From positions 1 to 53,549 of the forward strand of contig JAQTPK010000017.1 in assembly GCA_028712885.1 (NCBI GenBank): a stretch of 53,549 bases of DNA, given 5' to 3'. This DNA comes from Syntrophales bacterium (GTDB lineage Bacteria; Desulfobacterota; Syntrophia; Syntrophales; UBA4778). Positions within the stretch are counted from its first letter, which is position 1; every line of letters begins with the position of its first letter. Below the pieces are notes generated by a model, which was not told the origin of the DNA, ran no database searches, and saw nothing but the letters and a program-made list of their open reading frames with translations. The translations under genes and the position numbers were made by a program. Shown one piece after another: positions 1 through 53,549 of this stretch.

Positions 1-1786
1 CCTCCTGAAATCCCGTATTTCCGGCCAGAACATCCTTCGTGCCGATCAGTTCCAGTCTGCACTCGACTCCCCCTGCAACCAGGTCGTCAAAGGGGACGGA
101 CTCAAACCTGTTGTCCCGAAGATTGATAACGTCCACCTCATGCTGAGAATACTTCCTGGTTTCCTCAAGTCCAAGGTGCGGCTTCAGCGTGGGCTGGTCC
201 AGGGCGACTATCCGGGGATAATCGCCGATGTCCCTCATGACGGCCCGGGTGCCGAGGCCGTGCACAATCCTGAGCATGCCGGCTTCGGGATCCAGACCCG
301 TTTTCCATACAAAGGGATTGCGGGAAAATCCGACTCCCGCGACCTCGGGATAAAAATAATTCTTTCTGGACGTGCCGGATACCCTCTGGACCAGGAGCGA
401 CATAAGTTCATCATGCATGTCCAGGTTATGGCGCCTGCGATATACAAGGGCATTCTCGCTCATGGTGCTGGCGAATATCCTCCGGACGGCATTCTCGAAA
501 TATTCATATCTCGATTCCGGAGACCCCTGGTTCGGGCAGAATATGCTCTCGTATTTGCCCGCAAAGGCGTTTCCGAAGGCGTCTTCCAGGAGACTGCTGG
601 AGCGCACAATAATCGGGGACTGTCCGAAATACTCCAGCATGAGCTGGAACTGTTCCTTTATCTCATCGGGGAAAACGCCCTTGAGGATTTTTTCCCTCAG
701 AACCGCGGCCATGGAGAAATACTCATCACGGGTACGCTGGCGGATGAACAGCCTCCACCAGCCGTTTTGTACGATGAAAGAGTAGAAAACGTCGGATCCG
801 ATATAGAATGAATCATGCTGTTCCAGCAGCGGGCCCCATACTTCCGGCTTCTCCCTGGAAAGAATGCTCCGGGCCAGCAACATTCCCGCGGTCTTCCCCC
901 CGATGAAGCCGGTTCCGATCATCCTGTCTTTGACCTGCATCAGATCACCGAGGCTCAGGTATTTTTTTGCAATGGCGAGGATCCTGTCCTCCTTTCCGAT
1001 CAGGAGCCTGCTTACCCGGTCGATAAGGGCCTTAGTCCGCCGGGCAGGCGAATTTTTCTTCAGCAAGTCCTCAACTTCTATGAAGAGGCGGTCCCAGTAA
1101 TCGAGATTCCGGCGCGACGGCCCCATGCCCTTGCTTGTCATGTTGAGGAAGAGTTCGGCGGCTTCAGAGCTGTTCACGATAGGATCAAATTCCTCGTCTT
1201 TTCGCAGATGGGGGAAAAACATTGTCGGCGAGTATCTTCCGGCCGCCTTCAGGGGATGGACGCAGGACTTGCCGTCGAGGTTATAGGAGTCCATCAGTAC
1301 CTGTGTCGTTTCCCTGATCCGGGCTACTGTTTTGAAGGAGTGGCTGTTTCTCAGGATCGCGAAATACGCAACGGTATTCATGTCATAGAGGTAAGGGCAG
1401 GTGATCAGAAAAAAGTTGCCGATCATCAGGTCGGTGGCCCAGACCGACAGGAGGTCGGAAAGGCAATCGAAAACGTAAAAAGTTTCCCGGCCCTCTTTTT
1501 CGATTATCTGGAAAAGCTGCAGGGAAAAGGATTCGAAACCTGTAGAAGCCTTGAGTTCGTGTATTTTAACTCGGTCTTCTTTCCCTAATAGCGGAAGGTG
1601 GTTGCCGAATCTAATATAGACAACCCTCTTTCCGGACTGCACCGCCTTATTCACGAAAGGCAGGACGAACTCGCGGTAATTTTTAATGTCGTCGACCTGC
1701 CAGACTACGTTATCGCCGCTGCGCAGATCATCTATGATCGCGTCAAGGCCCTTTAATCCAGTACTTGCCCTGTCCCATTTCTGCAT
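1..1786 (-). CDS. PEP/pyruvate-binding (PPDK N-terminal type) protein with a KaiC-like N-terminal domain, partial
   Basis: The reading frame is open on the minus strand from ATG at 1786 to the window edge (about 595 codons), so the C-terminus is missing. An AGGTG ribosome site lies about 5 bases upstream of the ATG. The middle of the protein carries the signature of the pyruvate phosphate dikinase / PEP synthase N-terminal ATP-grasp domain: GTGFIGGKTAGMLLAR, then IIVRSSSLLEDAFGNAFAGKYES. The first 60 residues (STGLKGLDAIIDDLRSGDNV...) resemble the start of KaiC/RecA-fold ATPases, but the usual GxxGxGKT loop is replaced by QVDDIKNY, so this part should not bind ATP in the normal way. The family phosphorylates or senses pyruvate/PEP; the exact reaction here is not known. 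It is transcribed away from the nrpR-gdhA pair. The domain calls are firm and the function is open. Confidence 0.85.
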   Translation of the reverse strand, partial: MQKWDRASTGLKGLDAIIDDLRSGDNVVWQVDDIKNYREFVLPFVNKAVQSGKRVVYIRFGNHLPLLGKEDRVKIHELKASTGFESFSLQLFQIIEKEGRETFYVFDCLSDLLSVWATDLMIGNFFLITCPYLYDMNTVAYFAILRNSHSFKTVARIRETTQVLMDSYNLDGKSCVHPLKAAGRYSPTMFFPHLRKDEEFDPIVNSSEAAELFLNMTSKGMGPSRRNLDYWDRLFIEVEDLLKKNSPARRTKALIDRVSRLLIGKEDRILAIAKKYLSLGDLMQVKDRMIGTGFIGGKTAGMLLARSILSREKPEVWGPLLEQHDSFYIGSDVFYSFIVQNGWWRLFIRQRTRDEYFSMAAVLREKILKGVFPDEIKEQFQLMLEYFGQSPIIVRSSSLLEDAFGNAFAGKYESIFCPNQGSPESRYEYFENAVRRIFASTMSENALVYRRRHNLDMHDELMSLLVQRVSGTSRKNYFYPEVAGVGFSRNPFVWKTGLDPEAGMLRIVHGLGTRAVMRDIGDYPRIVALDQPTLKPHLGLEETRKYSQHEVDVINLRDNRFESVPFDDLVAGGVECRLELIGTKDVLAGNTGFQE

Positions 1787-1897
1787 ACGATCACCTGTTT
1801 ACCGTTTTCAGATATTTTCAAAAGTATCCGGCCAAGTCAAGTCGGACTTTCAAAAAAGCAGGTTTTTTGACCAAATTTTAAATACAAAATTGTTGCC

Positions 1898-1931
1898 AAT
1901 ACGGCTAATTTATGCTATCGATTGCCGTATT
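1898..1931. promoter_or_regulatory. Inverted repeat upstream of the nrpR-like gene
   Basis: AATACGGC at 1898-1905 is repeated exactly in inverted orientation as GCCGTATT at 1924-1931, with an 18-base spacer. It lies just before the favoured start of the NrpR-like regulator (1945), where an autoregulatory operator would be expected. It does not match the archaeal NrpR operator GGAA-N6-TTCC, so binding by NrpR is a guess. Confidence 0.4.
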
Positions 1932-1944
1932 TTGGGATAACGAC

Positions 1945-2982
1945 ATGCTTACTGCAAGCAATACAAAAAAAACCGGGCTTTTCGAGTCTGAAGATATGGA
2001 GAAGAAAACCCTCCTGATTTTGAGGATTCTGTCTGAATCCCGGAAGCCGGTCGGGTCGCGCTCAATATCCCGGCACATGAACGAAATGGGTGTAAAGCTC
2101 TCCGAGCGCACTATCCGTTATCATCTGCGCGTCATGGACGAGAGGGGCTTTACCAGGCTTGTCGGCCGGCGCAACGGACGCGTTATAACCGATGAAGGCA
2201 GGGAGGAAATCCGCAACGCCCGCGTCCAGGACAAGATAGGCTTCGTGATTTCCCGCATTGAAAATCTCGCCTTCTGCACGACTTTCGATCCGGTTTCAAA
2301 AAAGGGGCTGGTGCCGGTAAACATATCCTATTTTGAAAAAGAGCGGTTCAGGGAGGCCCTGGACATTATGCTGCCCGTATTCAAAAGCCGCTATTCGGTC
2401 AGCGAGTTCGTCACCGTCGCCAAAGAGGGGCAGACGATCGGGGGTATCCTTGTGCCTCCCGGCAAGATCGCCGTCGCCACGGTATGCAGCATCATTATCA
2501 ACGGGGTTTTTCTGAAGAGCGGCATCCCCATGGATTCTAAATTCGGGGGCATACTGCAGATCTCCGACTCCAGGCCGCTGCGTTTCGTCGAGCTTATATA
2601 TTATAACGGCTCATCCCTCGATCCTTCGGAAGCTTTCATCCGGGCGAATATGACCTCCGTCGGGAAAGCAGTGGAAACGGGATTCGGGAACGTTCTCGCA
2701 AACTACAGGGAGATACCGGGCATGTGCAGGATGCTGACGGGCACAATCCTGATTCATTTGCGAAAAGCGGGAATCAACGGGGTCATCGCAATAGGCGAAA
2801 AGAGCGAAACCGTGTACCCGGTCCCGGTCGATGTGAACAAGGCAGGCGTGGTCCTGATCGGAGGACTGAACCCTGTCGCCTGCGCCCGGGAAGCCGGCCT
2901 GGAGCCGGAACACCACGCCATGTCGACTCTTCTCGAGTACGAAAATTTTATCAACATTGAGGATGTGAAAAGATCGTTATAG
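1945..2982 (+). CDS. NrpR-like transcriptional regulator (winged helix + DUF128/NrpR domain)
   Basis: This is a 345-residue protein from ATG 1945. The frame is also open upstream to an ATG at 1912, but that would place the inverted repeat inside the gene; another Met at 1996 is possible. Residues 20-90 form a winged helix (LLILRILSESRKPVGSRSIS, then LSERTIRYHLRVMDERGFT), as in NrpR. The remainder is one NrpR regulatory domain (DUF128) with the typical segments KIAVATVCSIIINGVFLKSG, SKFGGILQI and NKAGVVLIGGLNPVA. In methanogens NrpR represses nitrogen-assimilation genes and releases DNA when it binds 2-oxoglutarate. Here the next gene, 43 bases downstream on the same strand, is glutamate dehydrogenase, which consumes 2-oxoglutarate and ammonia. 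A regulator-target pair is therefore likely (inference). The family call is strong; the start is uncertain. Confidence 0.85.
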   Translation: MLTASNTKKTGLFESEDMEKKTLLILRILSESRKPVGSRSISRHMNEMGVKLSERTIRYHLRVMDERGFTRLVGRRNGRVITDEGREEIRNARVQDKIGFVISRIENLAFCTTFDPVSKKGLVPVNISYFEKERFREALDIMLPVFKSRYSVSEFVTVAKEGQTIGGILVPPGKIAVATVCSIIINGVFLKSGIPMDSKFGGILQISDSRPLRFVELIYYNGSSLDPSEAFIRANMTSVGKAVETGFGNVLANYREIPGMCRMLTGTILIHLRKAGINGVIAIGEKSETVYPVPVDVNKAGVVLIGGLNPVACAREAGLEPEHHAMSTLLEYENFINIEDVKRSL

Positions 2983-3025
2983 GCCAGGCGGGTCTGGTTA
3001 AATAAATCAGTGCGGAGGAGAACAA

Positions 3026-4381
3026 GTGTCAGTAATCGCCGATGTGATTGAGAAGGTAAAGGGTCAGGATCCGGATCAGAATGAATTCCACCAGGCCGTG
3101 CAGGAGGTGCTCGAGACTCTTGAGCCGACCGTAAAAAAACACCCGGAGTTCGTGAAGGCCAAGATTTACGAGAGGATAGTCGAACCCGACAGGACCCTGA
3201 TTTTCAGGGTGCCGTGGGTTGACGACAGGGGGGCCGTCCAGGTGAACCGCGGTTTCAGGGTACAGTTCAATAATGCGATCGGCCCCTACAAAGGGGGCAT
3301 CAGGTTTCATCCTTCCGTCCGCCTGGGGATAATAAAATTCCTTGGCTTTGAGCAGATATTCAAAAATTCGCTGACGACCCTCCCCATGGGAGGCGCCAAG
3401 GGCGGTTCCGATTTCGATCCCAAGGGAAAATCCGACAACGAGGTAATGAAGTTCTGCCAGGCTTTCATGCGGGAGCTCTTTCGCCATATCGGTGCGGATG
3501 TAGACGTCCCCGCCGGCGACATAGGCGTGGGCGCGCGTGAAATAGGTTATCTTTACGGCTATTACAAGAAAATCCTCAACGAGCACACGGGCGTGCTGAC
3601 CGGCAAAGGCCTGGAGTACGGCGGAAGCCTGGTCAGGCCGGAGGCGACGGGCTACGGCTGCACGTATTTCGCAGCCGAGATGATGGCCACCAAAGGGATG
3701 AATTTCAAAAATAAAATCGTGGCAATCAGCGGGGCCGGAAATGTCGCCCAGTACGCAGTCGAAAAAGTGAACCAGCTCGGCGGAAAGGTTATCATGCTGT
3801 GCGATTCGGGTTCCTCCATCCTGGATGAAGAGGGAATTTGCAGCAGGAAAAACGCTTTCGTCATGAAGCTGAAAAATCAGAAGCGGGGCCGCATCAAGGA
3901 ATATATCCAGAAATACGATGCCCTTTGTTTTGAAAATAAAAGCGTCTGGGACGTCATACGGGACCAGGATATAAAAGTGCATATAGCCCTGCCGTGCGCG
4001 ACCCAGAATGAGATCGAAAGCTCCCACGCGGAGGCGCTCGTGCGCAACGGCTGCGTATGTGTGGCGGAGGGGGCAAATATGCCGTCCACGCCCGAGGCCG
4101 TCAAAATTTTCCAGGATGCCGGAATCCTGTACGGTCCCGGCAAGGCGGCCAACGCGGGGGGCGTCGCGACTTCCGGACTGGAAATGACTCAGAACAGCAT
4201 GAGGCTCTCCTGGAACAGGGAAGAGGTGGACAACCGGCTTCTCATGATCATGAGAAATATCCATAAATCCTGCCTCGATGCCGCCGAGGCCTACGGGAAT
4301 AAAGGGGATTATGTGGCGGGCGCAAACATAGCCGGTTTCCTGAAAGTAGCGAAGGCGATGCTTGCCTACGGCATAGTTTAA
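3026..4381 (+). CDS. gdhA: NADP-type glutamate dehydrogenase
   Basis: The enzyme interconverts 2-oxoglutarate plus ammonia and glutamate. It has 451 residues, normal for the small hexameric bacterial/fungal class. The start is GTG, 5 bases after a strong GGAGGAG ribosome site. Visible signatures are RGFRVQFNNAIGPYKGGIRF (substrate pocket), TLPMGGAKGGSDFDPKGKS with catalytic Lys125, the PAGDIGVG loop, and the nucleotide-binding fold ISGAGNVAQYAVEK. The C-terminal GKAANAGGVATSGLEM segment is intact, so the enzyme should be active. It is preceded by an NrpR-like regulator and followed by a strong terminator, so nrpR-gdhA probably forms one small unit. NADP rather than NAD preference is inferred from overall family resemblance and not from a tested residue. 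Confidence 0.95.
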   Translation: MSVIADVIEKVKGQDPDQNEFHQAVQEVLETLEPTVKKHPEFVKAKIYERIVEPDRTLIFRVPWVDDRGAVQVNRGFRVQFNNAIGPYKGGIRFHPSVRLGIIKFLGFEQIFKNSLTTLPMGGAKGGSDFDPKGKSDNEVMKFCQAFMRELFRHIGADVDVPAGDIGVGAREIGYLYGYYKKILNEHTGVLTGKGLEYGGSLVRPEATGYGCTYFAAEMMATKGMNFKNKIVAISGAGNVAQYAVEKVNQLGGKVIMLCDSGSSILDEEGICSRKNAFVMKLKNQKRGRIKEYIQKYDALCFENKSVWDVIRDQDIKVHIALPCATQNEIESSHAEALVRNGCVCVAEGANMPSTPEAVKIFQDAGILYGPGKAANAGGVATSGLEMTQNSMRLSWNREEVDNRLLMIMRNIHKSCLDAAEAYGNKGDYVAGANIAGFLKVAKAMLAYGIV

Positions 4382-4438
4382 AAATAAACAGGGGAAACGG
4401 TCCGGTTCAGGACCTGCCGTTAACATTCAGCCGATATA

Positions 4439-4472
4439 AAAAGAGGGCAGGAATCTCTTCCGGCCCTCTTTT
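4439..4472 (+). terminator. Rho-independent terminator after gdhA
   Basis: The stem AAAAGAGGGC (4439-4448) pairs with GCCCTCTTTT (4463-4472). The inner bases GGAA and TTCC extend the helix around a TCTC loop. A T-run closes the 3' side, and the A-run on the 5' side makes it usable on both strands. Confidence 0.85.
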
Positions 4473-4637
4473 GCATTGACTTCCGCGGGCCGGATGCTTT
4501 AAAGGAGAGTACAAACATCCGGAGGTGGAATCGGATTCGCTGAAAATCAAGATACCCGCTGTTCACAATCCTTTTATCTCACAATCAGCCTGAGCTCCCT
4601 TTTCTCCCCTGCCCTTCCGAATAAGCCGCCTTATCCT

Positions 4638-4952
4638 ATGGCCAGGGCCTACGAGGCTTTCTACGATTGCCGGTGCATCCTCTTTGACCAGAAGCTCCCG
4701 GCGCCCGGGATGCTCAGAAATCTGAAAAAAGAGTTTTTGAGGAGAGAGCTCTGGGTGCCGATCGGCGAGATAAATCACAAGGAATGGACGCATCTCATAA
4801 ATCTGTACGGGAAGGAGCGGTTCGAAAAACTGAATATCGATATCCGCAGCACAAAGCTCTACCGCGCGGTCGGATGCACCGAATGCGACGGCCTGGGATA
4901 CAAGGGCCGGATGGGGATACACGAACTGATCCTGCGGACATGCATAAAATAA
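4638..4952 (+). pseudogene. Remnant of a GspE/PilB-type secretion ATPase (C-terminal fragment)
   Basis: A 104-residue open frame ends with LYRAVGCTECDGLGYKGRMG then IHELI, the C-terminal zinc-motif region of type II secretion / type IV pilus assembly ATPases (GspE/PilB). The preceding stretch LINLYGKERFEKLNI also fits that family. Walker A, Walker B and the Asp and His boxes are absent because nothing upstream encodes them, and the protein stops a few residues after the motif. The frame stays open some way upstream without an obvious ribosome site. A full ATPase has about 550 residues, so this is best read as a decayed 3' end. No other secretion gene is nearby. Confidence 0.6.
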
Positions 4953-4956
4953 AGCA

Positions 4957-4984
4957 GGTTATGGGTTATGGGCATTGGGTCGTG
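4957..4984. repeat. Heptamer array (GGTTATG-type), 4 units
   Basis: There are four consecutive 7-base units: two exact GGTTATG copies, then GGCATTG and GGTCGTG. A short inverted match (CTCATAAC) lies near 5026. It sits in the gap between the gspE remnant and mlaD and is one of nine such loci in the window. Confidence 0.55.
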
Positions 4985-5034
4985 GACGGAATATGCAGAG
5001 GAGAATCGACCTGTAAACCCGGGACTCATAACGG

Positions 5035-5895
5035 TTATCTTTTCCTTTTTTTCCCCCAGAAAATGGATTGGGGGCGCTCGCGCAGTTCCTCGGCCAGAGC
5101 CCTGATCGAGCGGGCGGCCTCCCGGAGCTCTTTCAATGTTTCGGGCACCTCCGTGTTCATTCCCGCAGCCAGTTTGTCGATCTGCTGAATCGCAGACCCC
5201 GTCCTGTCTGCCAGGGGATCGACCCTTGATTCAAGCCGGTCGAGAAGAACCCTCGCCTCCTCCGCGCTCCTGGAGCCGGACGCCAGTATTTTCGCCGTTT
5301 CCGGCGAATTGAACACGCGGTTGATCCCGGCCAGCGCATCCCGGAGTTCCATGAGTATCTCTTCGATGGGCACGTCCTCGATGCGCTTCGTGAGCTGTTG
5401 AAACTCCGTGGGTACCGTCGGTATCTCAAGATATCTCTTATCTCCGCCTTTGAGGGAAACGGCTGTGCCGGGATGAAATTCCAGGGAAATCAGCAGTTGA
5501 CCGGTCAGGACGCTTTGCATCTCGAGCTGCGCCCTCAGTCCCTTCAGGATCAGGGCGCTCATGATTTCATCGCGTATCGCCGTCCTCTTCTCTTCCGGGA
5601 GATCGATTTCCGAAACCTTCCCCCCGCCAAGCTCGACATAGACAGGGGTCAGAACAGACAGATCGGCGGGATTAAAGTCTATATCGATCCCGGTTACCGC
5701 CCCGACATTAACTCCCCGAAACACGACGGGCGCGCCGACGGAAAGCCCCTTTACGGAACTGTCGAAGTACATCACGTATTTCGGGTAATGACCGAACCAG
5801 CGCCCCAATCCGGCCATGAGCACTGCGCCGATCAACAGGCCTGTTGCGCCGATGACGAAAAGGCCGATCAGTTTTTTATTGGCAGGTTTGCTCAT
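5035..5895 (-). CDS. mlaD: MlaD/MCE-family lipid transport protein
   Basis: This 286-residue periplasmic substrate-binding component belongs to an Mla-type ABC system that moves phospholipids between inner and outer membranes. A single N-terminal membrane anchor (about residues 8-30, LIGLFVIGATGLLIGAVLMA) is followed by one MCE domain with YFDSSVKGLSVGAPVVFRGV, the family hallmark. The C-terminal part (about 170-280) is predicted to be helical and coiled, as in longer MCE proteins that form a needle or barrel. The start is 3 bases after the mlaF stop. Last gene of mlaE-mlaF-mlaD. The usual MlaC and MlaA partners are not in this window. Confidence 0.9.
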   Translation of the reverse strand: MSKPANKKLIGLFVIGATGLLIGAVLMAGLGRWFGHYPKYVMYFDSSVKGLSVGAPVVFRGVNVGAVTGIDIDFNPADLSVLTPVYVELGGGKVSEIDLPEEKRTAIRDEIMSALILKGLRAQLEMQSVLTGQLLISLEFHPGTAVSLKGGDKRYLEIPTVPTEFQQLTKRIEDVPIEEILMELRDALAGINRVFNSPETAKILASGSRSAEEARVLLDRLESRVDPLADRTGSAIQQIDKLAAGMNTEVPETLKELREAARSIRALAEELRERPQSIFWGKKRKR

Positions 5896-5897
5896 GA

Positions 5898-6674
5898 TCA
5901 GTTTCCCCTGTCCGCTGCATATGATTTTTCATTTCCCCTCGTGAGGAAGTTCCTGACTTTCCGGTCTTCGGATTGGGCCAGCAATACCTTCGGGTGTCCA
6001 GCCGCCGTAATGGTCCCGGAATCCGCATCGAGGTACACCGAATTGTCTCCAATGGAAAAAATGCTCGCCAGTTCATGCGTGACAACGACAAAAGTAGAAC
6101 CGATGCTGTCGCGAATCCTGAGGATCAGGTTGTCAAGCATCCGTGCGTTGACCGGGTCCAATCCGGCCGAGGGTTCGTCGAAAAAAAGGATGTCGGGGTC
6201 AAGCGCCATTGCCCGGGCCAGGCCCGCTCTTCTTGCCATGCCCCCGCTGAGTTCGGCCGGATAGAAATTCTCGAAACCGGCGAGTCCGACCAGGGCCAGT
6301 TTCAGGGCGACAGTATCGCGGATTTCGCCGCGGCTCAGGTCTGTATGCTGTTCGAGGGGCAGAGAGACGTTTTCCGCCAGCGTCATGGAAGTCCACAATG
6401 CGCCGTTCTGGTAAAGCACGCCGAACCGCCTCATCAATCTCTCCCGTTCGTCCGGCCCGGCCCCCCAAAGGTCCATCGTCCCGTAGAGAATCCGCCCCCC
6501 GGCCGGCTTCTTCAAGCCGATCATCGCTTTGAGCAGAGTGCTCTTGCCGGATCCGCTTTCCCCCATGATGATGAATATCTCGCTCCTGCCGACCGTAAAG
6601 TTGATATTTTTCAGCAGGGCGAGGCCGCCGTATCCGATCGCCAGGTCCCGAACCGCTATTTCGGTCTCGTCCAT
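5898..6674 (-). CDS. mlaF: MlaF-type ABC transporter ATPase
   Basis: This 258-residue ATPase powers the Mla lipid transporter on the cytoplasmic side. Walker A is GESGSGKST (about residues 38-46), the ABC signature is LSGGMARRAGLARA, Walker B is DILFFDEPSAGLD, and the switch His sits in VVVTHELAS. The signature variant LSGGM(A/R)RR is typical of MlaF rather than of drug exporters. It is preceded by mlaE with a 12-base gap and followed by mlaD, consistent with translation from one message. All catalytic residues are present. Confidence 0.93.
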   Translation of the reverse strand: MDETEIAVRDLAIGYGGLALLKNINFTVGRSEIFIIMGESGSGKSTLLKAMIGLKKPAGGRILYGTMDLWGAGPDERERLMRRFGVLYQNGALWTSMTLAENVSLPLEQHTDLSRGEIRDTVALKLALVGLAGFENFYPAELSGGMARRAGLARAMALDPDILFFDEPSAGLDPVNARMLDNLILRIRDSIGSTFVVVTHELASIFSIGDNSVYLDADSGTITAAGHPKVLLAQSEDRKVRNFLTRGNEKSYAADRGN

Positions 6675-6686
6675 CCCTGCCTCCGC

Positions 6687-7844
6687 TCAGATGCCCATCA
6701 GGTCGCATAAATATGTGATGGCGGCCGTGGCAATAACCATCCAGACGATGGCGGTCACCACCGCCGAAGTGGCGGCGTCGCCGACGGCCGATGCGCTCCG
6801 GCCGCACTGCATCCCTCTCAGGCACCCCGTCAGGGATATGATGATGCCGAAGACAAAACTGTGGAACAACCCGATCCACAGATTAGTGAGGTCCAGCGTC
6901 GACCTTGTCTCGGCGATATAGGAGGCCGCGCTCAGATCCAGCATGCCGGCCCCGACAATCAATCCTCCCAGGATTCCCATGAAATCGGCGTACACGCACA
7001 GAAACGGCATCATCAGGGTAAGCGCGATTACGCGCGGCGCGACGAGAAACTCCACGGGCGAGATGCCGAATGTCCGGAGGGCGTCGATTTCTTCGTTCAC
7101 CTGCATGGCGCCGAGCTGCGCGGCATAGGCGGCTCCCGTGCGGCCCGCCATGATCACCCCGGTCATAACGGCTCCCATTACCCGGACCATGGCAATTCCC
7201 ACCAGATCGGCGACGTAGATCTGCGCGCCGAATGTCCTGAGCTGAATGGCCCCCATGAAAGCGAAGATCGATCCGACGAGCATGCCGATCACCGAGACGA
7301 TCGGGAGGGCCTGGACACCGGCCCCCTGGACGAAGGAATAAACGTCGGCAGGCCGGAAGGCGCCCCGTCCCCGGACCAGGGCGAAAAAACCCAGCGCCGC
7401 TTCCCCTATAAAAGCGACTGCTTCTTCGACGGCTCCGGAAAGCGAGATCGCCCCGCCGCCGACGCGGGAGAGGAAAGATTCCTGCCGGACGCCCGCCGGC
7501 TCCGCCTCCGCCCTTGCTCCGGGCCGTTCCGGAACCGCCGCGGCCATCCTCAGCAGCCTCCTTGCTCCGTCCGGCAGACCGTCGGCTTCGGCAACGACGC
7601 CCTTTATTTCCAGGCTGTGCCTTATCCGCAGAAAAAAAGTAAGCAGGCTGCTGTCCCATTCCGTAATCCCGGCTGTGTTGAAACTCACCTTCCTCAGCAG
7701 CGGCCTTGATTCGAGAATTCCGAGCGCCTCGCCGGCCCCGGGCAGGCCGGCGCTCCTTTTCCATCTTCCGGTCAGTTGTATGACGGCGGTTTCGTCGGTC
7801 GGCGCAGACACGGACATCTCACCTTTTTTGACAGCTTCATCCAC
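6687..7844 (-). CDS. mlaE: MlaE permease with fused N-terminal STAS (MlaB-like) domain
   Basis: This is the membrane permease of the Mla system. The C-terminal about 250 residues are MlaE: amphipathic start, then ALPIVSVIGMLVGSIFAFMG, the conserved cytoplasmic helix GRTGAAYAAQLGAM then QVNEEIDALRTFGI, and further membrane segments to the C-terminus. The N-terminal about 110 residues (TAVIQLTGRWKRSAG ... VSFNTAGITEWDSSLLTFF) look like a STAS domain, the fold of MlaB, so subunits B and E are fused. I chose GTG 7844, with a GAGGA site about 9 bases upstream. The frame stays open to 7976, but that would run into the divergent marR promoter. ATG 7817 is a second candidate, though its ribosome site would be too close. 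Confidence 0.88.
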   Translation of the reverse strand: MDEAVKKGEMSVSAPTDETAVIQLTGRWKRSAGLPGAGEALGILESRPLLRKVSFNTAGITEWDSSLLTFFLRIRHSLEIKGVVAEADGLPDGARRLLRMAAAVPERPGARAEAEPAGVRQESFLSRVGGGAISLSGAVEEAVAFIGEAALGFFALVRGRGAFRPADVYSFVQGAGVQALPIVSVIGMLVGSIFAFMGAIQLRTFGAQIYVADLVGIAMVRVMGAVMTGVIMAGRTGAAYAAQLGAMQVNEEIDALRTFGISPVEFLVAPRVIALTLMMPFLCVYADFMGILGGLIVGAGMLDLSAASYIAETRSTLDLTNLWIGLFHSFVFGIIISLTGCLRGMQCGRSASAVGDAATSAVVTAIVWMVIATAAITYLCDLMGI

Positions 7845-8001
7845 GAGTCTTTTTCCTCGCAGACTTCCTGTTTGTATTCGGGATTGGAGAAAGAGAGGGG
7901 AAGATTGAGTGCGGCCCTGTCTTGACTTTACAACGTATGGCCGAAAATTCCATGAGTATTTCGATGAGATAATCAAGCCGGCGAAGGAAAGAAAAATCTG
8001 C

Positions 8002-8030
8002 TTGACAATAGTGTTTAGCGCATATACACT
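8002..8030 (+). promoter_or_regulatory. Predicted sigma-70 promoter of marR
   Basis: TTGACA (8002-8007) is followed after exactly 17 bases by TACACT (8025-8030). Transcription would be expected to begin near 8037, which is the A of the marR ATG, so the message may have no leader. Confidence 0.6.
8010..8030. promoter_or_regulatory. Putative MarR operator, copy 1
   Basis: A 21-base imperfect palindrome with outer arms AGTGT and ACACT lies between the -35 box and the end of the -10 box of the marR promoter. A second copy lies at 8511-8531; in inverted orientation 17 of 21 positions agree. Binding here would block marR transcription. Confidence 0.6.
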
Positions 8031-8036
8031 TCGCCC

Positions 8037-8495
8037 ATGAAGAAATCCGCTTTATCTCCGTATTCCCTCGCCGAGAAATTTTCGAGAGTTTCCAAATTAT
8101 GGCGTCAGTTCAATTCCCGGCCGCGCAGATTCGGTACTGAAACAGAGCTGTCGGGTTCAGAAATTCATCTTATTGAGGCGGTGGGACAGAACGAAGACTT
8201 AAGCGTGACCGATCTTGCCGGGCGGCTGGGAATAACAAAAGGCGCTGTTTCGCAAACCCTCAAAAAACTTGAAATAAAAGACATTATCGTAAAAAAGGTC
8301 GATCCGGCGAACAGTTCCCGGACGATGGTCGGCCTGTCCACAAAAGGCAAGGTGGCCTACTACTCGCATCTGCAATGGCACGAGGAACTGGACGGCGGCT
8401 TCCGGGATTATTTCTTCAGTCTTCCCCAAGACAAGATTCGCTTTCTTGACGAGTTCCTTTCCAGCCTGGAGCAGTTTCTTAAACAGGGGGACTGA
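8037..8495 (+). CDS. MarR-family transcriptional regulator
   Basis: This 152-residue dimeric winged-helix regulator contains the core ALSVTDLAGRLGITKGAVSQ-type helix-turn-helix (DLAGRLGITKGAVSQTLKKL), followed by the wing SSRTMVGLSTKGKVAY. N- and C-terminal helices would form the dimer. No ribosome site precedes the ATG, which falls at the predicted transcription start. The gene is divergent from the mla operon and upstream of a methyltransferase. Matching 21-base boxes before and after it suggest that it represses both itself and the methyltransferase, and possibly mlaE. The ligand is unknown. Confidence 0.88.
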   Translation: MKKSALSPYSLAEKFSRVSKLWRQFNSRPRRFGTETELSGSEIHLIEAVGQNEDLSVTDLAGRLGITKGAVSQTLKKLEIKDIIVKKVDPANSSRTMVGLSTKGKVAYYSHLQWHEELDGGFRDYFFSLPQDKIRFLDEFLSSLEQFLKQGD

Positions 8496-8510
8496 ATTTT
8501 TTTTGCAGTA

Positions 8511-8531
8511 AGAGTATACGTTCTAAACACT
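8511..8531. promoter_or_regulatory. Putative MarR operator, copy 2
   Basis: This is an inverted near-copy (17 of 21 bases) of the box at 8010-8030. It lies between marR and the methyltransferase gene. TTGCAG at 8503-8508 and AACACT at 8526-8531 repeat the 17-base promoter spacing seen upstream of marR, so the box again overlaps a likely promoter. Confidence 0.55.
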
Positions 8532-8547
8532 TTCAGCGGAGGAAGCA

Positions 8548-9117
8548 ATGAAAACAGGATTCCTTGGAAGAGGCATGGACAGAATACCCGATATGGCTTT
8601 TCGGGTAATGAGTTGGATATTTGTCGTCAGGGACAGGTTCAGGACGCCCTGGGCGCTCCTTGACCGGTTCGGGATTGAAAAAGGGCAGACCGTGGTGGAC
8701 TATGGCTGCGGTCCGGGATCCTACCTCGGACGCGCATCCGAACTGGCCGGCCCCGGGGGAAAAGTGTTGGCGGTCGACATTCATGACCTGGCGATAGAGG
8801 CCGTCGGAAGGCGAATTATCAGGGAGCGGTTGAGCAACGTGACGGCCGTCAAGGCCGGCCCGGGCTCCTCCCCTATCCCGGACCAGACGGCGGACGTGAT
8901 TTATGCTCTTGATATGTTTCATATGGTCAGCGACGCTCCGGTATTCCTGAGGGAACTGAACCGGATCTGCAGAAATGCGGGATTGCTTTTCATCGACAAC
9001 GGCCACCAAAGCCGGGAAAAAGCCAGATCAAAAATAATATCCTCAGGAATGTGGAGGATCGTCGAAGAAAACAAACGCTACCTGAAGTGCACTCCCCTGG
9101 GGAAAAAGCTTCACTGA
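8548..9117 (+). CDS. Class I SAM-dependent methyltransferase
   Basis: This 189-residue protein has a GGAGGAAG ribosome site 3-4 bases before the ATG. Motif I is VVDYGCGPGSYLGRA (about residues 48-62), the acidic residue after strand 2 is in VLAVDIHD, and the DxxDxVYALDMFHMV region gives motif IV. It resembles the UbiE/Methyltransf_11 group. No substrate domain is recognisable. A putative MarR box in its promoter suggests that it is induced by the compound sensed by the upstream MarR protein. The C-terminus converges on the HerA-like gene with a 10-base gap. Confidence 0.83.
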   Translation: MKTGFLGRGMDRIPDMAFRVMSWIFVVRDRFRTPWALLDRFGIEKGQTVVDYGCGPGSYLGRASELAGPGGKVLAVDIHDLAIEAVGRRIIRERLSNVTAVKAGPGSSPIPDQTADVIYALDMFHMVSDAPVFLRELNRICRNAGLLFIDNGHQSREKARSKIISSGMWRIVEENKRYLKCTPLGKKLH

Positions 9118-9127
9118 AGTCCCGGTG

Positions 9128-10615
9128 TTACCTGCGGCTCGACCCGCCTGATATGCCTCCCAGCACTCCGCGCAGGATCTTCCGGCCGATCTGGCTGCCG
9201 ATGGTGCGCGCAGTCTGTTTTGCCATGGTCTCGACCATGCCCTGCCGTCTTTTCGTCCCCCACAGGAAATCCCCGAACCTCCCGCGCTCGGGGGGCCTGC
9301 CGGACTCGATCCTTTCCGTCCCGGAATCCGCCGTTTCCTTCTCCACGGCCCGCCGGCCGAGAATTTCGTATGCCGACTCGCGGTTGACCGGCGAATCGTA
9401 CTTGCCGGCTACCGGGCTGCGGGCCAGCACGACAGCGCGCTCTTCCGGCGTTATCGCCCCGATCCGGCAGCGCGGCGGGCAGATCAGCGTGCGCTCCACC
9501 GGCATCGGTATGCCCTTCTCCTGGAGCGTGGAGACGAGGGCTTCGCCGACCCCGAGCATTGATATGACCTCGGCGACGTCAAGCTTCGGATTTGCTGCAA
9601 AGGTTTCCGCGGCGGTCTTCACCGCCTTGCGGTCCCGCGGCGTATACGCCCGGAGCGCATGCTGGATGCGGTTCCCGAGCTGGCCCAAAATCTCGTTCGG
9701 CACGTCATCGGGGAACTGCGAGCAAAAATATACCCCGACGCCTTTGGAGCGGACGATCCGGACGACCTGCTCCACTTTCTGCCGCAACTTGGGAGGCGCG
9801 TCGTCAAACAGCAGGTGGGCTTCATCGAAGAAGAAAACCAGCTTCGGCTTTTCAAGGTCGCCCACCTCGGGAAGGTTCTCGAACATCTCTGAAAGAAGCC
9901 AGAGGAGAAAACTCGAGTACAATCGGGGCTTCAGGATCAGCTGGTCTGCGGCAAGAATGCTGATGACGCCGCGGCCGCTCAGGTCGGTCCGCAGCAGGTC
10001 ATTGAGCTCAAGGGCGGGCTCGCCGAAAAAGGCTTCCCCGCCTTCCCTCTCCAGCGACAACAGTGCCCTTTGGACCGCGGCTACGGATTGTGCGCTTACC
10101 AGGCCATAATCTTTCGAGATCTCCTTGCGGTTTTCCGCTACAAATCCGAGCAGGGCGCGCAGGTCGTCCAGGTCAAGCAACAGCAGGCCCTGATCGTCCG
10201 CCAGCCTGAAGGCAATCTCCAGCATTCCGGCCTGGGTCTCGTTTACTTCCAGGATTCGGCTCAGCAGGCCGGGGCCGATTTCGCTTATTGTCGTGCGGAC
10301 CCGGTGGCCGGACGATCCCAGCACGTCCCAGAACATTACCGGATTCGCCTCGTTCGCGTAGTCCTCCATGCCCAACCGGGCGACCCGCTCCCGGATCTTC
10401 TCGTTGCTTACGCCGGCCATCGCAAGGCCGGCGACGTCGCCCTTGACGTCGGCCATGAATACCGGAACGCCCATGCGCGAAAAGCCCTCTGCCAGAACCA
10501 GGAGAGAAACAGTCTTTCCGGTGCCGGTGGCCCCTGCGATCAAGCCGTGGCGGTTGCCGTACCTTGCGAGAAGTTGAACCGGCAGTTCTCCTTTTCCGAT
10601 AAGTATCCGGTTCAT
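9128..10615 (-). CDS. HerA/YjgR-like ATPase (DUF853 family)
   Basis: This 495-residue P-loop ATPase has Walker A GATGTGKT at about residues 27-34 (ANRHGLIAGATGTGKTVSLL-like context) and Walker B PKLVFFFDEAHLLFDDAPP. The order of conserved blocks (VFMADVKGDVAG, NPVMFWDV, LLLLDLDDLRALL, GVGVYFCSQFPDDVP) is that of the DUF853 / E. coli YjgR family, related to HerA-FtsK DNA translocases. Its role is not established in any organism I know of. The tail (last 70 residues) is basic and glycine-rich. It is a single gene with no NurA or defence partner nearby, so a housekeeping role is more likely than defence. Confidence 0.88.
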   Translation of the reverse strand: MNRILIGKGELPVQLLARYGNRHGLIAGATGTGKTVSLLVLAEGFSRMGVPVFMADVKGDVAGLAMAGVSNEKIRERVARLGMEDYANEANPVMFWDVLGSSGHRVRTTISEIGPGLLSRILEVNETQAGMLEIAFRLADDQGLLLLDLDDLRALLGFVAENRKEISKDYGLVSAQSVAAVQRALLSLEREGGEAFFGEPALELNDLLRTDLSGRGVISILAADQLILKPRLYSSFLLWLLSEMFENLPEVGDLEKPKLVFFFDEAHLLFDDAPPKLRQKVEQVVRIVRSKGVGVYFCSQFPDDVPNEILGQLGNRIQHALRAYTPRDRKAVKTAAETFAANPKLDVAEVISMLGVGEALVSTLQEKGIPMPVERTLICPPRCRIGAITPEERAVVLARSPVAGKYDSPVNRESAYEILGRRAVEKETADSGTERIESGRPPERGRFGDFLWGTKRRQGMVETMAKQTARTIGSQIGRKILRGVLGGISGGSSRR

Positions 10616-11257
10616 GCGCTGCCTCCCATCTGAGGATCCGACATTGGCCTATATTATTCTATTCCCGCGCTGACGGGGTCTGCAAGATAAATTCGCGCGA
10701 CCGGTTGCCATTCCCCTTGCGCGGCTTCCGCGGCATACGGAGGGTCAACTCTGTTGGCGGTTCCTGTTTGATCTCGGCCGAGCTGCTTCCGGCATCTGCC
10801 CGGAATAGTTATGCTCAAGGCCGGCCTTACCCGGGGCATGAATGTTGCGCTCCTTCAAGAAAAAACGACACAGGGAGGGAAATATGAACCGTGTATTTTT
10901 ATCAGGTTCTGCTCCCTTCTCTGCAATTCTCCTTCATGTCCGGAAGAGTGGAAAAAAGGCGGAATTCGATGAATCGAAGGGCGTCAGGCGTGAAGGCGTA
11001 AAGTGATTTTTTTAAAACACCTTACACCTTACGCCTCACGCCTTACTCTTACCCTCCTTTGAAAGATTCCGGAAAAGTATACGGCAGATGAACGTGCCGC
11101 AATAGAGGAGATAATCTCAAAAACGGGCTCGAAAAGTATTAGAACGAAATCCCGTGAATTGAACCTGATTGCGCCGGGGTTGGATTTTATTTGACCGGAT
11201 GTTTTCAGGGTGATAGCGTCCGAAACGCAACCCATGCATCCCGGAAGGAATCAGTTC
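10616..11257. other. Long intergenic region upstream of aspS
   Basis: About 640 bases hold no convincing gene. A 40-codon frame at 10884-11006 starts MNRVFLSG after a good GGGAGGG site and faintly recalls the start of single-strand-binding proteins, but it ends inside the repeat. An open frame at 11063-11194 has coding-like composition but no start codon. Both could be remnants. The heptamer inverted repeat lies in the middle. Confidence 0.4.
10980..11047. repeat. Inverted heptamer arrays (GTAAGGC-type)
   Basis: GGCGTCA/GGCGTGA-type units at 10980-11000 face CCTTACG/CCTCACG-type units at 11020-11047 on the other side of a 20-base A/T-rich loop. Read on one strand, both arms are tandem 7-mers of the form GTAAGGC. 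The two arms can fold into a long imperfect hairpin. Confidence 0.7.
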
Positions 11258-13375
11258 ATGACTTTCAAAGATCGATCTTTTTGCGGAACACTGGGCGAAC
11301 CCGATGAGGGCAGAAGAGTTTTTCTGGCCGGGTGGGTGGACGCCCTGCGGGACCACGGCGAGGTGATTTTTATTCACCTTCGCGACCGGAGCGGCATCGT
11401 CCAGGTGGTATTCTCTCCCGAAACGGCGGACCAGGAGGTCTGCCGGAAAGCGGGGCTCCTCAGGAGCGAATTCTGCGTACGCGTAAGCGGCAGTCTTGTA
11501 AGACGCGCGCAAGGCACGGAAAACCCCGGGATTCCCACCGGCAATGTCGAGGTGATGGCGGCCGATCTCGATATCCTGGGCAGGGCAGGCGCCCTTCCTT
11601 TTCAGATTTCGGAAAAATCCATGGTCGCCGGCCTCGCGGGAAACCGGGAGGAATCGGTGGCGGAGGACCTGCGGCTCCAGTACCGCTATCTCGACCTGCG
11701 CCGCCCGACAATGCAGGAGCACCTGATAAACCGGCACCGTATCGTGAAGGCCGTCCGCGATTATCTCGATGAGCAGGGTTTTATCGAGGTGGAAACGCCG
11801 ATACTCACGAAAAGCACTCCCGAGGGGGCGCGGGACTACCTGGTTCCGAGCCGCCACTACCCGAAAAACTTCTATGCCCTCCCCCAATCCCCCCAGCTTT
11901 TCAAGCAGCTGCTGATGGTGGCGGGCCTGGAACGCTATTTTCAGATCGCCAGGTGCTTCCGAGACGAAGACCTGCGGCCGAACCGTCAGCCGGAATTCAC
12001 CCAGCTCGACCTCGAGGCTTCATTTATCGATGAAGAATTCATCTACCGTCTCTTCGAAGAGCTGACGGCAAGGATATTCTCCGTCGGCGGCGTCGATCTC
12101 CCCCGTCCCTTCCCGCGGATGACCTGGCTCGACGCCATGAACAGCACCGGCTCCGACAGGCCCGACCTGCGTTTTTCCATGTTTTTCAGGGATGCAACGG
12201 GAATTTTCTCGGAAACACGATATGGGATTTTCCGGCAGATCCTGGATCGCGGCGGGTGCATCAAGGGGATCAACGTCAAGGGCCAGTCCGCGCGGCTGAG
12301 CAAGAACGTGCTGCAGAACGAATACGCCAAAGAGATCGTCCCCGGCTTCGGGGCGAAAGGGATGACCTGGATGCGCGCCGTGAATGGCGGGCTCGAATCC
12401 AATATCGTCCAGTTTTTCAGCAAGCGCGAACAGGACGAAATAGTCCGCCTTTATGAAGCCGAAGAAGGGGACGTGATCCTGATCATCGCGGATCCCTCAT
12501 GGAAACTGGTCTGCTCGGCCCTGGGGCAGCTTCGCCTTCATGTGGCGGGAAGACTGGGCCTTATCCCCGGCAATATTTTCAGTCCCCTGTGGGTAACCGA
12601 CTTTCCCCTTTTCGAGCCCGTGGAAGGGGGGGTAACCTCAAGCCACCATCCTTTCACCATGCCGGACCGGACGGATTTCGATCCGGGCGACATCGAAGAA
12701 CTGCTGTCCCTGCGCTCCCGCGCATACGACCTGGTCGTGAACGGGGAGGAGCTGGGCGGCGGGAGCATCCGGATCAATGACACGGCCCTCCAGAACAGGA
12801 TCTTCAAGGCCCTGGGCCTTTCGGAAAACGAAGTCGAAGAGAAATTCGGCTTTTTCCTGCGGGCCCTGGAGTTCGGGGCCCCGCCGCACGGCGGGATCGC
12901 GCTCGGGATAGACCGGGTCGTATCCATGATCCTCGGGACCTCTTCCATCCGGGAAGTGATTGCTTTCCCCAAAAACCGCAGCGCTTTTTGTCCTCTGACC
13001 CGCGCCCCTTCCACCGTCTCGGCCGGACAGCTTGCCGAACTTGAACTCCTCGATCTTGGCGGCGCCGCGCTGCTGCCCGGGACGAAAGAACAGGAGGACT
13101 TTCTCGATTCGCTGTCATGGGTATCCCGGATCAGGATCAACGGCGGCGAACGGGCGGCGATCAGCGAAGCCGTAGAAGCGGCAAAAAGTTGCGCCGCAAA
13201 GATCAATGCCGCGGCAGGAGAAGAGGAGCCGATGTTTTCCGTAGCTCCCGCCTCCAACCGCACGCGCCCGGGGAACGAAGCGAGGGAAAGCCGGTTTGCA
13301 AAAGAACAGGATATTTTCAGGAACGCTCCCGAGGTCAAAGGGGGCTTTTTCAAGACGGCAAGCATTCTGGAATAA
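11258..13375 (+). CDS. aspS: Aspartyl-tRNA synthetase fused to a GatC domain
   Basis: This 705-residue protein starts at ATG 11258, 8 bases after GGAAGGA; an upstream GTG (11210) lacks a site. Residues 1-600 are a complete bacterial AspRS: OB-fold tRNA-binding domain, motif 2 CFRDEDLRPNRQPEFTQLDL, the HHPFTMP loop, ELGGGSIRI, and motif 3 GGIALGIDRVV. His33 in LRDHGEVIF matches the residue found in non-discriminating AspRS, where E. coli has Leu, so it probably also charges tRNA-Asn. Residues 608-705 continue in frame as GatC, ending FRNAPEVKGGFFKTASILE, which is the GatC C-terminal motif. The fusion would hold the amidotransferase on the synthetase. gatA-like and gatB genes follow 12 and 0 bases apart. 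Confidence 0.92.
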   Translation: MTFKDRSFCGTLGEPDEGRRVFLAGWVDALRDHGEVIFIHLRDRSGIVQVVFSPETADQEVCRKAGLLRSEFCVRVSGSLVRRAQGTENPGIPTGNVEVMAADLDILGRAGALPFQISEKSMVAGLAGNREESVAEDLRLQYRYLDLRRPTMQEHLINRHRIVKAVRDYLDEQGFIEVETPILTKSTPEGARDYLVPSRHYPKNFYALPQSPQLFKQLLMVAGLERYFQIARCFRDEDLRPNRQPEFTQLDLEASFIDEEFIYRLFEELTARIFSVGGVDLPRPFPRMTWLDAMNSTGSDRPDLRFSMFFRDATGIFSETRYGIFRQILDRGGCIKGINVKGQSARLSKNVLQNEYAKEIVPGFGAKGMTWMRAVNGGLESNIVQFFSKREQDEIVRLYEAEEGDVILIIADPSWKLVCSALGQLRLHVAGRLGLIPGNIFSPLWVTDFPLFEPVEGGVTSSHHPFTMPDRTDFDPGDIEELLSLRSRAYDLVVNGEELGGGSIRINDTALQNRIFKALGLSENEVEEKFGFFLRALEFGAPPHGGIALGIDRVVSMILGTSSIREVIAFPKNRSAFCPLTRAPSTVSAGQLAELELLDLGGAALLPGTKEQEDFLDSLSWVSRIRINGGERAAISEAVEAAKSCAAKINAAAGEEEPMFSVAPASNRTRPGNEARESRFAKEQDIFRNAPEVKGGFFKTASILE

Positions 13376-13387
13376 GGGGCTGCAGCA

Positions 13388-14596
13388 GTGGAACTATTTA
13401 CGCACAGGGAGACCGATCCGGCGGCTGTCTCCGGGAGGCCGGGGCTGCCGCTTTCAGGCAGACGGGTTGTGATTCAGCCGAATATGTCCAGGCGCGGGTG
13501 GCCGTGCAACGCCGGTTCGCGGGCCCTCGAAAACTACACCGCCCTGGAAGACGCCGCAATCATCCCCCGCCTGGAGAAAAGCGGCGCGCACCTGGCGGGA
13601 AATTCCCGCATGAGCGAGCTTGGTTTCGGACTTTCGGCGGATACGACCGTGCAGGCGCTGATCGAGAAAGAGGCCGATATCGCGCTCATGACCGATACGA
13701 TGGGCGAGGCCCGGGTGGCTGCGGCGCGGGCGGGTATTTTCGGATTCAAGCCGAGCTGGGGCATTGTCTCCCGGTTCGGCCTGATCGGACTCGTCCCTTC
13801 CATGGAGTGCTACGGCGTCGCAGCAGCGGATCCGGCGGACATCTCCGGCGTAATGCAGGCTATTTCCGGAAAGGACGATCGTGACTTTTCCATGCCTGAT
13901 GGAGAGCTCCCCGACTTCTCACAAGAGGGCAAAACTAAAACGGGGTCGCGCCGCGCCGGGATCGTCAAAGAGATGCTTTCGCTGCTGACGGATAAAGACC
14001 GCGGCCTGTTCCGGGAAAACCTGAAAATGCTCGGGAGTGCGGGCGTGGAGGTCGTGGAAGTGACGTTCCCCGAATTCGAACTCCTGCAGACGGCGCACCA
14101 GGTGATCGCCGCGGCGGAGGCTTCGTCCAGCGCCGGGAAATACGACGGGGTCCGCTACGGTTACCGCGCACCAGGGGCAAAAAACTGGAACGATATGTAT
14201 CTCGATTCCCGCGGGGCGGCTTTCGGCACGCTCGTTAAAGCCTTCCTGTTCCAGGGGGCGTATTTCCAGTTCGAAAATTATGCCGCTTTCGAAAATGCGT
14301 GCCGCGTCCGCCGGCGGCTTGTGCGTTCCATGGAGAATCTCCTCTCGGAACTGGATCTTCTCGTCTCCCCCACATGCAGAATGGTGCGAAAAGACGCCGC
14401 TCCCTCCGATGTCCGCGGCGCATACGAGGAGTTCATTCTGACCCTGCCGGCCAATCTGACGGGACAGCCCGCGCTTCAGGTTCCGGGAGATCCGGCCGGG
14501 GATTGCGTCGGCCTGCATCTCACGGCGAAGAGGCTGGACGACTCCCGGCTGCTTGCGCTGGGCAGGCGTCTGGCGGCGTCAAGAGGGGCGAAGTAA
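13388..14596 (+). CDS. GatA-like protein lacking the amidase catalytic triad
   Basis: This 402-residue protein (GatA is usually about 480) lies between aspS-gatC and gatB in one operon and starts at GTG 13388. The family is recognisable throughout: GSRALENYTALEDAAIIPRL, FGFKPSWGIVSRFGLIGLVP, KYDGVRYGY, DLLVSPTCRM. All three residues of the Lys-Ser-Ser triad are gone. The catalytic Lys of IKDN is Gln30 (VVIQPNM). About 28 residues containing the GGSSGGSA loop are deleted after residue 81. The nucleophile Ser of SDTGGSIR is Glu107 (TDTMGEAR). It therefore cannot release ammonia from glutamine by the known mechanism. The frame is intact and codon use matches its neighbours, which argues for a selected pseudoenzyme, perhaps structural or ammonia-using. 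Confidence 0.85.
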   Translation: MELFTHRETDPAAVSGRPGLPLSGRRVVIQPNMSRRGWPCNAGSRALENYTALEDAAIIPRLEKSGAHLAGNSRMSELGFGLSADTTVQALIEKEADIALMTDTMGEARVAAARAGIFGFKPSWGIVSRFGLIGLVPSMECYGVAAADPADISGVMQAISGKDDRDFSMPDGELPDFSQEGKTKTGSRRAGIVKEMLSLLTDKDRGLFRENLKMLGSAGVEVVEVTFPEFELLQTAHQVIAAAEASSSAGKYDGVRYGYRAPGAKNWNDMYLDSRGAAFGTLVKAFLFQGAYFQFENYAAFENACRVRRRLVRSMENLLSELDLLVSPTCRMVRKDAAPSDVRGAYEEFILTLPANLTGQPALQVPGDPAGDCVGLHLTAKRLDDSRLLALGRRLAASRGAK

Positions 14597-16024
14597 ATGA
14601 AGTACGAAGCTGTTATCGGCCTTGAAATTCACGTCCAGCTCAACGCAGCCACCAAGCTCTTCTGCGACTGCCCGAACCGGCCGGGCGACGAACCGAACCG
14701 CAATACATGTCCGGTCTGCCTCTGGTTTCCGGGGGCTTTCCCGCGGCTGAGCCGGGAAGCGCTCGAGAAAGCCGTTCTGGCCTGCCTGGCGCTGAATTGC
14801 ACGATCCAGCCGGTAAGCGCTTTCGACCAGAAGGTCTACTACTACCCGGACCTGCCGAAAGGATTTCAGCTCTCGCAGCACCACAAGCCCCTTGCCCGAA
14901 ACGGCTGGATCGATATCGCGGGCGAAAACGGCGAACCCAGGCGATTGCGGATTCACCACATCCACCTGGAGGAGGATGTGGCCAAGCTCGTTCATGAAAC
15001 TGAAGGCCGCACCCCGATCAGCCTTGTCGATTTCAACCGTGCGGGAACGCCCCTCATTGAAATCGTGAGCGAGCCGGACATGCGCAGTCCCCACGAGGCA
15101 ATGGAGTATGTGAAAACTCTGCGGGGCCAGCTCCGCTACACCGGGAGCGCGGAGTGCAGCATGGAGAAGGGGACGATGCGGGTGGACGCCAATATCTCCC
15201 TGCGTCAGGAAGGCAGCAGCGGATTCAACACAAAGGTGGAAGTTAAAAACATGAACTCGATCCGCAATGTCGGGGACGCAATAGCATACGAAATACGCCG
15301 CCAGACGGAGTGCCTGGAAAAGGGAGAGCCGATCGTCCTGCACACGCGGCTGTGGGATCCTGACAAGCGCGCTACCGCCCCGATGCGCGGCAAGTTCTCC
15401 GGCCCGTGCATCCCCGATCCCTCCGTTGCTTCCATCGTAATAAACGAGGAGTGGCTGAATGAAATCAGGGGAATGCTCCCGGAGATGCCGGACCGCAAGG
15501 CGGCGCGGTTTTCCGGAGATTACGGCCTTACGCCTGACGAGGCCGCGGCGATGAGCCTGGAGAGAGACATATCGGATTTTTTCGAGGCCGCGGCGAAATC
15601 GGGAGCAGCACCCCGCAAGGCGGCGAACTGGATTGCAGTCCACCTCGCCCCCGCGCTCCGGGACCGCGGCGCCGCGTTAGCGGAAACCCCGCTCTCGGCG
15701 GAGCGCTTTGCCGCGCTCCTTTCCCTGCTGGAGAAGGAAATCATTAATCCCCAGTCGGCGAAGGAGGTCCTGCTTCAGCTCCTTGCAACGGACGAGAGCC
15801 CCGAGAAAATCGTCGAAAAGGGAGGGTACGGCCAGGTATCGGACGCGGTGGAACTCGATGCCCTTATCGACAGGGTCATCGGTGAGCACCCCGCGGATGT
15901 CGCCGATTACCGGAAAGGCAACGCCAAGGTCCTGGGTTTCCTGATGGGGATAGCCATGAAGGCCTCAAAGGGAAAGGCGAATCCGAAGCTTCTCAGGGAG
16001 ATCCTCGCAAAACGGCTGGGATGA
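14597..16024 (+). CDS. gatB: Asp-tRNA(Asn)/Glu-tRNA(Gln) amidotransferase subunit B
   Basis: GatB phosphorylates the acyl group of mischarged Asp-tRNA(Asn) or Glu-tRNA(Gln) and transfers ammonia to it. It has 475 residues, full length, including the C-terminal helical/YqeY tail (KVLGFLMGIAMKASKGKANP). The ATG directly follows the gatA-like stop. Conserved parts are VIGLEIHVQL with metal ligands Glu10 and His12, NTCPVCLWFPGAFP, YYYPDLPKGFQLSQH, HIHLEED (Glu125), and MRVDANISLR. The block that normally reads EAHDYRYFPDPDLP is shortened to GKFSGPCIPDPSV (about residues 265-277). The kinase/transferase centre therefore looks mostly intact but diverged. It probably forms the complex with the GatA-like and AspRS-GatC proteins encoded upstream. 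Confidence 0.9.
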   Translation: MKYEAVIGLEIHVQLNAATKLFCDCPNRPGDEPNRNTCPVCLWFPGAFPRLSREALEKAVLACLALNCTIQPVSAFDQKVYYYPDLPKGFQLSQHHKPLARNGWIDIAGENGEPRRLRIHHIHLEEDVAKLVHETEGRTPISLVDFNRAGTPLIEIVSEPDMRSPHEAMEYVKTLRGQLRYTGSAECSMEKGTMRVDANISLRQEGSSGFNTKVEVKNMNSIRNVGDAIAYEIRRQTECLEKGEPIVLHTRLWDPDKRATAPMRGKFSGPCIPDPSVASIVINEEWLNEIRGMLPEMPDRKAARFSGDYGLTPDEAAAMSLERDISDFFEAAAKSGAAPRKAANWIAVHLAPALRDRGAALAETPLSAERFAALLSLLEKEIINPQSAKEVLLQLLATDESPEKIVEKGGYGQVSDAVELDALIDRVIGEHPADVADYRKGNAKVLGFLMGIAMKASKGKANPKLLREILAKRLG

Positions 16025-16067
16025 ACGCGTAATGAAGGCTTGACTCTCTTCAGGCGGGAACAGCCGC

Positions 16068-18158
16068 TTATTTACCGAACAATTCCTTGAGAACGTCCCC
16101 CGGCGCGGGAATTCCTTTCTGATCCTTGTCCGGGGCCTTCTCCGGAGCCCCCGGCAAGCGGCGCAGAAGCTCTTCCTGCAGCTTTTTCCGAACGCCCTCC
16201 CCGGCCTTCCTGCCGGCGGCCCGCACATCGACGCTGTAGGACGGATCGGAAATCGTGCCCCGCACCCGCAGGGGCACGCTGGTCCATCCCTTTTCGCTCG
16301 AAAGAAAACGTGCGACCGCCGACTGGCTCACGAGTTTCGGCGCAAGTCTTTCGGAAACCTTGACGAGAATACCCAGATCGAGTTTTTCATCCAGGCCGAT
16401 CGTCCCGGTCTGTTCGAGCCCCAGGTCCCTGCTCTCGACCAGGCTTCTGAGATTCACGATCCCGCCGGAGACGGTAAAACGCCCCTCCGCGGTCTGGATC
16501 GGAATCTCCCTCAGATCCTGCAACCCGAGAAGCGCAAGAAGGCCGGAGCTAAGCTCCGCGTTCCTGAGGGAGCCGTTCCTGACCGCAAAAGATCCCTTCC
16601 CCTTGAGGTTCCGTTTTACATTGGCGGGAAGAGTCCCCGCACCGGAAAGCTCGGCGTTGCCGGAAAGTATCCCGAGCAGCTTGCCCCTCGCCCGGGGCGG
16701 AGCAAAGGCGTCGACCAGCTCCTCTATCCTGACGCCCTTCAGGTCTGCAGCCATGTTGTAAGCGGTGCCCCTCCGGGCAAGATTCGCGGCCCCGCTGAGC
16801 GTGAACGATCCGCTCAGGGTATTGCCCGTCAGGCTCACGATCCGCAGGACATTCTCCTTCAATTCAAGCCGCGATTTTAAATTTTTGATCGGTATGCCTT
16901 TATACTGAGTCTGCCGTATGTCCAGAGATGCACTAACCCTCATTTTCAGATTCATGGGCTCCGGCTCCGTTCCCGGAGTTTGCGGTTTGGAAACGGGAGC
17001 CGCGGGGACAATCAGCTGATCAAGCGGAAGCGATTCGCTCCTGACATCAATATCCGCATCGGGGTACGCGCCGTAATTCTTTACGGACCCGGTTATGTCA
17101 GCGCTGCTGTCCCCTGCAATGAGCCTTATTCTTTCTATTGTTATCACCTCCGGAGCAAGTTTCAGCGATCCGTCCATTACCGGCCGGATTCCCTTATACG
17201 CGAAAGAGACCCTGTTCAATTTTACATCGCCTTTGTAAAGGACGGGACTTTCCTTCCCGGGTTTTCTCTCGGCCCTGAGCATAACGGTTGCTTTTCCGCC
17301 TGTATTGCCGGCTCCGGGCAGAAAGGCGGAGATAAGCTCATTTCTTATATTGGAGAGGTCTGCGTTCTGCACCTCTAAATCCAGGGAATAGGCGGGTCCT
17401 GCCGCGTAGTCGATACTTCCCTGCAACTGGAGCGGTATCTTCATGATTTCCGCATCAACGGAATGGAGGGTGATCCGCTCCCTTTCCAGATCCAGATCCG
17501 TTTTATACCTTACATCCGCCCTGACATCCCTCACCAGGCCGGCCGTACCCTGGAACACGGCTTCCACTATGGTCAGACTGAAACTGCCTTGGGAGGAAAG
17601 GGTCCTGTCCGAAACGGCGCCGATGCCCAGGTCCGCGTTCAAAAGCAGTTCCGCTTTCTTCGGGTTTCCTTTCGGATCGGCATAGCTGATCCTCGCCTTC
17701 TCGATCGACAATTTTTTGATATCCAGGCTGAAGGGAAGACCGGCGGCTTCCTTTTTCCGTTCTTCACCGGAAACTCCGATATCGGAAAAATTGAAAGATC
17801 CGTCCGGGTTCTTTTTCAGGTACACTTCGGGCTCCAGCAGGCCAAGCCGGCCGATGACCAGCCTCCCGGACAGGAGCGGAAGAAACCGGTACATGAGATT
17901 GAATTCTTTCGCCTTGACGAATGCAGTCTCGCCGTCTTTTTCTTTTATCTCGATCCCTCTGACGACTATTCCCCGGAAGAGACTCAGGTCCGCTTCCCCC
18001 AGCAGAACCTTGCGGTTCAGGGACTTCTCCGCAAGCTCGGAGACGATAGCGCGGACCCGCTCATCGGTCAGGTAAGACCTGAGAAAAAGGTATAAAGAGG
18101 CGAAGGCCGCCAGCAGGACGGCAGCGGCGATAATCGCAATTTTCAGAGATTTTTTCAT
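16068..18158 (-). CDS. AsmA-family protein
   Basis: This 696-residue protein has one N-terminal membrane segment (about residues 7-26, IAIIAAAVLLAAFASLYLFL) and a long beta-rich periplasmic body. The first 110 residues (YLTDERVRAIVSELAEKSLN, KVLLGEADLSLFRGIVVRGI) and the C-terminal part (GNAELSGAGTLPANVKRNLKG-type repeats, then YSVDVRAAG) are typical of AsmA/DUF748-like proteins. These are thought to bridge the envelope and carry phospholipids to the outer membrane. The C-terminus is basic and proline-rich. The gene converges on gatB with a 43-base gap. It is unrelated in sequence order to the second AsmA-like gene at 33732. Confidence 0.85.
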   Translation of the reverse strand: MKKSLKIAIIAAAVLLAAFASLYLFLRSYLTDERVRAIVSELAEKSLNRKVLLGEADLSLFRGIVVRGIEIKEKDGETAFVKAKEFNLMYRFLPLLSGRLVIGRLGLLEPEVYLKKNPDGSFNFSDIGVSGEERKKEAAGLPFSLDIKKLSIEKARISYADPKGNPKKAELLLNADLGIGAVSDRTLSSQGSFSLTIVEAVFQGTAGLVRDVRADVRYKTDLDLERERITLHSVDAEIMKIPLQLQGSIDYAAGPAYSLDLEVQNADLSNIRNELISAFLPGAGNTGGKATVMLRAERKPGKESPVLYKGDVKLNRVSFAYKGIRPVMDGSLKLAPEVITIERIRLIAGDSSADITGSVKNYGAYPDADIDVRSESLPLDQLIVPAAPVSKPQTPGTEPEPMNLKMRVSASLDIRQTQYKGIPIKNLKSRLELKENVLRIVSLTGNTLSGSFTLSGAANLARRGTAYNMAADLKGVRIEELVDAFAPPRARGKLLGILSGNAELSGAGTLPANVKRNLKGKGSFAVRNGSLRNAELSSGLLALLGLQDLREIPIQTAEGRFTVSGGIVNLRSLVESRDLGLEQTGTIGLDEKLDLGILVKVSERLAPKLVSQSAVARFLSSEKGWTSVPLRVRGTISDPSYSVDVRAAGRKAGEGVRKKLQEELLRRLPGAPEKAPDKDQKGIPAPGDVLKELFGK

Positions 18159-18280
18159 AACTATAGCTTTGTAAAAAGGCCCGGAAAAGACAAGGAGGAA
18201 ATTGGGGAACGTGTTGATTGTGTTGTCGACAATTTGTACTACCTTTTTACTTCAAATATGAATACCTGAATCGAATTATC

Positions 18281-18331
18281 TTGACATTTATGCCTGACAT
18301 AACATATGTCATCCCAAGCATAAATTTATGC
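18281..18331 (+). promoter_or_regulatory. modA promoter region with two palindromes
   Basis: TTGACA at 18281-18286 is a likely -35 box. Downstream lies a 17-base palindrome with arms TGACATA (18295-18301) and TATGTCA (18305-18311), followed by the perfect 14-base palindrome GCATAAATTTATGC (18318-18331). Both lie within 65 bases of the modA start and look like operators. They do not obviously match the ModE box. Confidence 0.5.
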
Positions 18332-18357
18332 AATAAGAATCTGAAAGGAATGGTGCG

Positions 18358-19104
18358 GTGAAGAGAAAAGTAGTTGCCTTCGTAGTGATCTGGGTTATTC
18401 TCATCGGCCCTTTGCCGGCGCTGGCCCAGGATAAACTCTCCGCTGCCGTGGCGGCAAATTTTATTTCGGCTTTCAAAGAACTGGCGGCCCGTTTTGAAGC
18501 GAAAACAAAAACAAAAGTCGAGGGCACTTTTTCCTCAACGGGGGCCCTCTACAGTCAAATAGTGAATGGCGCTCCTTACGACATTTTTTTGTCGGCGGAC
18601 GAAACGCGGCCGGCTGTTTTATTCCGTGACGGAATAGCAGATAAACCCTTCGTATATGCGCGCGGAAGGGTGATTCTCTGGTCCGCGGATGAAAATTTCT
18701 GCAAAGGGCCAAGCTGGCAGGATGCCCTGAAATATCGCAAAATCAAGAAGATCGCAATCGCCAATCCGCTTACGGCTCCTTACGGGGCCGCCGCGCAGAC
18801 AGCGCTCCGGAAAGCCGGATTGTGGGACACCCTTCAAGACAAGCTGGTTATCGCCCAGAATATTGCACAGTCTTTCCAGTATGCCAACACCCTTGCAGTC
18901 GATGCCTGTTTCTGCGCGCTCTCCGTCACGGCGGCGCCGGAGGGGAAAAGGGGATGTTATTTTCCTGTTTCCGAAGCCCCTGAAACAGTCCAATCAGCCT
19001 GCCTGCTGAAAAAATCAAAAAATCGCGCCGCAGCGCAGCAGTTCTCCGCGTTCCTGAATTCGCCGGAGGGAACGGAAGTCAGGATGAAATACGGCTATCA
19101 CTAA
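18358..19104 (+). CDS. modA: ModA-type periplasmic molybdate-binding protein
   Basis: This 248-residue exported solute-binding protein starts at GTG, 9 bases after AAGGA. A signal peptide covers residues 1-23 (cut after LPALA). The mature start LSAAVAANFISAFKELAARF and the blocks VEGTFSSTGALYSQIVNGAP then YDIFLSAD are typical of ModA, as is ANPLTAPYGAAAQTAL, which contributes anion ligands. It binds molybdate or tungstate for an ABC importer. The permease and ATPase genes are not adjacent; a porin gene follows instead. Tungstate or another oxyanion cannot be excluded. Confidence 0.9.
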   Translation: MKRKVVAFVVIWVILIGPLPALAQDKLSAAVAANFISAFKELAARFEAKTKTKVEGTFSSTGALYSQIVNGAPYDIFLSADETRPAVLFRDGIADKPFVYARGRVILWSADENFCKGPSWQDALKYRKIKKIAIANPLTAPYGAAAQTALRKAGLWDTLQDKLVIAQNIAQSFQYANTLAVDACFCALSVTAAPEGKRGCYFPVSEAPETVQSACLLKKSKNRAAAQQFSAFLNSPEGTEVRMKYGYH

Positions 19105-19298
19105 CGGGCCTGTAAGGCGGAATTTGTAGTAAATAGTAATTTTTTGTTGCTATTCCTTCTTACCTCTTATAGAAGGTCTGCTGTCGGGATTGTTATGCTT
19201 CAGTAATAAGTAATGATGCCAAGCACGGTTTTATACGTATCGCGCACGCATCGGCTGATGGCCATTAGATTCTTTATCAGTATCAGGAGGAGCAGGAA

Positions 19299-20597
19299 AT
19301 GAAGAGACTATTGTTTTATTCGGTTGCCGTCGCCCTGGCCCTGGCAATCGCCGCGCCCGCCGGAGCCGTGACGGTTAAAGTCACCGGAGAATTCTTTGCG
19401 GCGGGATTCTGGGAAAGCAACAGGGCGCTCAGAAGCTCGGACGAAACAGCGCAAAGGTATTATGCATCGAGACTGCAGGTAAACCCCGTTTTTCAAGTAG
19501 CGGACGGACTCCGGCTGGTTACGAGATTCGACGCCATGGAGAGGGTCTGGGGACAGGATCCGATCGGAAGCACCCCGACGGCGACGAACAGCCGGAATAC
19601 AAGGGACGAACAGAATATCGTTTTCCGGCGGGCCTATTTATCGGCTAAGGTGCTCGGAGGCGTGCTCGACGTCGGCGCCATGGGAGCAGGCAGGACGGGC
19701 ACGGTCTTCATGAATTACGATGCGGATGTCTATCGCATCAAATACACAACCTATTTCGGACCCTGGAGCATTCAGCTCGTAACCGAAAAAGCAGACGAGA
19801 ATTCGATTACGAACGGCACCAGCGACGGCGATAAGGATAAATACTCCATAACGCCCGTATACAAGTGGACCGGCGGAGAAGTGGGAACCCAGTTCCAGTG
19901 GTACCGGTACAACGACCAGGAAAGGTCCGCAACCCCGTACCGGGCGAATTATTACCTCCTCTGCCCCTGGTTCAAGTCGATTTTTGGTCCGCTGTATGTT
20001 GAAGGGGAGGTCAGTTACTATTTCGGAAAGGCAAACGATTACCTGAACGAGTCGCTGCAGGACAAGGATTATGACAGCCTCAACTATTACCTGATGGCGA
20101 AATATACGACGGGGCCGTTTTATTTCGGAGGGCAGTACGCCCACATAGCGGGCGACGACCCGGCCAGACCGGACAAAAAGAGGCAGGCCTCTGCCCCTTC
20201 GGGCTATATCGATTATCAGCCCACGCTCGTCCTCTGGAATGACTGGACGCAGCGCTTCACCGGCCAGGCGTTGGGAACTAACGGAACAATAGCCAGTCCA
20301 TACTACGTAACCAACGCCAACCTCTATCAGGTTTTCGCCGGCTACAAACCTATCCCGAAGCTGACCCTCGACGCCTCTTACACCATGGCCTATGCGGAGC
20401 AGAAGCCTGCGAATTACGTAAGCGACGGCTATGGAAACGAGCTGGATCTCAAGGCAGCGTACAAGATATATGATAATCTCGAGTACATGGTAGCCTTCGG
20501 ATATCTCTGGGCGGGGGATTATTTCAAGGGAACCTCGTCCACCAACACGGTGGGAAACGACTGGCTGCTGATGCATAAATTGACGCTTAATTTCTAA
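19299..20597 (+). CDS. Outer-membrane beta-barrel porin-like protein
   Basis: This 432-residue protein has a signal peptide (residues 1-23, cut after PAGA) and a strong AGGAGGAG ribosome site. The mature part is an alternating beta pattern rich in Tyr, Trp and Gly (YVEGEVSYYFGKANDYL, FYFGGQYAHIAGDD, KLTLDASYTMAYAEQKP) and ends in Phe (HKLTLNF), the C-terminal signal for BAM-dependent outer membrane insertion. The length suits a 16-18 strand barrel. It resembles the uncharacterised deltaproteobacterial porin-like family. Substrate is unknown. It is downstream of modA in the same direction but 194 bases away, so it probably has its own promoter. Confidence 0.8.
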   Translation: MKRLLFYSVAVALALAIAAPAGAVTVKVTGEFFAAGFWESNRALRSSDETAQRYYASRLQVNPVFQVADGLRLVTRFDAMERVWGQDPIGSTPTATNSRNTRDEQNIVFRRAYLSAKVLGGVLDVGAMGAGRTGTVFMNYDADVYRIKYTTYFGPWSIQLVTEKADENSITNGTSDGDKDKYSITPVYKWTGGEVGTQFQWYRYNDQERSATPYRANYYLLCPWFKSIFGPLYVEGEVSYYFGKANDYLNESLQDKDYDSLNYYLMAKYTTGPFYFGGQYAHIAGDDPARPDKKRQASAPSGYIDYQPTLVLWNDWTQRFTGQALGTNGTIASPYYVTNANLYQVFAGYKPIPKLTLDASYTMAYAEQKPANYVSDGYGNELDLKAAYKIYDNLEYMVAFGYLWAGDYFKGTSSTNTVGNDWLLMHKLTLNF

Positions 20598-20613
20598 CCC
20601 GGTACGGCCGATC

Positions 20614-20645
20614 AAAGCCCCGGAAGATATTTCCGGGGCTTTTTG
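20614..20645 (+). terminator. Rho-independent terminator after the porin gene
   Basis: AAAGCCCCGGAA (20614-20625) pairs perfectly with TTCCGGGGCTTT (20631-20642) around a 5-base loop, and the T-run follows. Confidence 0.92.
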
Positions 20646-20801
20646 ATTTGAATATTCGGCATCGGCTCGCATCCAAAAAGCCGCAGCTGCAGTTTTGCGC
20701 TCATCAGTTTTTCCGCATGAAAAAATCAGGTTTAAATTGATTGAAGCACAAAGGCCGGTTGGATCACTATATTATGTGAGACTACGTGCGGAGGTTATTT
20801 T

Positions 20802-21401
20802 ATGAAAACGCAAAAAAGGTGGATATCGCTGATTACGATTTTCGTATTCGCCGCAGCGGCGGCGGGTCTGGCCGTTGCGCAGCAGACCGACAGGCAGAAA
20901 ATGGACCAGGCTCAGGCGGGCGCCGACCAGACTATCTACGATATACTGCAGAAAGAGCATAATGAGGTGAAAGACCTCCTGAAAAGGATCGGGGACAGCA
21001 AGGATCCCAGGCAGACGTCCCAATTGATGGCTCAGCTTCGATCCGCGCTGGTGCCGCACATGCGCGCTGAAGAGAAAGTAGTGTACCCGGCGCTGATGAA
21101 AGACGAAAACGCAAAGTCCCTCGCCCTTCAGGCGCAGAAAGAGCATAAGGCCGCGCAGAAGGTCCTGCAGGACATGTCCAGGATGCGCAGAAACGACGCA
21201 AAATGGCAGGCCGGCTTCAACATGCTGAACCAGAGCCTGAATACGCATATTGAAAACGAGGAAGGCCCGCTTTTCGATCAGGCAAAAAATGTCTGGAACG
21301 ACCAGCAGGCCCGGCAGATAGCACAGCAGTACATGGCCGCCAAGAAACAGGCAGGCGCCCAGCCGAGGGGAGCCAAGGGCGGCAAAGGTAAAGGAATGTA
21401 A
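20802..21401 (+). CDS. Exported hemerythrin (HHE) domain protein
   Basis: This 199-residue protein has a signal peptide (residues 1-27, AAAAAGLAVA-QQ) after a GGAGG site 7 bases from the ATG. The body is a four-helix HHE bundle with the diiron ligands in place: His53 (KEHNEV), His86 and Glu90 (PHMRAEEKVVYP), His115 (KEHK), His149 and Glu153 (THIENEE). The C-terminal 30 residues are basic and glycine-rich. Cytoplasmic hemerythrin-like proteins bind O2 or NO; export to the periplasm would fit O2/NO scavenging at the envelope of an anaerobe (inference). It stands alone, after a terminator. Confidence 0.87.
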   Translation: MKTQKRWISLITIFVFAAAAAGLAVAQQTDRQKMDQAQAGADQTIYDILQKEHNEVKDLLKRIGDSKDPRQTSQLMAQLRSALVPHMRAEEKVVYPALMKDENAKSLALQAQKEHKAAQKVLQDMSRMRRNDAKWQAGFNMLNQSLNTHIENEEGPLFDQAKNVWNDQQARQIAQQYMAAKKQAGAQPRGAKGGKGKGM

Positions 21402-21411
21402 TGCGATGATC

Positions 21412-21496
21412 GTGAGGGGTGAGGAGTAAGGAGCAAGGTGTTATCCGGCAACTTGCGCATCGAGATATTCCGGGAACCGGCTATCCTTACTGCTCC
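21412..21496. repeat. Heptamer array (GTGAGGA-type)
   Basis: Four consecutive 7-base units, GTGAGGG to GCAAGGT, occupy 21412-21439. An inverted partner (TCCTTAC then TGCTCC) lies at 21484-21496 and reaches into the last codons of the porB-like gene. Confidence 0.55.
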
Positions 21497-22377
21497 AGGC
21501 GGAAGTCCCCTGTTTTCCGCAGCAGCAGTTCCCAGTCCTCATTGACCATTTCCTGGATCTGATCCAGGTCCTTTTCGGTAAGGTGCCGGAAGCGGCCCTG
21601 GAGCTTGAAATACTCGCGCACGAGGTATTCCTTCGGCCTGTAATTTATGGTGTAGCGGACGCCGTCTTCCACTTCGTAAAGCGGGAAAATATTGGTCTGC
21701 ACGGCCATCCGGGCGATCTTGATGGACATCTCGGAGGGGATGCGCCACCCCGTTGGGCAGCTCGCAAAGATGTGGATGAACTTCGATCCTTTAATGGACC
21801 TGGCCTTCTGCGCCTTGCGGACGAGGTCGTCCGGGTAAGCTATATTGGCCGTGGCCGCGTACGGGATCCTGTGCGCAACGAGCGCCTCGACGATATTCTT
21901 TTTCCTGAGCCTTTTCCAGTCTGCACCCGGCGTCGTGGTCGTCCAGGCGCCGTAGGGAGTGGAAGAACTCCGTTGGATTCCCGTATTCATGTAAGCTTCG
22001 TTATCGTAGCAGACGTAAATGAAATCCTCGTTTCGCTCGACGGCGCCGCTCAAGGCCTGGAAGCCGATGTCGAACGTCCCGCCGTCGCCCGCCCACGTCA
22101 CGACTGCAGTTTCCGTGTCCCCTTTCATATCGAGAGCGGCGCGGACGCCTGTAGCAACGGCCCCGCCCGTCTCAAATGCGGAATGAATTACGGGTATCTT
22201 CAGCGTTGTCTGAGGATAAGGTCCGGCGATGACGGACCAGCAGCAGGCCGGAAGAACCATTATGGTCTTTCCCCCCAGCGCCTTGAGGAGAAAGCGCATG
22301 GCAATCGCCGCACCGCACCCCGGACAACCCACGTGCCCGGAATACATGAATTCCTGCTCAAGAACGTTCAGTTCCAA
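21487..22377 (-). CDS. porB: 2-oxoacid:ferredoxin oxidoreductase beta subunit (PorB type)
   Basis: This is the thiamine-pyrophosphate-binding half of pyruvate (or related 2-oxoacid):ferredoxin oxidoreductase, 296 residues. It starts at TTG 22377, 6 bases after AGGAGG, overlapping the end of porA by 20 bases. The conserved features are HVGCPGCGAAIAMRFLLKAL (Fe-S ligands), LPACCWSVIAGPYPQTTLKI, the TPP/Mg motif WAGDGGTFDIGFQAL with CYDNEAYMNTG, and HIFASCPTGWRIP. Nothing essential appears to be missing in this subunit. Context: the third gene of an operon in which the alpha subunit is shortened and no gamma subunit is seen. Confidence 0.9.
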   Translation of the reverse strand: MELNVLEQEFMYSGHVGCPGCGAAIAMRFLLKALGGKTIMVLPACCWSVIAGPYPQTTLKIPVIHSAFETGGAVATGVRAALDMKGDTETAVVTWAGDGGTFDIGFQALSGAVERNEDFIYVCYDNEAYMNTGIQRSSSTPYGAWTTTTPGADWKRLRKKNIVEALVAHRIPYAATANIAYPDDLVRKAQKARSIKGSKFIHIFASCPTGWRIPSEMSIKIARMAVQTNIFPLYEVEDGVRYTINYRPKEYLVREYFKLQGRFRHLTEKDLDQIQEMVNEDWELLLRKTGDFRLEQ

Positions 22378-23179
22378 AGGACGCCTCCTGCAGACCCATC
22401 CAGACGCTTTCCCGTTCGGGAGCCGCGCTGTTCTTGGTTGACCAGTAAATCTCTTCCAGCAGCTCCGGGGTAATATCCCTTCCCCCTATTCCGGCAATGA
22501 AGCTGTAAACGGGGGGATGGCCGGGGGAATTACAGAGACAGGCGCGCACCTCCTGAGCGAAGATGCCTCCTGCGCCGAACGAACAGTTACGGTCGATAAC
22601 GGCCGCTTTTTTCGCCCCCCTCAGCGCCTCTCGGATTTTTTCAACGGGGGCCGGCCGGAAAAGCTTGATTTTGAGCACGCCGACTTTTTCACCCCGGGAC
22701 CGGAGCGCGTTGACCACCAGACGACAAGTGCTCGTAACGGTTCCGGACGTTATCAGAACGATTTCCGCATCTTCGCAATGCACTGCTTCCACTGCGCCGT
22801 AGCGGCGCTTGAATATGTCCGTCTGATCGGTCCAGATATTCCAGCCCGGTGCAAGGGCCCGGTTCACCTCCGCCATGACAATCGGCAGCCTCGCACCGGA
22901 AGCCCAGTGAAGGAGCTCGTGCATGAGGGCAAGCCCCTGGGAAGAGGAAGCGGTGAAGCTCCGAACTCCGCCCGTTTGAGATCCGATAAGCGACGCCAGG
23001 GCGGAGTGCTCGCTCTCCACCCGCAGGAATCTGGCTTTCATTTTACCGCTGGAGCAGTAATCAGAAAGAATCTCCACGATGTGCGTCTGCGGGGTTATAG
23101 GGTACGCGCTGATCACCTGGACTTTTGCGAGCCGGACGGCTTCGGCGACGGCATGGCTCCCTTCCAGGACCCTCTTCAT
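22358..23179 (-). CDS. porA: 2-oxoacid:ferredoxin oxidoreductase alpha subunit (PorA type), compact
   Basis: The start is ATG 23179 with GGAGGAAGGA immediately upstream, overlapping the preceding stop (ATGA). It has 273 residues; PorA proteins have about 390. The N-terminal half is normal ([72 protein letters not shown]). At NIWTDQTD the sequence jumps to [18 protein letters not shown], which in ordinary PorA lies about 115 residues further on. The C-terminal domain ([27 protein letters not shown]) is complete. The frame is intact, so this is an in-frame deletion of the end of the pyrimidine-binding domain and the linker. The subunit may be inactive or altered in substrate. Confidence 0.85.
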
Positions 23180-23526
23180 CGTCCTTCCTCCTCCAGGGTC
23201 ATGGCGTTGCGCGGGCACTCCGCAACGCAGAGACCGCAGCCCTTGCAGTAATCATAGTTGATCCGGCGCTCCGTTTTTTCCGATTCCCGGACCACGGCAA
23301 GATCGGGACAGAAATAGTAGCAGTTGTCGCACAGCGCTTTGGATAATTTCAGAAGTGTAGCAACCGGCGGGAGGATTAAGCCTTTTTCGATTTCCGAGAG
23401 GAGGGCTCTGTCAAGGCCGCTTTTTGCCTCGAGATCCTGAAGGGTGATGCGTTTTTTAAGCCGGAGATCCTTGACCCTGTGACCGATTCCGATTCCCTCA
23501 ACGGCCTTGTGTTTCTTCTGCGCCAT
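23176..23526 (-). CDS. XRE-type HTH domain fused to a PorD-like 4Fe-4S ferredoxin
   Basis: This 116-residue protein is first in the por operon. Residues 12-64 are an XRE helix-turn-helix ([46 protein letters not shown]), close to the DNA-binding part of XRE-cupin regulators. Directly after SKAL comes a ferredoxin: Cys66, Cys69, Cys73 before Pro (first cluster, one Cys short of the usual four), then a complete second cluster Cys94, Cys97, Cys100, Cys104-Pro ([19 protein letters not shown]). The Fe-S part corresponds to the delta subunit of 2-oxoacid:ferredoxin oxidoreductase. The protein could be an electron carrier subunit, a redox-sensing regulator of its own operon, or both. The frame is continuous. 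Confidence 0.82.
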
Positions 23527-23857
23527 TTCGTCACCTCATCGGACGTATAGTCTGGATGTGTTCGGCAGGAGTTCGCCTTGCAGGCGCTTGACTATAGCCA
23601 CAATGGCGCTGTCGTGTAAAGAAAAAATCAACCCGGGCCGAGACAGGATATTGTCTTGATTGACCGCCATTTCTCTTCACCTTTTATTCTTCACTTGTCG
23701 CTTCCCTTCCGGTTGCAGGAATTCCCATTCACACCGTGTTCCGGGCGTCCTATAGGCGCCCAACGTTCAACTTACAAAAAATCCAGCCAAGGACCGATTG
23801 TCCCGAATCCGGCGGCATGACTAAGAGTGGCTCCTATTTAATCTTTGAAAGTTTTAA
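23527..23857. other. Intergenic region between divergent por operon and PAP2 gene
   Basis: 331 bases without a gene hold promoters for both directions. Two symmetric sequences stand out: arms AGACA (23641-23645) and TGTCT (23652-23656), and a 19-base near-palindrome centred on CCTATAGG (23743-23761) with GGGCG/CGCCC ends. Either could be an operator, for example for the XRE-ferredoxin protein encoded by the adjacent gene; no assignment is possible from sequence. Confidence 0.4.
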
Positions 23858-24736
23858 ATGGAATTCAGACGGATTGGGTTTTCGGCGGTCCCATTCCTCC
23901 TGGTCTTACTCTTCTCAACTCAGTCATTCTCGTACTTCTTCGAACCGGCTTCCCCCGACTATTCCCTTGTGTCAGGCGCAACCGCAGAAACAGAAGCCAT
24001 GGAAGACGTGAGCCTCAACAGGAAATACCTGTGGGGTTACGCGGAGGATACCATCCATATCGCCGCTTCCCCCGCAGGATGGGGGCGCAGGGAATGGTTT
24101 ACGGCCGCCGCCGCCGTCGGGACAGCCGCAGGCCTGTATTACTTCGACCAGAATGTAAAAAACTGGACGGTGGAAAACAAAAACGGCACGACTCAGAAAT
24201 TGGCCGATTTCGGAAACCATTTCGGGGTCGGATATAATCTCCTGCCGGGACTTGGCGCATTCTATCTTTACGGCGTGGCCGCGGACGACAGCAGGGCGAA
24301 AAGGGCCGCCCTTTTATCCGTGGAAAGCTTCTTTATCGGCGGGTTCTTCTCGACCGCCGTGAAATATGCCACGCACAGGCAGAGGCCTGCTGACGGCGAC
24401 AGGTACGACAACTGGGACGGTCCCGCCCTGCGGGCATCCGATATGTCCTTCTGCTCCGGCCACGCTACGGCGGCGTTTTCCGTCATGACGGTCATCGCAA
24501 CGGAATACCGTGACAAACCCCTCGTGCCGCCGATCGCATACGGATTGGCGCTTTTGACCGCCCTGTCGAGGATTCACGACGGCGCCCACTGGACCTCCGA
24601 TGCTTTCGTGGGTTCGGCCATCGGTTACTTCACGGCCAAGGCGATCATGTCCCTGCACCGGAAAAAAACAAATTTCGCCGTCATGCCCGCGGTAGGCGGG
24701 CGCCATGCCGGAATTTCAATAATTTTTTCCTTTTAG
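23858..24736 (+). CDS. Exported PAP2-superfamily phosphatase
   Basis: This 292-residue protein has a signal peptide (FLLVLLFSTQSFS). The three PAP2 (type 2 phosphatidic acid phosphatase) motifs are present: KYATHRQRP (K-x6-RP), CSGHATAAF (SGH, with Cys replacing the usual Pro) and SRIHDGAHWTSD (SR-x5-H-x3-D). The enzyme would dephosphorylate lipid phosphates such as undecaprenyl-PP, phosphatidate or lipid A phosphates in the periplasm. The C-terminus (GISIIFSF) ends in Phe after a beta-like strand, unusual for inner-membrane PAP2 enzymes. The ribosome site is weak. It is followed 10 bases later by a lipoprotein gene. Confidence 0.85.
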   Translation: MEFRRIGFSAVPFLLVLLFSTQSFSYFFEPASPDYSLVSGATAETEAMEDVSLNRKYLWGYAEDTIHIAASPAGWGRREWFTAAAAVGTAAGLYYFDQNVKNWTVENKNGTTQKLADFGNHFGVGYNLLPGLGAFYLYGVAADDSRAKRAALLSVESFFIGGFFSTAVKYATHRQRPADGDRYDNWDGPALRASDMSFCSGHATAAFSVMTVIATEYRDKPLVPPIAYGLALLTALSRIHDGAHWTSDAFVGSAIGYFTAKAIMSLHRKKTNFAVMPAVGGRHAGISIIFSF

Positions 24737-24746
24737 GAGTCAGGCA

Positions 24747-25421
24747 ATGCGGAAAGACAATACGAGCTTGAGCTGCACGAAAAAAATGTTACCCGCCGTA
24801 ATTTACATTGCTGCGGCAGCCGCCTTCTTCCTGAGCGGGTGCGCGCCCCAGATCTATCCCTCCCTGCAGGACAGGCGGATTTCTCTGGATGCCAAAGACC
24901 TTCAGAGCTACGGCGTCGCCTTTATCACTCCATCGACCGTTACGGGGCAGGAGGAGGAAAAGCAGGCGGTCGCCCTCGCGTTTACGGAGATCCTCGCCAA
25001 AACCCGCCCCGACATCAGGTGCGTAACGCTGGCGGAGACTATCAATGCGGTTAACAAGGCGGGCATCTCCGTCGATTACAAAGCAATGTTCGTGGATTAC
25101 CGCGACACGGGGATATTCAAGCGGGACACCCTGCAAAAAATAGGATTCGCGACGAACACCCGCTACGTTGCCCAATTGAAGCTCGCCAACTTCAGCCAGG
25201 GATCAAATACGCGGTTGGGCGTCCTCGGGCTCCGGCTTCTCGAAACCAAGTACGCCAAGATCAGGCTTTTCCTTCAGATCTGGGATACGAGAAACGGAAG
25301 CATCGCCTGGGAAAGCATCTGCGAGATGCAATACGCCGTTGAGGCCTTCAAGGAGAAGGCGGTGACGCTGCATATGGTAATGGAAAGGGCATCGGCGGAT
25401 CTGATTGCGCGCCTGCCTTGA
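24747..25421 (+). CDS. Lipoprotein of unknown function
   Basis: This 224-residue protein has an AGGAG site 7 bases before the ATG. The N-terminus has a hydrophobic segment and a lipobox (FFLSGC), with Cys32 as the lipidated residue. The rest, for example SYGVAFITPSTVTGQEEEKQ and RLFLQIWDTRNGSIAWESIC, resembles the fold of exported proteins that assess or assemble envelope structures, but I do not recognise a named family. It is probably co-transcribed with the PAP2 gene. A weak A/T-rich hairpin lies downstream (25483-25513). Confidence 0.7.
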   Translation: MRKDNTSLSCTKKMLPAVIYIAAAAAFFLSGCAPQIYPSLQDRRISLDAKDLQSYGVAFITPSTVTGQEEEKQAVALAFTEILAKTRPDIRCVTLAETINAVNKAGISVDYKAMFVDYRDTGIFKRDTLQKIGFATNTRYVAQLKLANFSQGSNTRLGVLGLRLLETKYAKIRLFLQIWDTRNGSIAWESICEMQYAVEAFKEKAVTLHMVMERASADLIARLP

Positions 25422-25432
25422 AAAACAGTTTT

Positions 25433-25543
25433 GAGTCCAGAGTCCAGAGTCAGCCCTTCCTGAATTGGCAGCATTTATCATTAAAAAAGGACAGCTATAT
25501 GATTGCCCTTTTTCTTAATAACTCGGGACTCCGGACTCGGGAC
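25433..25543. repeat. Inverted heptamer arrays (GTCCNGA-type)
   Basis: Three units of GAGTCCA type occupy 25433-25453. Three units of ACTCGGG/ACTCCGG type occupy 25521-25543, which on the other strand read GTCCCGA/GTCCGGA. The arms sit at the ends of two converging genes and enclose a 67-base A/T-rich spacer with a possible two-way terminator. Confidence 0.7.
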
Positions 25544-25546
25544 GTT

Positions 25547-27073
25547 TTATTTCCCCGCGAATTCGTTTTTAATCTGCCGGACTTTTATCTTCCATGCTTC
25601 CATCAGAAGAGCCCCGGGATTGTCATACATGTCCCGGGAAACAGCCGTCGGCATCTGGAGAACCATGGAGAAGACCAGCGGCTCGCCCGGCCTGGGAATA
25701 AGCGGCACGTCCACGTCCACCTGGATCAGATAGCGAAACGGATCCATTTTTGAAAAGAAATAATCTATCCAATCCCGTTTCAGTCCGGCGGGCACGTCTT
25801 CCAGGTACTTGATCGCCTGGCCGGCGGAAGTGTCGACCGGGACCCATCCGTAGTTGGGGAGATAAAACTGGGCCCAGAAATGTGTCCCCGCGCCGGCTTC
25901 GTTAACCGGGAACAATTGCATTCCACCCGGCGCCCGCGCCGGTATCCCTGCCGCCCGGCAAAGCGCGGCGAAATAAATGCTCTGGGCGCCGCAGTCGCCT
26001 ATTCCGTTTTCCAGTACATACACGGATTCCGGAATATTCAGGACATCCAGATGGCCGTGCGGCATGTAGCTGTAATCCAGGTCGTGCACGACGTGATCGT
26101 AAAACTTTTTGGCTATCCTGTACGGATTCGTTTCGGTACCCGCTATCTTGTTTGCCCGCGCCCTGATGGCGGGGGTAACCCGGATATTCCGGTCGGACGC
26201 CGTGTAGCGGCGGTAGAGATCGCTTTTTTTGTCGTACGCGCCCACTTTCGCGGGATCTATATTGAAGCGCTCCTCGTAATGCTTGAATTTGAATTCAGCC
26301 CCGATCCGGAGATCGCCTTTGATCTCCTCCAGAGGTATTTCCATGTACGCCAGCGCAATATCTCCATCCAGCCTGATGGGATACGACAGGTACTTGTCCG
26401 GATAAACGGAAATAATCTCCACATCCTGCTGCGCCGCCGTAACCAGCGGCAGGGGCACCCACACTTTCAGAATCCCTTTTGACGGCAGCTTTCCCCTGGG
26501 CACGACCGCTTCGCCCTCGGCGACATATGTTATAGGCCTGGCCAGGCTTCTTCCGGGAGGGAGATCCTCCTTTACATCGATATACGGCTTGATCGAACCG
26601 ACAATGGCCTCCGTGCTGCCCAGCGCGCCTTTTTCTCCGCCGAACCGGAAGTCCGCGTAAAGATTGTTCAGCGTGTTCGTAAAGCCGTAAAAATAGTTCC
26701 TCCTGCCGTCGAAGACGAGGCTGGGAAGACGCCCCGCCCGCATCACTTCGTCTATCCGCCGCGCATCGGTTTTCGGATAAAGCTCTTTAATTTTCTTCCT
26801 CACCTGGTCTTCGGTATAAGGGTATGATTCCCGGATCGCCATGATCCTGGTGGATGCATACCGGCATTCATCGGCCAGTTTTGAACGGCCCTCCTTCAAA
26901 AGCTGCGTACTGGCCTCTTTATACTTTACCAGCGCCCTGGAATACTCCACCTTCTTCTCCAGGCTCACCGCATTCCTGAACAGAACCTCTCCCGGTGATG
27001 CATAACCCCGAGAGGCGAGAACAAAAACAAGAACCGGAACGAAAACGAAAATTGCCGGGATGTGCTTCCTCAT
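25547..27073 (-). CDS. Exported transglutaminase-like domain protein
   Basis: This 508-residue protein starts at ATG 27073, 5 bases after AGGAGAG; the frame is open 63 bases further but without a site. It has a signal peptide (IFVFVPVLVFVLASRGYA). The C-terminal half carries a transglutaminase-like core: nucleophile Cys in GIGDCGAQSIYFAALCRAAG then IPAR, His in GAGTHFWAQFYLPNYGWVPV, and Asp in DTSAG. The N-terminal part is helical (YSRALVKYKEASTQLL) followed by a beta region (LKVWVPLPLVTAAQQDVEII). Such periplasmic enzymes may be proteases or cross-linking enzymes. No ATP-grasp or alpha-E partner is nearby. Confidence 0.85.
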   Translation of the reverse strand: MRKHIPAIFVFVPVLVFVLASRGYASPGEVLFRNAVSLEKKVEYSRALVKYKEASTQLLKEGRSKLADECRYASTRIMAIRESYPYTEDQVRKKIKELYPKTDARRIDEVMRAGRLPSLVFDGRRNYFYGFTNTLNNLYADFRFGGEKGALGSTEAIVGSIKPYIDVKEDLPPGRSLARPITYVAEGEAVVPRGKLPSKGILKVWVPLPLVTAAQQDVEIISVYPDKYLSYPIRLDGDIALAYMEIPLEEIKGDLRIGAEFKFKHYEERFNIDPAKVGAYDKKSDLYRRYTASDRNIRVTPAIRARANKIAGTETNPYRIAKKFYDHVVHDLDYSYMPHGHLDVLNIPESVYVLENGIGDCGAQSIYFAALCRAAGIPARAPGGMQLFPVNEAGAGTHFWAQFYLPNYGWVPVDTSAGQAIKYLEDVPAGLKRDWIDYFFSKMDPFRYLIQVDVDVPLIPRPGEPLVFSMVLQMPTAVSRDMYDNPGALLMEAWKIKVRQIKNEFAGK

Positions 27074-27232
27074 GATCTCTCCTTTTTTGACGCCAAATCT
27101 TTGTTTTCCTATTGCATATTCCTTTCGGCTTTTCAAATTTTTTGTTAAGATGCGTTTCGTTGAGAGATTGGATTAAGCGAAGCTCAGCTGCTTCCGGCGG
27201 GAGCCGCTGAACTTTTTTGAAAGGAGCGCGTC

Positions 27233-28405
27233 ATGCAGAATTTCGTATTCGAAAATCCGACCCGCATTATTTTCGGAAAAGGAGCTATCGCGCGGACAGG
27301 CGGAGAGGCTAAACGATTCGGGAACAAGGCGCTGCTTGTATATGGAATGAGCAGCATCAGGAGAAACGGGATTTACGACCAGGTAATGTCTTCCCTGAAT
27401 GAAGCAGGGCTTTCCGCGATCGATTTCCCCGGCGTCAGGTCAAATCCCGTTCTCTCCCATGTAATGAAGGGAATAGAAACAGCCGCCGCCGAAGGCGTCG
27501 ACGTCATTCTCGCCGCGGGGGGCGGGAGCGTAATCGACACCGCGAAGACGATCGCCGCCGGGGTCAAGGCGGAACCGGGCGACGATATCTGGGAATTCTT
27601 CACTTTCAAAAAAAGGATCCGCAGCGCCCTGCCCGTCGTCACCGTCCTGACAGTGTCCGCCAGCGCATCGGAAATGAATCCGACAGCGGTCATAACAAAT
27701 GAAAAAACGGCGCAGAAATACACCATCAGTTCTCCCCTGATCCAGCCCAGGGTCTCCGTCCTGGATCCGACCGTTCTCTTTTCTCTTACGCCGGAATGCA
27801 GCGCCTACAGCGCCGTCGACATCATCACCCACATGCTGGAGGGATATTTCAACAACAGGGAGCCGGAAAGTCCCCTGCAGGACCGGTTTGTCGAGGGCAT
27901 TATGAAGACGGTCATGGAGAGTACGGAGGCGATTCTGACGGATCCCCGCAATTATAATGCGAGGGCGAACATTATGTGGTCGGCGACTCTGGCGTTCAAC
28001 GGTCTGACCTCGGCGGGCATGGGACCGGTAAGCTATCCCGCCCACATGATAGAGCATTCTCTGAGCGCTCTGTACGATATCGCCCACGGCGCCGGGCTCA
28101 GCATAACGCTCCCGGCCTGGATGAGCCGCGCCGCCCCGGGAAATCCGTCCAAGTTCGCCCGTCTGGCGCGGGAGGTTTTCGGTGTCAGGGAAATTAATGA
28201 CGTGAAGGCGGCAGCGGAAGGGATCGGCCTCCTGAAGCGCTGGTTTTCGGCAATCGGGAGCCCCGTCTCCCTGAAGGAGGCAAAGATACCGGAAAATGAA
28301 ATCGGCAGGATTGCTGAAAATGCCGCCGCTACCGCCGCGCTGTGGGGAATGAAAAGCTATTCCAGGGATGTCATTGCCGAAATCCTGAATCTGTGCAAGT
28401 TATAG
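27233..28405 (+). CDS. Iron-containing alcohol dehydrogenase (YqhD/BdhA-like)
   Basis: This 390-residue group III alcohol dehydrogenase has a GAAAGGAG site 7 bases upstream. The NAD(P)-binding motif is AAGGGSVIDTAKTIAAG. Iron ligands fit the Asp in SAVDIITHMLEGYF with its His, plus His in PAHMIEHSLSALYDIAHGAG. The sequence looks closer to YqhD/butanol dehydrogenases than to methanol dehydrogenase. Directly downstream is 4-hydroxybutyryl-CoA dehydratase; in Clostridium the partner gene is an iron-type 4-hydroxybutyrate dehydrogenase. Reduction of succinate semialdehyde to 4-hydroxybutyrate is therefore a good candidate reaction (inference from context). Confidence 0.88.
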   Translation: MQNFVFENPTRIIFGKGAIARTGGEAKRFGNKALLVYGMSSIRRNGIYDQVMSSLNEAGLSAIDFPGVRSNPVLSHVMKGIETAAAEGVDVILAAGGGSVIDTAKTIAAGVKAEPGDDIWEFFTFKKRIRSALPVVTVLTVSASASEMNPTAVITNEKTAQKYTISSPLIQPRVSVLDPTVLFSLTPECSAYSAVDIITHMLEGYFNNREPESPLQDRFVEGIMKTVMESTEAILTDPRNYNARANIMWSATLAFNGLTSAGMGPVSYPAHMIEHSLSALYDIAHGAGLSITLPAWMSRAAPGNPSKFARLAREVFGVREINDVKAAAEGIGLLKRWFSAIGSPVSLKEAKIPENEIGRIAENAAATAALWGMKSYSRDVIAEILNLCKL

Positions 28406-28453
28406 CTGTTACACTCATATCAGGGACGGCAAATAACTTTGAGGAGCATTGAT

Positions 28454-29905
28454 ATGGCGCTGAAGACACCTGAGCAGTATGAAGCGAGCCTGCGGAAGAT
28501 GAATTTCAAGGTCTATCTCATGGGCGAGCGGGTGACGAATCCCGTGGACCACCCCATTATCAGGCCGTCAATGAACTCGGTAAAGATGACCTATGCCCTG
28601 GCCCAGGACCCCCGGCACGAGGACCTGATGACGGCGACTTCCCACCTGACCGGGAAAAAGATAAACCGCTTCTGTCATATACACCAGAACACGGAGGACC
28701 TGATCAAGAAAGTCAAAATGCAGCGCCTCATGGGCCAGAAGACAGGGGCCTGCTTCCAGCGCTGCGTCGGCATGGACGCGATCAACGCGGTCGACAGCGT
28801 AACTTTCGAGATGGACAAAAAGCTCGGCACCGGGTACCGCGACCGCTTTCTCAAGTTCCTGCAGATGATGCAGGATGAGGACATGACCGTGGACGGCGCC
28901 ATGACAGATCCCAAGGGGGACCGCAGCCTGCCGCCGGGCAGGCAGGCCGACCCGGATCTTTACACGCGCGTCGTGGAGAAAAGGAAGGACGGCATCGTCG
29001 TCCGGGGGGCCAAAGCGCACCAGACGGGGGCGATCAATTCCCATTGGATCCTCGTCATGCCCACGAGCACGATGACCAAAGACGACGGCGATTACGCCCT
29101 TTCCTTTGTCGCGCCGGCGGACGCCGAGGGGATATTGTACATCTGCGGACGCCAGTCGTGCGACACCCGGAAACTGGAAAACGGACGCATCGACGTGGGC
29201 AACAGGGAGTTCGGCGGTCATGAGGCCCTGATGGTTTTTGATAATCTCTTCGTCCCCTGGGAGAACGTGTTCATGTGCGGCGAGTACGATTTCAGCGGCG
29301 CCCTGGTGGAAAGGTTTGCGGGATATCACCGCCAGAGCTACGGCGGCTGCAAAGTGGGCGTCGGCGACGTGCTTATCGGCGCGGCCGCGCTGGCGGCCGA
29401 TTACAACGGCGCGAACAAGGCCTCCCACATCAGAGACAAGCTGATTGAAATGATCCACCTCAACGAGACCCTTTATGCGTGCGGGATTGCCTGTTCGTCG
29501 GAAGGCCGCCGGACGGCTTCCGGGAATTACCTGATCGATCTTCTGCTGGCTAATGTCTGCAAGCAGAACGTTACGCGCCTGCCTTATGAGATCGCCCGCC
29601 TGGCGGAGGATATTGCGGGCGGCCTGATGGTCACCATGCCTTCGGAACAGGATCTGCGCAACCCCGAAATAGGCAAAATAGTGGAAAAGTACCTGAAGGG
29701 GGTGGCGGCGGTTCCGACGGAGAACCGCTGCCGCATTCTGAGGCTTATAGAAAACGTGACGCTGGGGACGGCGGCCGTCGGGTACAGGACGGAATCGATG
29801 CACGGCGCGGGCTCCCCCCAGGCGCAGCGTATCATGATTTCGCGCCAGGGCAATCTCGATTACAAGAAGAAACTGGCGAAAGATATAGCGGGAATCAAGG
29901 AGTGA
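28454..29905 (+). CDS. abfD: 4-hydroxybutyryl-CoA dehydratase / vinylacetyl-CoA isomerase
   Basis: This 483-residue enzyme starts at ATG 28454 after a GAGGAG site; an upstream TTG at 28439 is less likely. It dehydrates 4-hydroxybutyryl-CoA to crotonyl-CoA using FAD and a [4Fe-4S] cluster, and is oxygen-sensitive. All four cluster ligands known from the Clostridium aminobutyricum enzyme are present: Cys100 and Cys104 (GACFQRCVGMDA), His292 and Cys299 (GYHRQSYGGCKVG). The catalytic region MTDPKGDRSLPPGRQADPD and the flavin segment KAHQTGAINSHW are typical. It follows an iron alcohol dehydrogenase, suggesting GABA/succinate-derived 4-hydroxybutyrate fermentation. No CoA-transferase for 4-hydroxybutyrate is in the window. 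Confidence 0.93.
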   Translation: MALKTPEQYEASLRKMNFKVYLMGERVTNPVDHPIIRPSMNSVKMTYALAQDPRHEDLMTATSHLTGKKINRFCHIHQNTEDLIKKVKMQRLMGQKTGACFQRCVGMDAINAVDSVTFEMDKKLGTGYRDRFLKFLQMMQDEDMTVDGAMTDPKGDRSLPPGRQADPDLYTRVVEKRKDGIVVRGAKAHQTGAINSHWILVMPTSTMTKDDGDYALSFVAPADAEGILYICGRQSCDTRKLENGRIDVGNREFGGHEALMVFDNLFVPWENVFMCGEYDFSGALVERFAGYHRQSYGGCKVGVGDVLIGAAALAADYNGANKASHIRDKLIEMIHLNETLYACGIACSSEGRRTASGNYLIDLLLANVCKQNVTRLPYEIARLAEDIAGGLMVTMPSEQDLRNPEIGKIVEKYLKGVAAVPTENRCRILRLIENVTLGTAAVGYRTESMHGAGSPQAQRIMISRQGNLDYKKKLAKDIAGIKE

Positions 29906-29940
29906 AAGCGGCAGCGCAGAGATTACGGAGACTCCTCTAA

Positions 29941-30531
29941 ATGATAACCGGCGCAGTCATTATCGCCTCCGTATGCTGGGCGTTTACTTTAGGCGTGGAA
30001 TGGGGCAATTTCTGGGCAAAGATCGTCGTCTCCGTGGCCGTCGTCTGCGCTTATTCCTTTTTCTGGGGGCGGCCGCGTCTGCGGTTTACTCCATCTTTCA
30101 TTTCCGCCGGGCTCGCCTCGGCGGCGGTTCTGTACGGGATCTTCTTTCTCGGAAATGCGCTGGCGCCTTTATTCTTAGACGGGGCCGGCAGCCAGGTAAC
30201 GGCCGTTTATGAGCGCTTCGCGGGAACGGACAAGGTCTTGGTGTTCTTTCTGCTTTTATTCATAACCGGTCCCGGCGAGGAAATATTCTGGAGGGGCTTC
30301 CTGCAGGAAAAGCTGATGCAGCGGTTCGGCGATGTCCCGGGCTTCATTGTAAGCACGGCCGTTTACAGCAGCGTCCACATCTTCTCGATGAATTTCGTTC
30401 TGGTCATGGCCGCGCTGATTGCGGGGTCCTTCTGGGGCGGGCTCTACCTGTGGAAACGGGATCTCGGTCCGGTCATCGTGTCCCATTCCTTCTGGAGCGC
30501 CTTCATCTTCGCCGTTTTCCCTATTCATTGA
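29941..30531 (+). CDS. CPBP-family intramembrane metalloprotease
   Basis: This 196-residue integral membrane protein has about five hydrophobic segments. The CPBP (CAAX protease and bacteriocin-processing) motifs are clear: GPGEEIFWRGFLQEKL (EExxxR), VYSSVHIFSM (motif 2 His) and VSHSFWSA (motif 3 His). It should be a membrane glutamate protease; the substrate is unknown, and PEP-CTERM or lipoprotein processing is only a thought. It follows abfD by 35 bases in the same direction without a strong ribosome site. Confidence 0.87.
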   Translation: MITGAVIIASVCWAFTLGVEWGNFWAKIVVSVAVVCAYSFFWGRPRLRFTPSFISAGLASAAVLYGIFFLGNALAPLFLDGAGSQVTAVYERFAGTDKVLVFFLLLFITGPGEEIFWRGFLQEKLMQRFGDVPGFIVSTAVYSSVHIFSMNFVLVMAALIAGSFWGGLYLWKRDLGPVIVSHSFWSAFIFAVFPIH

Positions 30532-30591
30532 AGCCTGCTGGTCCGGGTCTGTTTTTCGCTTCACACAACGTGATCAGGAAAGGGTGAAAGC

Positions 30592-30789
30592 ATGAACAGC
30601 ATTGTTCTGGAAATCGCGCTCCCCCTGCTGGCCCTTCTTCTCGGAGGACTTGTCATAGCGTACCTTAGAAAAAGATACAAAAGGATGCGCACGGGCGAAG
30701 CAATCGCCATATTTGTCCTGTACGCGGTTCTTGTCGCACTCTTCACGGGACCCGTCGTAAATTTCCTCAAAGGGTTTCTGGGCGAGTAG
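30592..30789 (+). CDS. Small two-helix membrane protein
   Basis: This 65-residue protein has AAAGG as a possible site 7-10 bases before the ATG. Two membrane helices, about residues 4-24 (VLEIALPLLALLLGGLVIAY) and 38-58 (AIAIFVLYAVLVALFTGPVV), are joined by a strongly basic loop (RKRYKRMR). I do not recognise a family. It lies between the CPBP protease and a glycine-zipper lipoprotein, with short gaps, so the three genes are probably co-transcribed. Confidence 0.65.
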   Translation: MNSIVLEIALPLLALLLGGLVIAYLRKRYKRMRTGEAIAIFVLYAVLVALFTGPVVNFLKGFLGE

Positions 30790-30813
30790 TCAGTAGAATA
30801 TGGAGGAGAATTC

Positions 30814-31224
30814 ATGAAAAGAATTATTGTCTTCACGGCCGTCCTCTTCCTGGCCGGATGCGCGGCAAAAAGCCAGGGACCGGTTCTTTACCCTAACGAT
30901 CACCTCAAGCGCGTTGGAGAAGTACAGGCGCAGAAGGATATCGAGGGCTGCTCAAAGATGGCCGAGGCCTACGTAAAGGCTAATCCCGGCGCCAGGGTGG
31001 TCGGCGGAACCATCGTGGGCGGCGGGGCCGGAGCCGTAGTAGGAGGCTCGGTGGGGGCCGTTGCCGGACGGATCGGCAGAGGGGCGGCAATCGGGGCGGC
31101 CGCGGGGGCTTCCACGGGCCTGATACGCGGGCTCTACAAGGCATCCAAGCCCAGCCCGGTTTACAAGGCATTCGTGAACCGCTGCCTTAAGGATAAAGGG
31201 TATGACCCTATCGGCTGGGAATAG
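30814..31224 (+). CDS. Glycine-zipper lipoprotein
   Basis: This 136-residue lipoprotein has a lipobox (FLAGC, Cys16) and a GGAGG site. The centre is a glycine-zipper segment (VVGGTIVGGGAGAVVGGSVG, continuing AVAGRIGRGAAIGAA), typical of outer-membrane proteins that insert a small glycine-rich hairpin, such as the SlyB and YMGG/OmpA-associated families. A Cys pair (IEGCSKM, NRCLKDKGY) may form a disulfide. A terminator lies 160 bases downstream. Confidence 0.83.
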   Translation: MKRIIVFTAVLFLAGCAAKSQGPVLYPNDHLKRVGEVQAQKDIEGCSKMAEAYVKANPGARVVGGTIVGGGAGAVVGGSVGAVAGRIGRGAAIGAAAGASTGLIRGLYKASKPSPVYKAFVNRCLKDKGYDPIGWE

Positions 31225-31226
31225 GG

Positions 31227-31383
31227 CAGACGGATTAAAAACGCCCACCTGCGGCGCCTGCCCTGAGCTTGTCGAAGGGATCAGGACAGGCTCTGTCCAA
31301 GGGTTGCGCTCCGGGCGTGGTTCTACAGGCCCACCATGACACCCGGGAACCTGCCCTTGCATCTGATATTTTTAATCCGCCTG
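31227..31383. repeat. 157-bp element with 15-bp terminal inverted repeats
   Basis: CAGACGGATTAAAAA at 31227-31241 is matched in inverted orientation by TTTTTAATCCGCCTG at 31369-31383 (14 of 15 bases). The element begins 3 bases after the stop codon of the lipoprotein gene. Inside it are the CCCTGAGCTTGTCGAAGGG repeat and a pair of GCCCAC/GGGCGTGG matches. It has the shape of a small non-coding mobile element, but no target duplication is obvious. Confidence 0.45.
31261..31279. repeat. Interspersed CCTTCGAC-type repeat, copy 1
   Basis: CCCTGAGCTTGTCGAAGGG at this position matches, in inverted orientation, the copy at 37923-37940 (16 of 18 shared bases). A short repeat of this sequence recurs between genes in many bacteria. 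Confidence 0.7.
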
Positions 31384-31384
31384 C

Positions 31385-31408
31385 GGCCTGTTTCTCAGGC
31401 CTCTTTTT
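31385..31408 (+). terminator. Rho-independent terminator
   Basis: GGCCTG (31385-31390) pairs with CAGGCC (31396-31401) around a 5-base loop, followed by TCTTTTT. It lies just past the 157-bp element and would end the lipoprotein transcript. Confidence 0.7.
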
Positions 31409-31726
31409 CCACCCCCTCATAAAAACACTTCCTGAGTCATCCAGAGCGGCCTCGCATCCGGGCCTCCCGGATCAAGTCCGGGACAAGATTCCGGACAGCT
31501 TGAATTATCTTTTGTATGGGAGCATCGACAAATTTTTCATTCTCTTATTTCCACCATTCCCACCCATTACTCCTCACCTTTAATTTAAGCCTTGTCCCGT
31601 ATGCATTGACATTTCCGGCTGAATGTAAATTCAGTATTACCCCGTATTTACCTGCCCTATTCCCTAGATTATGATCCGAATGAAGGCTGATAACCATCCT
31701 GAGGTTAAAAGCTGCGTGAGGTTAAC

Positions 31727-32440
31727 GTGTCCCCGCAAATACGCTTCTTCCTCATGAGCAAGTTTTCACGCAAAGCACCGGCGGCGGCCAAGGTAGCCGG
31801 TGTTTGTATACTCCTGTCAATCCCGCCGCTCTTCTGGATAAACGGCAACTCTGTTCCTGAATACGCGATTTCCGCGGGCAACCTCGCGCAGAATTCCTCC
31901 GTCAAGGTTTCGCCCGGGACTGATTTACCGCATGCGAACCTGCATCCCCTGATGCTCTTCATGAATGACTCGTTTTTCAGACTGCAATCCCATGTTTCCG
32001 GGTCGAACCCGCTCCCTTTCAATCTCCTGCACAGGCATATTGACGCTGCGGGCCCGGAGCCGGAGGAAGACGCCCCGCACGGCGCCGTGTACCGAACGGC
32101 GCCGGTCATGGAGGGTCCATCAGGCGGCAATACCCCCGCTGACGGAGGCGCCGCGGTAAAGGCATCCGGATTTGCGCCCCTCCCCAAATCCTTTTTCTTC
32201 CCCGGCACTGAATCGTTCCCCGGGAACCTTTTGTCTGCCCCGGGCGGTTCATACGTCCTGATACCCCCCGGAAACCCCGATCCGGACCCCTGCGTACCTC
32301 CCGACGACCTGAATGAGCCGGTTCCGGAACCGGCGGCATTGGTGCTGATGGGCACAGGGCTCATGCTTCTGATATTTTTATCCCCCCGCTTACTTGAATC
32401 CAAGGACTGCTCCCGGCCGAAATACGCTTCAGATCGATAG
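31727..32440 (+). CDS. Exported protein with PEP-CTERM sorting signal
   Basis: This 237-residue protein starts at GTG after GAGG. A hydrophobic export signal lies at residues 23-38 (KVAGVCILLSIPPLFWINGN). The middle is Pro/Gly/Ser-rich, without recognisable domains. The C-terminus VPEPAALVLMGTGLMLLIFL followed by SPRLLESK is a PEP-CTERM signal: the Pro-Glu-Pro motif, a membrane helix and a basic tail. Such proteins are cut and displayed by exosortase (EpsH/XrtA) in Gram-negative exopolysaccharide producers. No exosortase gene is in this window. The basic tail is longer than usual. Confidence 0.65.
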   Translation: MSPQIRFFLMSKFSRKAPAAAKVAGVCILLSIPPLFWINGNSVPEYAISAGNLAQNSSVKVSPGTDLPHANLHPLMLFMNDSFFRLQSHVSGSNPLPFNLLHRHIDAAGPEPEEDAPHGAVYRTAPVMEGPSGGNTPADGGAAVKASGFAPLPKSFFFPGTESFPGNLLSAPGGSYVLIPPGNPDPDPCVPPDDLNEPVPEPAALVLMGTGLMLLIFLSPRLLESKDCSRPKYASDR

Positions 32441-32511
32441 CCCGCATCTGCAGTATCTCTCTTTTTCCATACATTCTCGACATGACGGCCGATTAATGCA
32501 ACGCTTGTACA

Positions 32512-33549
32512 ATGGGGCGGATTTCAAAATACGTCGTCAGCATCCTTACTGCAACTTCATGCCTCCTTTCCCCGGCTGCCGTTCCTGGAATCATGGAGGC
32601 GTGGAGCGGGGATACAATTACTTTTGTCCTGGAAAACGACCAGTTCGCCAACCGCATTTCCGATAAATACTATACGCAGGGAGGGAAGATAACCTGGCTA
32701 TCATCCTGCCCGCCGGATAAGACCGGATCTTTCCAGCAATACTTCTTTCATATCCTTGACCGGACCCTGCCGGCAGATGCCCGTGCTTCCCGCTTCACAT
32801 CCTTTTCCCTGGGTCAGATGATTTTTACTCCCGACGAGCTGAAGCAAAGAGGCCTTGACGGCGAGGAGCGCCCCTACGCCGGTTTCAGCTTTTTTTCCGC
32901 CGCCGTCCATCGCGCAGGCGCCGGCAAGCTGGATACACTGGAAATCGTAGTAGGGCTCGCAGGGCGGCACTCCTACGCCGAAGACGTGCAAAAGGTATTT
33001 CATCAATGGTTCAATTCGTCGGAACCGCAGGGCTGGCATCACCAGCTCCATGACGAGCCCGTCCTGAATATATCGCTGGACCGGAAATGGAAGCTCATCC
33101 GGATGGGAGCTTCGGGTCCGGGATTCGATTTTATTCCGCGCGCCGGCCTCAGCGTGGGAAATGCGCTGACGGAAGCCGGAGCAGGGGCGCAGGTCCGCTT
33201 AGGCTGGAATCTTCCCGACGACTACGGGACTTACCTCATTATGTTCGGCTCGGAAAGCAACGTCCCCGAAAAAACACAAACCGCCGCTGCCCGGACGAAC
33301 TGCGGAATTCACGTTCTTGCGGGCGTCAACGGCCGCGCCGTGCTGAGGAACATCTTTCTGGACGGAAATACTTTCCGGGACAGCCACAGCGTCGACAAAC
33401 GGCATTTCGTGGCCGATGTCGTCTGGGGAATAGTATTCCAAATCAAAAAGGTAAAATTATCCTATTTATATGCTTACCGGACCAAGGAATATAAATCACA
33501 GTCATTGAGCCATAGCTTCGGCTCCGTTTCGATCGCGTTCTCCTGGTAG
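32512..33549 (+). CDS. LpxR-type outer-membrane lipid A deacylase (DUF2219)
   Basis: This 345-residue outer-membrane barrel removes the 3'-acyloxyacyl chain from lipid A in known members. The sequence shows a short signal region, then FVLENDQFANRISDKYYTQG (the catalytic Asn-Asp pair), ERPYAGFSFFSAAVHRAG, GLAGRHSYAEDVQKVFHQWF (active-site His), FDFIPRAGLSVGN and DGNTFRDSHSVDKRHFVADV, the most conserved block. It ends with the beta strand SVSIAFSW. No good ribosome site precedes the ATG, so the start is uncertain. It sits between a PEP-CTERM protein and an AsmA-like envelope protein. Confidence 0.87.
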   Translation: MGRISKYVVSILTATSCLLSPAAVPGIMEAWSGDTITFVLENDQFANRISDKYYTQGGKITWLSSCPPDKTGSFQQYFFHILDRTLPADARASRFTSFSLGQMIFTPDELKQRGLDGEERPYAGFSFFSAAVHRAGAGKLDTLEIVVGLAGRHSYAEDVQKVFHQWFNSSEPQGWHHQLHDEPVLNISLDRKWKLIRMGASGPGFDFIPRAGLSVGNALTEAGAGAQVRLGWNLPDDYGTYLIMFGSESNVPEKTQTAAARTNCGIHVLAGVNGRAVLRNIFLDGNTFRDSHSVDKRHFVADVVWGIVFQIKKVKLSYLYAYRTKEYKSQSLSHSFGSVSIAFSW

Positions 33550-33731
33550 TGTCTTCAGTATCCGGAAAGATGAATTATGACAGAGACTTACCCCGAAGCG
33601 GCGGGACGTTCCCGGCCCCGTCCGCCGCATTCATTCAGGCCGGTGACCTGACCCCTTGAATCCGTCCTTAAGATCAGTTACATTAACCCGGTTTGTTTCA
33701 GCATTCAGACTAAATTTCCTGAGGGTTTCCA

Positions 33732-36398
33732 TTGAGCAAGCGGAAAAAGGTCCTGGTCTGGGCGGGAATTTCCGCAGGAACTGCGGTGATCATCCTGATC
33801 GCCCTTTTTGCGGCTGCGCAGTATCTTCTCCGGTCGGACGCGGTCCGCGGCAGGATAATCGCCGAAATTTCGCTGATTCTGTCGGGAAAAGTCGACTACT
33901 CGGCAATGGAGATAAATTTTTTCCCGCGTCCCGGTCTCGTTTTCCGCGATTTCAGTATGTCCAGACCGGAAGCTGTCTGCACTATCCCCACACTCGCCGT
34001 TTATCCAGGGACAATGCCTTTGCTCCGGGGCAGCTTAGAGCTCGACAAGGTTGAACTGGGCGAACCCGACTGCAGCATAAACCTTCCCCGGGACAATGGG
34101 GCTGCCCCCCTTTTTTCCTTTGAGGAACTGGACGGTAAGGCCGCCCGGGTCGCGGAGGCTCTGCCTGCGGGACTTACCCTTTCGATCGAGAAAGGCAAGG
34201 TCAGGGTTTCCGAATCCGGAGGAGGCGCCTTCACCTGCAGAGACCTCAGCCTGAAGACCTCTTTCGCCTATAAACGGCTGGATGTCGACTTCCAGGGCAT
34301 CACCGCCGAATGGGGCAGGGTTTCCCTCGGGGGCCGCATTTCATACGATGCCTCGTCCATCAGCATTGAGCGTCTGAGCGGAAGGTTGGCAGGCTCCTCC
34401 CTCTCCGGAGTCGATGCAAGGATCTCCCTGGGGGAAGCGCCGGGCATTGAATTGCAGACCGGCGAGGCGGTCCTCGTCCTTGACGAGATCTATCCCTGGC
34501 TGGTTTCCAGAGGATGGGTAATCAAGGAAGCCCGGCTGAAGAATCTCAGCGGAGTGCTCAGGGTCAAGTCCCTCCAGTTGGAAGGTCCTCTGAGAAAACC
34601 GGACGAGTGGCGCTATGCCGCAAACGGCGGATTCGATGGACTCCGGATAGAATCCGGCGCCCTGCCGCAGCCGCTCCTGATCCGAGAGGGGGGTTTCAAC
34701 GTCACCCCGGACGAATTTGCATTGCGCGGCGTAAAGGCGGATCTGCTCGATACCTCCGCGGAGGTCTCGGGAAAGATCGGGGTGCGGAATTTCGACATCC
34801 AGTCGGCGTCTTTCGAGGTATCCGGGAAATCGGGAAAAAACACCATTGACTGGATAAGTGAGTTTGTCCCAATTCCGGAGGAGGTTAGAATTCCTCCCCG
34901 CTTTTCGGTTTCCCGGGCGAGCTTTGACTGGAAGCAGGGGGGATTTTATTCCGTTCAGGGAACTTTCATCCTCCGAACGGGGACCAGCCTGGTTATCGAC
35001 TTGGCGCGCACGCCTGCCGAACTGAATATCCGCCGGCTTGCAATCAAGGACAGCCGGTCGGACGCGGCATTTTCTTTGCGGTCTGCCGGGGGAGCCGCCG
35101 AGGCAACTTTCCGGGGGGTACTTCACAGCGAGACGGCAGATGTGCTCTTCGCCAGTGAACAGCCCGCAGGAGCCAGGATCGAAGGAAATCTGAGCGCGAG
35201 AATATTTCCGGGGAAACTGCTGCGCAGCACCGCCCGAGGATATCTCCGGGCATCGAATATTATCATACCTCTGGAATCAACCCCTCCATTCAGGGCCCAT
35301 TCCATTTCGCTGAAAGCGGCGGAAGACCAGTTCTCTGTCGAATCCGCCGACATTTCATGGGGAGAGCAGCGATTCACCGCGGGAGGAGCTTTCAAGACTT
35401 CTGCCGACGGAGTCGTTCTCGATCTCGACATTTCCGCGGGATGGATCGAACTCGACCGGCTGCTGGACTACATAATGGGAGAAAAGGAAAAAGACGCGGA
35501 TAAACCGGACGGGAAGAAACCCTGGCCTTTACCGTTGCACGGCGTGTTGCGGGTATCCTCAGACCGTCTTGACTACGGGCAACTTATCGCGCAGCCGTTC
35601 AGTGCGGATGTTTCCATCAGCCCGCAGCGCATCGGGATGGAATTTCCCCGGCTTTTCATTTGCGGGCAGGCCGCACCCGGCAGGATTGTGATCACTCCCC
35701 TGGGAATTTCGATGAATTTCCGGTCTGTATCGGTTAACCAGGAGGTGGAGCCCTTCCTTACCTGTTTTCTCAGAAAAGAAGCCGGCCTGACCGGTCGTTT
35801 CGATCTCAACCTGGAAGTCACGGGCCATCTCAAATATCCCGAGTCGCTGCGGGGTACTGCCGGGCTTGTGATGAGGGACGGACGGATATTCCACTTCGAA
35901 CTGCTGAGCCGGATTCTCCAGTTCATAAATATAACGCAGGTTTTCGTGGGGCGGGTGCCCGATCTCGAAAAGGAAGGCCTCCCTTACGACAGGATTAGCC
36001 TGGAAGGCCGGATAGAGGGAGGCAGGCTGCTCCTGAAGGAATTCCTTCTGGAGGGGCCGACGCTGAGACTTGCCGGCCAGGGATATGTCGATTTCATTGA
36101 AGAGGATATGGATCTGTCAATGCTTGTGTCCCCGCTGCGGGCCGCCGATTATATCATCGGCAAGATCCCCGTCGTGCGCTACCTGATGGGCGGAACGTTC
36201 ATCGCCGTTCCGGTGGGGGCATACGGCCATTGGAACGACCCGTTCATTGTGCCGCTTGACCCCTCCGTCCTGGGCCAGAGTATTATGGACGTCTTCCGCC
36301 GCGTTTTCAAGATACCGATAAAGGTCCTGGAGCCGCTCCGGTCCCTGGAGAGCCCTCCTGCTTCGACCGAAGGTTCGCCCGGTCCCGAACAGCCGTAG
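33732..36398 (+). CDS. Large AsmA-like envelope protein (YhdP/DUF3971 type)
   Basis: This 888-residue protein starts at TTG, 6 bases after GAGGG. One N-terminal membrane helix (WAGISAGTAVIILIALFAAA) precedes a long beta-rich periplasmic region. The N-terminus (SDAVRGRIIAEISLILSGKV, NFFPRPGLVFRDFSMSRPEA) is AsmA-like, and the C-terminal 250 residues (GTAGLVMRDGRIFHFELLSR, FINITQVFVGR, LEGPTLRLAGQGYVDFIEED) match the AsmA_2/YhdP C-terminal domain. It probably forms a lipid bridge between membranes. The tail is proline-rich. The end converges on the methyltransferase gene with a 9-base gap. Confidence 0.83.
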   Translation: MSKRKKVLVWAGISAGTAVIILIALFAAAQYLLRSDAVRGRIIAEISLILSGKVDYSAMEINFFPRPGLVFRDFSMSRPEAVCTIPTLAVYPGTMPLLRGSLELDKVELGEPDCSINLPRDNGAAPLFSFEELDGKAARVAEALPAGLTLSIEKGKVRVSESGGGAFTCRDLSLKTSFAYKRLDVDFQGITAEWGRVSLGGRISYDASSISIERLSGRLAGSSLSGVDARISLGEAPGIELQTGEAVLVLDEIYPWLVSRGWVIKEARLKNLSGVLRVKSLQLEGPLRKPDEWRYAANGGFDGLRIESGALPQPLLIREGGFNVTPDEFALRGVKADLLDTSAEVSGKIGVRNFDIQSASFEVSGKSGKNTIDWISEFVPIPEEVRIPPRFSVSRASFDWKQGGFYSVQGTFILRTGTSLVIDLARTPAELNIRRLAIKDSRSDAAFSLRSAGGAAEATFRGVLHSETADVLFASEQPAGARIEGNLSARIFPGKLLRSTARGYLRASNIIIPLESTPPFRAHSISLKAAEDQFSVESADISWGEQRFTAGGAFKTSADGVVLDLDISAGWIELDRLLDYIMGEKEKDADKPDGKKPWPLPLHGVLRVSSDRLDYGQLIAQPFSADVSISPQRIGMEFPRLFICGQAAPGRIVITPLGISMNFRSVSVNQEVEPFLTCFLRKEAGLTGRFDLNLEVTGHLKYPESLRGTAGLVMRDGRIFHFELLSRILQFINITQVFVGRVPDLEKEGLPYDRISLEGRIEGGRLLLKEFLLEGPTLRLAGQGYVDFIEEDMDLSMLVSPLRAADYIIGKIPVVRYLMGGTFIAVPVGAYGHWNDPFIVPLDPSVLGQSIMDVFRRVFKIPIKVLEPLRSLESPPASTEGSPGPEQP

Positions 36399-36407
36399 CC
36401 CGGCTTC

Positions 36408-37415
36408 TCAAGCCGACACGACATCCCGCTTTTTCAAGGCCTCTACAAGCGCATCCATGTGGTCTCCTTTTTTTCTCAGGCGGATTTTCTCAAATCCCGC
36501 CCCGACAAGATCCTCTTCAACCTCTTCATAAGTGTAGCTGTTTCCCCCCTGAGTCATGGCCAGCATATTGACGGCGAAGACGGCGCCGTCTCTGGGCCTG
36601 ATCCGGCCCGCATCCATTACGTAATCGCGGATAACGATCCGCCCCCCCGGAACCAGGGAACGATAAACCTTGCTGTAAAGCTCCCGGTTCCGTTTCCGGC
36701 TGTTTTGATGGATTATGGCCGACACAAAAGCAAGATCGTGGCCGGCCGGCAATTCATCCTTCAAGAAATCCCCGGAAATGAATCTTACCCGGTCTTCCAG
36801 TCCTGCCGCGGCAATCCGTTCACGCGCCATCTCGATTACTTCCGGCCGGTCGAACAGCGTCGCCGTCATGTGCGCGGCTGCACGCAGGAAGGCGATCGTG
36901 TAAGTCCCGGGCCCGCCGCCCACGTCTATGAGGCTACCGGCCCTGCCCGGGCGAACCTGCCTGACGATACTATCCGCCCGGTGCGCGGCGACCACGTGCA
37001 TCGCGCCGATAAACGCCCGCATCGCCTCCGGGCTGCGGGTGGACAGCTCCCCTTCCGCCGGGATCGGGATCCCCTTCACAATGTCCGTGAGCTTGTCCCA
37101 TCGCTTCCAAAGATGGGATGCATGCAGGATCATCGGGAGGAGCGATTCGGGAGAATCTTTCGAAAGAAACGGTATCAGGCCGGGATCGCACCGGTAGTTT
37201 TCTTTGTCTTTGACCAGCAGTCCGATTGCCGACAGCGCATCGAGGAGGATGGTCAACGACCTGAGGTCAAGCCCATTCTCGCCCGCCAGCTGCGCCGCCG
37301 TTGCAGGGGACCGCCCCAGGCGCGTGAACAGGTCGAGCTCCGCGCCCGTAAGCAGAATCCGGCTCTCCATGAAGTTCCGGGCCAGCTCGAGAATATTTTC
37401 CGCTTTCAAAGTCAT
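36408..37415 (-). CDS. O-methyltransferase-type SAM enzyme with dimerisation winged helix
   Basis: This 335-residue protein starts at ATG 37415, sharing one base with the stop of the GNAT gene (TGATG coupling). Residues 1-85 form the winged-helix dimerisation domain of plant-type/CrtF-like O-methyltransferases (LTGAELDLFTRLGRSPATAA, LTILLDALSAIGLL). SAM motif I is SLIDVGGGPGTYTIAFLRAA, motif II LFDRPEVIE, motif III RVRFISGDFLKDELP, and GGRIVIRDYVMDAG completes the fold. The substrate is unknown; the family methylates quinones, carotenoids and bacteriochlorophyll precursors. It is translationally coupled to the acetyltransferase. Confidence 0.87.
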   Translation of the reverse strand: MTLKAENILELARNFMESRILLTGAELDLFTRLGRSPATAAQLAGENGLDLRSLTILLDALSAIGLLVKDKENYRCDPGLIPFLSKDSPESLLPMILHASHLWKRWDKLTDIVKGIPIPAEGELSTRSPEAMRAFIGAMHVVAAHRADSIVRQVRPGRAGSLIDVGGGPGTYTIAFLRAAAHMTATLFDRPEVIEMARERIAAAGLEDRVRFISGDFLKDELPAGHDLAFVSAIIHQNSRKRNRELYSKVYRSLVPGGRIVIRDYVMDAGRIRPRDGAVFAVNMLAMTQGGNSYTYEEVEEDLVGAGFEKIRLRKKGDHMDALVEALKKRDVVSA

Positions 37416-37879
37416 CAAAACGCCTTTCCGATATGTTTTTCCATCACGATAAAAAATATCCCGTGCATGCTGAAATCAGGATTTTCCGGAGCGGCGACCG
37501 GCACGGCATTGAATCCCAGCTTGCGGAAAAACCGGGCTGAAGTATTGCGCGCAACCGCAAGCATCCGGCCGGATCCACGCTCGGCGCCTGCTTCGATCAG
37601 AACCTTGACCAGGCCGGTTCCGATGCCGCGGCCCTGGCATTCCGGAAGCACGGCAATATGCCGGAGCTCCAGAATGGCGGGTGAAGGGCAAAAGGCGGCG
37701 ACGCCCCCGATGACCTTTTCGCCTGAAAAAGCGGCGAATTCCATTTTTTCGCCTTCCATACCGAATGAGTTGCGGACGTCCCGCGGAAAGCCGAGCGGTT
37801 TCCACAGTACTTCCCAAAATAAACTATCCAGCCTCTGTTTATCCTCATCTGAATGTAAAGGTGCAATTACAGGTATCAT
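37415..37879 (-). CDS. GNAT-family N-acetyltransferase
   Basis: This 154-residue protein has the acetyl-CoA motif A LPECQGRGIGTGLVKVLIEA (about residues 78-97), preceded by the strand ELRHIAVL and followed by RFFRKLGFNAV. The opening DEDKQRLDSLFWEVLWKPLG resembles small-molecule GNAT enzymes of the PhnO/ElaA type. The substrate is unknown. It is first in a two-gene unit with the methyltransferase. The ribosome site is weak. Confidence 0.85.
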   Translation of the reverse strand: MIPVIAPLHSDEDKQRLDSLFWEVLWKPLGFPRDVRNSFGMEGEKMEFAAFSGEKVIGGVAAFCPSPAILELRHIAVLPECQGRGIGTGLVKVLIEAGAERGSGRMLAVARNTSARFFRKLGFNAVPVAAPENPDFSMHGIFFIVMEKHIGKAF

Positions 37880-37922
37880 GGTGAATTCGAATGTGCGTTA
37901 CAGCGGAGCGAGACCCTTCGAT

Positions 37923-37940
37923 CCTTCGACTGGCTCAGGG
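37923..37940. repeat. Interspersed CCTTCGAC-type repeat, copy 2
   Basis: CCTTCGACTGGCTCAGGG lies between the GNAT gene and the DUF3298-like gene. It is the inverted near-copy of the repeat at 31261-31279. Confidence 0.7.
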
Positions 37941-38005
37941 CCTCAGGGTGACCCGAGTGGCAGAAAAGACCTGTATCGCCGGAGGAACCTGACTCGACCG
38001 CTATT

Positions 38006-38695
38006 CTACTCTCGCCTGAACTCCTCTCTCACATACTCCCTGATCCGCTCCCACCTTATCTCTACGCGCTTCTCACCCAGGTAATACGGCGCAACCTGAT
38101 ACGGGGCGAAGTAGAAAACGATTTTTTCCGGATGAAGCATGAAATACTGAAAATTGTCCCATCTCGGCCCGGCGCCGCGAAGGACCCAGTCGCGGTCAGT
38201 CACTCTCTGATCTTTGAGAATTTCGGCAATCGCAAGGTCGGAGATGCACCGGATGGATCCTCTACCCTTGAATATATCCTCGATCTGAATCTCCCTGGCG
38301 GTCCTGAGATCGTAAGTTACGGCCCTGATCCCGGGATAAGGATGGGCCCCGCCCGTGAAGCTTTCAATGCGAAAAAGAAAGCTGGCGATACGGGAGGAGA
38401 ATTCGGAGCAGGAGTAGCTGATGGTGAGATGAAACTTCCAGTCGGGGTTTTCCGGGTTTTCGGGTACAGAGGCTTTGAACCGCGAAAGCTCCACCTTCGT
38501 CCACTTCTCCGTCGCCCGGTTCACCTGCGTATTTGCGGTGACCGGGTAGCGGATCTCGACGGAAATCTTCCCGTTCTCTTCCTGAATTTTTTCTGATTTC
38601 AGGACGGCGATCGCCTCGCAGGTTCCTGCTGCAGCGAAATAGAACATGACGGCGATTATCGCGGCCGGAATTCCTTTAACGCGGATCCTCGGCAT
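38006..38695 (-). CDS. Exported DUF3298/RsiV-like protein
   Basis: This 229-residue protein has AGGGAGGAGG as ribosome site. A signal peptide covers about residues 1-28. The core TGGAHPYPGIRAVTYDLRTA, then EIQIEDIFKG, and the end FYFAPYQVAPYYLGEKRVEI match the DUF3298 family (the C-terminal domain of RsiV-type proteins, which binds lysozyme in Bacillus). Here there is no anti-sigma part and no sigma factor gene nearby, so it is probably a stand-alone periplasmic binding protein. Confidence 0.8.
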   Translation of the reverse strand: MPRIRVKGIPAAIIAVMFYFAAAGTCEAIAVLKSEKIQEENGKISVEIRYPVTANTQVNRATEKWTKVELSRFKASVPENPENPDWKFHLTISYSCSEFSSRIASFLFRIESFTGGAHPYPGIRAVTYDLRTAREIQIEDIFKGRGSIRCISDLAIAEILKDQRVTDRDWVLRGAGPRWDNFQYFMLHPEKIVFYFAPYQVAPYYLGEKRVEIRWERIREYVREEFRRE

Positions 38696-38861
38696 CGGCC
38701 TCCTCCCTCTTCAGCATCATGACGCGGTTAAAGTGTGCTTTTACTCGAAGAACGCTTTCCGCGTATGTAGACGCAAATCATCCGGAAGTCAATAGCAGGA
38801 GGTTCTCATTGCAAAATTGAAGGCACATGGGGTAAAAAGATGCAGTATCGGAGCGAGGTCA

Positions 38862-39221
38862 GTGATCAAGAACAGCTACGACTCCATTATTCCTTACACG
38901 ACAAAGGACGGCTCGGAAATACGCGAGCTGCTGCACCCTGACCGGGACGGGGCGGCAAGGACGAGCCTGGCGGAAGCGGCGGTCGGGCCGGGTCGCGAAA
39001 CGCGCCTCCACCGGCACCTGCGGGCGGAGGAGATTTACCATATTGCGGAAGGAGAGGGGTTCCTGACGCTCGGGGATGAAACGATCTTCGTCCGGAAAGG
39101 CGACACTGTCTTGATTCCGCCCGGCGAACCGCACATGGTCAGGAATTCGGGCGTCGCGCCGCTGCGAATCATCTGCTGCTGCTCCCCCGCGTACTCGCAC
39201 GAGGACACGGAGCTGATGTAG
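38862..39221 (+). CDS. Cupin-2 domain protein
   Basis: This 119-residue small beta-barrel protein starts at GTG 38862 after GGAG; the frame is open to 38817, but family members start like IKNSYDSIIPYTTKDGSEIR. The metal-binding motif 1 is ETRLHRHLRAEEIYHIAEGE (two His, Glu, with the final His in the second motif), and motif 2 is GDTVLIPPGEPHMVRN. It may act on sugar or small aromatic compounds or simply bind them. It is a monocistronic gene with no catalytic partner nearby. Confidence 0.83.
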   Translation: MIKNSYDSIIPYTTKDGSEIRELLHPDRDGAARTSLAEAAVGPGRETRLHRHLRAEEIYHIAEGEGFLTLGDETIFVRKGDTVLIPPGEPHMVRNSGVAPLRIICCCSPAYSHEDTELM

Positions 39222-39262
39222 ACATACGTTTCCGGTTTATTGACCGACCGGAAACATCGGTT

Positions 39263-39712
39263 TTACTGCCTCAGTTCTCTTTCCCTCTTCTGTTCCGCAT
39301 TTACAATCCTGATCACGTCCGTCAATTCGCCCGCAAGCAGGTCCAGCAGGTCGTCTATGGAGAGAATTCCGATCAGCGCCCCTCTTTCATCCGTCACTAT
39401 TATCCTCCTGATTCCGTAAGTGCGCATGCATTGGATAGTATCCCAGACTCCGCTGTCGCTCCGGGCCGTAACGGGATTCAATGTCATAATATCCTCCACA
39501 AATACACTGTCCAGAGGAACTTCCTTCGCGATCAGCTCGACGACGATGTCGCGGTCGGTCAGAATACCGACGGGCATCACGTTGCCGTTCATGTCCTCAA
39601 CGACTACGACGTCTCCGACATGATAGCTGCGCATGAGCCGGGCGGCTTCGATTATGTTTTCTTTCCTCCTCACGACAACCACATCACGGTTGCAGATGTC
39701 TCCGATAGGCAT
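39263..39712 (-). CDS. CBS-domain pair protein
   Basis: This 149-residue protein has AGGAGGTG as ribosome site. Two CBS repeats, residues about 5-65 (VVVVRRKENIIEAARLMRSY, GILTDRDIV) and 72-135 (MTLNPVTARSDSGVWDTIQC, GILSIDDLLDLLAGEL), form one Bateman module that binds adenine nucleotides. There is no attached enzyme or channel domain, so it probably regulates a partner protein in trans. Its upstream flank carries a heptamer inverted repeat. Confidence 0.88.
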   Translation of the reverse strand: MPIGDICNRDVVVVRRKENIIEAARLMRSYHVGDVVVVEDMNGNVMPVGILTDRDIVVELIAKEVPLDSVFVEDIMTLNPVTARSDSGVWDTIQCMRTYGIRRIIVTDERGALIGILSIDDLLDLLAGELTDVIRIVNAEQKRERELRQ

Positions 39713-39733
39713 GTTTCACCTCCTGTTTGGGTC

Positions 39734-39873
39734 ATCGGGCTTCCGGTTTACGGGATCAGACATGAAGAGAGGAGAGCCAGGCGCGATTCTGAGATGCAGA
39801 TTAACTGCGGTTTTTCGGGACACTTTTTCCCCGGCTTCTCGGCCCGGAGCCGGAAGCCCGATGCCTGAAGCCT
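39734..39873. repeat. Inverted heptamer arrays (GAAGCCC-type)
   Basis: ATCGGGCTTCCGG at 39734-39746 is the perfect inverse of CCGGAAGCCCGAT at 39850-39862. The second arm is part of four 7-base units (GGAGCCG to GAAGCCT, 39846-39873). About 100 bases separate the arms, and no gene is visible between them. Confidence 0.7.
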
Positions 39874-39931
39874 GTTTTTATATTAGTACGGCGCAAGACA
39901 GAAGAAAACAGACATTTTCGTTACAAAGCTC

Positions 39932-39961
39932 TTGCAATTTCGGCCAGTTAATTAATAGAAT
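39932..39961 (+). promoter_or_regulatory. Predicted promoter for tRNA-Gln and hisF-like gene
   Basis: TTGCAA (39932-39937) and TAGAAT (39956-39961) are separated by 18 bases. Transcription would start near 39968, about 70 bases before the mature tRNA. Confidence 0.55.
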
Positions 39962-40035
39962 GCGTTGTTTCGGAAGCATACCGCACCCGTTATTCAAAAG
40001 TTAGACATCAACTGCAACCCGGAACAATTTATTGC

Positions 40036-40109
40036 TCAGGGGTCATCCAACGGCAGGATACCAGACTTTGGATCTGGTCATGAAGGTTCGAATCCTTCCC
40101 CCTGAACCA
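40036..40109 (+). tRNA. tRNA-Gln (anticodon TTG)
   Basis: A 74-base cloverleaf has acceptor stem TCAGGGG paired with CCCCTGA, a D stem TCC/GGA, and anticodon stem CCAGA/TCTGG with loop CTTTGGA (anticodon TTG). The T arm is AAGG-TTCGAAT-CCTT, and the CCA end is encoded. It is read in the same direction as, and 28 bases before, the hisF-like gene, so one transcript may contain both. Confidence 0.95.
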
Positions 40110-40137
40110 TATCATCAAGAATCCCGTAGGAGATGCG

Positions 40138-40908
40138 ATGGAACCTGTCAGGATAATGCCCTGTCTCGATATGAAAGAGGGGCGGGTTGTAAAGGGAGTT
40201 CATTTCATAGACATCCGGGACGCCGGAGATCCCGTCGAGAATGCAGCATTTTATCAGGCGGAAGAGGCGGATGAACTCGCAATGCTGGATATCGCCGCTA
40301 CTCTGGAAAACCGCGGCACGCGGCTGGAATGGGTTCGCCAGGTATCTTCCGTGATTAAAATTCCCCTCACGGTCGGAGGCGGAATCGGGTGCCTGAACGA
40401 TATCGATCTCGTCCTCGGCGCCGGGGCAAGCAAGGTTTCGATGAACAGCTCCGCCGTCGAAGACCCCGGGTTGATACTGGAAGCGGCATTGCACTGCGGA
40501 GCCGGGCGGATTACAGTCGCCATCGATGCAAGAAGAAACCCGGCAATGCCTTCCGGATTCGAGCTTGTAGTGTCCGGCGGAACCAGGCCCGTCGGAAAGG
40601 ACGCCGTTGAATGGGCGAAGCGATGCCAGGAGCTCGGAGCAAGCGTGATACTTCCCACCAGCATGGATGGAGACGGCACGCGCAAAGGCTATGACATCGA
40701 ATTCACCAGGGCTATTTCAGACGCAGTACGCGTCCCGGTAGTAGCCTCAGGCGGCGCCGGCAAGCTCGAGGATTTCCATGATGCCGTAGTAAAGGGAGGG
40801 GCCAAGATCCTTCTGGCCGCATCCGTGTTTCATTTCCGGACCATTCGGATCCGGGAGGTCAAGGATTACCTGAGCAGCCGTGGTATTCCCGTGCTAAAAA
40901 CAGTTTAG
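40138..40908 (+). CDS. hisF: HisF-like (imidazole glycerol phosphate synthase cyclase) protein, divergent
   Basis: This 256-residue TIM barrel retains both catalytic Asp residues of HisF: Asp11 in RIMPCLDMKEGRVVKG and the one in RITVAIDARRN. The two phosphate-binding loops are present (LTVGGGIG, VVASGGAGKLEDF). It differs from ordinary HisF in the C-terminal loop (PTSMDGDGTRKGYD) and in an insertion NPAMPSGFELVVSG. No hisH, hisA or other his gene is nearby; it follows tRNA-Gln. It could be the histidine pathway enzyme at an isolated locus or a paralogue using another nucleotide-sugar or amine substrate. Confidence is high for the family and lower for the reaction. Confidence 0.85.
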   Translation: MEPVRIMPCLDMKEGRVVKGVHFIDIRDAGDPVENAAFYQAEEADELAMLDIAATLENRGTRLEWVRQVSSVIKIPLTVGGGIGCLNDIDLVLGAGASKVSMNSSAVEDPGLILEAALHCGAGRITVAIDARRNPAMPSGFELVVSGGTRPVGKDAVEWAKRCQELGASVILPTSMDGDGTRKGYDIEFTRAISDAVRVPVVASGGAGKLEDFHDAVVKGGAKILLAASVFHFRTIRIREVKDYLSSRGIPVLKTV

Positions 40909-40994
40909 AGTTCAGGATTCAGAGTTCCGAGTTGAAAAGGTGAGTCTATCCTTGAAGCTGCCGGCATCCGGGGAGTTCATCGTACCCTGAATCC
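40902..40994. repeat. Heptamer array (AGTTCAG-type) with inverted partner
   Basis: Five 7-base units (AGTTTAG to AGTTGAA) run from the hisF stop codon at 40902 to 40936. GGATTCAG inside them is matched by CTGAATCC at 40987-40994. Confidence 0.6.
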
Positions 40995-41049
40995 ATGGAG
41001 GATCCTTATCGCGATAACCGGATCCGGCATAGAGCACTTCCTCCGGCCC

Positions 41050-42765
41050 CTAACGCCTTATGCTCGCGCCCGAAAGCCTCGAATCGCGTATCCTTTCAAA
41101 AGCGGAGATCTCGTAAGTGACGTCCGGCGGCCCGAAACAATGCTGGGGTATTTCAGGACGGGAACAGTCGCGCCAGTCGCTGTCGAGAATTTTCAGCAGC
41201 CTGTATTCGTGAGAACGAAGGCTCTTGATGTAATAGAAATTGACCGGTTGAATCCCGCCGATAATGAGGATATCGGCAGCTGCCATTCCGCAGAATACGT
41301 AATCGGGCAGCTGCGGCCTTATTGCCGCGGCTACATCCTTGTCCGGGTCCAGCTGGCAGATGTAATGCAGGCCCGGGACATAGAACATGGCAGGATAGGT
41401 CATGGACGGCGGTATTATCCTTACGGTGCTGCCGGGACGGACCGTCCGGAGGAACTCCACCACTGCTTCGGTTCCCGTCTTGTACCCCACCCGGTTCTCG
41501 CTTATGTATTCCCATAAAGTGCTCCGGTGCGGCTGTCCGGTCAGCGCGCTCAGATACAGAGCGTTGGAAAAAAAGAGGAGAACGGCAATTGCGACTGCAA
41601 CCGGCCTGCTCAGAAACCAGAGTATCTGAAGCGTGCAAAGGATCAGGACGCTGCCGATAAGAATCAGCGGCACCAGGTATCTCATATCAGCCATAGCAGC
41701 CATATGCGCCGGCTGGGGCGAAAAAGAGACGAGGATCGCGATGTAGACAGCCATGAACCCCATGAGAAAAAGGCATTCGGCGGCCGCCGGCCTGAACTCC
41801 CGCAAGCGGCGGAAGATGAACGGGCCGGCCAGGACCGGGAGAAGCGCCGCCGGAATGAATTCAAAGCGGGCCAGATCTTTCAGGTGAAGCGCGCCCAACA
41901 TAAAGATCCTGGTGAAAAAAGGCGTGGGATCCCCGGCCGGGATTCCCGCATGGAGCGGATTGGACCGGGTCAGAATGAATATCCCCGACACGAGGGCTAC
42001 GGCGGAAATCACGGCGAATAACCGGTAGTGGTCCCTTGTCCGGTAGCGCCGAAGAAGGAAAAAAAGCGGGAGAGATCCAAAAAGCGCGGCTGCATTGAGA
42101 TAATTGGTAAAAACCAGGCAGGCGGCCAAAGACGCGCCGGCGAGCAGAGCTATTCTGCCCTTCAGGCCGGTATCCGCTTTGTATGAAAACGCAGCCAGCA
42201 GTCCCGCCGAAAAAAAGGCCGCCAGCGCATAGTAACGGCACTGCCGGATATACAACAGGTACGCAGTACTGAATGCCGCCGCAAGGGGAGCCAGATGCCA
42301 CGGGACCATTTTCCCGAAATGCCATTTTGCCCAGAGGGCGACGGCGACAAGGGCTGCAAGCCCGGCAAGCAGAAAGATAATCCTCCCCCCCAGGTTGGTC
42401 TCGCCGAACAGATAAATCCCCAGCGCCGCAGCATAATACTGCAGAGGCGGCATGTAGAAATTTTTCAGGTTCCGGTCAAGTTCCGCTCCCGCGCGATAAC
42501 CGATCAGGTTTGTTCCGTCCCAGGCGGTTAAAGAGCCGAACCGGATCAGGTTGCGCCCGAAGAGGGCCGTATTGGCTTCGTCCTCCCAGAAGGCATGGTT
42601 TCCCAACCCGTAAAAGGATAGAATGCCGGCGCAAACAACAACGGCGGCAAGCACCGCATACGGATAAAGCTTCGGATGGATCCTCTTTACCGGAGCCATG
42701 AGTCTGAAGACTATCCGGCGCAAGCTCCGTAGAATCTTCGATCCCCAGGGAAGATGATTAAACAT
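41050..42765 (-). CDS. Multi-spanning glycosyltransferase-like membrane protein (GT39/ArnT type)
   Basis: This 571-residue protein has about 11-12 membrane segments. The first loop carries the acidic motif FWEDEANTALFGRNLIRFG, the catalytic Asp/Glu site of the GT-C fold (ArnT/PMT/GT39 superfamily), followed by YMPPLQYYAAALGIYLFGE. The C-terminal 130 residues are a soluble periplasmic domain (VVEFLRTVRPGSTVRIIPPS). It would move a sugar from a polyprenyl-phosphate carrier to lipid A, a protein or a glycan. The substrate is unknown. It is divergent from the aldehyde dehydrogenase gene. Confidence 0.8.
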   Translation of the reverse strand: MFNHLPWGSKILRSLRRIVFRLMAPVKRIHPKLYPYAVLAAVVVCAGILSFYGLGNHAFWEDEANTALFGRNLIRFGSLTAWDGTNLIGYRAGAELDRNLKNFYMPPLQYYAAALGIYLFGETNLGGRIIFLLAGLAALVAVALWAKWHFGKMVPWHLAPLAAAFSTAYLLYIRQCRYYALAAFFSAGLLAAFSYKADTGLKGRIALLAGASLAACLVFTNYLNAAALFGSLPLFFLLRRYRTRDHYRLFAVISAVALVSGIFILTRSNPLHAGIPAGDPTPFFTRIFMLGALHLKDLARFEFIPAALLPVLAGPFIFRRLREFRPAAAECLFLMGFMAVYIAILVSFSPQPAHMAAMADMRYLVPLILIGSVLILCTLQILWFLSRPVAVAIAVLLFFSNALYLSALTGQPHRSTLWEYISENRVGYKTGTEAVVEFLRTVRPGSTVRIIPPSMTYPAMFYVPGLHYICQLDPDKDVAAAIRPQLPDYVFCGMAAADILIIGGIQPVNFYYIKSLRSHEYRLLKILDSDWRDCSRPEIPQHCFGPPDVTYEISAFERIRDSRLSGASIRR

Positions 42766-42986
42766 GGTTCGCTCGCTTACTCCGTATGTCTCGGCGGACC
42801 GCGGCGGACGAGTATTGGCTCGCTGCCGGATTCAGATTCGATCCGCTTTTATCCCGATGAGAACAGTATTTATTCCCGTCGGAGGCTTATACCAGCGGCT
42901 GCGGAATGCTGTCAACGCATCAAATTTGCTGGCCTGGAAGATGCCGACCGTATAATATGCATGCATCCGGGACGCAGGAGGGGGAA

Positions 42987-44375
42987 ATGGAGATGAAGGA
43001 ATCGGACATCGTAAATAATTTCCAGGCCCAGAGGGCGTGGTTCCGGTCAGGAATGACAAGGAACATCGAATTCCGCATCGAGAGTCTCCGGATTCTGAAA
43101 AACGCAATTTCTGATTCCGAACCGGAAATCCTGGAAGCCCTTCGGCAGGATATGGGGAAACCGGCCGTCGAGGCCTGGTTGAGCGAAATTTTCATGACCA
43201 TCCGCGAGATCGAAACCGCCGTCCGCGACCTCCCCCGGTGGATCCGTCCGAAAACAGTCCCCACGCCCCTGGCTCATTTTCCTGCAAAAAGCCGCATACT
43301 GCCCGAACCGTACGGCGTGGCCCTGATCCTTGCTCCGTGGAACTATCCCCTCAGGCTCCTCGCCGGACCCCTGATCGGAGCACTTGCGGCGGGGAACTGC
43401 GTCGCGATGAAACCTTCGGAAATAGCCCCCTGCACTTCATCGCTGATCGCGCGGATCATCCGTGAAAACTTCGATCAGCGCCACGCCGCGGTCGTGGAGG
43501 GAGGCCCGGAAACTTCCCGCGCCCTCCTCGAGCTCCCTTTCGATTACATTTTCTACACGGGAGGAACCCGCATCGGCCGGCTGGTGATGGAAGCGGCCGC
43601 GAAGAACCTTGCTCCCGTGACCCTGGAGCTTGGAGGAAAGAGCCCCTGCATCGTGGACCGGAGCACGGATATCGAAAAGGCCGCCCGGCGCATCGCATGG
43701 GGGAAATTTTTCAACGCGGGACAGACCTGCGTCGCCCCCGATTATGTCTGCGTCAGCCGGGAAATCGAGGACGACCTGGTCGGGGCGTTAAGCAGAGCGG
43801 TCTCCGAATTCTATGGGGAAGACCCGGTCAAAAGCCCGGATTACGCGAGGATAGTGAATGAAAGGCATTTCGACAGGATAATGGGAATCATCCGTGGAGA
43901 CATAGCGGCCGGCGGCGCCGGAATCCGGGCAGAAAAGTATATTGCCCCGACCATCATCCGAAACGTCTCATGGAAGGACGGCATCATGGAGGAAGAGATT
44001 TTCGGGCCGGTTCTGCCCGTTATTGCCTACGGCGACATAGATGAATTAATCGGCGAGATAGTACGCCGCCCGAAGCCTTTGGCCCTTTACCTGTTCACCG
44101 ACGACGGCAAACTGCGGGACAGAATCGTACGGGATATACCGGCGGGAGGTGTCTGTATCAACGATACCCTGCGTCACCTTTCGAATCCGCATCTCCCCTT
44201 CGGGGGCGTCGGAGAAAGCGGAATGGGCAGCTATCACGGGAAGAAGAGCTTCGCAGCGTTCTCGCATTTCAAGAGCATCATGGAGCGCGGCATGACACCC
44301 GATCTTCCCCTGGCCTATCCGCCATACAAAACCTCTCTTCCTGCTCTTAAAAGAATCATGAGATGGCTCGGGTGA
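42987..44375 (+). CDS. Aldehyde dehydrogenase (class 3-like)
   Basis: This 462-residue enzyme starts at ATG 42987 after AGGAGGGGG; the open frame extends to 42906 but has no site there. NAD(P)-dependent oxidation of aldehydes is expected. Motifs: ILAPWNYPLRLLAGPLIGAL with AMKPSEIAP (cofactor), FYTGGTRIGRLVM, catalytic Glu in TLELGGKSPCIV, nucleophile Cys in FFNAGQTCVAPDYV, EEEIFGPVLPV, and PFGGVGESGMGSYHGKKSF, which is characteristic of class 3 (ALDH3, long-chain or aromatic aldehydes) and coniferyl-type enzymes. The C-terminal tail is hydrophobic and basic, as in membrane-associated ALDH3. Confidence 0.92.
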   Translation: MEMKESDIVNNFQAQRAWFRSGMTRNIEFRIESLRILKNAISDSEPEILEALRQDMGKPAVEAWLSEIFMTIREIETAVRDLPRWIRPKTVPTPLAHFPAKSRILPEPYGVALILAPWNYPLRLLAGPLIGALAAGNCVAMKPSEIAPCTSSLIARIIRENFDQRHAAVVEGGPETSRALLELPFDYIFYTGGTRIGRLVMEAAAKNLAPVTLELGGKSPCIVDRSTDIEKAARRIAWGKFFNAGQTCVAPDYVCVSREIEDDLVGALSRAVSEFYGEDPVKSPDYARIVNERHFDRIMGIIRGDIAAGGAGIRAEKYIAPTIIRNVSWKDGIMEEEIFGPVLPVIAYGDIDELIGEIVRRPKPLALYLFTDDGKLRDRIVRDIPAGGVCINDTLRHLSNPHLPFGGVGESGMGSYHGKKSFAAFSHFKSIMERGMTPDLPLAYPPYKTSLPALKRIMRWLG

Positions 44376-44428
44376 AAAAGTTCCCGGTTTACAGGTTATA
44401 AATCTTCCGGCGTTTTCAAACCGCCGGC

Positions 44429-45733
44429 CTATTTGAGGCCGGAGGGGAGCCCTATAGCCCTCTCCAGATCAGCCTCGGCCGTCTTATAGTCGTAAACGGC
44501 CTGGTTGAGAGTCGTTTTTGCGTTGCTGTAGATGACGAGGGCGTCGGTGACTTCAATCGGGCTCCCTACCCCGGCTGCATACCGGCCCCGGGCAAGTTCG
44601 AGATTCTCCGCTCCCTGCCTGACTGTTATCTCCCCTGTCGAGATGCGCTCTCTCGCCTCCCGTAAATTCAGGACCGCCTGCTCGACCTCCAGCTTGATCG
44701 CCTGGCGCAAAGACTCCTCATTGGCCTTGAGAACTCTCAGATTCGCCTTGGCTTCCTCGACCTGGTACCGGGTCAGAAATCCGCTGAAAATCGGAAAATT
44801 CACCGCAGCGCCAACCGCCCACCCCCGGTCCAGAGGGGCTTCGTCTCCGGCCCATCCGAAATTGGCGTTGCCGGTAAGATACGGCAGATAATCGGACCGG
44901 ACCAGGCGCACGGATTGCTCGGCGGCCTTCTCCCGCGCAATTATAGACTGGAGATCCGGTCTCGATTCGTATGCTCTCTTCAAGACCTCGCCGAGTTCAG
45001 CATCTCCGGGCTGAATCACCGCCTCTTCCTGAACAGTGTAATCGGGAACGGCCGAGACGCCCATGGCGTTGTTCAAATTAACCCTGGCAATCCGGACTGT
45101 ATTTTCCGCCCGGATAAAATTAAGACGGGCGTTGCTGAGGTCCACCTCGGCTTTTGTCACGTCAATTCTCGGCTTGGTGCCGACTTCATAAAAAGCCCGG
45201 GCCTGTTCCAGATGCTCCTGGAACTGACCGACTGTTTCGACAGCCACGGCCCTGTTTCTCTGGGCCTGCAGCAGCGCGTAATAGGTCTGCTTCACCCGGA
45301 AAACGACCTGCTCGGCCGTGCTCTCGAGATCCGAGCGGGAAGATTCGAGCTGAAACGCCTGAACTCCGACCTGCGATGATGTGCGGCCGAAGTCGTATAT
45401 ATTCTGGGTGCCGGTGAAGGTTCCCGTATATGAATTGAACGGACCCGTCGTTCGTATGCCTCCTCCCGCCTGCTGCGCCGGGTCGCTCCGGCTGTACCCC
45501 GCCGCAAAATTGACCTGCGGGTAGTATGCCGACCTGGCTTGTCCCACGCGACTCCGGCTCGCATCCACATTGCCCCTGGCGGCTATTATTCCCGGATGAT
45601 TTTCCAGCGCGATCCGCACGGCCCGGTCCAGGGTCAAAACGCTTCCCGGAGAAATCGCTTCGGCTGCGGGACACGGCGCCCCCAGGAACGGCAAACATAA
45701 CAAGAAAATAAGAACAAGCCTTAAGTGCTTCAT
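44429..45733 (-). CDS. TolC-family outer-membrane efflux protein
   Basis: This 434-residue protein has a signal peptide (LVLIFLLCLPFLGAPCPA). Two OEP repeats each consist of long coiled helices and a beta hairpin: LTLDRAVRIALENHPGIIAA at the start, then NIYDFGRTSSQVGVQAFQLE, and in the second half AYESRPDLQSIIAREKAAEQ, SDYLPYLTGNANFGWAGDE and NFPIFSGFLTRYQVEEAKAN. It forms the trimeric exit duct of type I secretion or RND/ABC efflux systems. The pump and adaptor genes are not adjacent. Confidence 0.9.
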   Translation of the reverse strand: MKHLRLVLIFLLCLPFLGAPCPAAEAISPGSVLTLDRAVRIALENHPGIIAARGNVDASRSRVGQARSAYYPQVNFAAGYSRSDPAQQAGGGIRTTGPFNSYTGTFTGTQNIYDFGRTSSQVGVQAFQLESSRSDLESTAEQVVFRVKQTYYALLQAQRNRAVAVETVGQFQEHLEQARAFYEVGTKPRIDVTKAEVDLSNARLNFIRAENTVRIARVNLNNAMGVSAVPDYTVQEEAVIQPGDAELGEVLKRAYESRPDLQSIIAREKAAEQSVRLVRSDYLPYLTGNANFGWAGDEAPLDRGWAVGAAVNFPIFSGFLTRYQVEEAKANLRVLKANEESLRQAIKLEVEQAVLNLREARERISTGEITVRQGAENLELARGRYAAGVGSPIEVTDALVIYSNAKTTLNQAVYDYKTAEADLERAIGLPSGLK

Positions 45734-46091
45734 TTATTTTGGTCCTTTCGCGTCGCCAGCGTCATGGAACTCCGGCCATTATAGGAAGAACATACATAAA
45801 TTTCTATAAGAAAATGGATGGACTCGTGCCGGGGGGTAAACGGCATCGGAAAAGACTTCTACTCCGTGGCAAATATCTGGTAAGTGTATTCAGGCGTTGG
45901 GCAAAAGGAGAAATTCCAAACACCAAGCACCAAATTACAGACAATGCTCAAATTCGAAATTCAAAATCCGAATGATAGACGAGGCCTGGTGCCAAAGTAC
46001 TTCTGATCGGATAAAAAGGTGCACGCGGGAAAGCGGGAAGGCGCTGCCCTGGAGATAATTATAGTGTTATAGCCAACCTTGGGGCATTTTT
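45734..46091. other. Intergenic region with A/T-rich heptamer array
   Basis: 358 bases between divergent tolC and the small Cys-rich gene. Apart from the heptamer array described separately I see no gene or strong promoter. Confidence 0.5.
45916..45971. repeat. Heptamer array (CCAAACA/AATTCAA-type), 8 units
   Basis: This is the longest heptamer array in the window: CCAAACA, CCAAGCA, CCAAATT and five further decaying 7-base units ending with AATCCGA, all in register. No inverted arm is apparent. Confidence 0.65.
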
Positions 46092-46286
46092 GTGAAGTCA
46101 GGTCAAAATTGCCGTTGCGGAAAAGTGAAATTTACCATTTGCCTCGGATGCCAAAGAGGTATTTGCCGGGAATGCGCTGTTTTTGAGCTGATCGGGTCCG
46201 GGTGCGGCTGTGTCTGGCCGGCATACTATTGTCCCGAATGCGCCCGGGACCAGGCTGTCAACCCTAACGCCTGCTTCCGGGATTGA
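46092..46286 (+). CDS. Small cysteine-rich, probably zinc-binding protein
   Basis: This 64-residue frame starts at GTG with a GGGG-type weak site. It contains ten Cys arranged as CRCG, CLGCQRGICREC, GCGC and YYCPEC, compatible with two zinc knuckles (B-box/zinc-ribbon-like). The phrase GSGCGCVWPAYYCPECARD looks like a conserved small-protein family, but I cannot name it. It stands alone and converges on the PhaE-like gene. Confidence 0.5.
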   Translation: MKSGQNCRCGKVKFTICLGCQRGICRECAVFELIGSGCGCVWPAYYCPECARDQAVNPNACFRD

Positions 46287-46309
46287 TGTCTAGACCTTTG
46301 CTGAGAGAA

Positions 46310-46945
46310 CTAAGATTTTCCTTCTTTCTTTCTGGATTCTTTTTTGGGCGCAGGCGTATCTCCCTTCTCGCCCGAAAGGGCCTGCCACTGGAAGAAGGTC
46401 TTCGCCTGCTCGGCTACGAAGGCAGTCCACGCCTCAAGGAAATCCTCCGAGGTCTTGAGACAGGATTTCCATACTTGTTCCGGGTCTTCACCTCTCTCTT
46501 TTCCGGACTTATACGCATCGGCGGTCTTTTCGAACAGAGTCAGCCAGGAGTTGAAGACTTTCGTATAATTCTCCTGCCAGCTTTTGGAAATCCTGACCAG
46601 CTCATCCATTCCCGATTCGGCGGGAAAAAGACCCGCAGGAGACCCCTCCAGGGACTTGCGCCATGCCTTTATCAGATCTTCCCAGGGATTCTTCCCCTCC
46701 ATTCCCTTGATCCCCAGTGTCTGAAACGGTTTTGAATATGAACTCAGGATATCAGCGCTGAGGTTCCTGTAGTTCTCCATCCAGTTCTTCGACATATCCG
46801 CTGTTTCGCCGCTGGAAGACATCTCGATATAATCCATCCACGACTTCATCATTCTATTGTACATTTCGAAGCCGCCCGTAACAAGCTCGAAGCTTTCCTT
46901 CGGAAACTTGAAAAAAGAGTCCCACCTGAATGCCTGATCGCCCAT
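46310..46945 (-). CDS. PhaE/phasin-like helical protein
   Basis: This 211-residue protein starts at ATG 46945, 5 bases after AGGAGA; the frame is open to 47005. It is all-helical, rich in Trp, Lys and Ser with amphipathic repeats (ESFELVTGGFEMYNRMMKSW, NPWEDLIKAWRKSLEGS, SKSWQENYTKVFNSWLTLFE) and ends in a basic, low-complexity tail. The pattern resembles PhaE, the accessory subunit of class III polyhydroxyalkanoate synthase, and phasins. No phaC is in this window, so the assignment is tentative. Confidence 0.55.
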   Translation of the reverse strand: MGDQAFRWDSFFKFPKESFELVTGGFEMYNRMMKSWMDYIEMSSSGETADMSKNWMENYRNLSADILSSYSKPFQTLGIKGMEGKNPWEDLIKAWRKSLEGSPAGLFPAESGMDELVRISKSWQENYTKVFNSWLTLFEKTADAYKSGKERGEDPEQVWKSCLKTSEDFLEAWTAFVAEQAKTFFQWQALSGEKGDTPAPKKESRKKEGKS

Positions 46946-47175
46946 TTCCGTCTCCTTCCTGAAGTTCGGCCCCCCAAGCCATTTTGAACGGCCATGATCA
47001 CGCAAATCGTGAAAACAACCTCAAGATACATTATCGAGAAAAAAGGCAAAAAGTTAAATCTTTTTTTCGGACTACATTTTTCTTAAGTTTTGCCCGCTTA
47101 ATCCGATATTTAACCTTGAGGTTACATTGGATTAATCTGTTGCTCTCGATTCACTCAGTGAAAGAGGCCTCTCCC

Positions 47176-47367
47176 ATGTCCAAAGTTTATTATTCGACAT
47201 CAGAGGTGGCTCATTTTTTCGGCATCAATCGGGTTACTATTTACCGTTGGGCCAAAAAGGGGACCATCAAGTCGTACCGAATCGGTAAACATCTGAAGAT
47301 TCCCGCGGCCGAGGTTGAGCGAATGCGGCGGGAGTTCGGTTTCGTGGAGATAGTTAATCTGAAATGA
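47176..47367 (+). CDS. Excisionase-type helix-turn-helix protein (HTH_17)
   Basis: This 63-residue protein starts at ATG 47176 with AGAGG about 8 bases upstream; the longer open frame to 46984 is unlikely because it would overlap the promoter of the divergent gene. The sequence STSEVAHFFGINRVTIYRWA then KGTIKSYRIGKHLKIPAAEV is the DNA-binding fold of the excisionase/MerR-like HTH_17 family. No integrase or phage gene is nearby, so it is probably a host regulator of unknown target. Confidence 0.75.
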   Translation: MSKVYYSTSEVAHFFGINRVTIYRWAKKGTIKSYRIGKHLKIPAAEVERMRREFGFVEIVNLK

Positions 47368-47410
47368 TCTGGCCCCCAATTTGCAATTATATCAGGTATG
47401 CCGCGAAAAA

Positions 47411-47437
47411 GCGGGCGACCCCGCAGCTGATTTTTTT
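47411..47437 (+). terminator. Possible terminator after HTH_17 gene
   Basis: GCGGG (47411-47415) pairs with CCCGC (47420-47424); a run of seven T follows after 6 bases. The stem is short. Confidence 0.4.
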
Positions 47438-47774
47438 ACAACTGTTCAATATCATGCAACATTTCTTTGACAGCTGAACCGAATATTCTTCCGCCTGGAG
47501 ACGCCCGACAAAAAATCTCCGGCGGAACAGATAAATATTTGACAGCCGGTCCGGTCTTTCGCATGTCGCAGCCCGGCTTTACCAGGGGAGGGGCAAATCG
47601 CAAGCGGGTTCATTATGATTTCATGAATCCGAAAAAAGAACTGAGCCGATCACGAGAGAAAGTCTTGACTGCAATGATCTGTTGAGAAAGTGAGCGGCGG
47701 AGATCAGAGGATGAGGAGTTCCGGCCCAGAGCATCACCGAAACGACCGATCCAAGGAGGAAGGGGGTAGACCGC
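47438..47774. other. Leader region of the chemoreceptor gene
   Basis: About 340 bases without a convincing gene. A hairpin at 47491-47525 (CCGCC + GGAGA pairing with TCTCC + GGCGG, one bulged base) is followed by TTGACA at 47542-47547, a candidate -35 box. A GC-rich A/G stretch with AAGGAGG precedes the ATG. No riboswitch class is recognised. Confidence 0.4.
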
Positions 47775-49361
47775 ATGAAAAAATTTTTCAATAATCTTAA
47801 ACTCTCCAAGAAGATGTTGATTTCGCCGGTTCTGGTGATGCTGTTTTTGACGGCCCTGGCGTATGGAGCATTTCACGGCATGTCTCAGCAGAAAGCCGCA
47901 ATTGAAGACATTTTCAACAACCGGTTTGTTGCCTTCCAGAACAGCGCGAAGATCCTTCAGGACGCCGCCATCGTCCATGCAAACCTTTATAAAGTCCTGA
48001 ACTGGTCGAGCACAAATTACGACGCCCAGAAAATAGACGCCCTGGCGAAAGAGCAGACACAGACGATAGTCAAAGATATCGAGTTTATCAAAAAGCTGAT
48101 GGGATCAGGGGCGCTGAGCGCTGAAGAGAGAAAACTCTATCAGGCGGTTCTGGACAACATTCTCGAGTATCAGAAGCCGGCCAACGGCGTTATCGACATC
48201 GGATCCGCCGACATCAACGGCGCCGTCATGTTCATGAGCGTTGCCGACGAGAGATTCCAGATCCTCAGCAAGAGCCTGTATGACCTTATCGCTCTCGAGA
48301 CAAAACTCAGCAAAGAGAGCTATGACTTCTCGATGACGACCTTCAACAACACGCTCAAGATATTCCTCGCTGTATTCGCCATCGCTGTCATCCTTTCGCT
48401 CCTGACCAGCATATCGATCACCAGGCTGATCGTCAGGCCGATCAATCAGGCGATTTCCGTGCTCAGAAAAGTAGCGGAAGGCGATCTGACGCAGAGAATA
48501 GAGATGAACTCCAAGGACGAGATAGGAGATCTTGTCGATTCGGTAAACACCATGCGCGAAAAAATGGGAGATGCGGTAGGCCAGGCGCTGCAGGTTTCTC
48601 AGATTCTCTCCGATTCCTCATCCCAGCAGGCTGCATCCCTGGAAGAGACTTCCGCATCCCTGGATGAGATAGCGTCCATGACCCGCCAGAACGCCGCCAA
48701 TACCAACGAGGCCAACCAGCTGATGATCTCGGCGAAACAGGCGATCAAGAAGGCGAATGAATCCATGTCCGAGCTGACGCGCTCGATGAAAGATATAACC
48801 GGCGCCAGCGAGCAGACCCAGAAAATAGTTAAGAGCATCGACGAAATCGCGTTTCAGACGAACCTGCTCGCTCTTAACGCCGCAGTCGAAGCGGCCAGGG
48901 CGGGCGAAGCCGGCGCGGGTTTCGCGGTCGTAGCGGACGAGGTGCGCAACCTTGCCATGAGGGCTACGGAGTCGGCGAGGAACTCCTCAAACCTGATCGA
49001 AGACATCGTCAATAAGGTCAGAAGCGGGGAGAGCCTTGTCAACGTGACGAGCACCGCGTTCGATCAGGTGACCACGAGCTCGGACAAGGTCGTCGAACTC
49101 ATGAGCGAAATTGCCGCCGCCTCCCAGGAACAGGCGCAGGGACTGGATCAGATCAACAGCGCCATGGCCGGCATGAATTCGACAACGCAGCAGAATGCCG
49201 GAAACGCCGAAAAACTCGCTTCGATAATGGGGAATTTCAGAACGGAAGACGTGGAAATCCGGAAGGAAACCTCATCTGCCCTGCCCGGACCCAAGCACAA
49301 GATTGTCAATCCGGAGCAGATTCTCCCGCTGAAGGAGGAAGGGGAAGAGCATTTCAAATAA
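47775..49361 (+). CDS. Methyl-accepting chemotaxis protein
   Basis: This 528-residue chemoreceptor has a ribosome site AGGAGG 13 bases upstream and a closer GGGGG. Membrane segment 1 spans about residues 12-33. A periplasmic four-helix (4HB_MCP-type) sensor of about 160 residues follows ([20 protein letters not shown]). Membrane segment 2 ([20 protein letters not shown]) leads into a HAMP domain ([20 protein letters not shown]). The signalling hairpin tip is intact: [20 protein letters not shown] then [18 protein letters not shown]. The ligand is unknown. No che genes are adjacent. Confidence 0.95.
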
Positions 49362-49444
49362 TAATCCGGTCTTTCCTGATTCGGACGCCGTTGCCTGGCC
49401 CGGATCAGTCAGCAAGGCAAGCGGCCGATTTTCCTCTTTGGATG

Positions 49445-49500
49445 GGACCCGCACAGGCATCAGAAAAACTTTTCTTCCGCCCGTGCGGGTCCATTGGTTT
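49445..49500 (+). terminator. Long hairpin after the chemoreceptor gene
   Basis: GGACCCGCAC (49445-49454) pairs perfectly with GTGCGGGTCC (49483-49492), and the helix continues inward with GGC/GCC after a mismatch. GGTTTT follows at 49496-49500 and beyond. It is likely a terminator or attenuator before the small helical protein gene. Confidence 0.65.
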
Positions 49501-49519
49501 TAACTAAGGAGTGGTTTCG

Positions 49520-49786
49520 ATGGAGTTGAAGCAGAGCGGAGCGGAAGAAATAGAAAAATTAAAGCTCGAGAGAGTGCAGATGGAGGCCTTGCGGCAGAAG
49601 ATGCAGGAGGCCCTGAACAACCCTTTCCTGCAGGCGGATGTAAGGCGAAAATACAAAATAGCCATTCCCGAATACGAGAAAAGAATAAAGAGCATTTCGG
49701 GAAAATTAAAGACATTGGAGATGCTCAGAAACTTCGATCCCGATAATTACTCCTTGCCTACTCACTATCAGCACCATAAAAAATAA
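49520..49786 (+). CDS. Small helical protein of unknown function
   Basis: This 88-residue protein starts at ATG 49520, 8 bases after AGGAG; a GTG at 49511 is in frame but too close to the site. It is almost entirely predicted helix with heptad-like Leu/Lys/Glu spacing (EEIEKLKLERVQMEALRQKM, KRIKSISGKLKTLEMLR) and a His-rich end (HYQHHKK). No family is recognised. It is downstream of the chemoreceptor and separated from it by a strong hairpin. Confidence 0.6.
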   Translation: MELKQSGAEEIEKLKLERVQMEALRQKMQEALNNPFLQADVRRKYKIAIPEYEKRIKSISGKLKTLEMLRNFDPDNYSLPTHYQHHKK

Positions 49787-49937
49787 CCGCCCGCTTAAGA
49801 TAATTTCATTATTTCAGGTAAGTTTCCCCGAAGACGGATTTAATGTTCCGCAGTATTGGAAAACGGGAGTCCCCCGATAGGAAAGCATCTCCGGCACGTA
49901 CTATAGAAATTAAAAGTACGCTTCGGAGAGTCCCGCC

Positions 49938-50099
49938 ATCAACCGTCCCTTCTTTCGCCGTTTACTGGAACTTATCATTACGGCCCTGATTATGGCCGCG
50001 GTCGTCTTGATCTACTTCGCGTTCTCTGACGACCCCCAAAGCTCCCAGATGTCAAAAATAAGATTCCACTCCATGACCGGCAGCTTCAAAACCAAATAA
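49938..50099 (+). CDS. Possible 53-residue single-pass membrane protein
   Basis: The frame reads INRPFFRRLLELIITALIMA then AVVLIYFAFSDD, a basic start followed by one clear membrane helix and a polar tail (MTGSFKTK). There is no ATG, GTG or TTG in frame upstream of Ile1 back to the stop; the ATC at 49938 is 7 bases after GGAGAG, so an unusual ATC start is one reading and a missed internal start (ATG 49992) another. It overlaps the end of the lipoprotein gene on the other strand by 48 bases. Confidence 0.35.
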   Translation: MNRPFFRRLLELIITALIMAAVVLIYFAFSDDPQSSQMSKIRFHSMTGSFKTK

Positions 50100-50348
50100 A
50101 CTTACATGTCTCATGGTGCGGGCCTCCTTTTCGGAGAAGGTCTTGGGAGGCGGCTGATAGTACAGAGGGTCGTAGATCCATTTTCTTCCCGTCCAGTCGA
50201 GGAAAGAAACCGGTCCCGGCTCACAGCTATACCGGTATGCGCAGCCAGCCAGCAGCACGCACGAAGCAAATACAGCCGCCGCTCCGATCAGCCCCGGCGG
50301 GAGAAGAACGCCTCTTCGGCGCACGCCTCCGGCGCCGTCAGACGACAT
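50052..50348 (-). CDS. Small lipoprotein of unknown function
   Basis: This 98-residue protein starts at ATG 50348 inside the end of the YHS gene (11-base overlap). It has a basic N-terminus, then a hydrophobic signal with lipobox (VFASCVLLAGC). The mature part YSCEPGPVSFLDWTGRKWIY then DPLYYQPPPK is not a family I know. Translational coupling with the YHS protein is likely. The frame extends upstream to 50489 but without a site. Confidence 0.55.
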   Translation of the reverse strand: MSSDGAGGVRRRGVLLPPGLIGAAAVFASCVLLAGCAYRYSCEPGPVSFLDWTGRKWIYDPLYYQPPPKTFSEKEARTMRHVSLFGFEAAGHGVESYF

Positions 50349-50481
50349 ACTCTTCGGGATCTTCCTCAAACTCCTGCTTGCATTCCTCAGAGCAGAAATA
50401 ATAGTTCCTGCCTTCATATTCGCTCCTGAACTTCGATCTTTTCTCATCCACTTCCATTTTGCAGACAGGATCGATAGCCAT
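50338..50481 (-). CDS. YHS-domain protein (small)
   Basis: This 47-residue protein starts at ATG 50481, 7 bases after GGGGGTG. It contains one YHS domain with the metal-binding residues DPVCKMEVDEKRSKFRSEYE and NYYFCSEECKQEFEEDPEEY. Such small domains are found alone or in copper/mercury handling proteins and probably bind a soft metal ion. It forms a two-gene unit with the lipoprotein gene. Confidence 0.78.
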   Translation of the reverse strand: MAIDPVCKMEVDEKRSKFRSEYEGRNYYFCSEECKQEFEEDPEEYVV

Positions 50482-50720
50482 AACGGCACCCCCTTGCTGA
50501 AAGTGTAGAAGAAAAAAAAAGAAATCCGCCATGAACGCCTGGATTATTTTTTTCTTCTTTTTCCCCTAAAACGGCTCAGTCTTTACCCGAAAGGAAAAAT
50601 TTTCCTCCCCCGGCGCCGGCTGTCTTTAAATTTTACAATAAAATCAATCATATTCGGCCGAACAAGGCTGGCATGCAATTTGAAAATAAATTAACAAAAT
50701 ATCTTTAAGGAGAAAAAGCG
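50482..50720. other. Intergenic region, A/T-rich
   Basis: 239 bases between divergent genes. It is A/T-rich around 50630-50700 and presumably holds promoters in both directions. No repeat or structure stands out. Confidence 0.4.
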
Positions 50721-51161
50721 ATGAAAAGGAAGATGGCCGCGATCAGTTTCCTGGCGTTTCTCCTTTTTCTTACGGGACAGGTTTCAGCCGAGAAATGGGT
50801 TCCGGTGCCCGGGTGGCCTCTGGCGTATTATGACGAGGAAAGCATTCAGTACCCGGAAAAGATATATTTTTCCTGGGGGATTTTCGTTGTAGTGCGCGAT
50901 GATCGGGATTATGCGCGCGTATGGACAAAACATGTCGCCCCCGAAGGGGAAAATCCGCGCACTCTATACGAAATGAGATTTTCCCAGAGGTCCTGCCGCG
51001 CGGTTTACAGCGTGGACGAGCACGAAAATCCGATTCCGCCGCTTGACCCGTCCTACATGCCTGTTATCCCGGACACAATGCAGTACTCTCTTTTCAGTAC
51101 GCTTTACGAAATAGCATCCGATCCGGACGTAGAGCACGCTTATAAAATGCAATATCCCTGA
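50721..51161 (+). CDS. Exported hypothetical protein, possibly surface-adhesin-E-like
   Basis: This 146-residue protein has AAGGAG 8 bases before the ATG and a signal peptide at residues 1-23 (FLAFLLFLTGQVSA). The mature protein KWVPVPGWPLAYYDEESIQY then KIYFSWGIFVVVRD has the Trp start, Tyr-Asp pair and strand spacing of the small exported adhesin-E-like family found in Gram-negative bacteria. The match is distant. It is convergent with cysS, ending 3 bases from it. Confidence 0.55.
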   Translation: MKRKMAAISFLAFLLFLTGQVSAEKWVPVPGWPLAYYDEESIQYPEKIYFSWGIFVVVRDDRDYARVWTKHVAPEGENPRTLYEMRFSQRSCRAVYSVDEHENPIPPLDPSYMPVIPDTMQYSLFSTLYEIASDPDVEHAYKMQYP

Positions 51162-51164
51162 AAC

Positions 51165-52646
51165 TCATTCAATCGTCCAAGTTGTGCCTTGCGCCCCGTC
51201 CTTTATAACAATCCGCCGGGAAGCAAGCTCCGCCCGGATCTCGTCCGCTCTCTTCCAGTCTTTGGCCGCCCTGGCGGAGCGTCTCTCTTCAATGAGCCTT
51301 TCGACTTCCCTCACATCAAGTTTCAATTTGGATATTTCCCGGTCGCGGTCTTTCCGGAAATAGACCTCCGGGTCTTCCTGGAAGAGGCCCAGAACTTTTC
51401 CCGTTTCGAGTATCCGGTCGCGCGCCGCGGCGAGCACTACCGAAGCGGGGGCGTCTATCCGGCCTCCCTTTTCGTTGAGATAACCGTTAACCGTCCTGAC
51501 TGCGTCGAATATGAAGCCGATAGCCCGGGCGGTGTTGAAATCATCATCCATAGCCTCCACAAACCGCGCGGGGAGCTCATTTATCTTTTCAGCCGCCTCT
51601 CGGTCCTTCTTCCCCAGCTTCTCCGGCGTCAGTCCCGGCGCTTCGGGCGCGGAGGCAAGGACTTCCTTTATCCTGTTCAGGGTCGAATAGAACCGCTCCA
51701 TCCCGGAACGCGCCTCCGCGAGGGCTTCCTCGGTGAAATCGACAGGGCTCCGGTAATGGCTCTGCAGGATGAAGAGCCTCAGCACCTCGGGATGGTACCG
51801 TCCCAGCATCTCCCGGATGGAGAAGACGTTTCCGAGCGACTTTGACATCTTTTCGCTCTCGATCCTGATGAAGCCGTTGTGCAGCCAGTACCTGGCAAAA
51901 GGCTTCCCCGTAGCGCCCTCCGATTGCGCAATTTCGTTTTCATGATGGGGGAAGATGAGGTCTTCGCCTCCACCATGAATGTCAAAAGTTTCCCCGAGGT
52001 ATCTCTGGCTCATAACGGAGCACTCTATATGCCATCCGGGCCTCCCGGGACCCCACGGGCTTTCCCATTTCGGCTCGCCCTCTTTGCTCGCTTTCCACAG
52101 CGCAAAATCCAGGGGGCTTCTCTTTTTCTCGTCCACTTCGATTCTTGCCCCGGCCAGCATATCTTCCGGTTTCCGGCCCGAGAGCTTTCCATATCCCGCA
52201 AACTTGTCGACGGCGAAAAAGACATTTCCGCCCGCCTCGTAGGCAAGTCCCTTTTCGAACAGTTTCCCGATCAGAGCGATCATGCCCGGGATATTTTCCG
52301 TCGCCCGCGGGGCTATATCAGGACGGGAAACGCCGAGCTCGTCCATGTCCCTGTCGTGCTCGAGGATATACCGCTCCGTGACCTCGGAAATATCCTTCGA
52401 TTCCTTATTCGCCCGGGATATGATCTTGTCGTCGACGTCCGTAAAATTCTTTACATAGGTTACGTCGTACCCCCGGAAACGGAGGTATTTTGTGATCACG
52501 TCAAAAGCAACCGCCGAGCGGGCGTGTCCCATGTGGCAGGTATCGTAAACCGTCACCCCGCAGGTGTAGATGCCCGCCTTGCCGGGCGTAATCGGCTCGA
52601 ATTCCTCTTTCCTCCTTGTAAGGGTATTGTAAACCTTCAATGTCAT
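51165..52646 (-). CDS. cysS: Cysteinyl-tRNA synthetase
   Basis: This 493-residue enzyme is a class I synthetase charging tRNA-Cys. The zinc ligand Cys is in GIYTCGVTVYDTCHMGHARS, whose HMGH is the first ATP signature. The second signature is KMSKSLGN. The zinc and cysteine site is completed by PGWHIECSVMS and GGEDLIFPHHENEIAQSEGA. The C-terminal helical and anticodon-binding parts are complete (AAKDWKRADEIRAELASRRI then VIKDGAQGTTW). No truncation. The gene is preceded by argC on the same strand and separated from it by a heptamer inverted repeat. Confidence 0.96.
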   Translation of the reverse strand: MTLKVYNTLTRRKEEFEPITPGKAGIYTCGVTVYDTCHMGHARSAVAFDVITKYLRFRGYDVTYVKNFTDVDDKIISRANKESKDISEVTERYILEHDRDMDELGVSRPDIAPRATENIPGMIALIGKLFEKGLAYEAGGNVFFAVDKFAGYGKLSGRKPEDMLAGARIEVDEKKRSPLDFALWKASKEGEPKWESPWGPGRPGWHIECSVMSQRYLGETFDIHGGGEDLIFPHHENEIAQSEGATGKPFARYWLHNGFIRIESEKMSKSLGNVFSIREMLGRYHPEVLRLFILQSHYRSPVDFTEEALAEARSGMERFYSTLNRIKEVLASAPEAPGLTPEKLGKKDREAAEKINELPARFVEAMDDDFNTARAIGFIFDAVRTVNGYLNEKGGRIDAPASVVLAAARDRILETGKVLGLFQEDPEVYFRKDRDREISKLKLDVREVERLIEERRSARAAKDWKRADEIRAELASRRIVIKDGAQGTTWTIE

Positions 52647-52673
52647 AACGTCCCCCGTATCAAGACTTTGGGC

Positions 52674-52740
52674 GTTAGACGTCAGACGTCAGGAAAGAAC
52701 GCACCGGCCTGGAAACCTAATGTCCAATGTCCAACGTCTG
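52674..52740. repeat. Inverted heptamer arrays (GTTAGAC/GTTGGAC-type)
   Basis: GTTAGAC and two GTCAGAC-like units at 52674-52694 face AATGTCC, AATGTCC and AACGTCT at 52719-52739. On one strand the second arm reads GTTGGAC/ATTGGAC, so both arms share the same 7-base plan in opposite orientation. The repeat lies between argC and cysS. Confidence 0.7.
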
Positions 52741-52747
52741 AAGCCCA

Positions 52748-53549
52748 TTACGGAAAGAGCGCCAGCATATCCAGCGCCGTATCTTCCTCCAGTCCGGTCA
52801 TTATATTCATGTTCTGAACCGCCTGGCCCGCAGCACCCTTGAAGAGATTGTCTATTGCGGAACAAACGGCTACTCTTCTTTGTTCCCCGTCGACGGCAAA
52901 CCCGATGTCGCAACAATTTGTTCCCCTGACCGAAGAGACGTTCGGAAGCGCACCCTCGGGGCAGATCCGGACAAACTTTTCGTCGCGATAAAAAGCCCGG
53001 TAGAGGGAAATCAGATCCGCAGCAGACATCTCCCTTTGCAGGGTCGCGTACATCGTGCTCAGGATTCCCCGGGTGATCGGGAGCAGATGGGGCGCAAAAG
53101 ATATCCGGATTTCGGATCCGGATATCCTGCCGAGCTCCTGCTCCATCTCGGGGGTGTGCCGGTGCTTGAAAACATTGTATGCCTTGAAGCCCCCGTTCAC
53201 TTCGCAGAACAGGGATCCTGTCTTCGGCTCCCGGCCCGCCCCGCTCGCGCCCGATTTCGAATCGACTATGATGGATGCGGGATCGAGGATCCCCTTTTTG
53301 AGAGCGGGCGCCAGCCCGAGAATGACGCTGGTCGGATAACACCCGGGGTTGGCGACAAGGCCGGCCGCGGCTATTTCCTTCCGGTACAGTTCGGGAAGTC
53401 CGTATACGGCTTTGCCCAGCAGCTCGGGCGAGGCATGCCGGCAATAATGTTTTTCAAAGACCGAGACGTCGCGCAGCCGGTAATCCGCGCTCAGATCGAC
53501 CACCTTTTTCCCGGCCTTGATGAACAAAGGCACCGCTTCCATCGCGGTC
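52748..53549 (-). CDS. argC: N-acetyl-gamma-glutamyl-phosphate reductase, partial
   Basis: The third enzyme of arginine synthesis reduces N-acetylglutamyl phosphate with NADPH. The frame is open across the right window edge, so the N-terminal about 80 residues, including most of the nucleotide-binding fold, are missing. Present are [20 protein letters not shown], catalytic Cys in [20 protein letters not shown], the substrate loop [20 protein letters not shown], and [16 protein letters not shown] with [16 protein letters not shown]. The C-terminal dimer segment ([20 protein letters not shown]) is complete. Confidence 0.95.

Follow-up and report, generated by a model that had tools for sequence, protein, structure and literature searches.

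tRNA-dependent amidation has so far been understood as a glutamine-dependent process in which GatA is an obligate glutaminase. The described Asn transamidosomes of T. thermophilus (3kfu) and P. aeruginosa (4wj3) bring AspRS and GatCAB together on tRNA(Asn), and a bifunctional AspRS/GatC is already known as the NCBIfam model NF009460/PRK12820, which is silent on a GatA partner. Ammonia-dependent counterparts of glutamine-dependent enzymes are also known, i.e., AsnA versus AsnB and the NH3-dependent NAD synthetase, in which the glutaminase function was lost and the synthetase half kept. In Deinococcus and Thermus, an extra non-discriminating AspRS (ND-AspRS) serves tRNA-dependent Asn synthesis (PMC4206432); it stands beside the standard enzyme, is of the archaeal type, and works with a normal GatCAB. 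Yeast mitochondrial GatFAB is a GatCAB variant with an altered third subunit, a truncated form of which uses NH4Cl better, and its triad is made up of S154, cis-S130, and K52, with R334 contacting the glutamine carboxyl and D418 the amide (PMC4027206).

Here we describe a three-gene operon within a 53,549-nucleotide contig of a Syntrophales bacterium (JAQTPK010000017.1, hereafter the window). The operon resembles canonical GatCAB in its GatA and GatB folds, in the metal and ATP ligands of GatB, in the presence of a GatC domain, and in its pairing with a non-discriminating AspRS. In contrast to canonical GatCAB, its GatA homologue has neither the glutaminase residues nor the Ser loop, its GatC is fused to AspRS, and its GatB carries lineage-specific invariant motifs. 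It differs from the 3kfu and 4wj3 transamidosomes in the covalent AspRS-GatC link and in a GatA that, going by its sequence, appears dead, whereas the GatA triad of GatFAB is intact. Unlike the ammonia-dependent counterparts named above, the operon keeps and rebuilds the glutaminase protein instead of deleting it. A search of the open literature (subscription papers being outside its scope) for an AspRS-GatC fusion or an inactive GatA retrieved nothing relevant, and the pseudo-GatA family and its strict link with the fusion, as well as the retuned GatB and the purF-aspS2-carA context reported below, appear to be undescribed in the literature searched.

A GatA homologue with a rebuilt glutaminase pocket

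The gene at positions 13388-14596 (forward strand) starts with GTG and remains open for 402 codons, and its product is a GatA homologue by profile and by predicted fold. In profile searches the protein, which we call pseudo-GatA, scored 249 bits against TIGR00132 (next-best amidase model, 128 bits) and 180 bits against Pfam Amidase; the score of 249 lies below the curated cut-off of 481 bits for the GatA equivalog. About 50 N-terminal GatA residues are absent. The AlphaFold2 model (pLDDT 79.7, pTM 0.86) found its best PDB matches in the GatA chains of GatCAB, with a TM of about 0.84 on the query, and this agrees with a first-pass annotation, made from the sequence alone, which had claimed an open frame and a retained GatA fold.

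We aligned 81 pseudo-GatA homologues with 21 canonical GatA proteins and used S. aureus GatA numbering. The catalytic Lys79 is replaced by Gln30 (VVIQPNM, 13475-13477), a position that holds Q in 74 homologues, H in three, R in two, W in one, and E in one, and never K. The nucleophile Ser178 is replaced by Glu107 (MGEAR, 13706-13708) in every homologue. Both substitutions had been read correctly in the first-pass annotation, as had the deletion of the GGSSGGSA loop, though its position had not: the 22-residue stretch that holds the motif and carries cis-Ser154 is missing from 81/81 homologues, and the alignment places the junction after residue 86 (13643-13648), not after residue 81. None of the 81 retains any of the three residues of the Lys - cis-Ser - Ser triad. 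The claim that all three catalytic residues are gone therefore stands, but it had overlooked three further changes, namely those of the glutamine-binding Arg358 to Phe286 (14243-14245; Tyr or Phe in 80 homologues, Leu in one), the glutamine-binding Asp425 to Phe349 (14432-14434; Phe in 70 of 81, never Asp), and the pocket residue Tyr309 to His237 (14096-14098; His in all 81). We take yeast S154, cis-S130, K52, R334, and D418 to be the equivalents of S. aureus Ser178, Ser154, Lys79, Arg358, and Asp425, respectively.

Finding identical pocket changes in 81/81 homologues is far beyond chance. Close pairs of pseudo-GatA genes show dN/dS values of 0.12-0.29, i.e., purifying selection, while pseudo-GatA and canonical GatA share a further 38 invariant positions. 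Since the same changes recur in every homologue and selection is purifying, the pocket is fixed and rebuilt and the gene is not decaying; an intact triad at this locus, which the first-pass annotation had named as the observation that would overturn its claim of a pseudo-amidase, was looked for and occurs in none of the 81. From the residues lost we strongly infer that pseudo-GatA has lost its glutaminase function.

Operon partners of pseudo-GatA

Pseudo-gatA begins 12 bases past aspS2-gatC (11210-13375, forward strand), which encodes a 721 aa second-type AspRS with a C-terminal GatC-like domain; homology begins near 11246-11258. This protein matches NF009460/PRK12820 with 1212.8 bits over residues 14-721, which is below the curated cut-off of 1379, although the architecture is the same. 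Its C-terminal 106 residues (616-721, encoded at 13055-13372) align to canonical GatC by HHalign with a probability of 94.5, an E-value of 7e-8, and the same C-terminal ending, and TIGR00135 matches the domain weakly in five relatives. The GatC subunit is thus present as a C-terminal domain of AspRS2, so that AspRS and GatC form one chain. The fused AspRS2 retains the class II catalytic motifs, as well as His31 in 67/67 and Gly83 in 64/67 proteins, two residues that we take as marks of a non-discriminating bacterial AspRS able to charge tRNA(Asn). The canonical AspRS proteins of the window's order mostly have His31 as well; in the genome G038, which has an AsnRS, the canonical copy carries Leu31.

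The gatB gene (14597-16024, forward strand, 475 aa) directly follows pseudo-gatA. Its product retains Glu10, His12, the glutamate of EED, Glu155, Lys88, and KNxNS, which correspond to Mg/ATP ligands named for yeast GatB (PMC4027206). In comparison with canonical GatB, dozens of positions differ while being invariant within each group, some of them near conserved active-site motifs. For instance, residues 77-82 (14825-14842) read DQKVYY where canonical GatB has ARKNYF, with D77, Q78, V80, and Y82 invariant in 78 paralogues and A, R, N, and F invariant in 21 canonical proteins. Likewise, residues 267-277 (15395-15427) form F-x-G-P-C-x-PDPSV with a three-residue deletion relative to canonical EEAHDYRYFPDPDL, the core of the change being AHDYRYFPDPDL to G-PCxPDPSV.

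Distribution of the operon and its tie to the GatC fusion

When one genome per species was scanned (GTDB 220), 107 relatives were matched, 80 of which were kept. Most are Thermodesulfobacteriota, including Syntrophus, Smithella, Desulfosarcina alkanivorans, Desulforhabdus, and Desulfobulbus alkaliphilus; some records carry other phylum names, which may reflect transfer or mislabelled MAGs. The order aspS2-gatC, pseudo-gatA, gatB is constant in the loci examined except at contig ends, the genes being separated by a median of 17 and 5 bases, and the claim of a pseudo-amidase encoded in an intact operon is supported by this conserved arrangement together with the alignment. One apparent N-terminal truncation (L046) proved to be a stretch of undetermined bases (N) in the assembly, and one apparent absence of pseudo-GatA (G126) was explained by the end of the contig, where the gene is cut off after its first 105 residues. 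No neighbour beyond the three operon genes was conserved among the loci compared.

A tie between the operon and ammonia metabolism through gdhA (3026-4381) had also been suggested, but we consider this link weak: gdhA is 9 kb from the operon, and none of the genes flanking the three-gene unit is conserved. An NrpR-like nitrogen regulator (NRD1_2 domain), a type best known from methanogens, is encoded directly upstream of gdhA, the two together spanning 1912-4381 of the window. Neither the NrpR-type operator GGAA-N6-TTCC nor other dyads were found in 64 regions upstream of the operon, and GGAA-N6-TTCC matches across the window are at chance level. No structured RNA was found near the operon, the only one being a tRNA-Gln (TTG) at 40036-40109; two tRNA-Gln (CTG) genes are on other contigs, one of them beside glnS (contig C11). 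A gene for a HerA-like C-terminal ATPase (PF05872; 9128-10615, reverse strand) lies beside the operon.

Second-type and canonical AspRS proteins separate cleanly (>840 versus <610 bits), and second-type AspRS without GatC is found in 12 genomes (loci L197, L198, L199, L200, and L231-L238). Wherever the contig allows, purF is directly upstream of this unfused aspS2, and downstream are carA, guaA, and carB (purL and dapF being close by in some cases) or, in one case, amt-glnK. The unfused gene is an aminoacyl-tRNA synthetase paralogue inside a cluster of glutamine amidotransferases. We regard this purF-aspS2-carA context, which lies outside the window, as a better nitrogen link than gdhA. In a tree with modest support, the unfused proteins for the most part diverge below the fused ones, a single nested form being the exception. 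Genome G053 also has, at a distance of about 4 kb from its unfused aspS2, an amidase-like frame (L197:2279-3601, 440 aa) with 23% identity to pseudo-GatA.

Pseudo-GatA is present in 16/16 tested genomes with the GatC fusion (one copy being truncated where its contig stops) and in 0/23 without it, i.e., in none of 11 with only unfused second-type AspRS and in none of 12 without any second-type AspRS. Leaving out the contig-end case, Fisher's test gives p = 6e-11 for this association, a figure that does not represent a test on independent samples since the genomes are related.

Canonical Asn-tRNA machinery in the same genomes

The first-pass annotation had advised a search for a second, canonical gatA, and one is present: the source genome also encodes canonical gatC-gatA-gatB on contig C78. 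This rules out pseudo-GatA as the cell's only GatA, and the idea that the cell lives without a glutaminase is wrong; with canonical gatA, gatB, and gatC elsewhere in the genome, the operon is an extra system and not the sole route to Asn-tRNA. A second AspRS (contig C95) and a GlnRS are also encoded, and no AsnRS was found in the source genome. Among the tRNAs detected, tRNA(Asn) (U1-A72) and tRNA(Asp) (G1-C72) are each represented once; the tRNA search of this genome gave no special extra copy of either and no special acceptor tRNA.

A GatA that scores above the family cut-off is present in 45 of 50 operon-bearing genomes, and in two of the remaining five the canonical GatA is in pieces, owing to contig ends or a broken frame. 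In genomes G004, G005, G010, G034, and G043, neither an AsnRS nor any full-length GatA, GatB, or GatC was detected at the E-values used, although some of these genomes are near complete, e.g., G005 (100%, 30 contigs). The presence of the operon showed no link to the absence of AsnB, AsnB-like genes occurring in 7/14 genomes with the operon and 19/46 others. Since canonical GatCAB should by itself suffice for making Asn-tRNA(Asn), the second operon must add something.

Proposed function and alternatives

In our preferred reading, to which we assign a probability of roughly 0.5, the operon specifies a second transamidosome that is self-contained and forms Asn-tRNA(Asn) without hydrolysing glutamine, free ammonium being the most likely nitrogen source. 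In such a scheme, the fused AspRS2-GatC would load aspartate onto tRNA(Asn), for which it has the catalytic residues as well as both determinants of a non-discriminating enzyme. GatB would then phosphorylate the aspartyl side chain using ATP, a step made plausible by the presence of its known ligands, and an amine would attack the activated aspartyl group. Pseudo-GatA, presumably unable to hydrolyse glutamine, would bridge GatB and the GatC domain and form the entrance of the ammonia tunnel. The amine would most likely be free ammonia or ammonium, taken from solution via the rebuilt GatA pocket, where aromatic residues accompany the invariant Glu107 and His237.

Known amidotransferases accept NH4Cl instead of glutamine in vitro (PMC4027206), and AsnA is a precedent for an ammonia-dependent twin of a glutamine enzyme (PMC9437257). 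In favor of the preferred reading we count the fixed loss of the glutaminase residues under purifying selection, the retained GatB ligands and AspRS2 determinants, the constant operon and its tie to the fusion, the lack of an AsnRS beside a single tRNA(Asn) with U1-A72, the extra ND-AspRS of Deinococcus and Thermus, the NH4Cl precedent, and the unfused AspRS2 among nitrogen genes; against it stand the redundancy with canonical GatCAB, the lack of a shared neighbour or a nitrogen-regulator site at the operon, and the lack of a correlation with AsnB. Furthermore, it is not obvious why a switch in ammonia source alone should require the dozens of invariant GatB differences. On slightly better than even odds, we would accept the broader statement that this is a glutamine-independent tRNA amidotransferase, in which GatA has been turned into a selective pore for ammonium or another amine with a Glu-His-aromatic pocket and GatB has been retuned, serving either paired Asn-tRNA routes or a different aminoacyl-tRNA.

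We find it unlikely, but worth weighing, that the remodelled pocket binds another amine or small donor, yielding some modified form of aspartyl-tRNA that is not Asn-tRNA, or a product for non-ribosomal use. The residues co-fixed in both pockets (Glu107, His237, and the aromatics in GatA; Asp77, Gln78, Val80, Tyr82, and PCxPDPSV in GatB) speak for such a nucleophile, as does the redundancy with canonical GatCAB. However, the operon has no conserved biosynthetic gene next to it, AspRS2 retains the standard Asp and tRNA(Asn) determinants, and the single tRNA(Asn) and tRNA(Asp) have no special acceptor tRNA beside them in the tRNA search. A similarly low standing goes to a docking or regulatory particle that would hand Asp-tRNA(Asn) to canonical GatCAB or another amidase, with ammonia being made elsewhere. 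Canonical GatA, GatB, and GatC are indeed found in nearly all genomes with the operon, and pseudo-GatA preserves the GatA fold along with 38 invariant positions, but such a scaffold would not need to retain the kinase ligands of GatB, nor would a pure scaffold require an invariant Glu107 and His237 in the pocket.

It seems quite improbable that pseudo-GatA has gained a new hydrolysis, e.g., one based on Glu107 and His237, that releases ammonia for GatB from a different amide donor. The invariant Glu and His at the pocket positions of Ser178 and Tyr309 would suit it, but the cis-Ser loop is wholly gone, both glutamine-binding residues have become hydrophobic, and we know of no amidase-signature enzyme that works by Glu/His-type chemistry. 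Finally, a decaying duplicate or a sequencing or assembly error, which lost catalytic residues beside a paralogue might suggest, is effectively dismissed, as recent decay or assembly error is ruled out by dN/dS of 0.12-0.29 and by the recurrence of the changes in 81 genomes that span many genera and come from independent assemblies, with open frames and the operon order kept.

In addition to their normal enzyme for forming Asn on tRNA, many anaerobic bacteria carry a second, three-gene version whose glutaminase subunit has been rebuilt and, by its sequence, disabled for good; this suggests that the version draws nitrogen directly from ammonium or some other donor. Homology-based annotation names pseudo-GatA proteins GatA, although they are predicted to be unable to carry out GatA chemistry. 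If the reading of an ammonium-fed second transamidosome is true, at least 81 genomes would encode a natural amidotransferase uncoupled from glutamine, and pseudo-GatA would open to test which roles GatA has apart from ammonia production, in what way the tunnel receives its ammonia, and whether the decoding of Asn codons can be coupled to the supply of ammonium.
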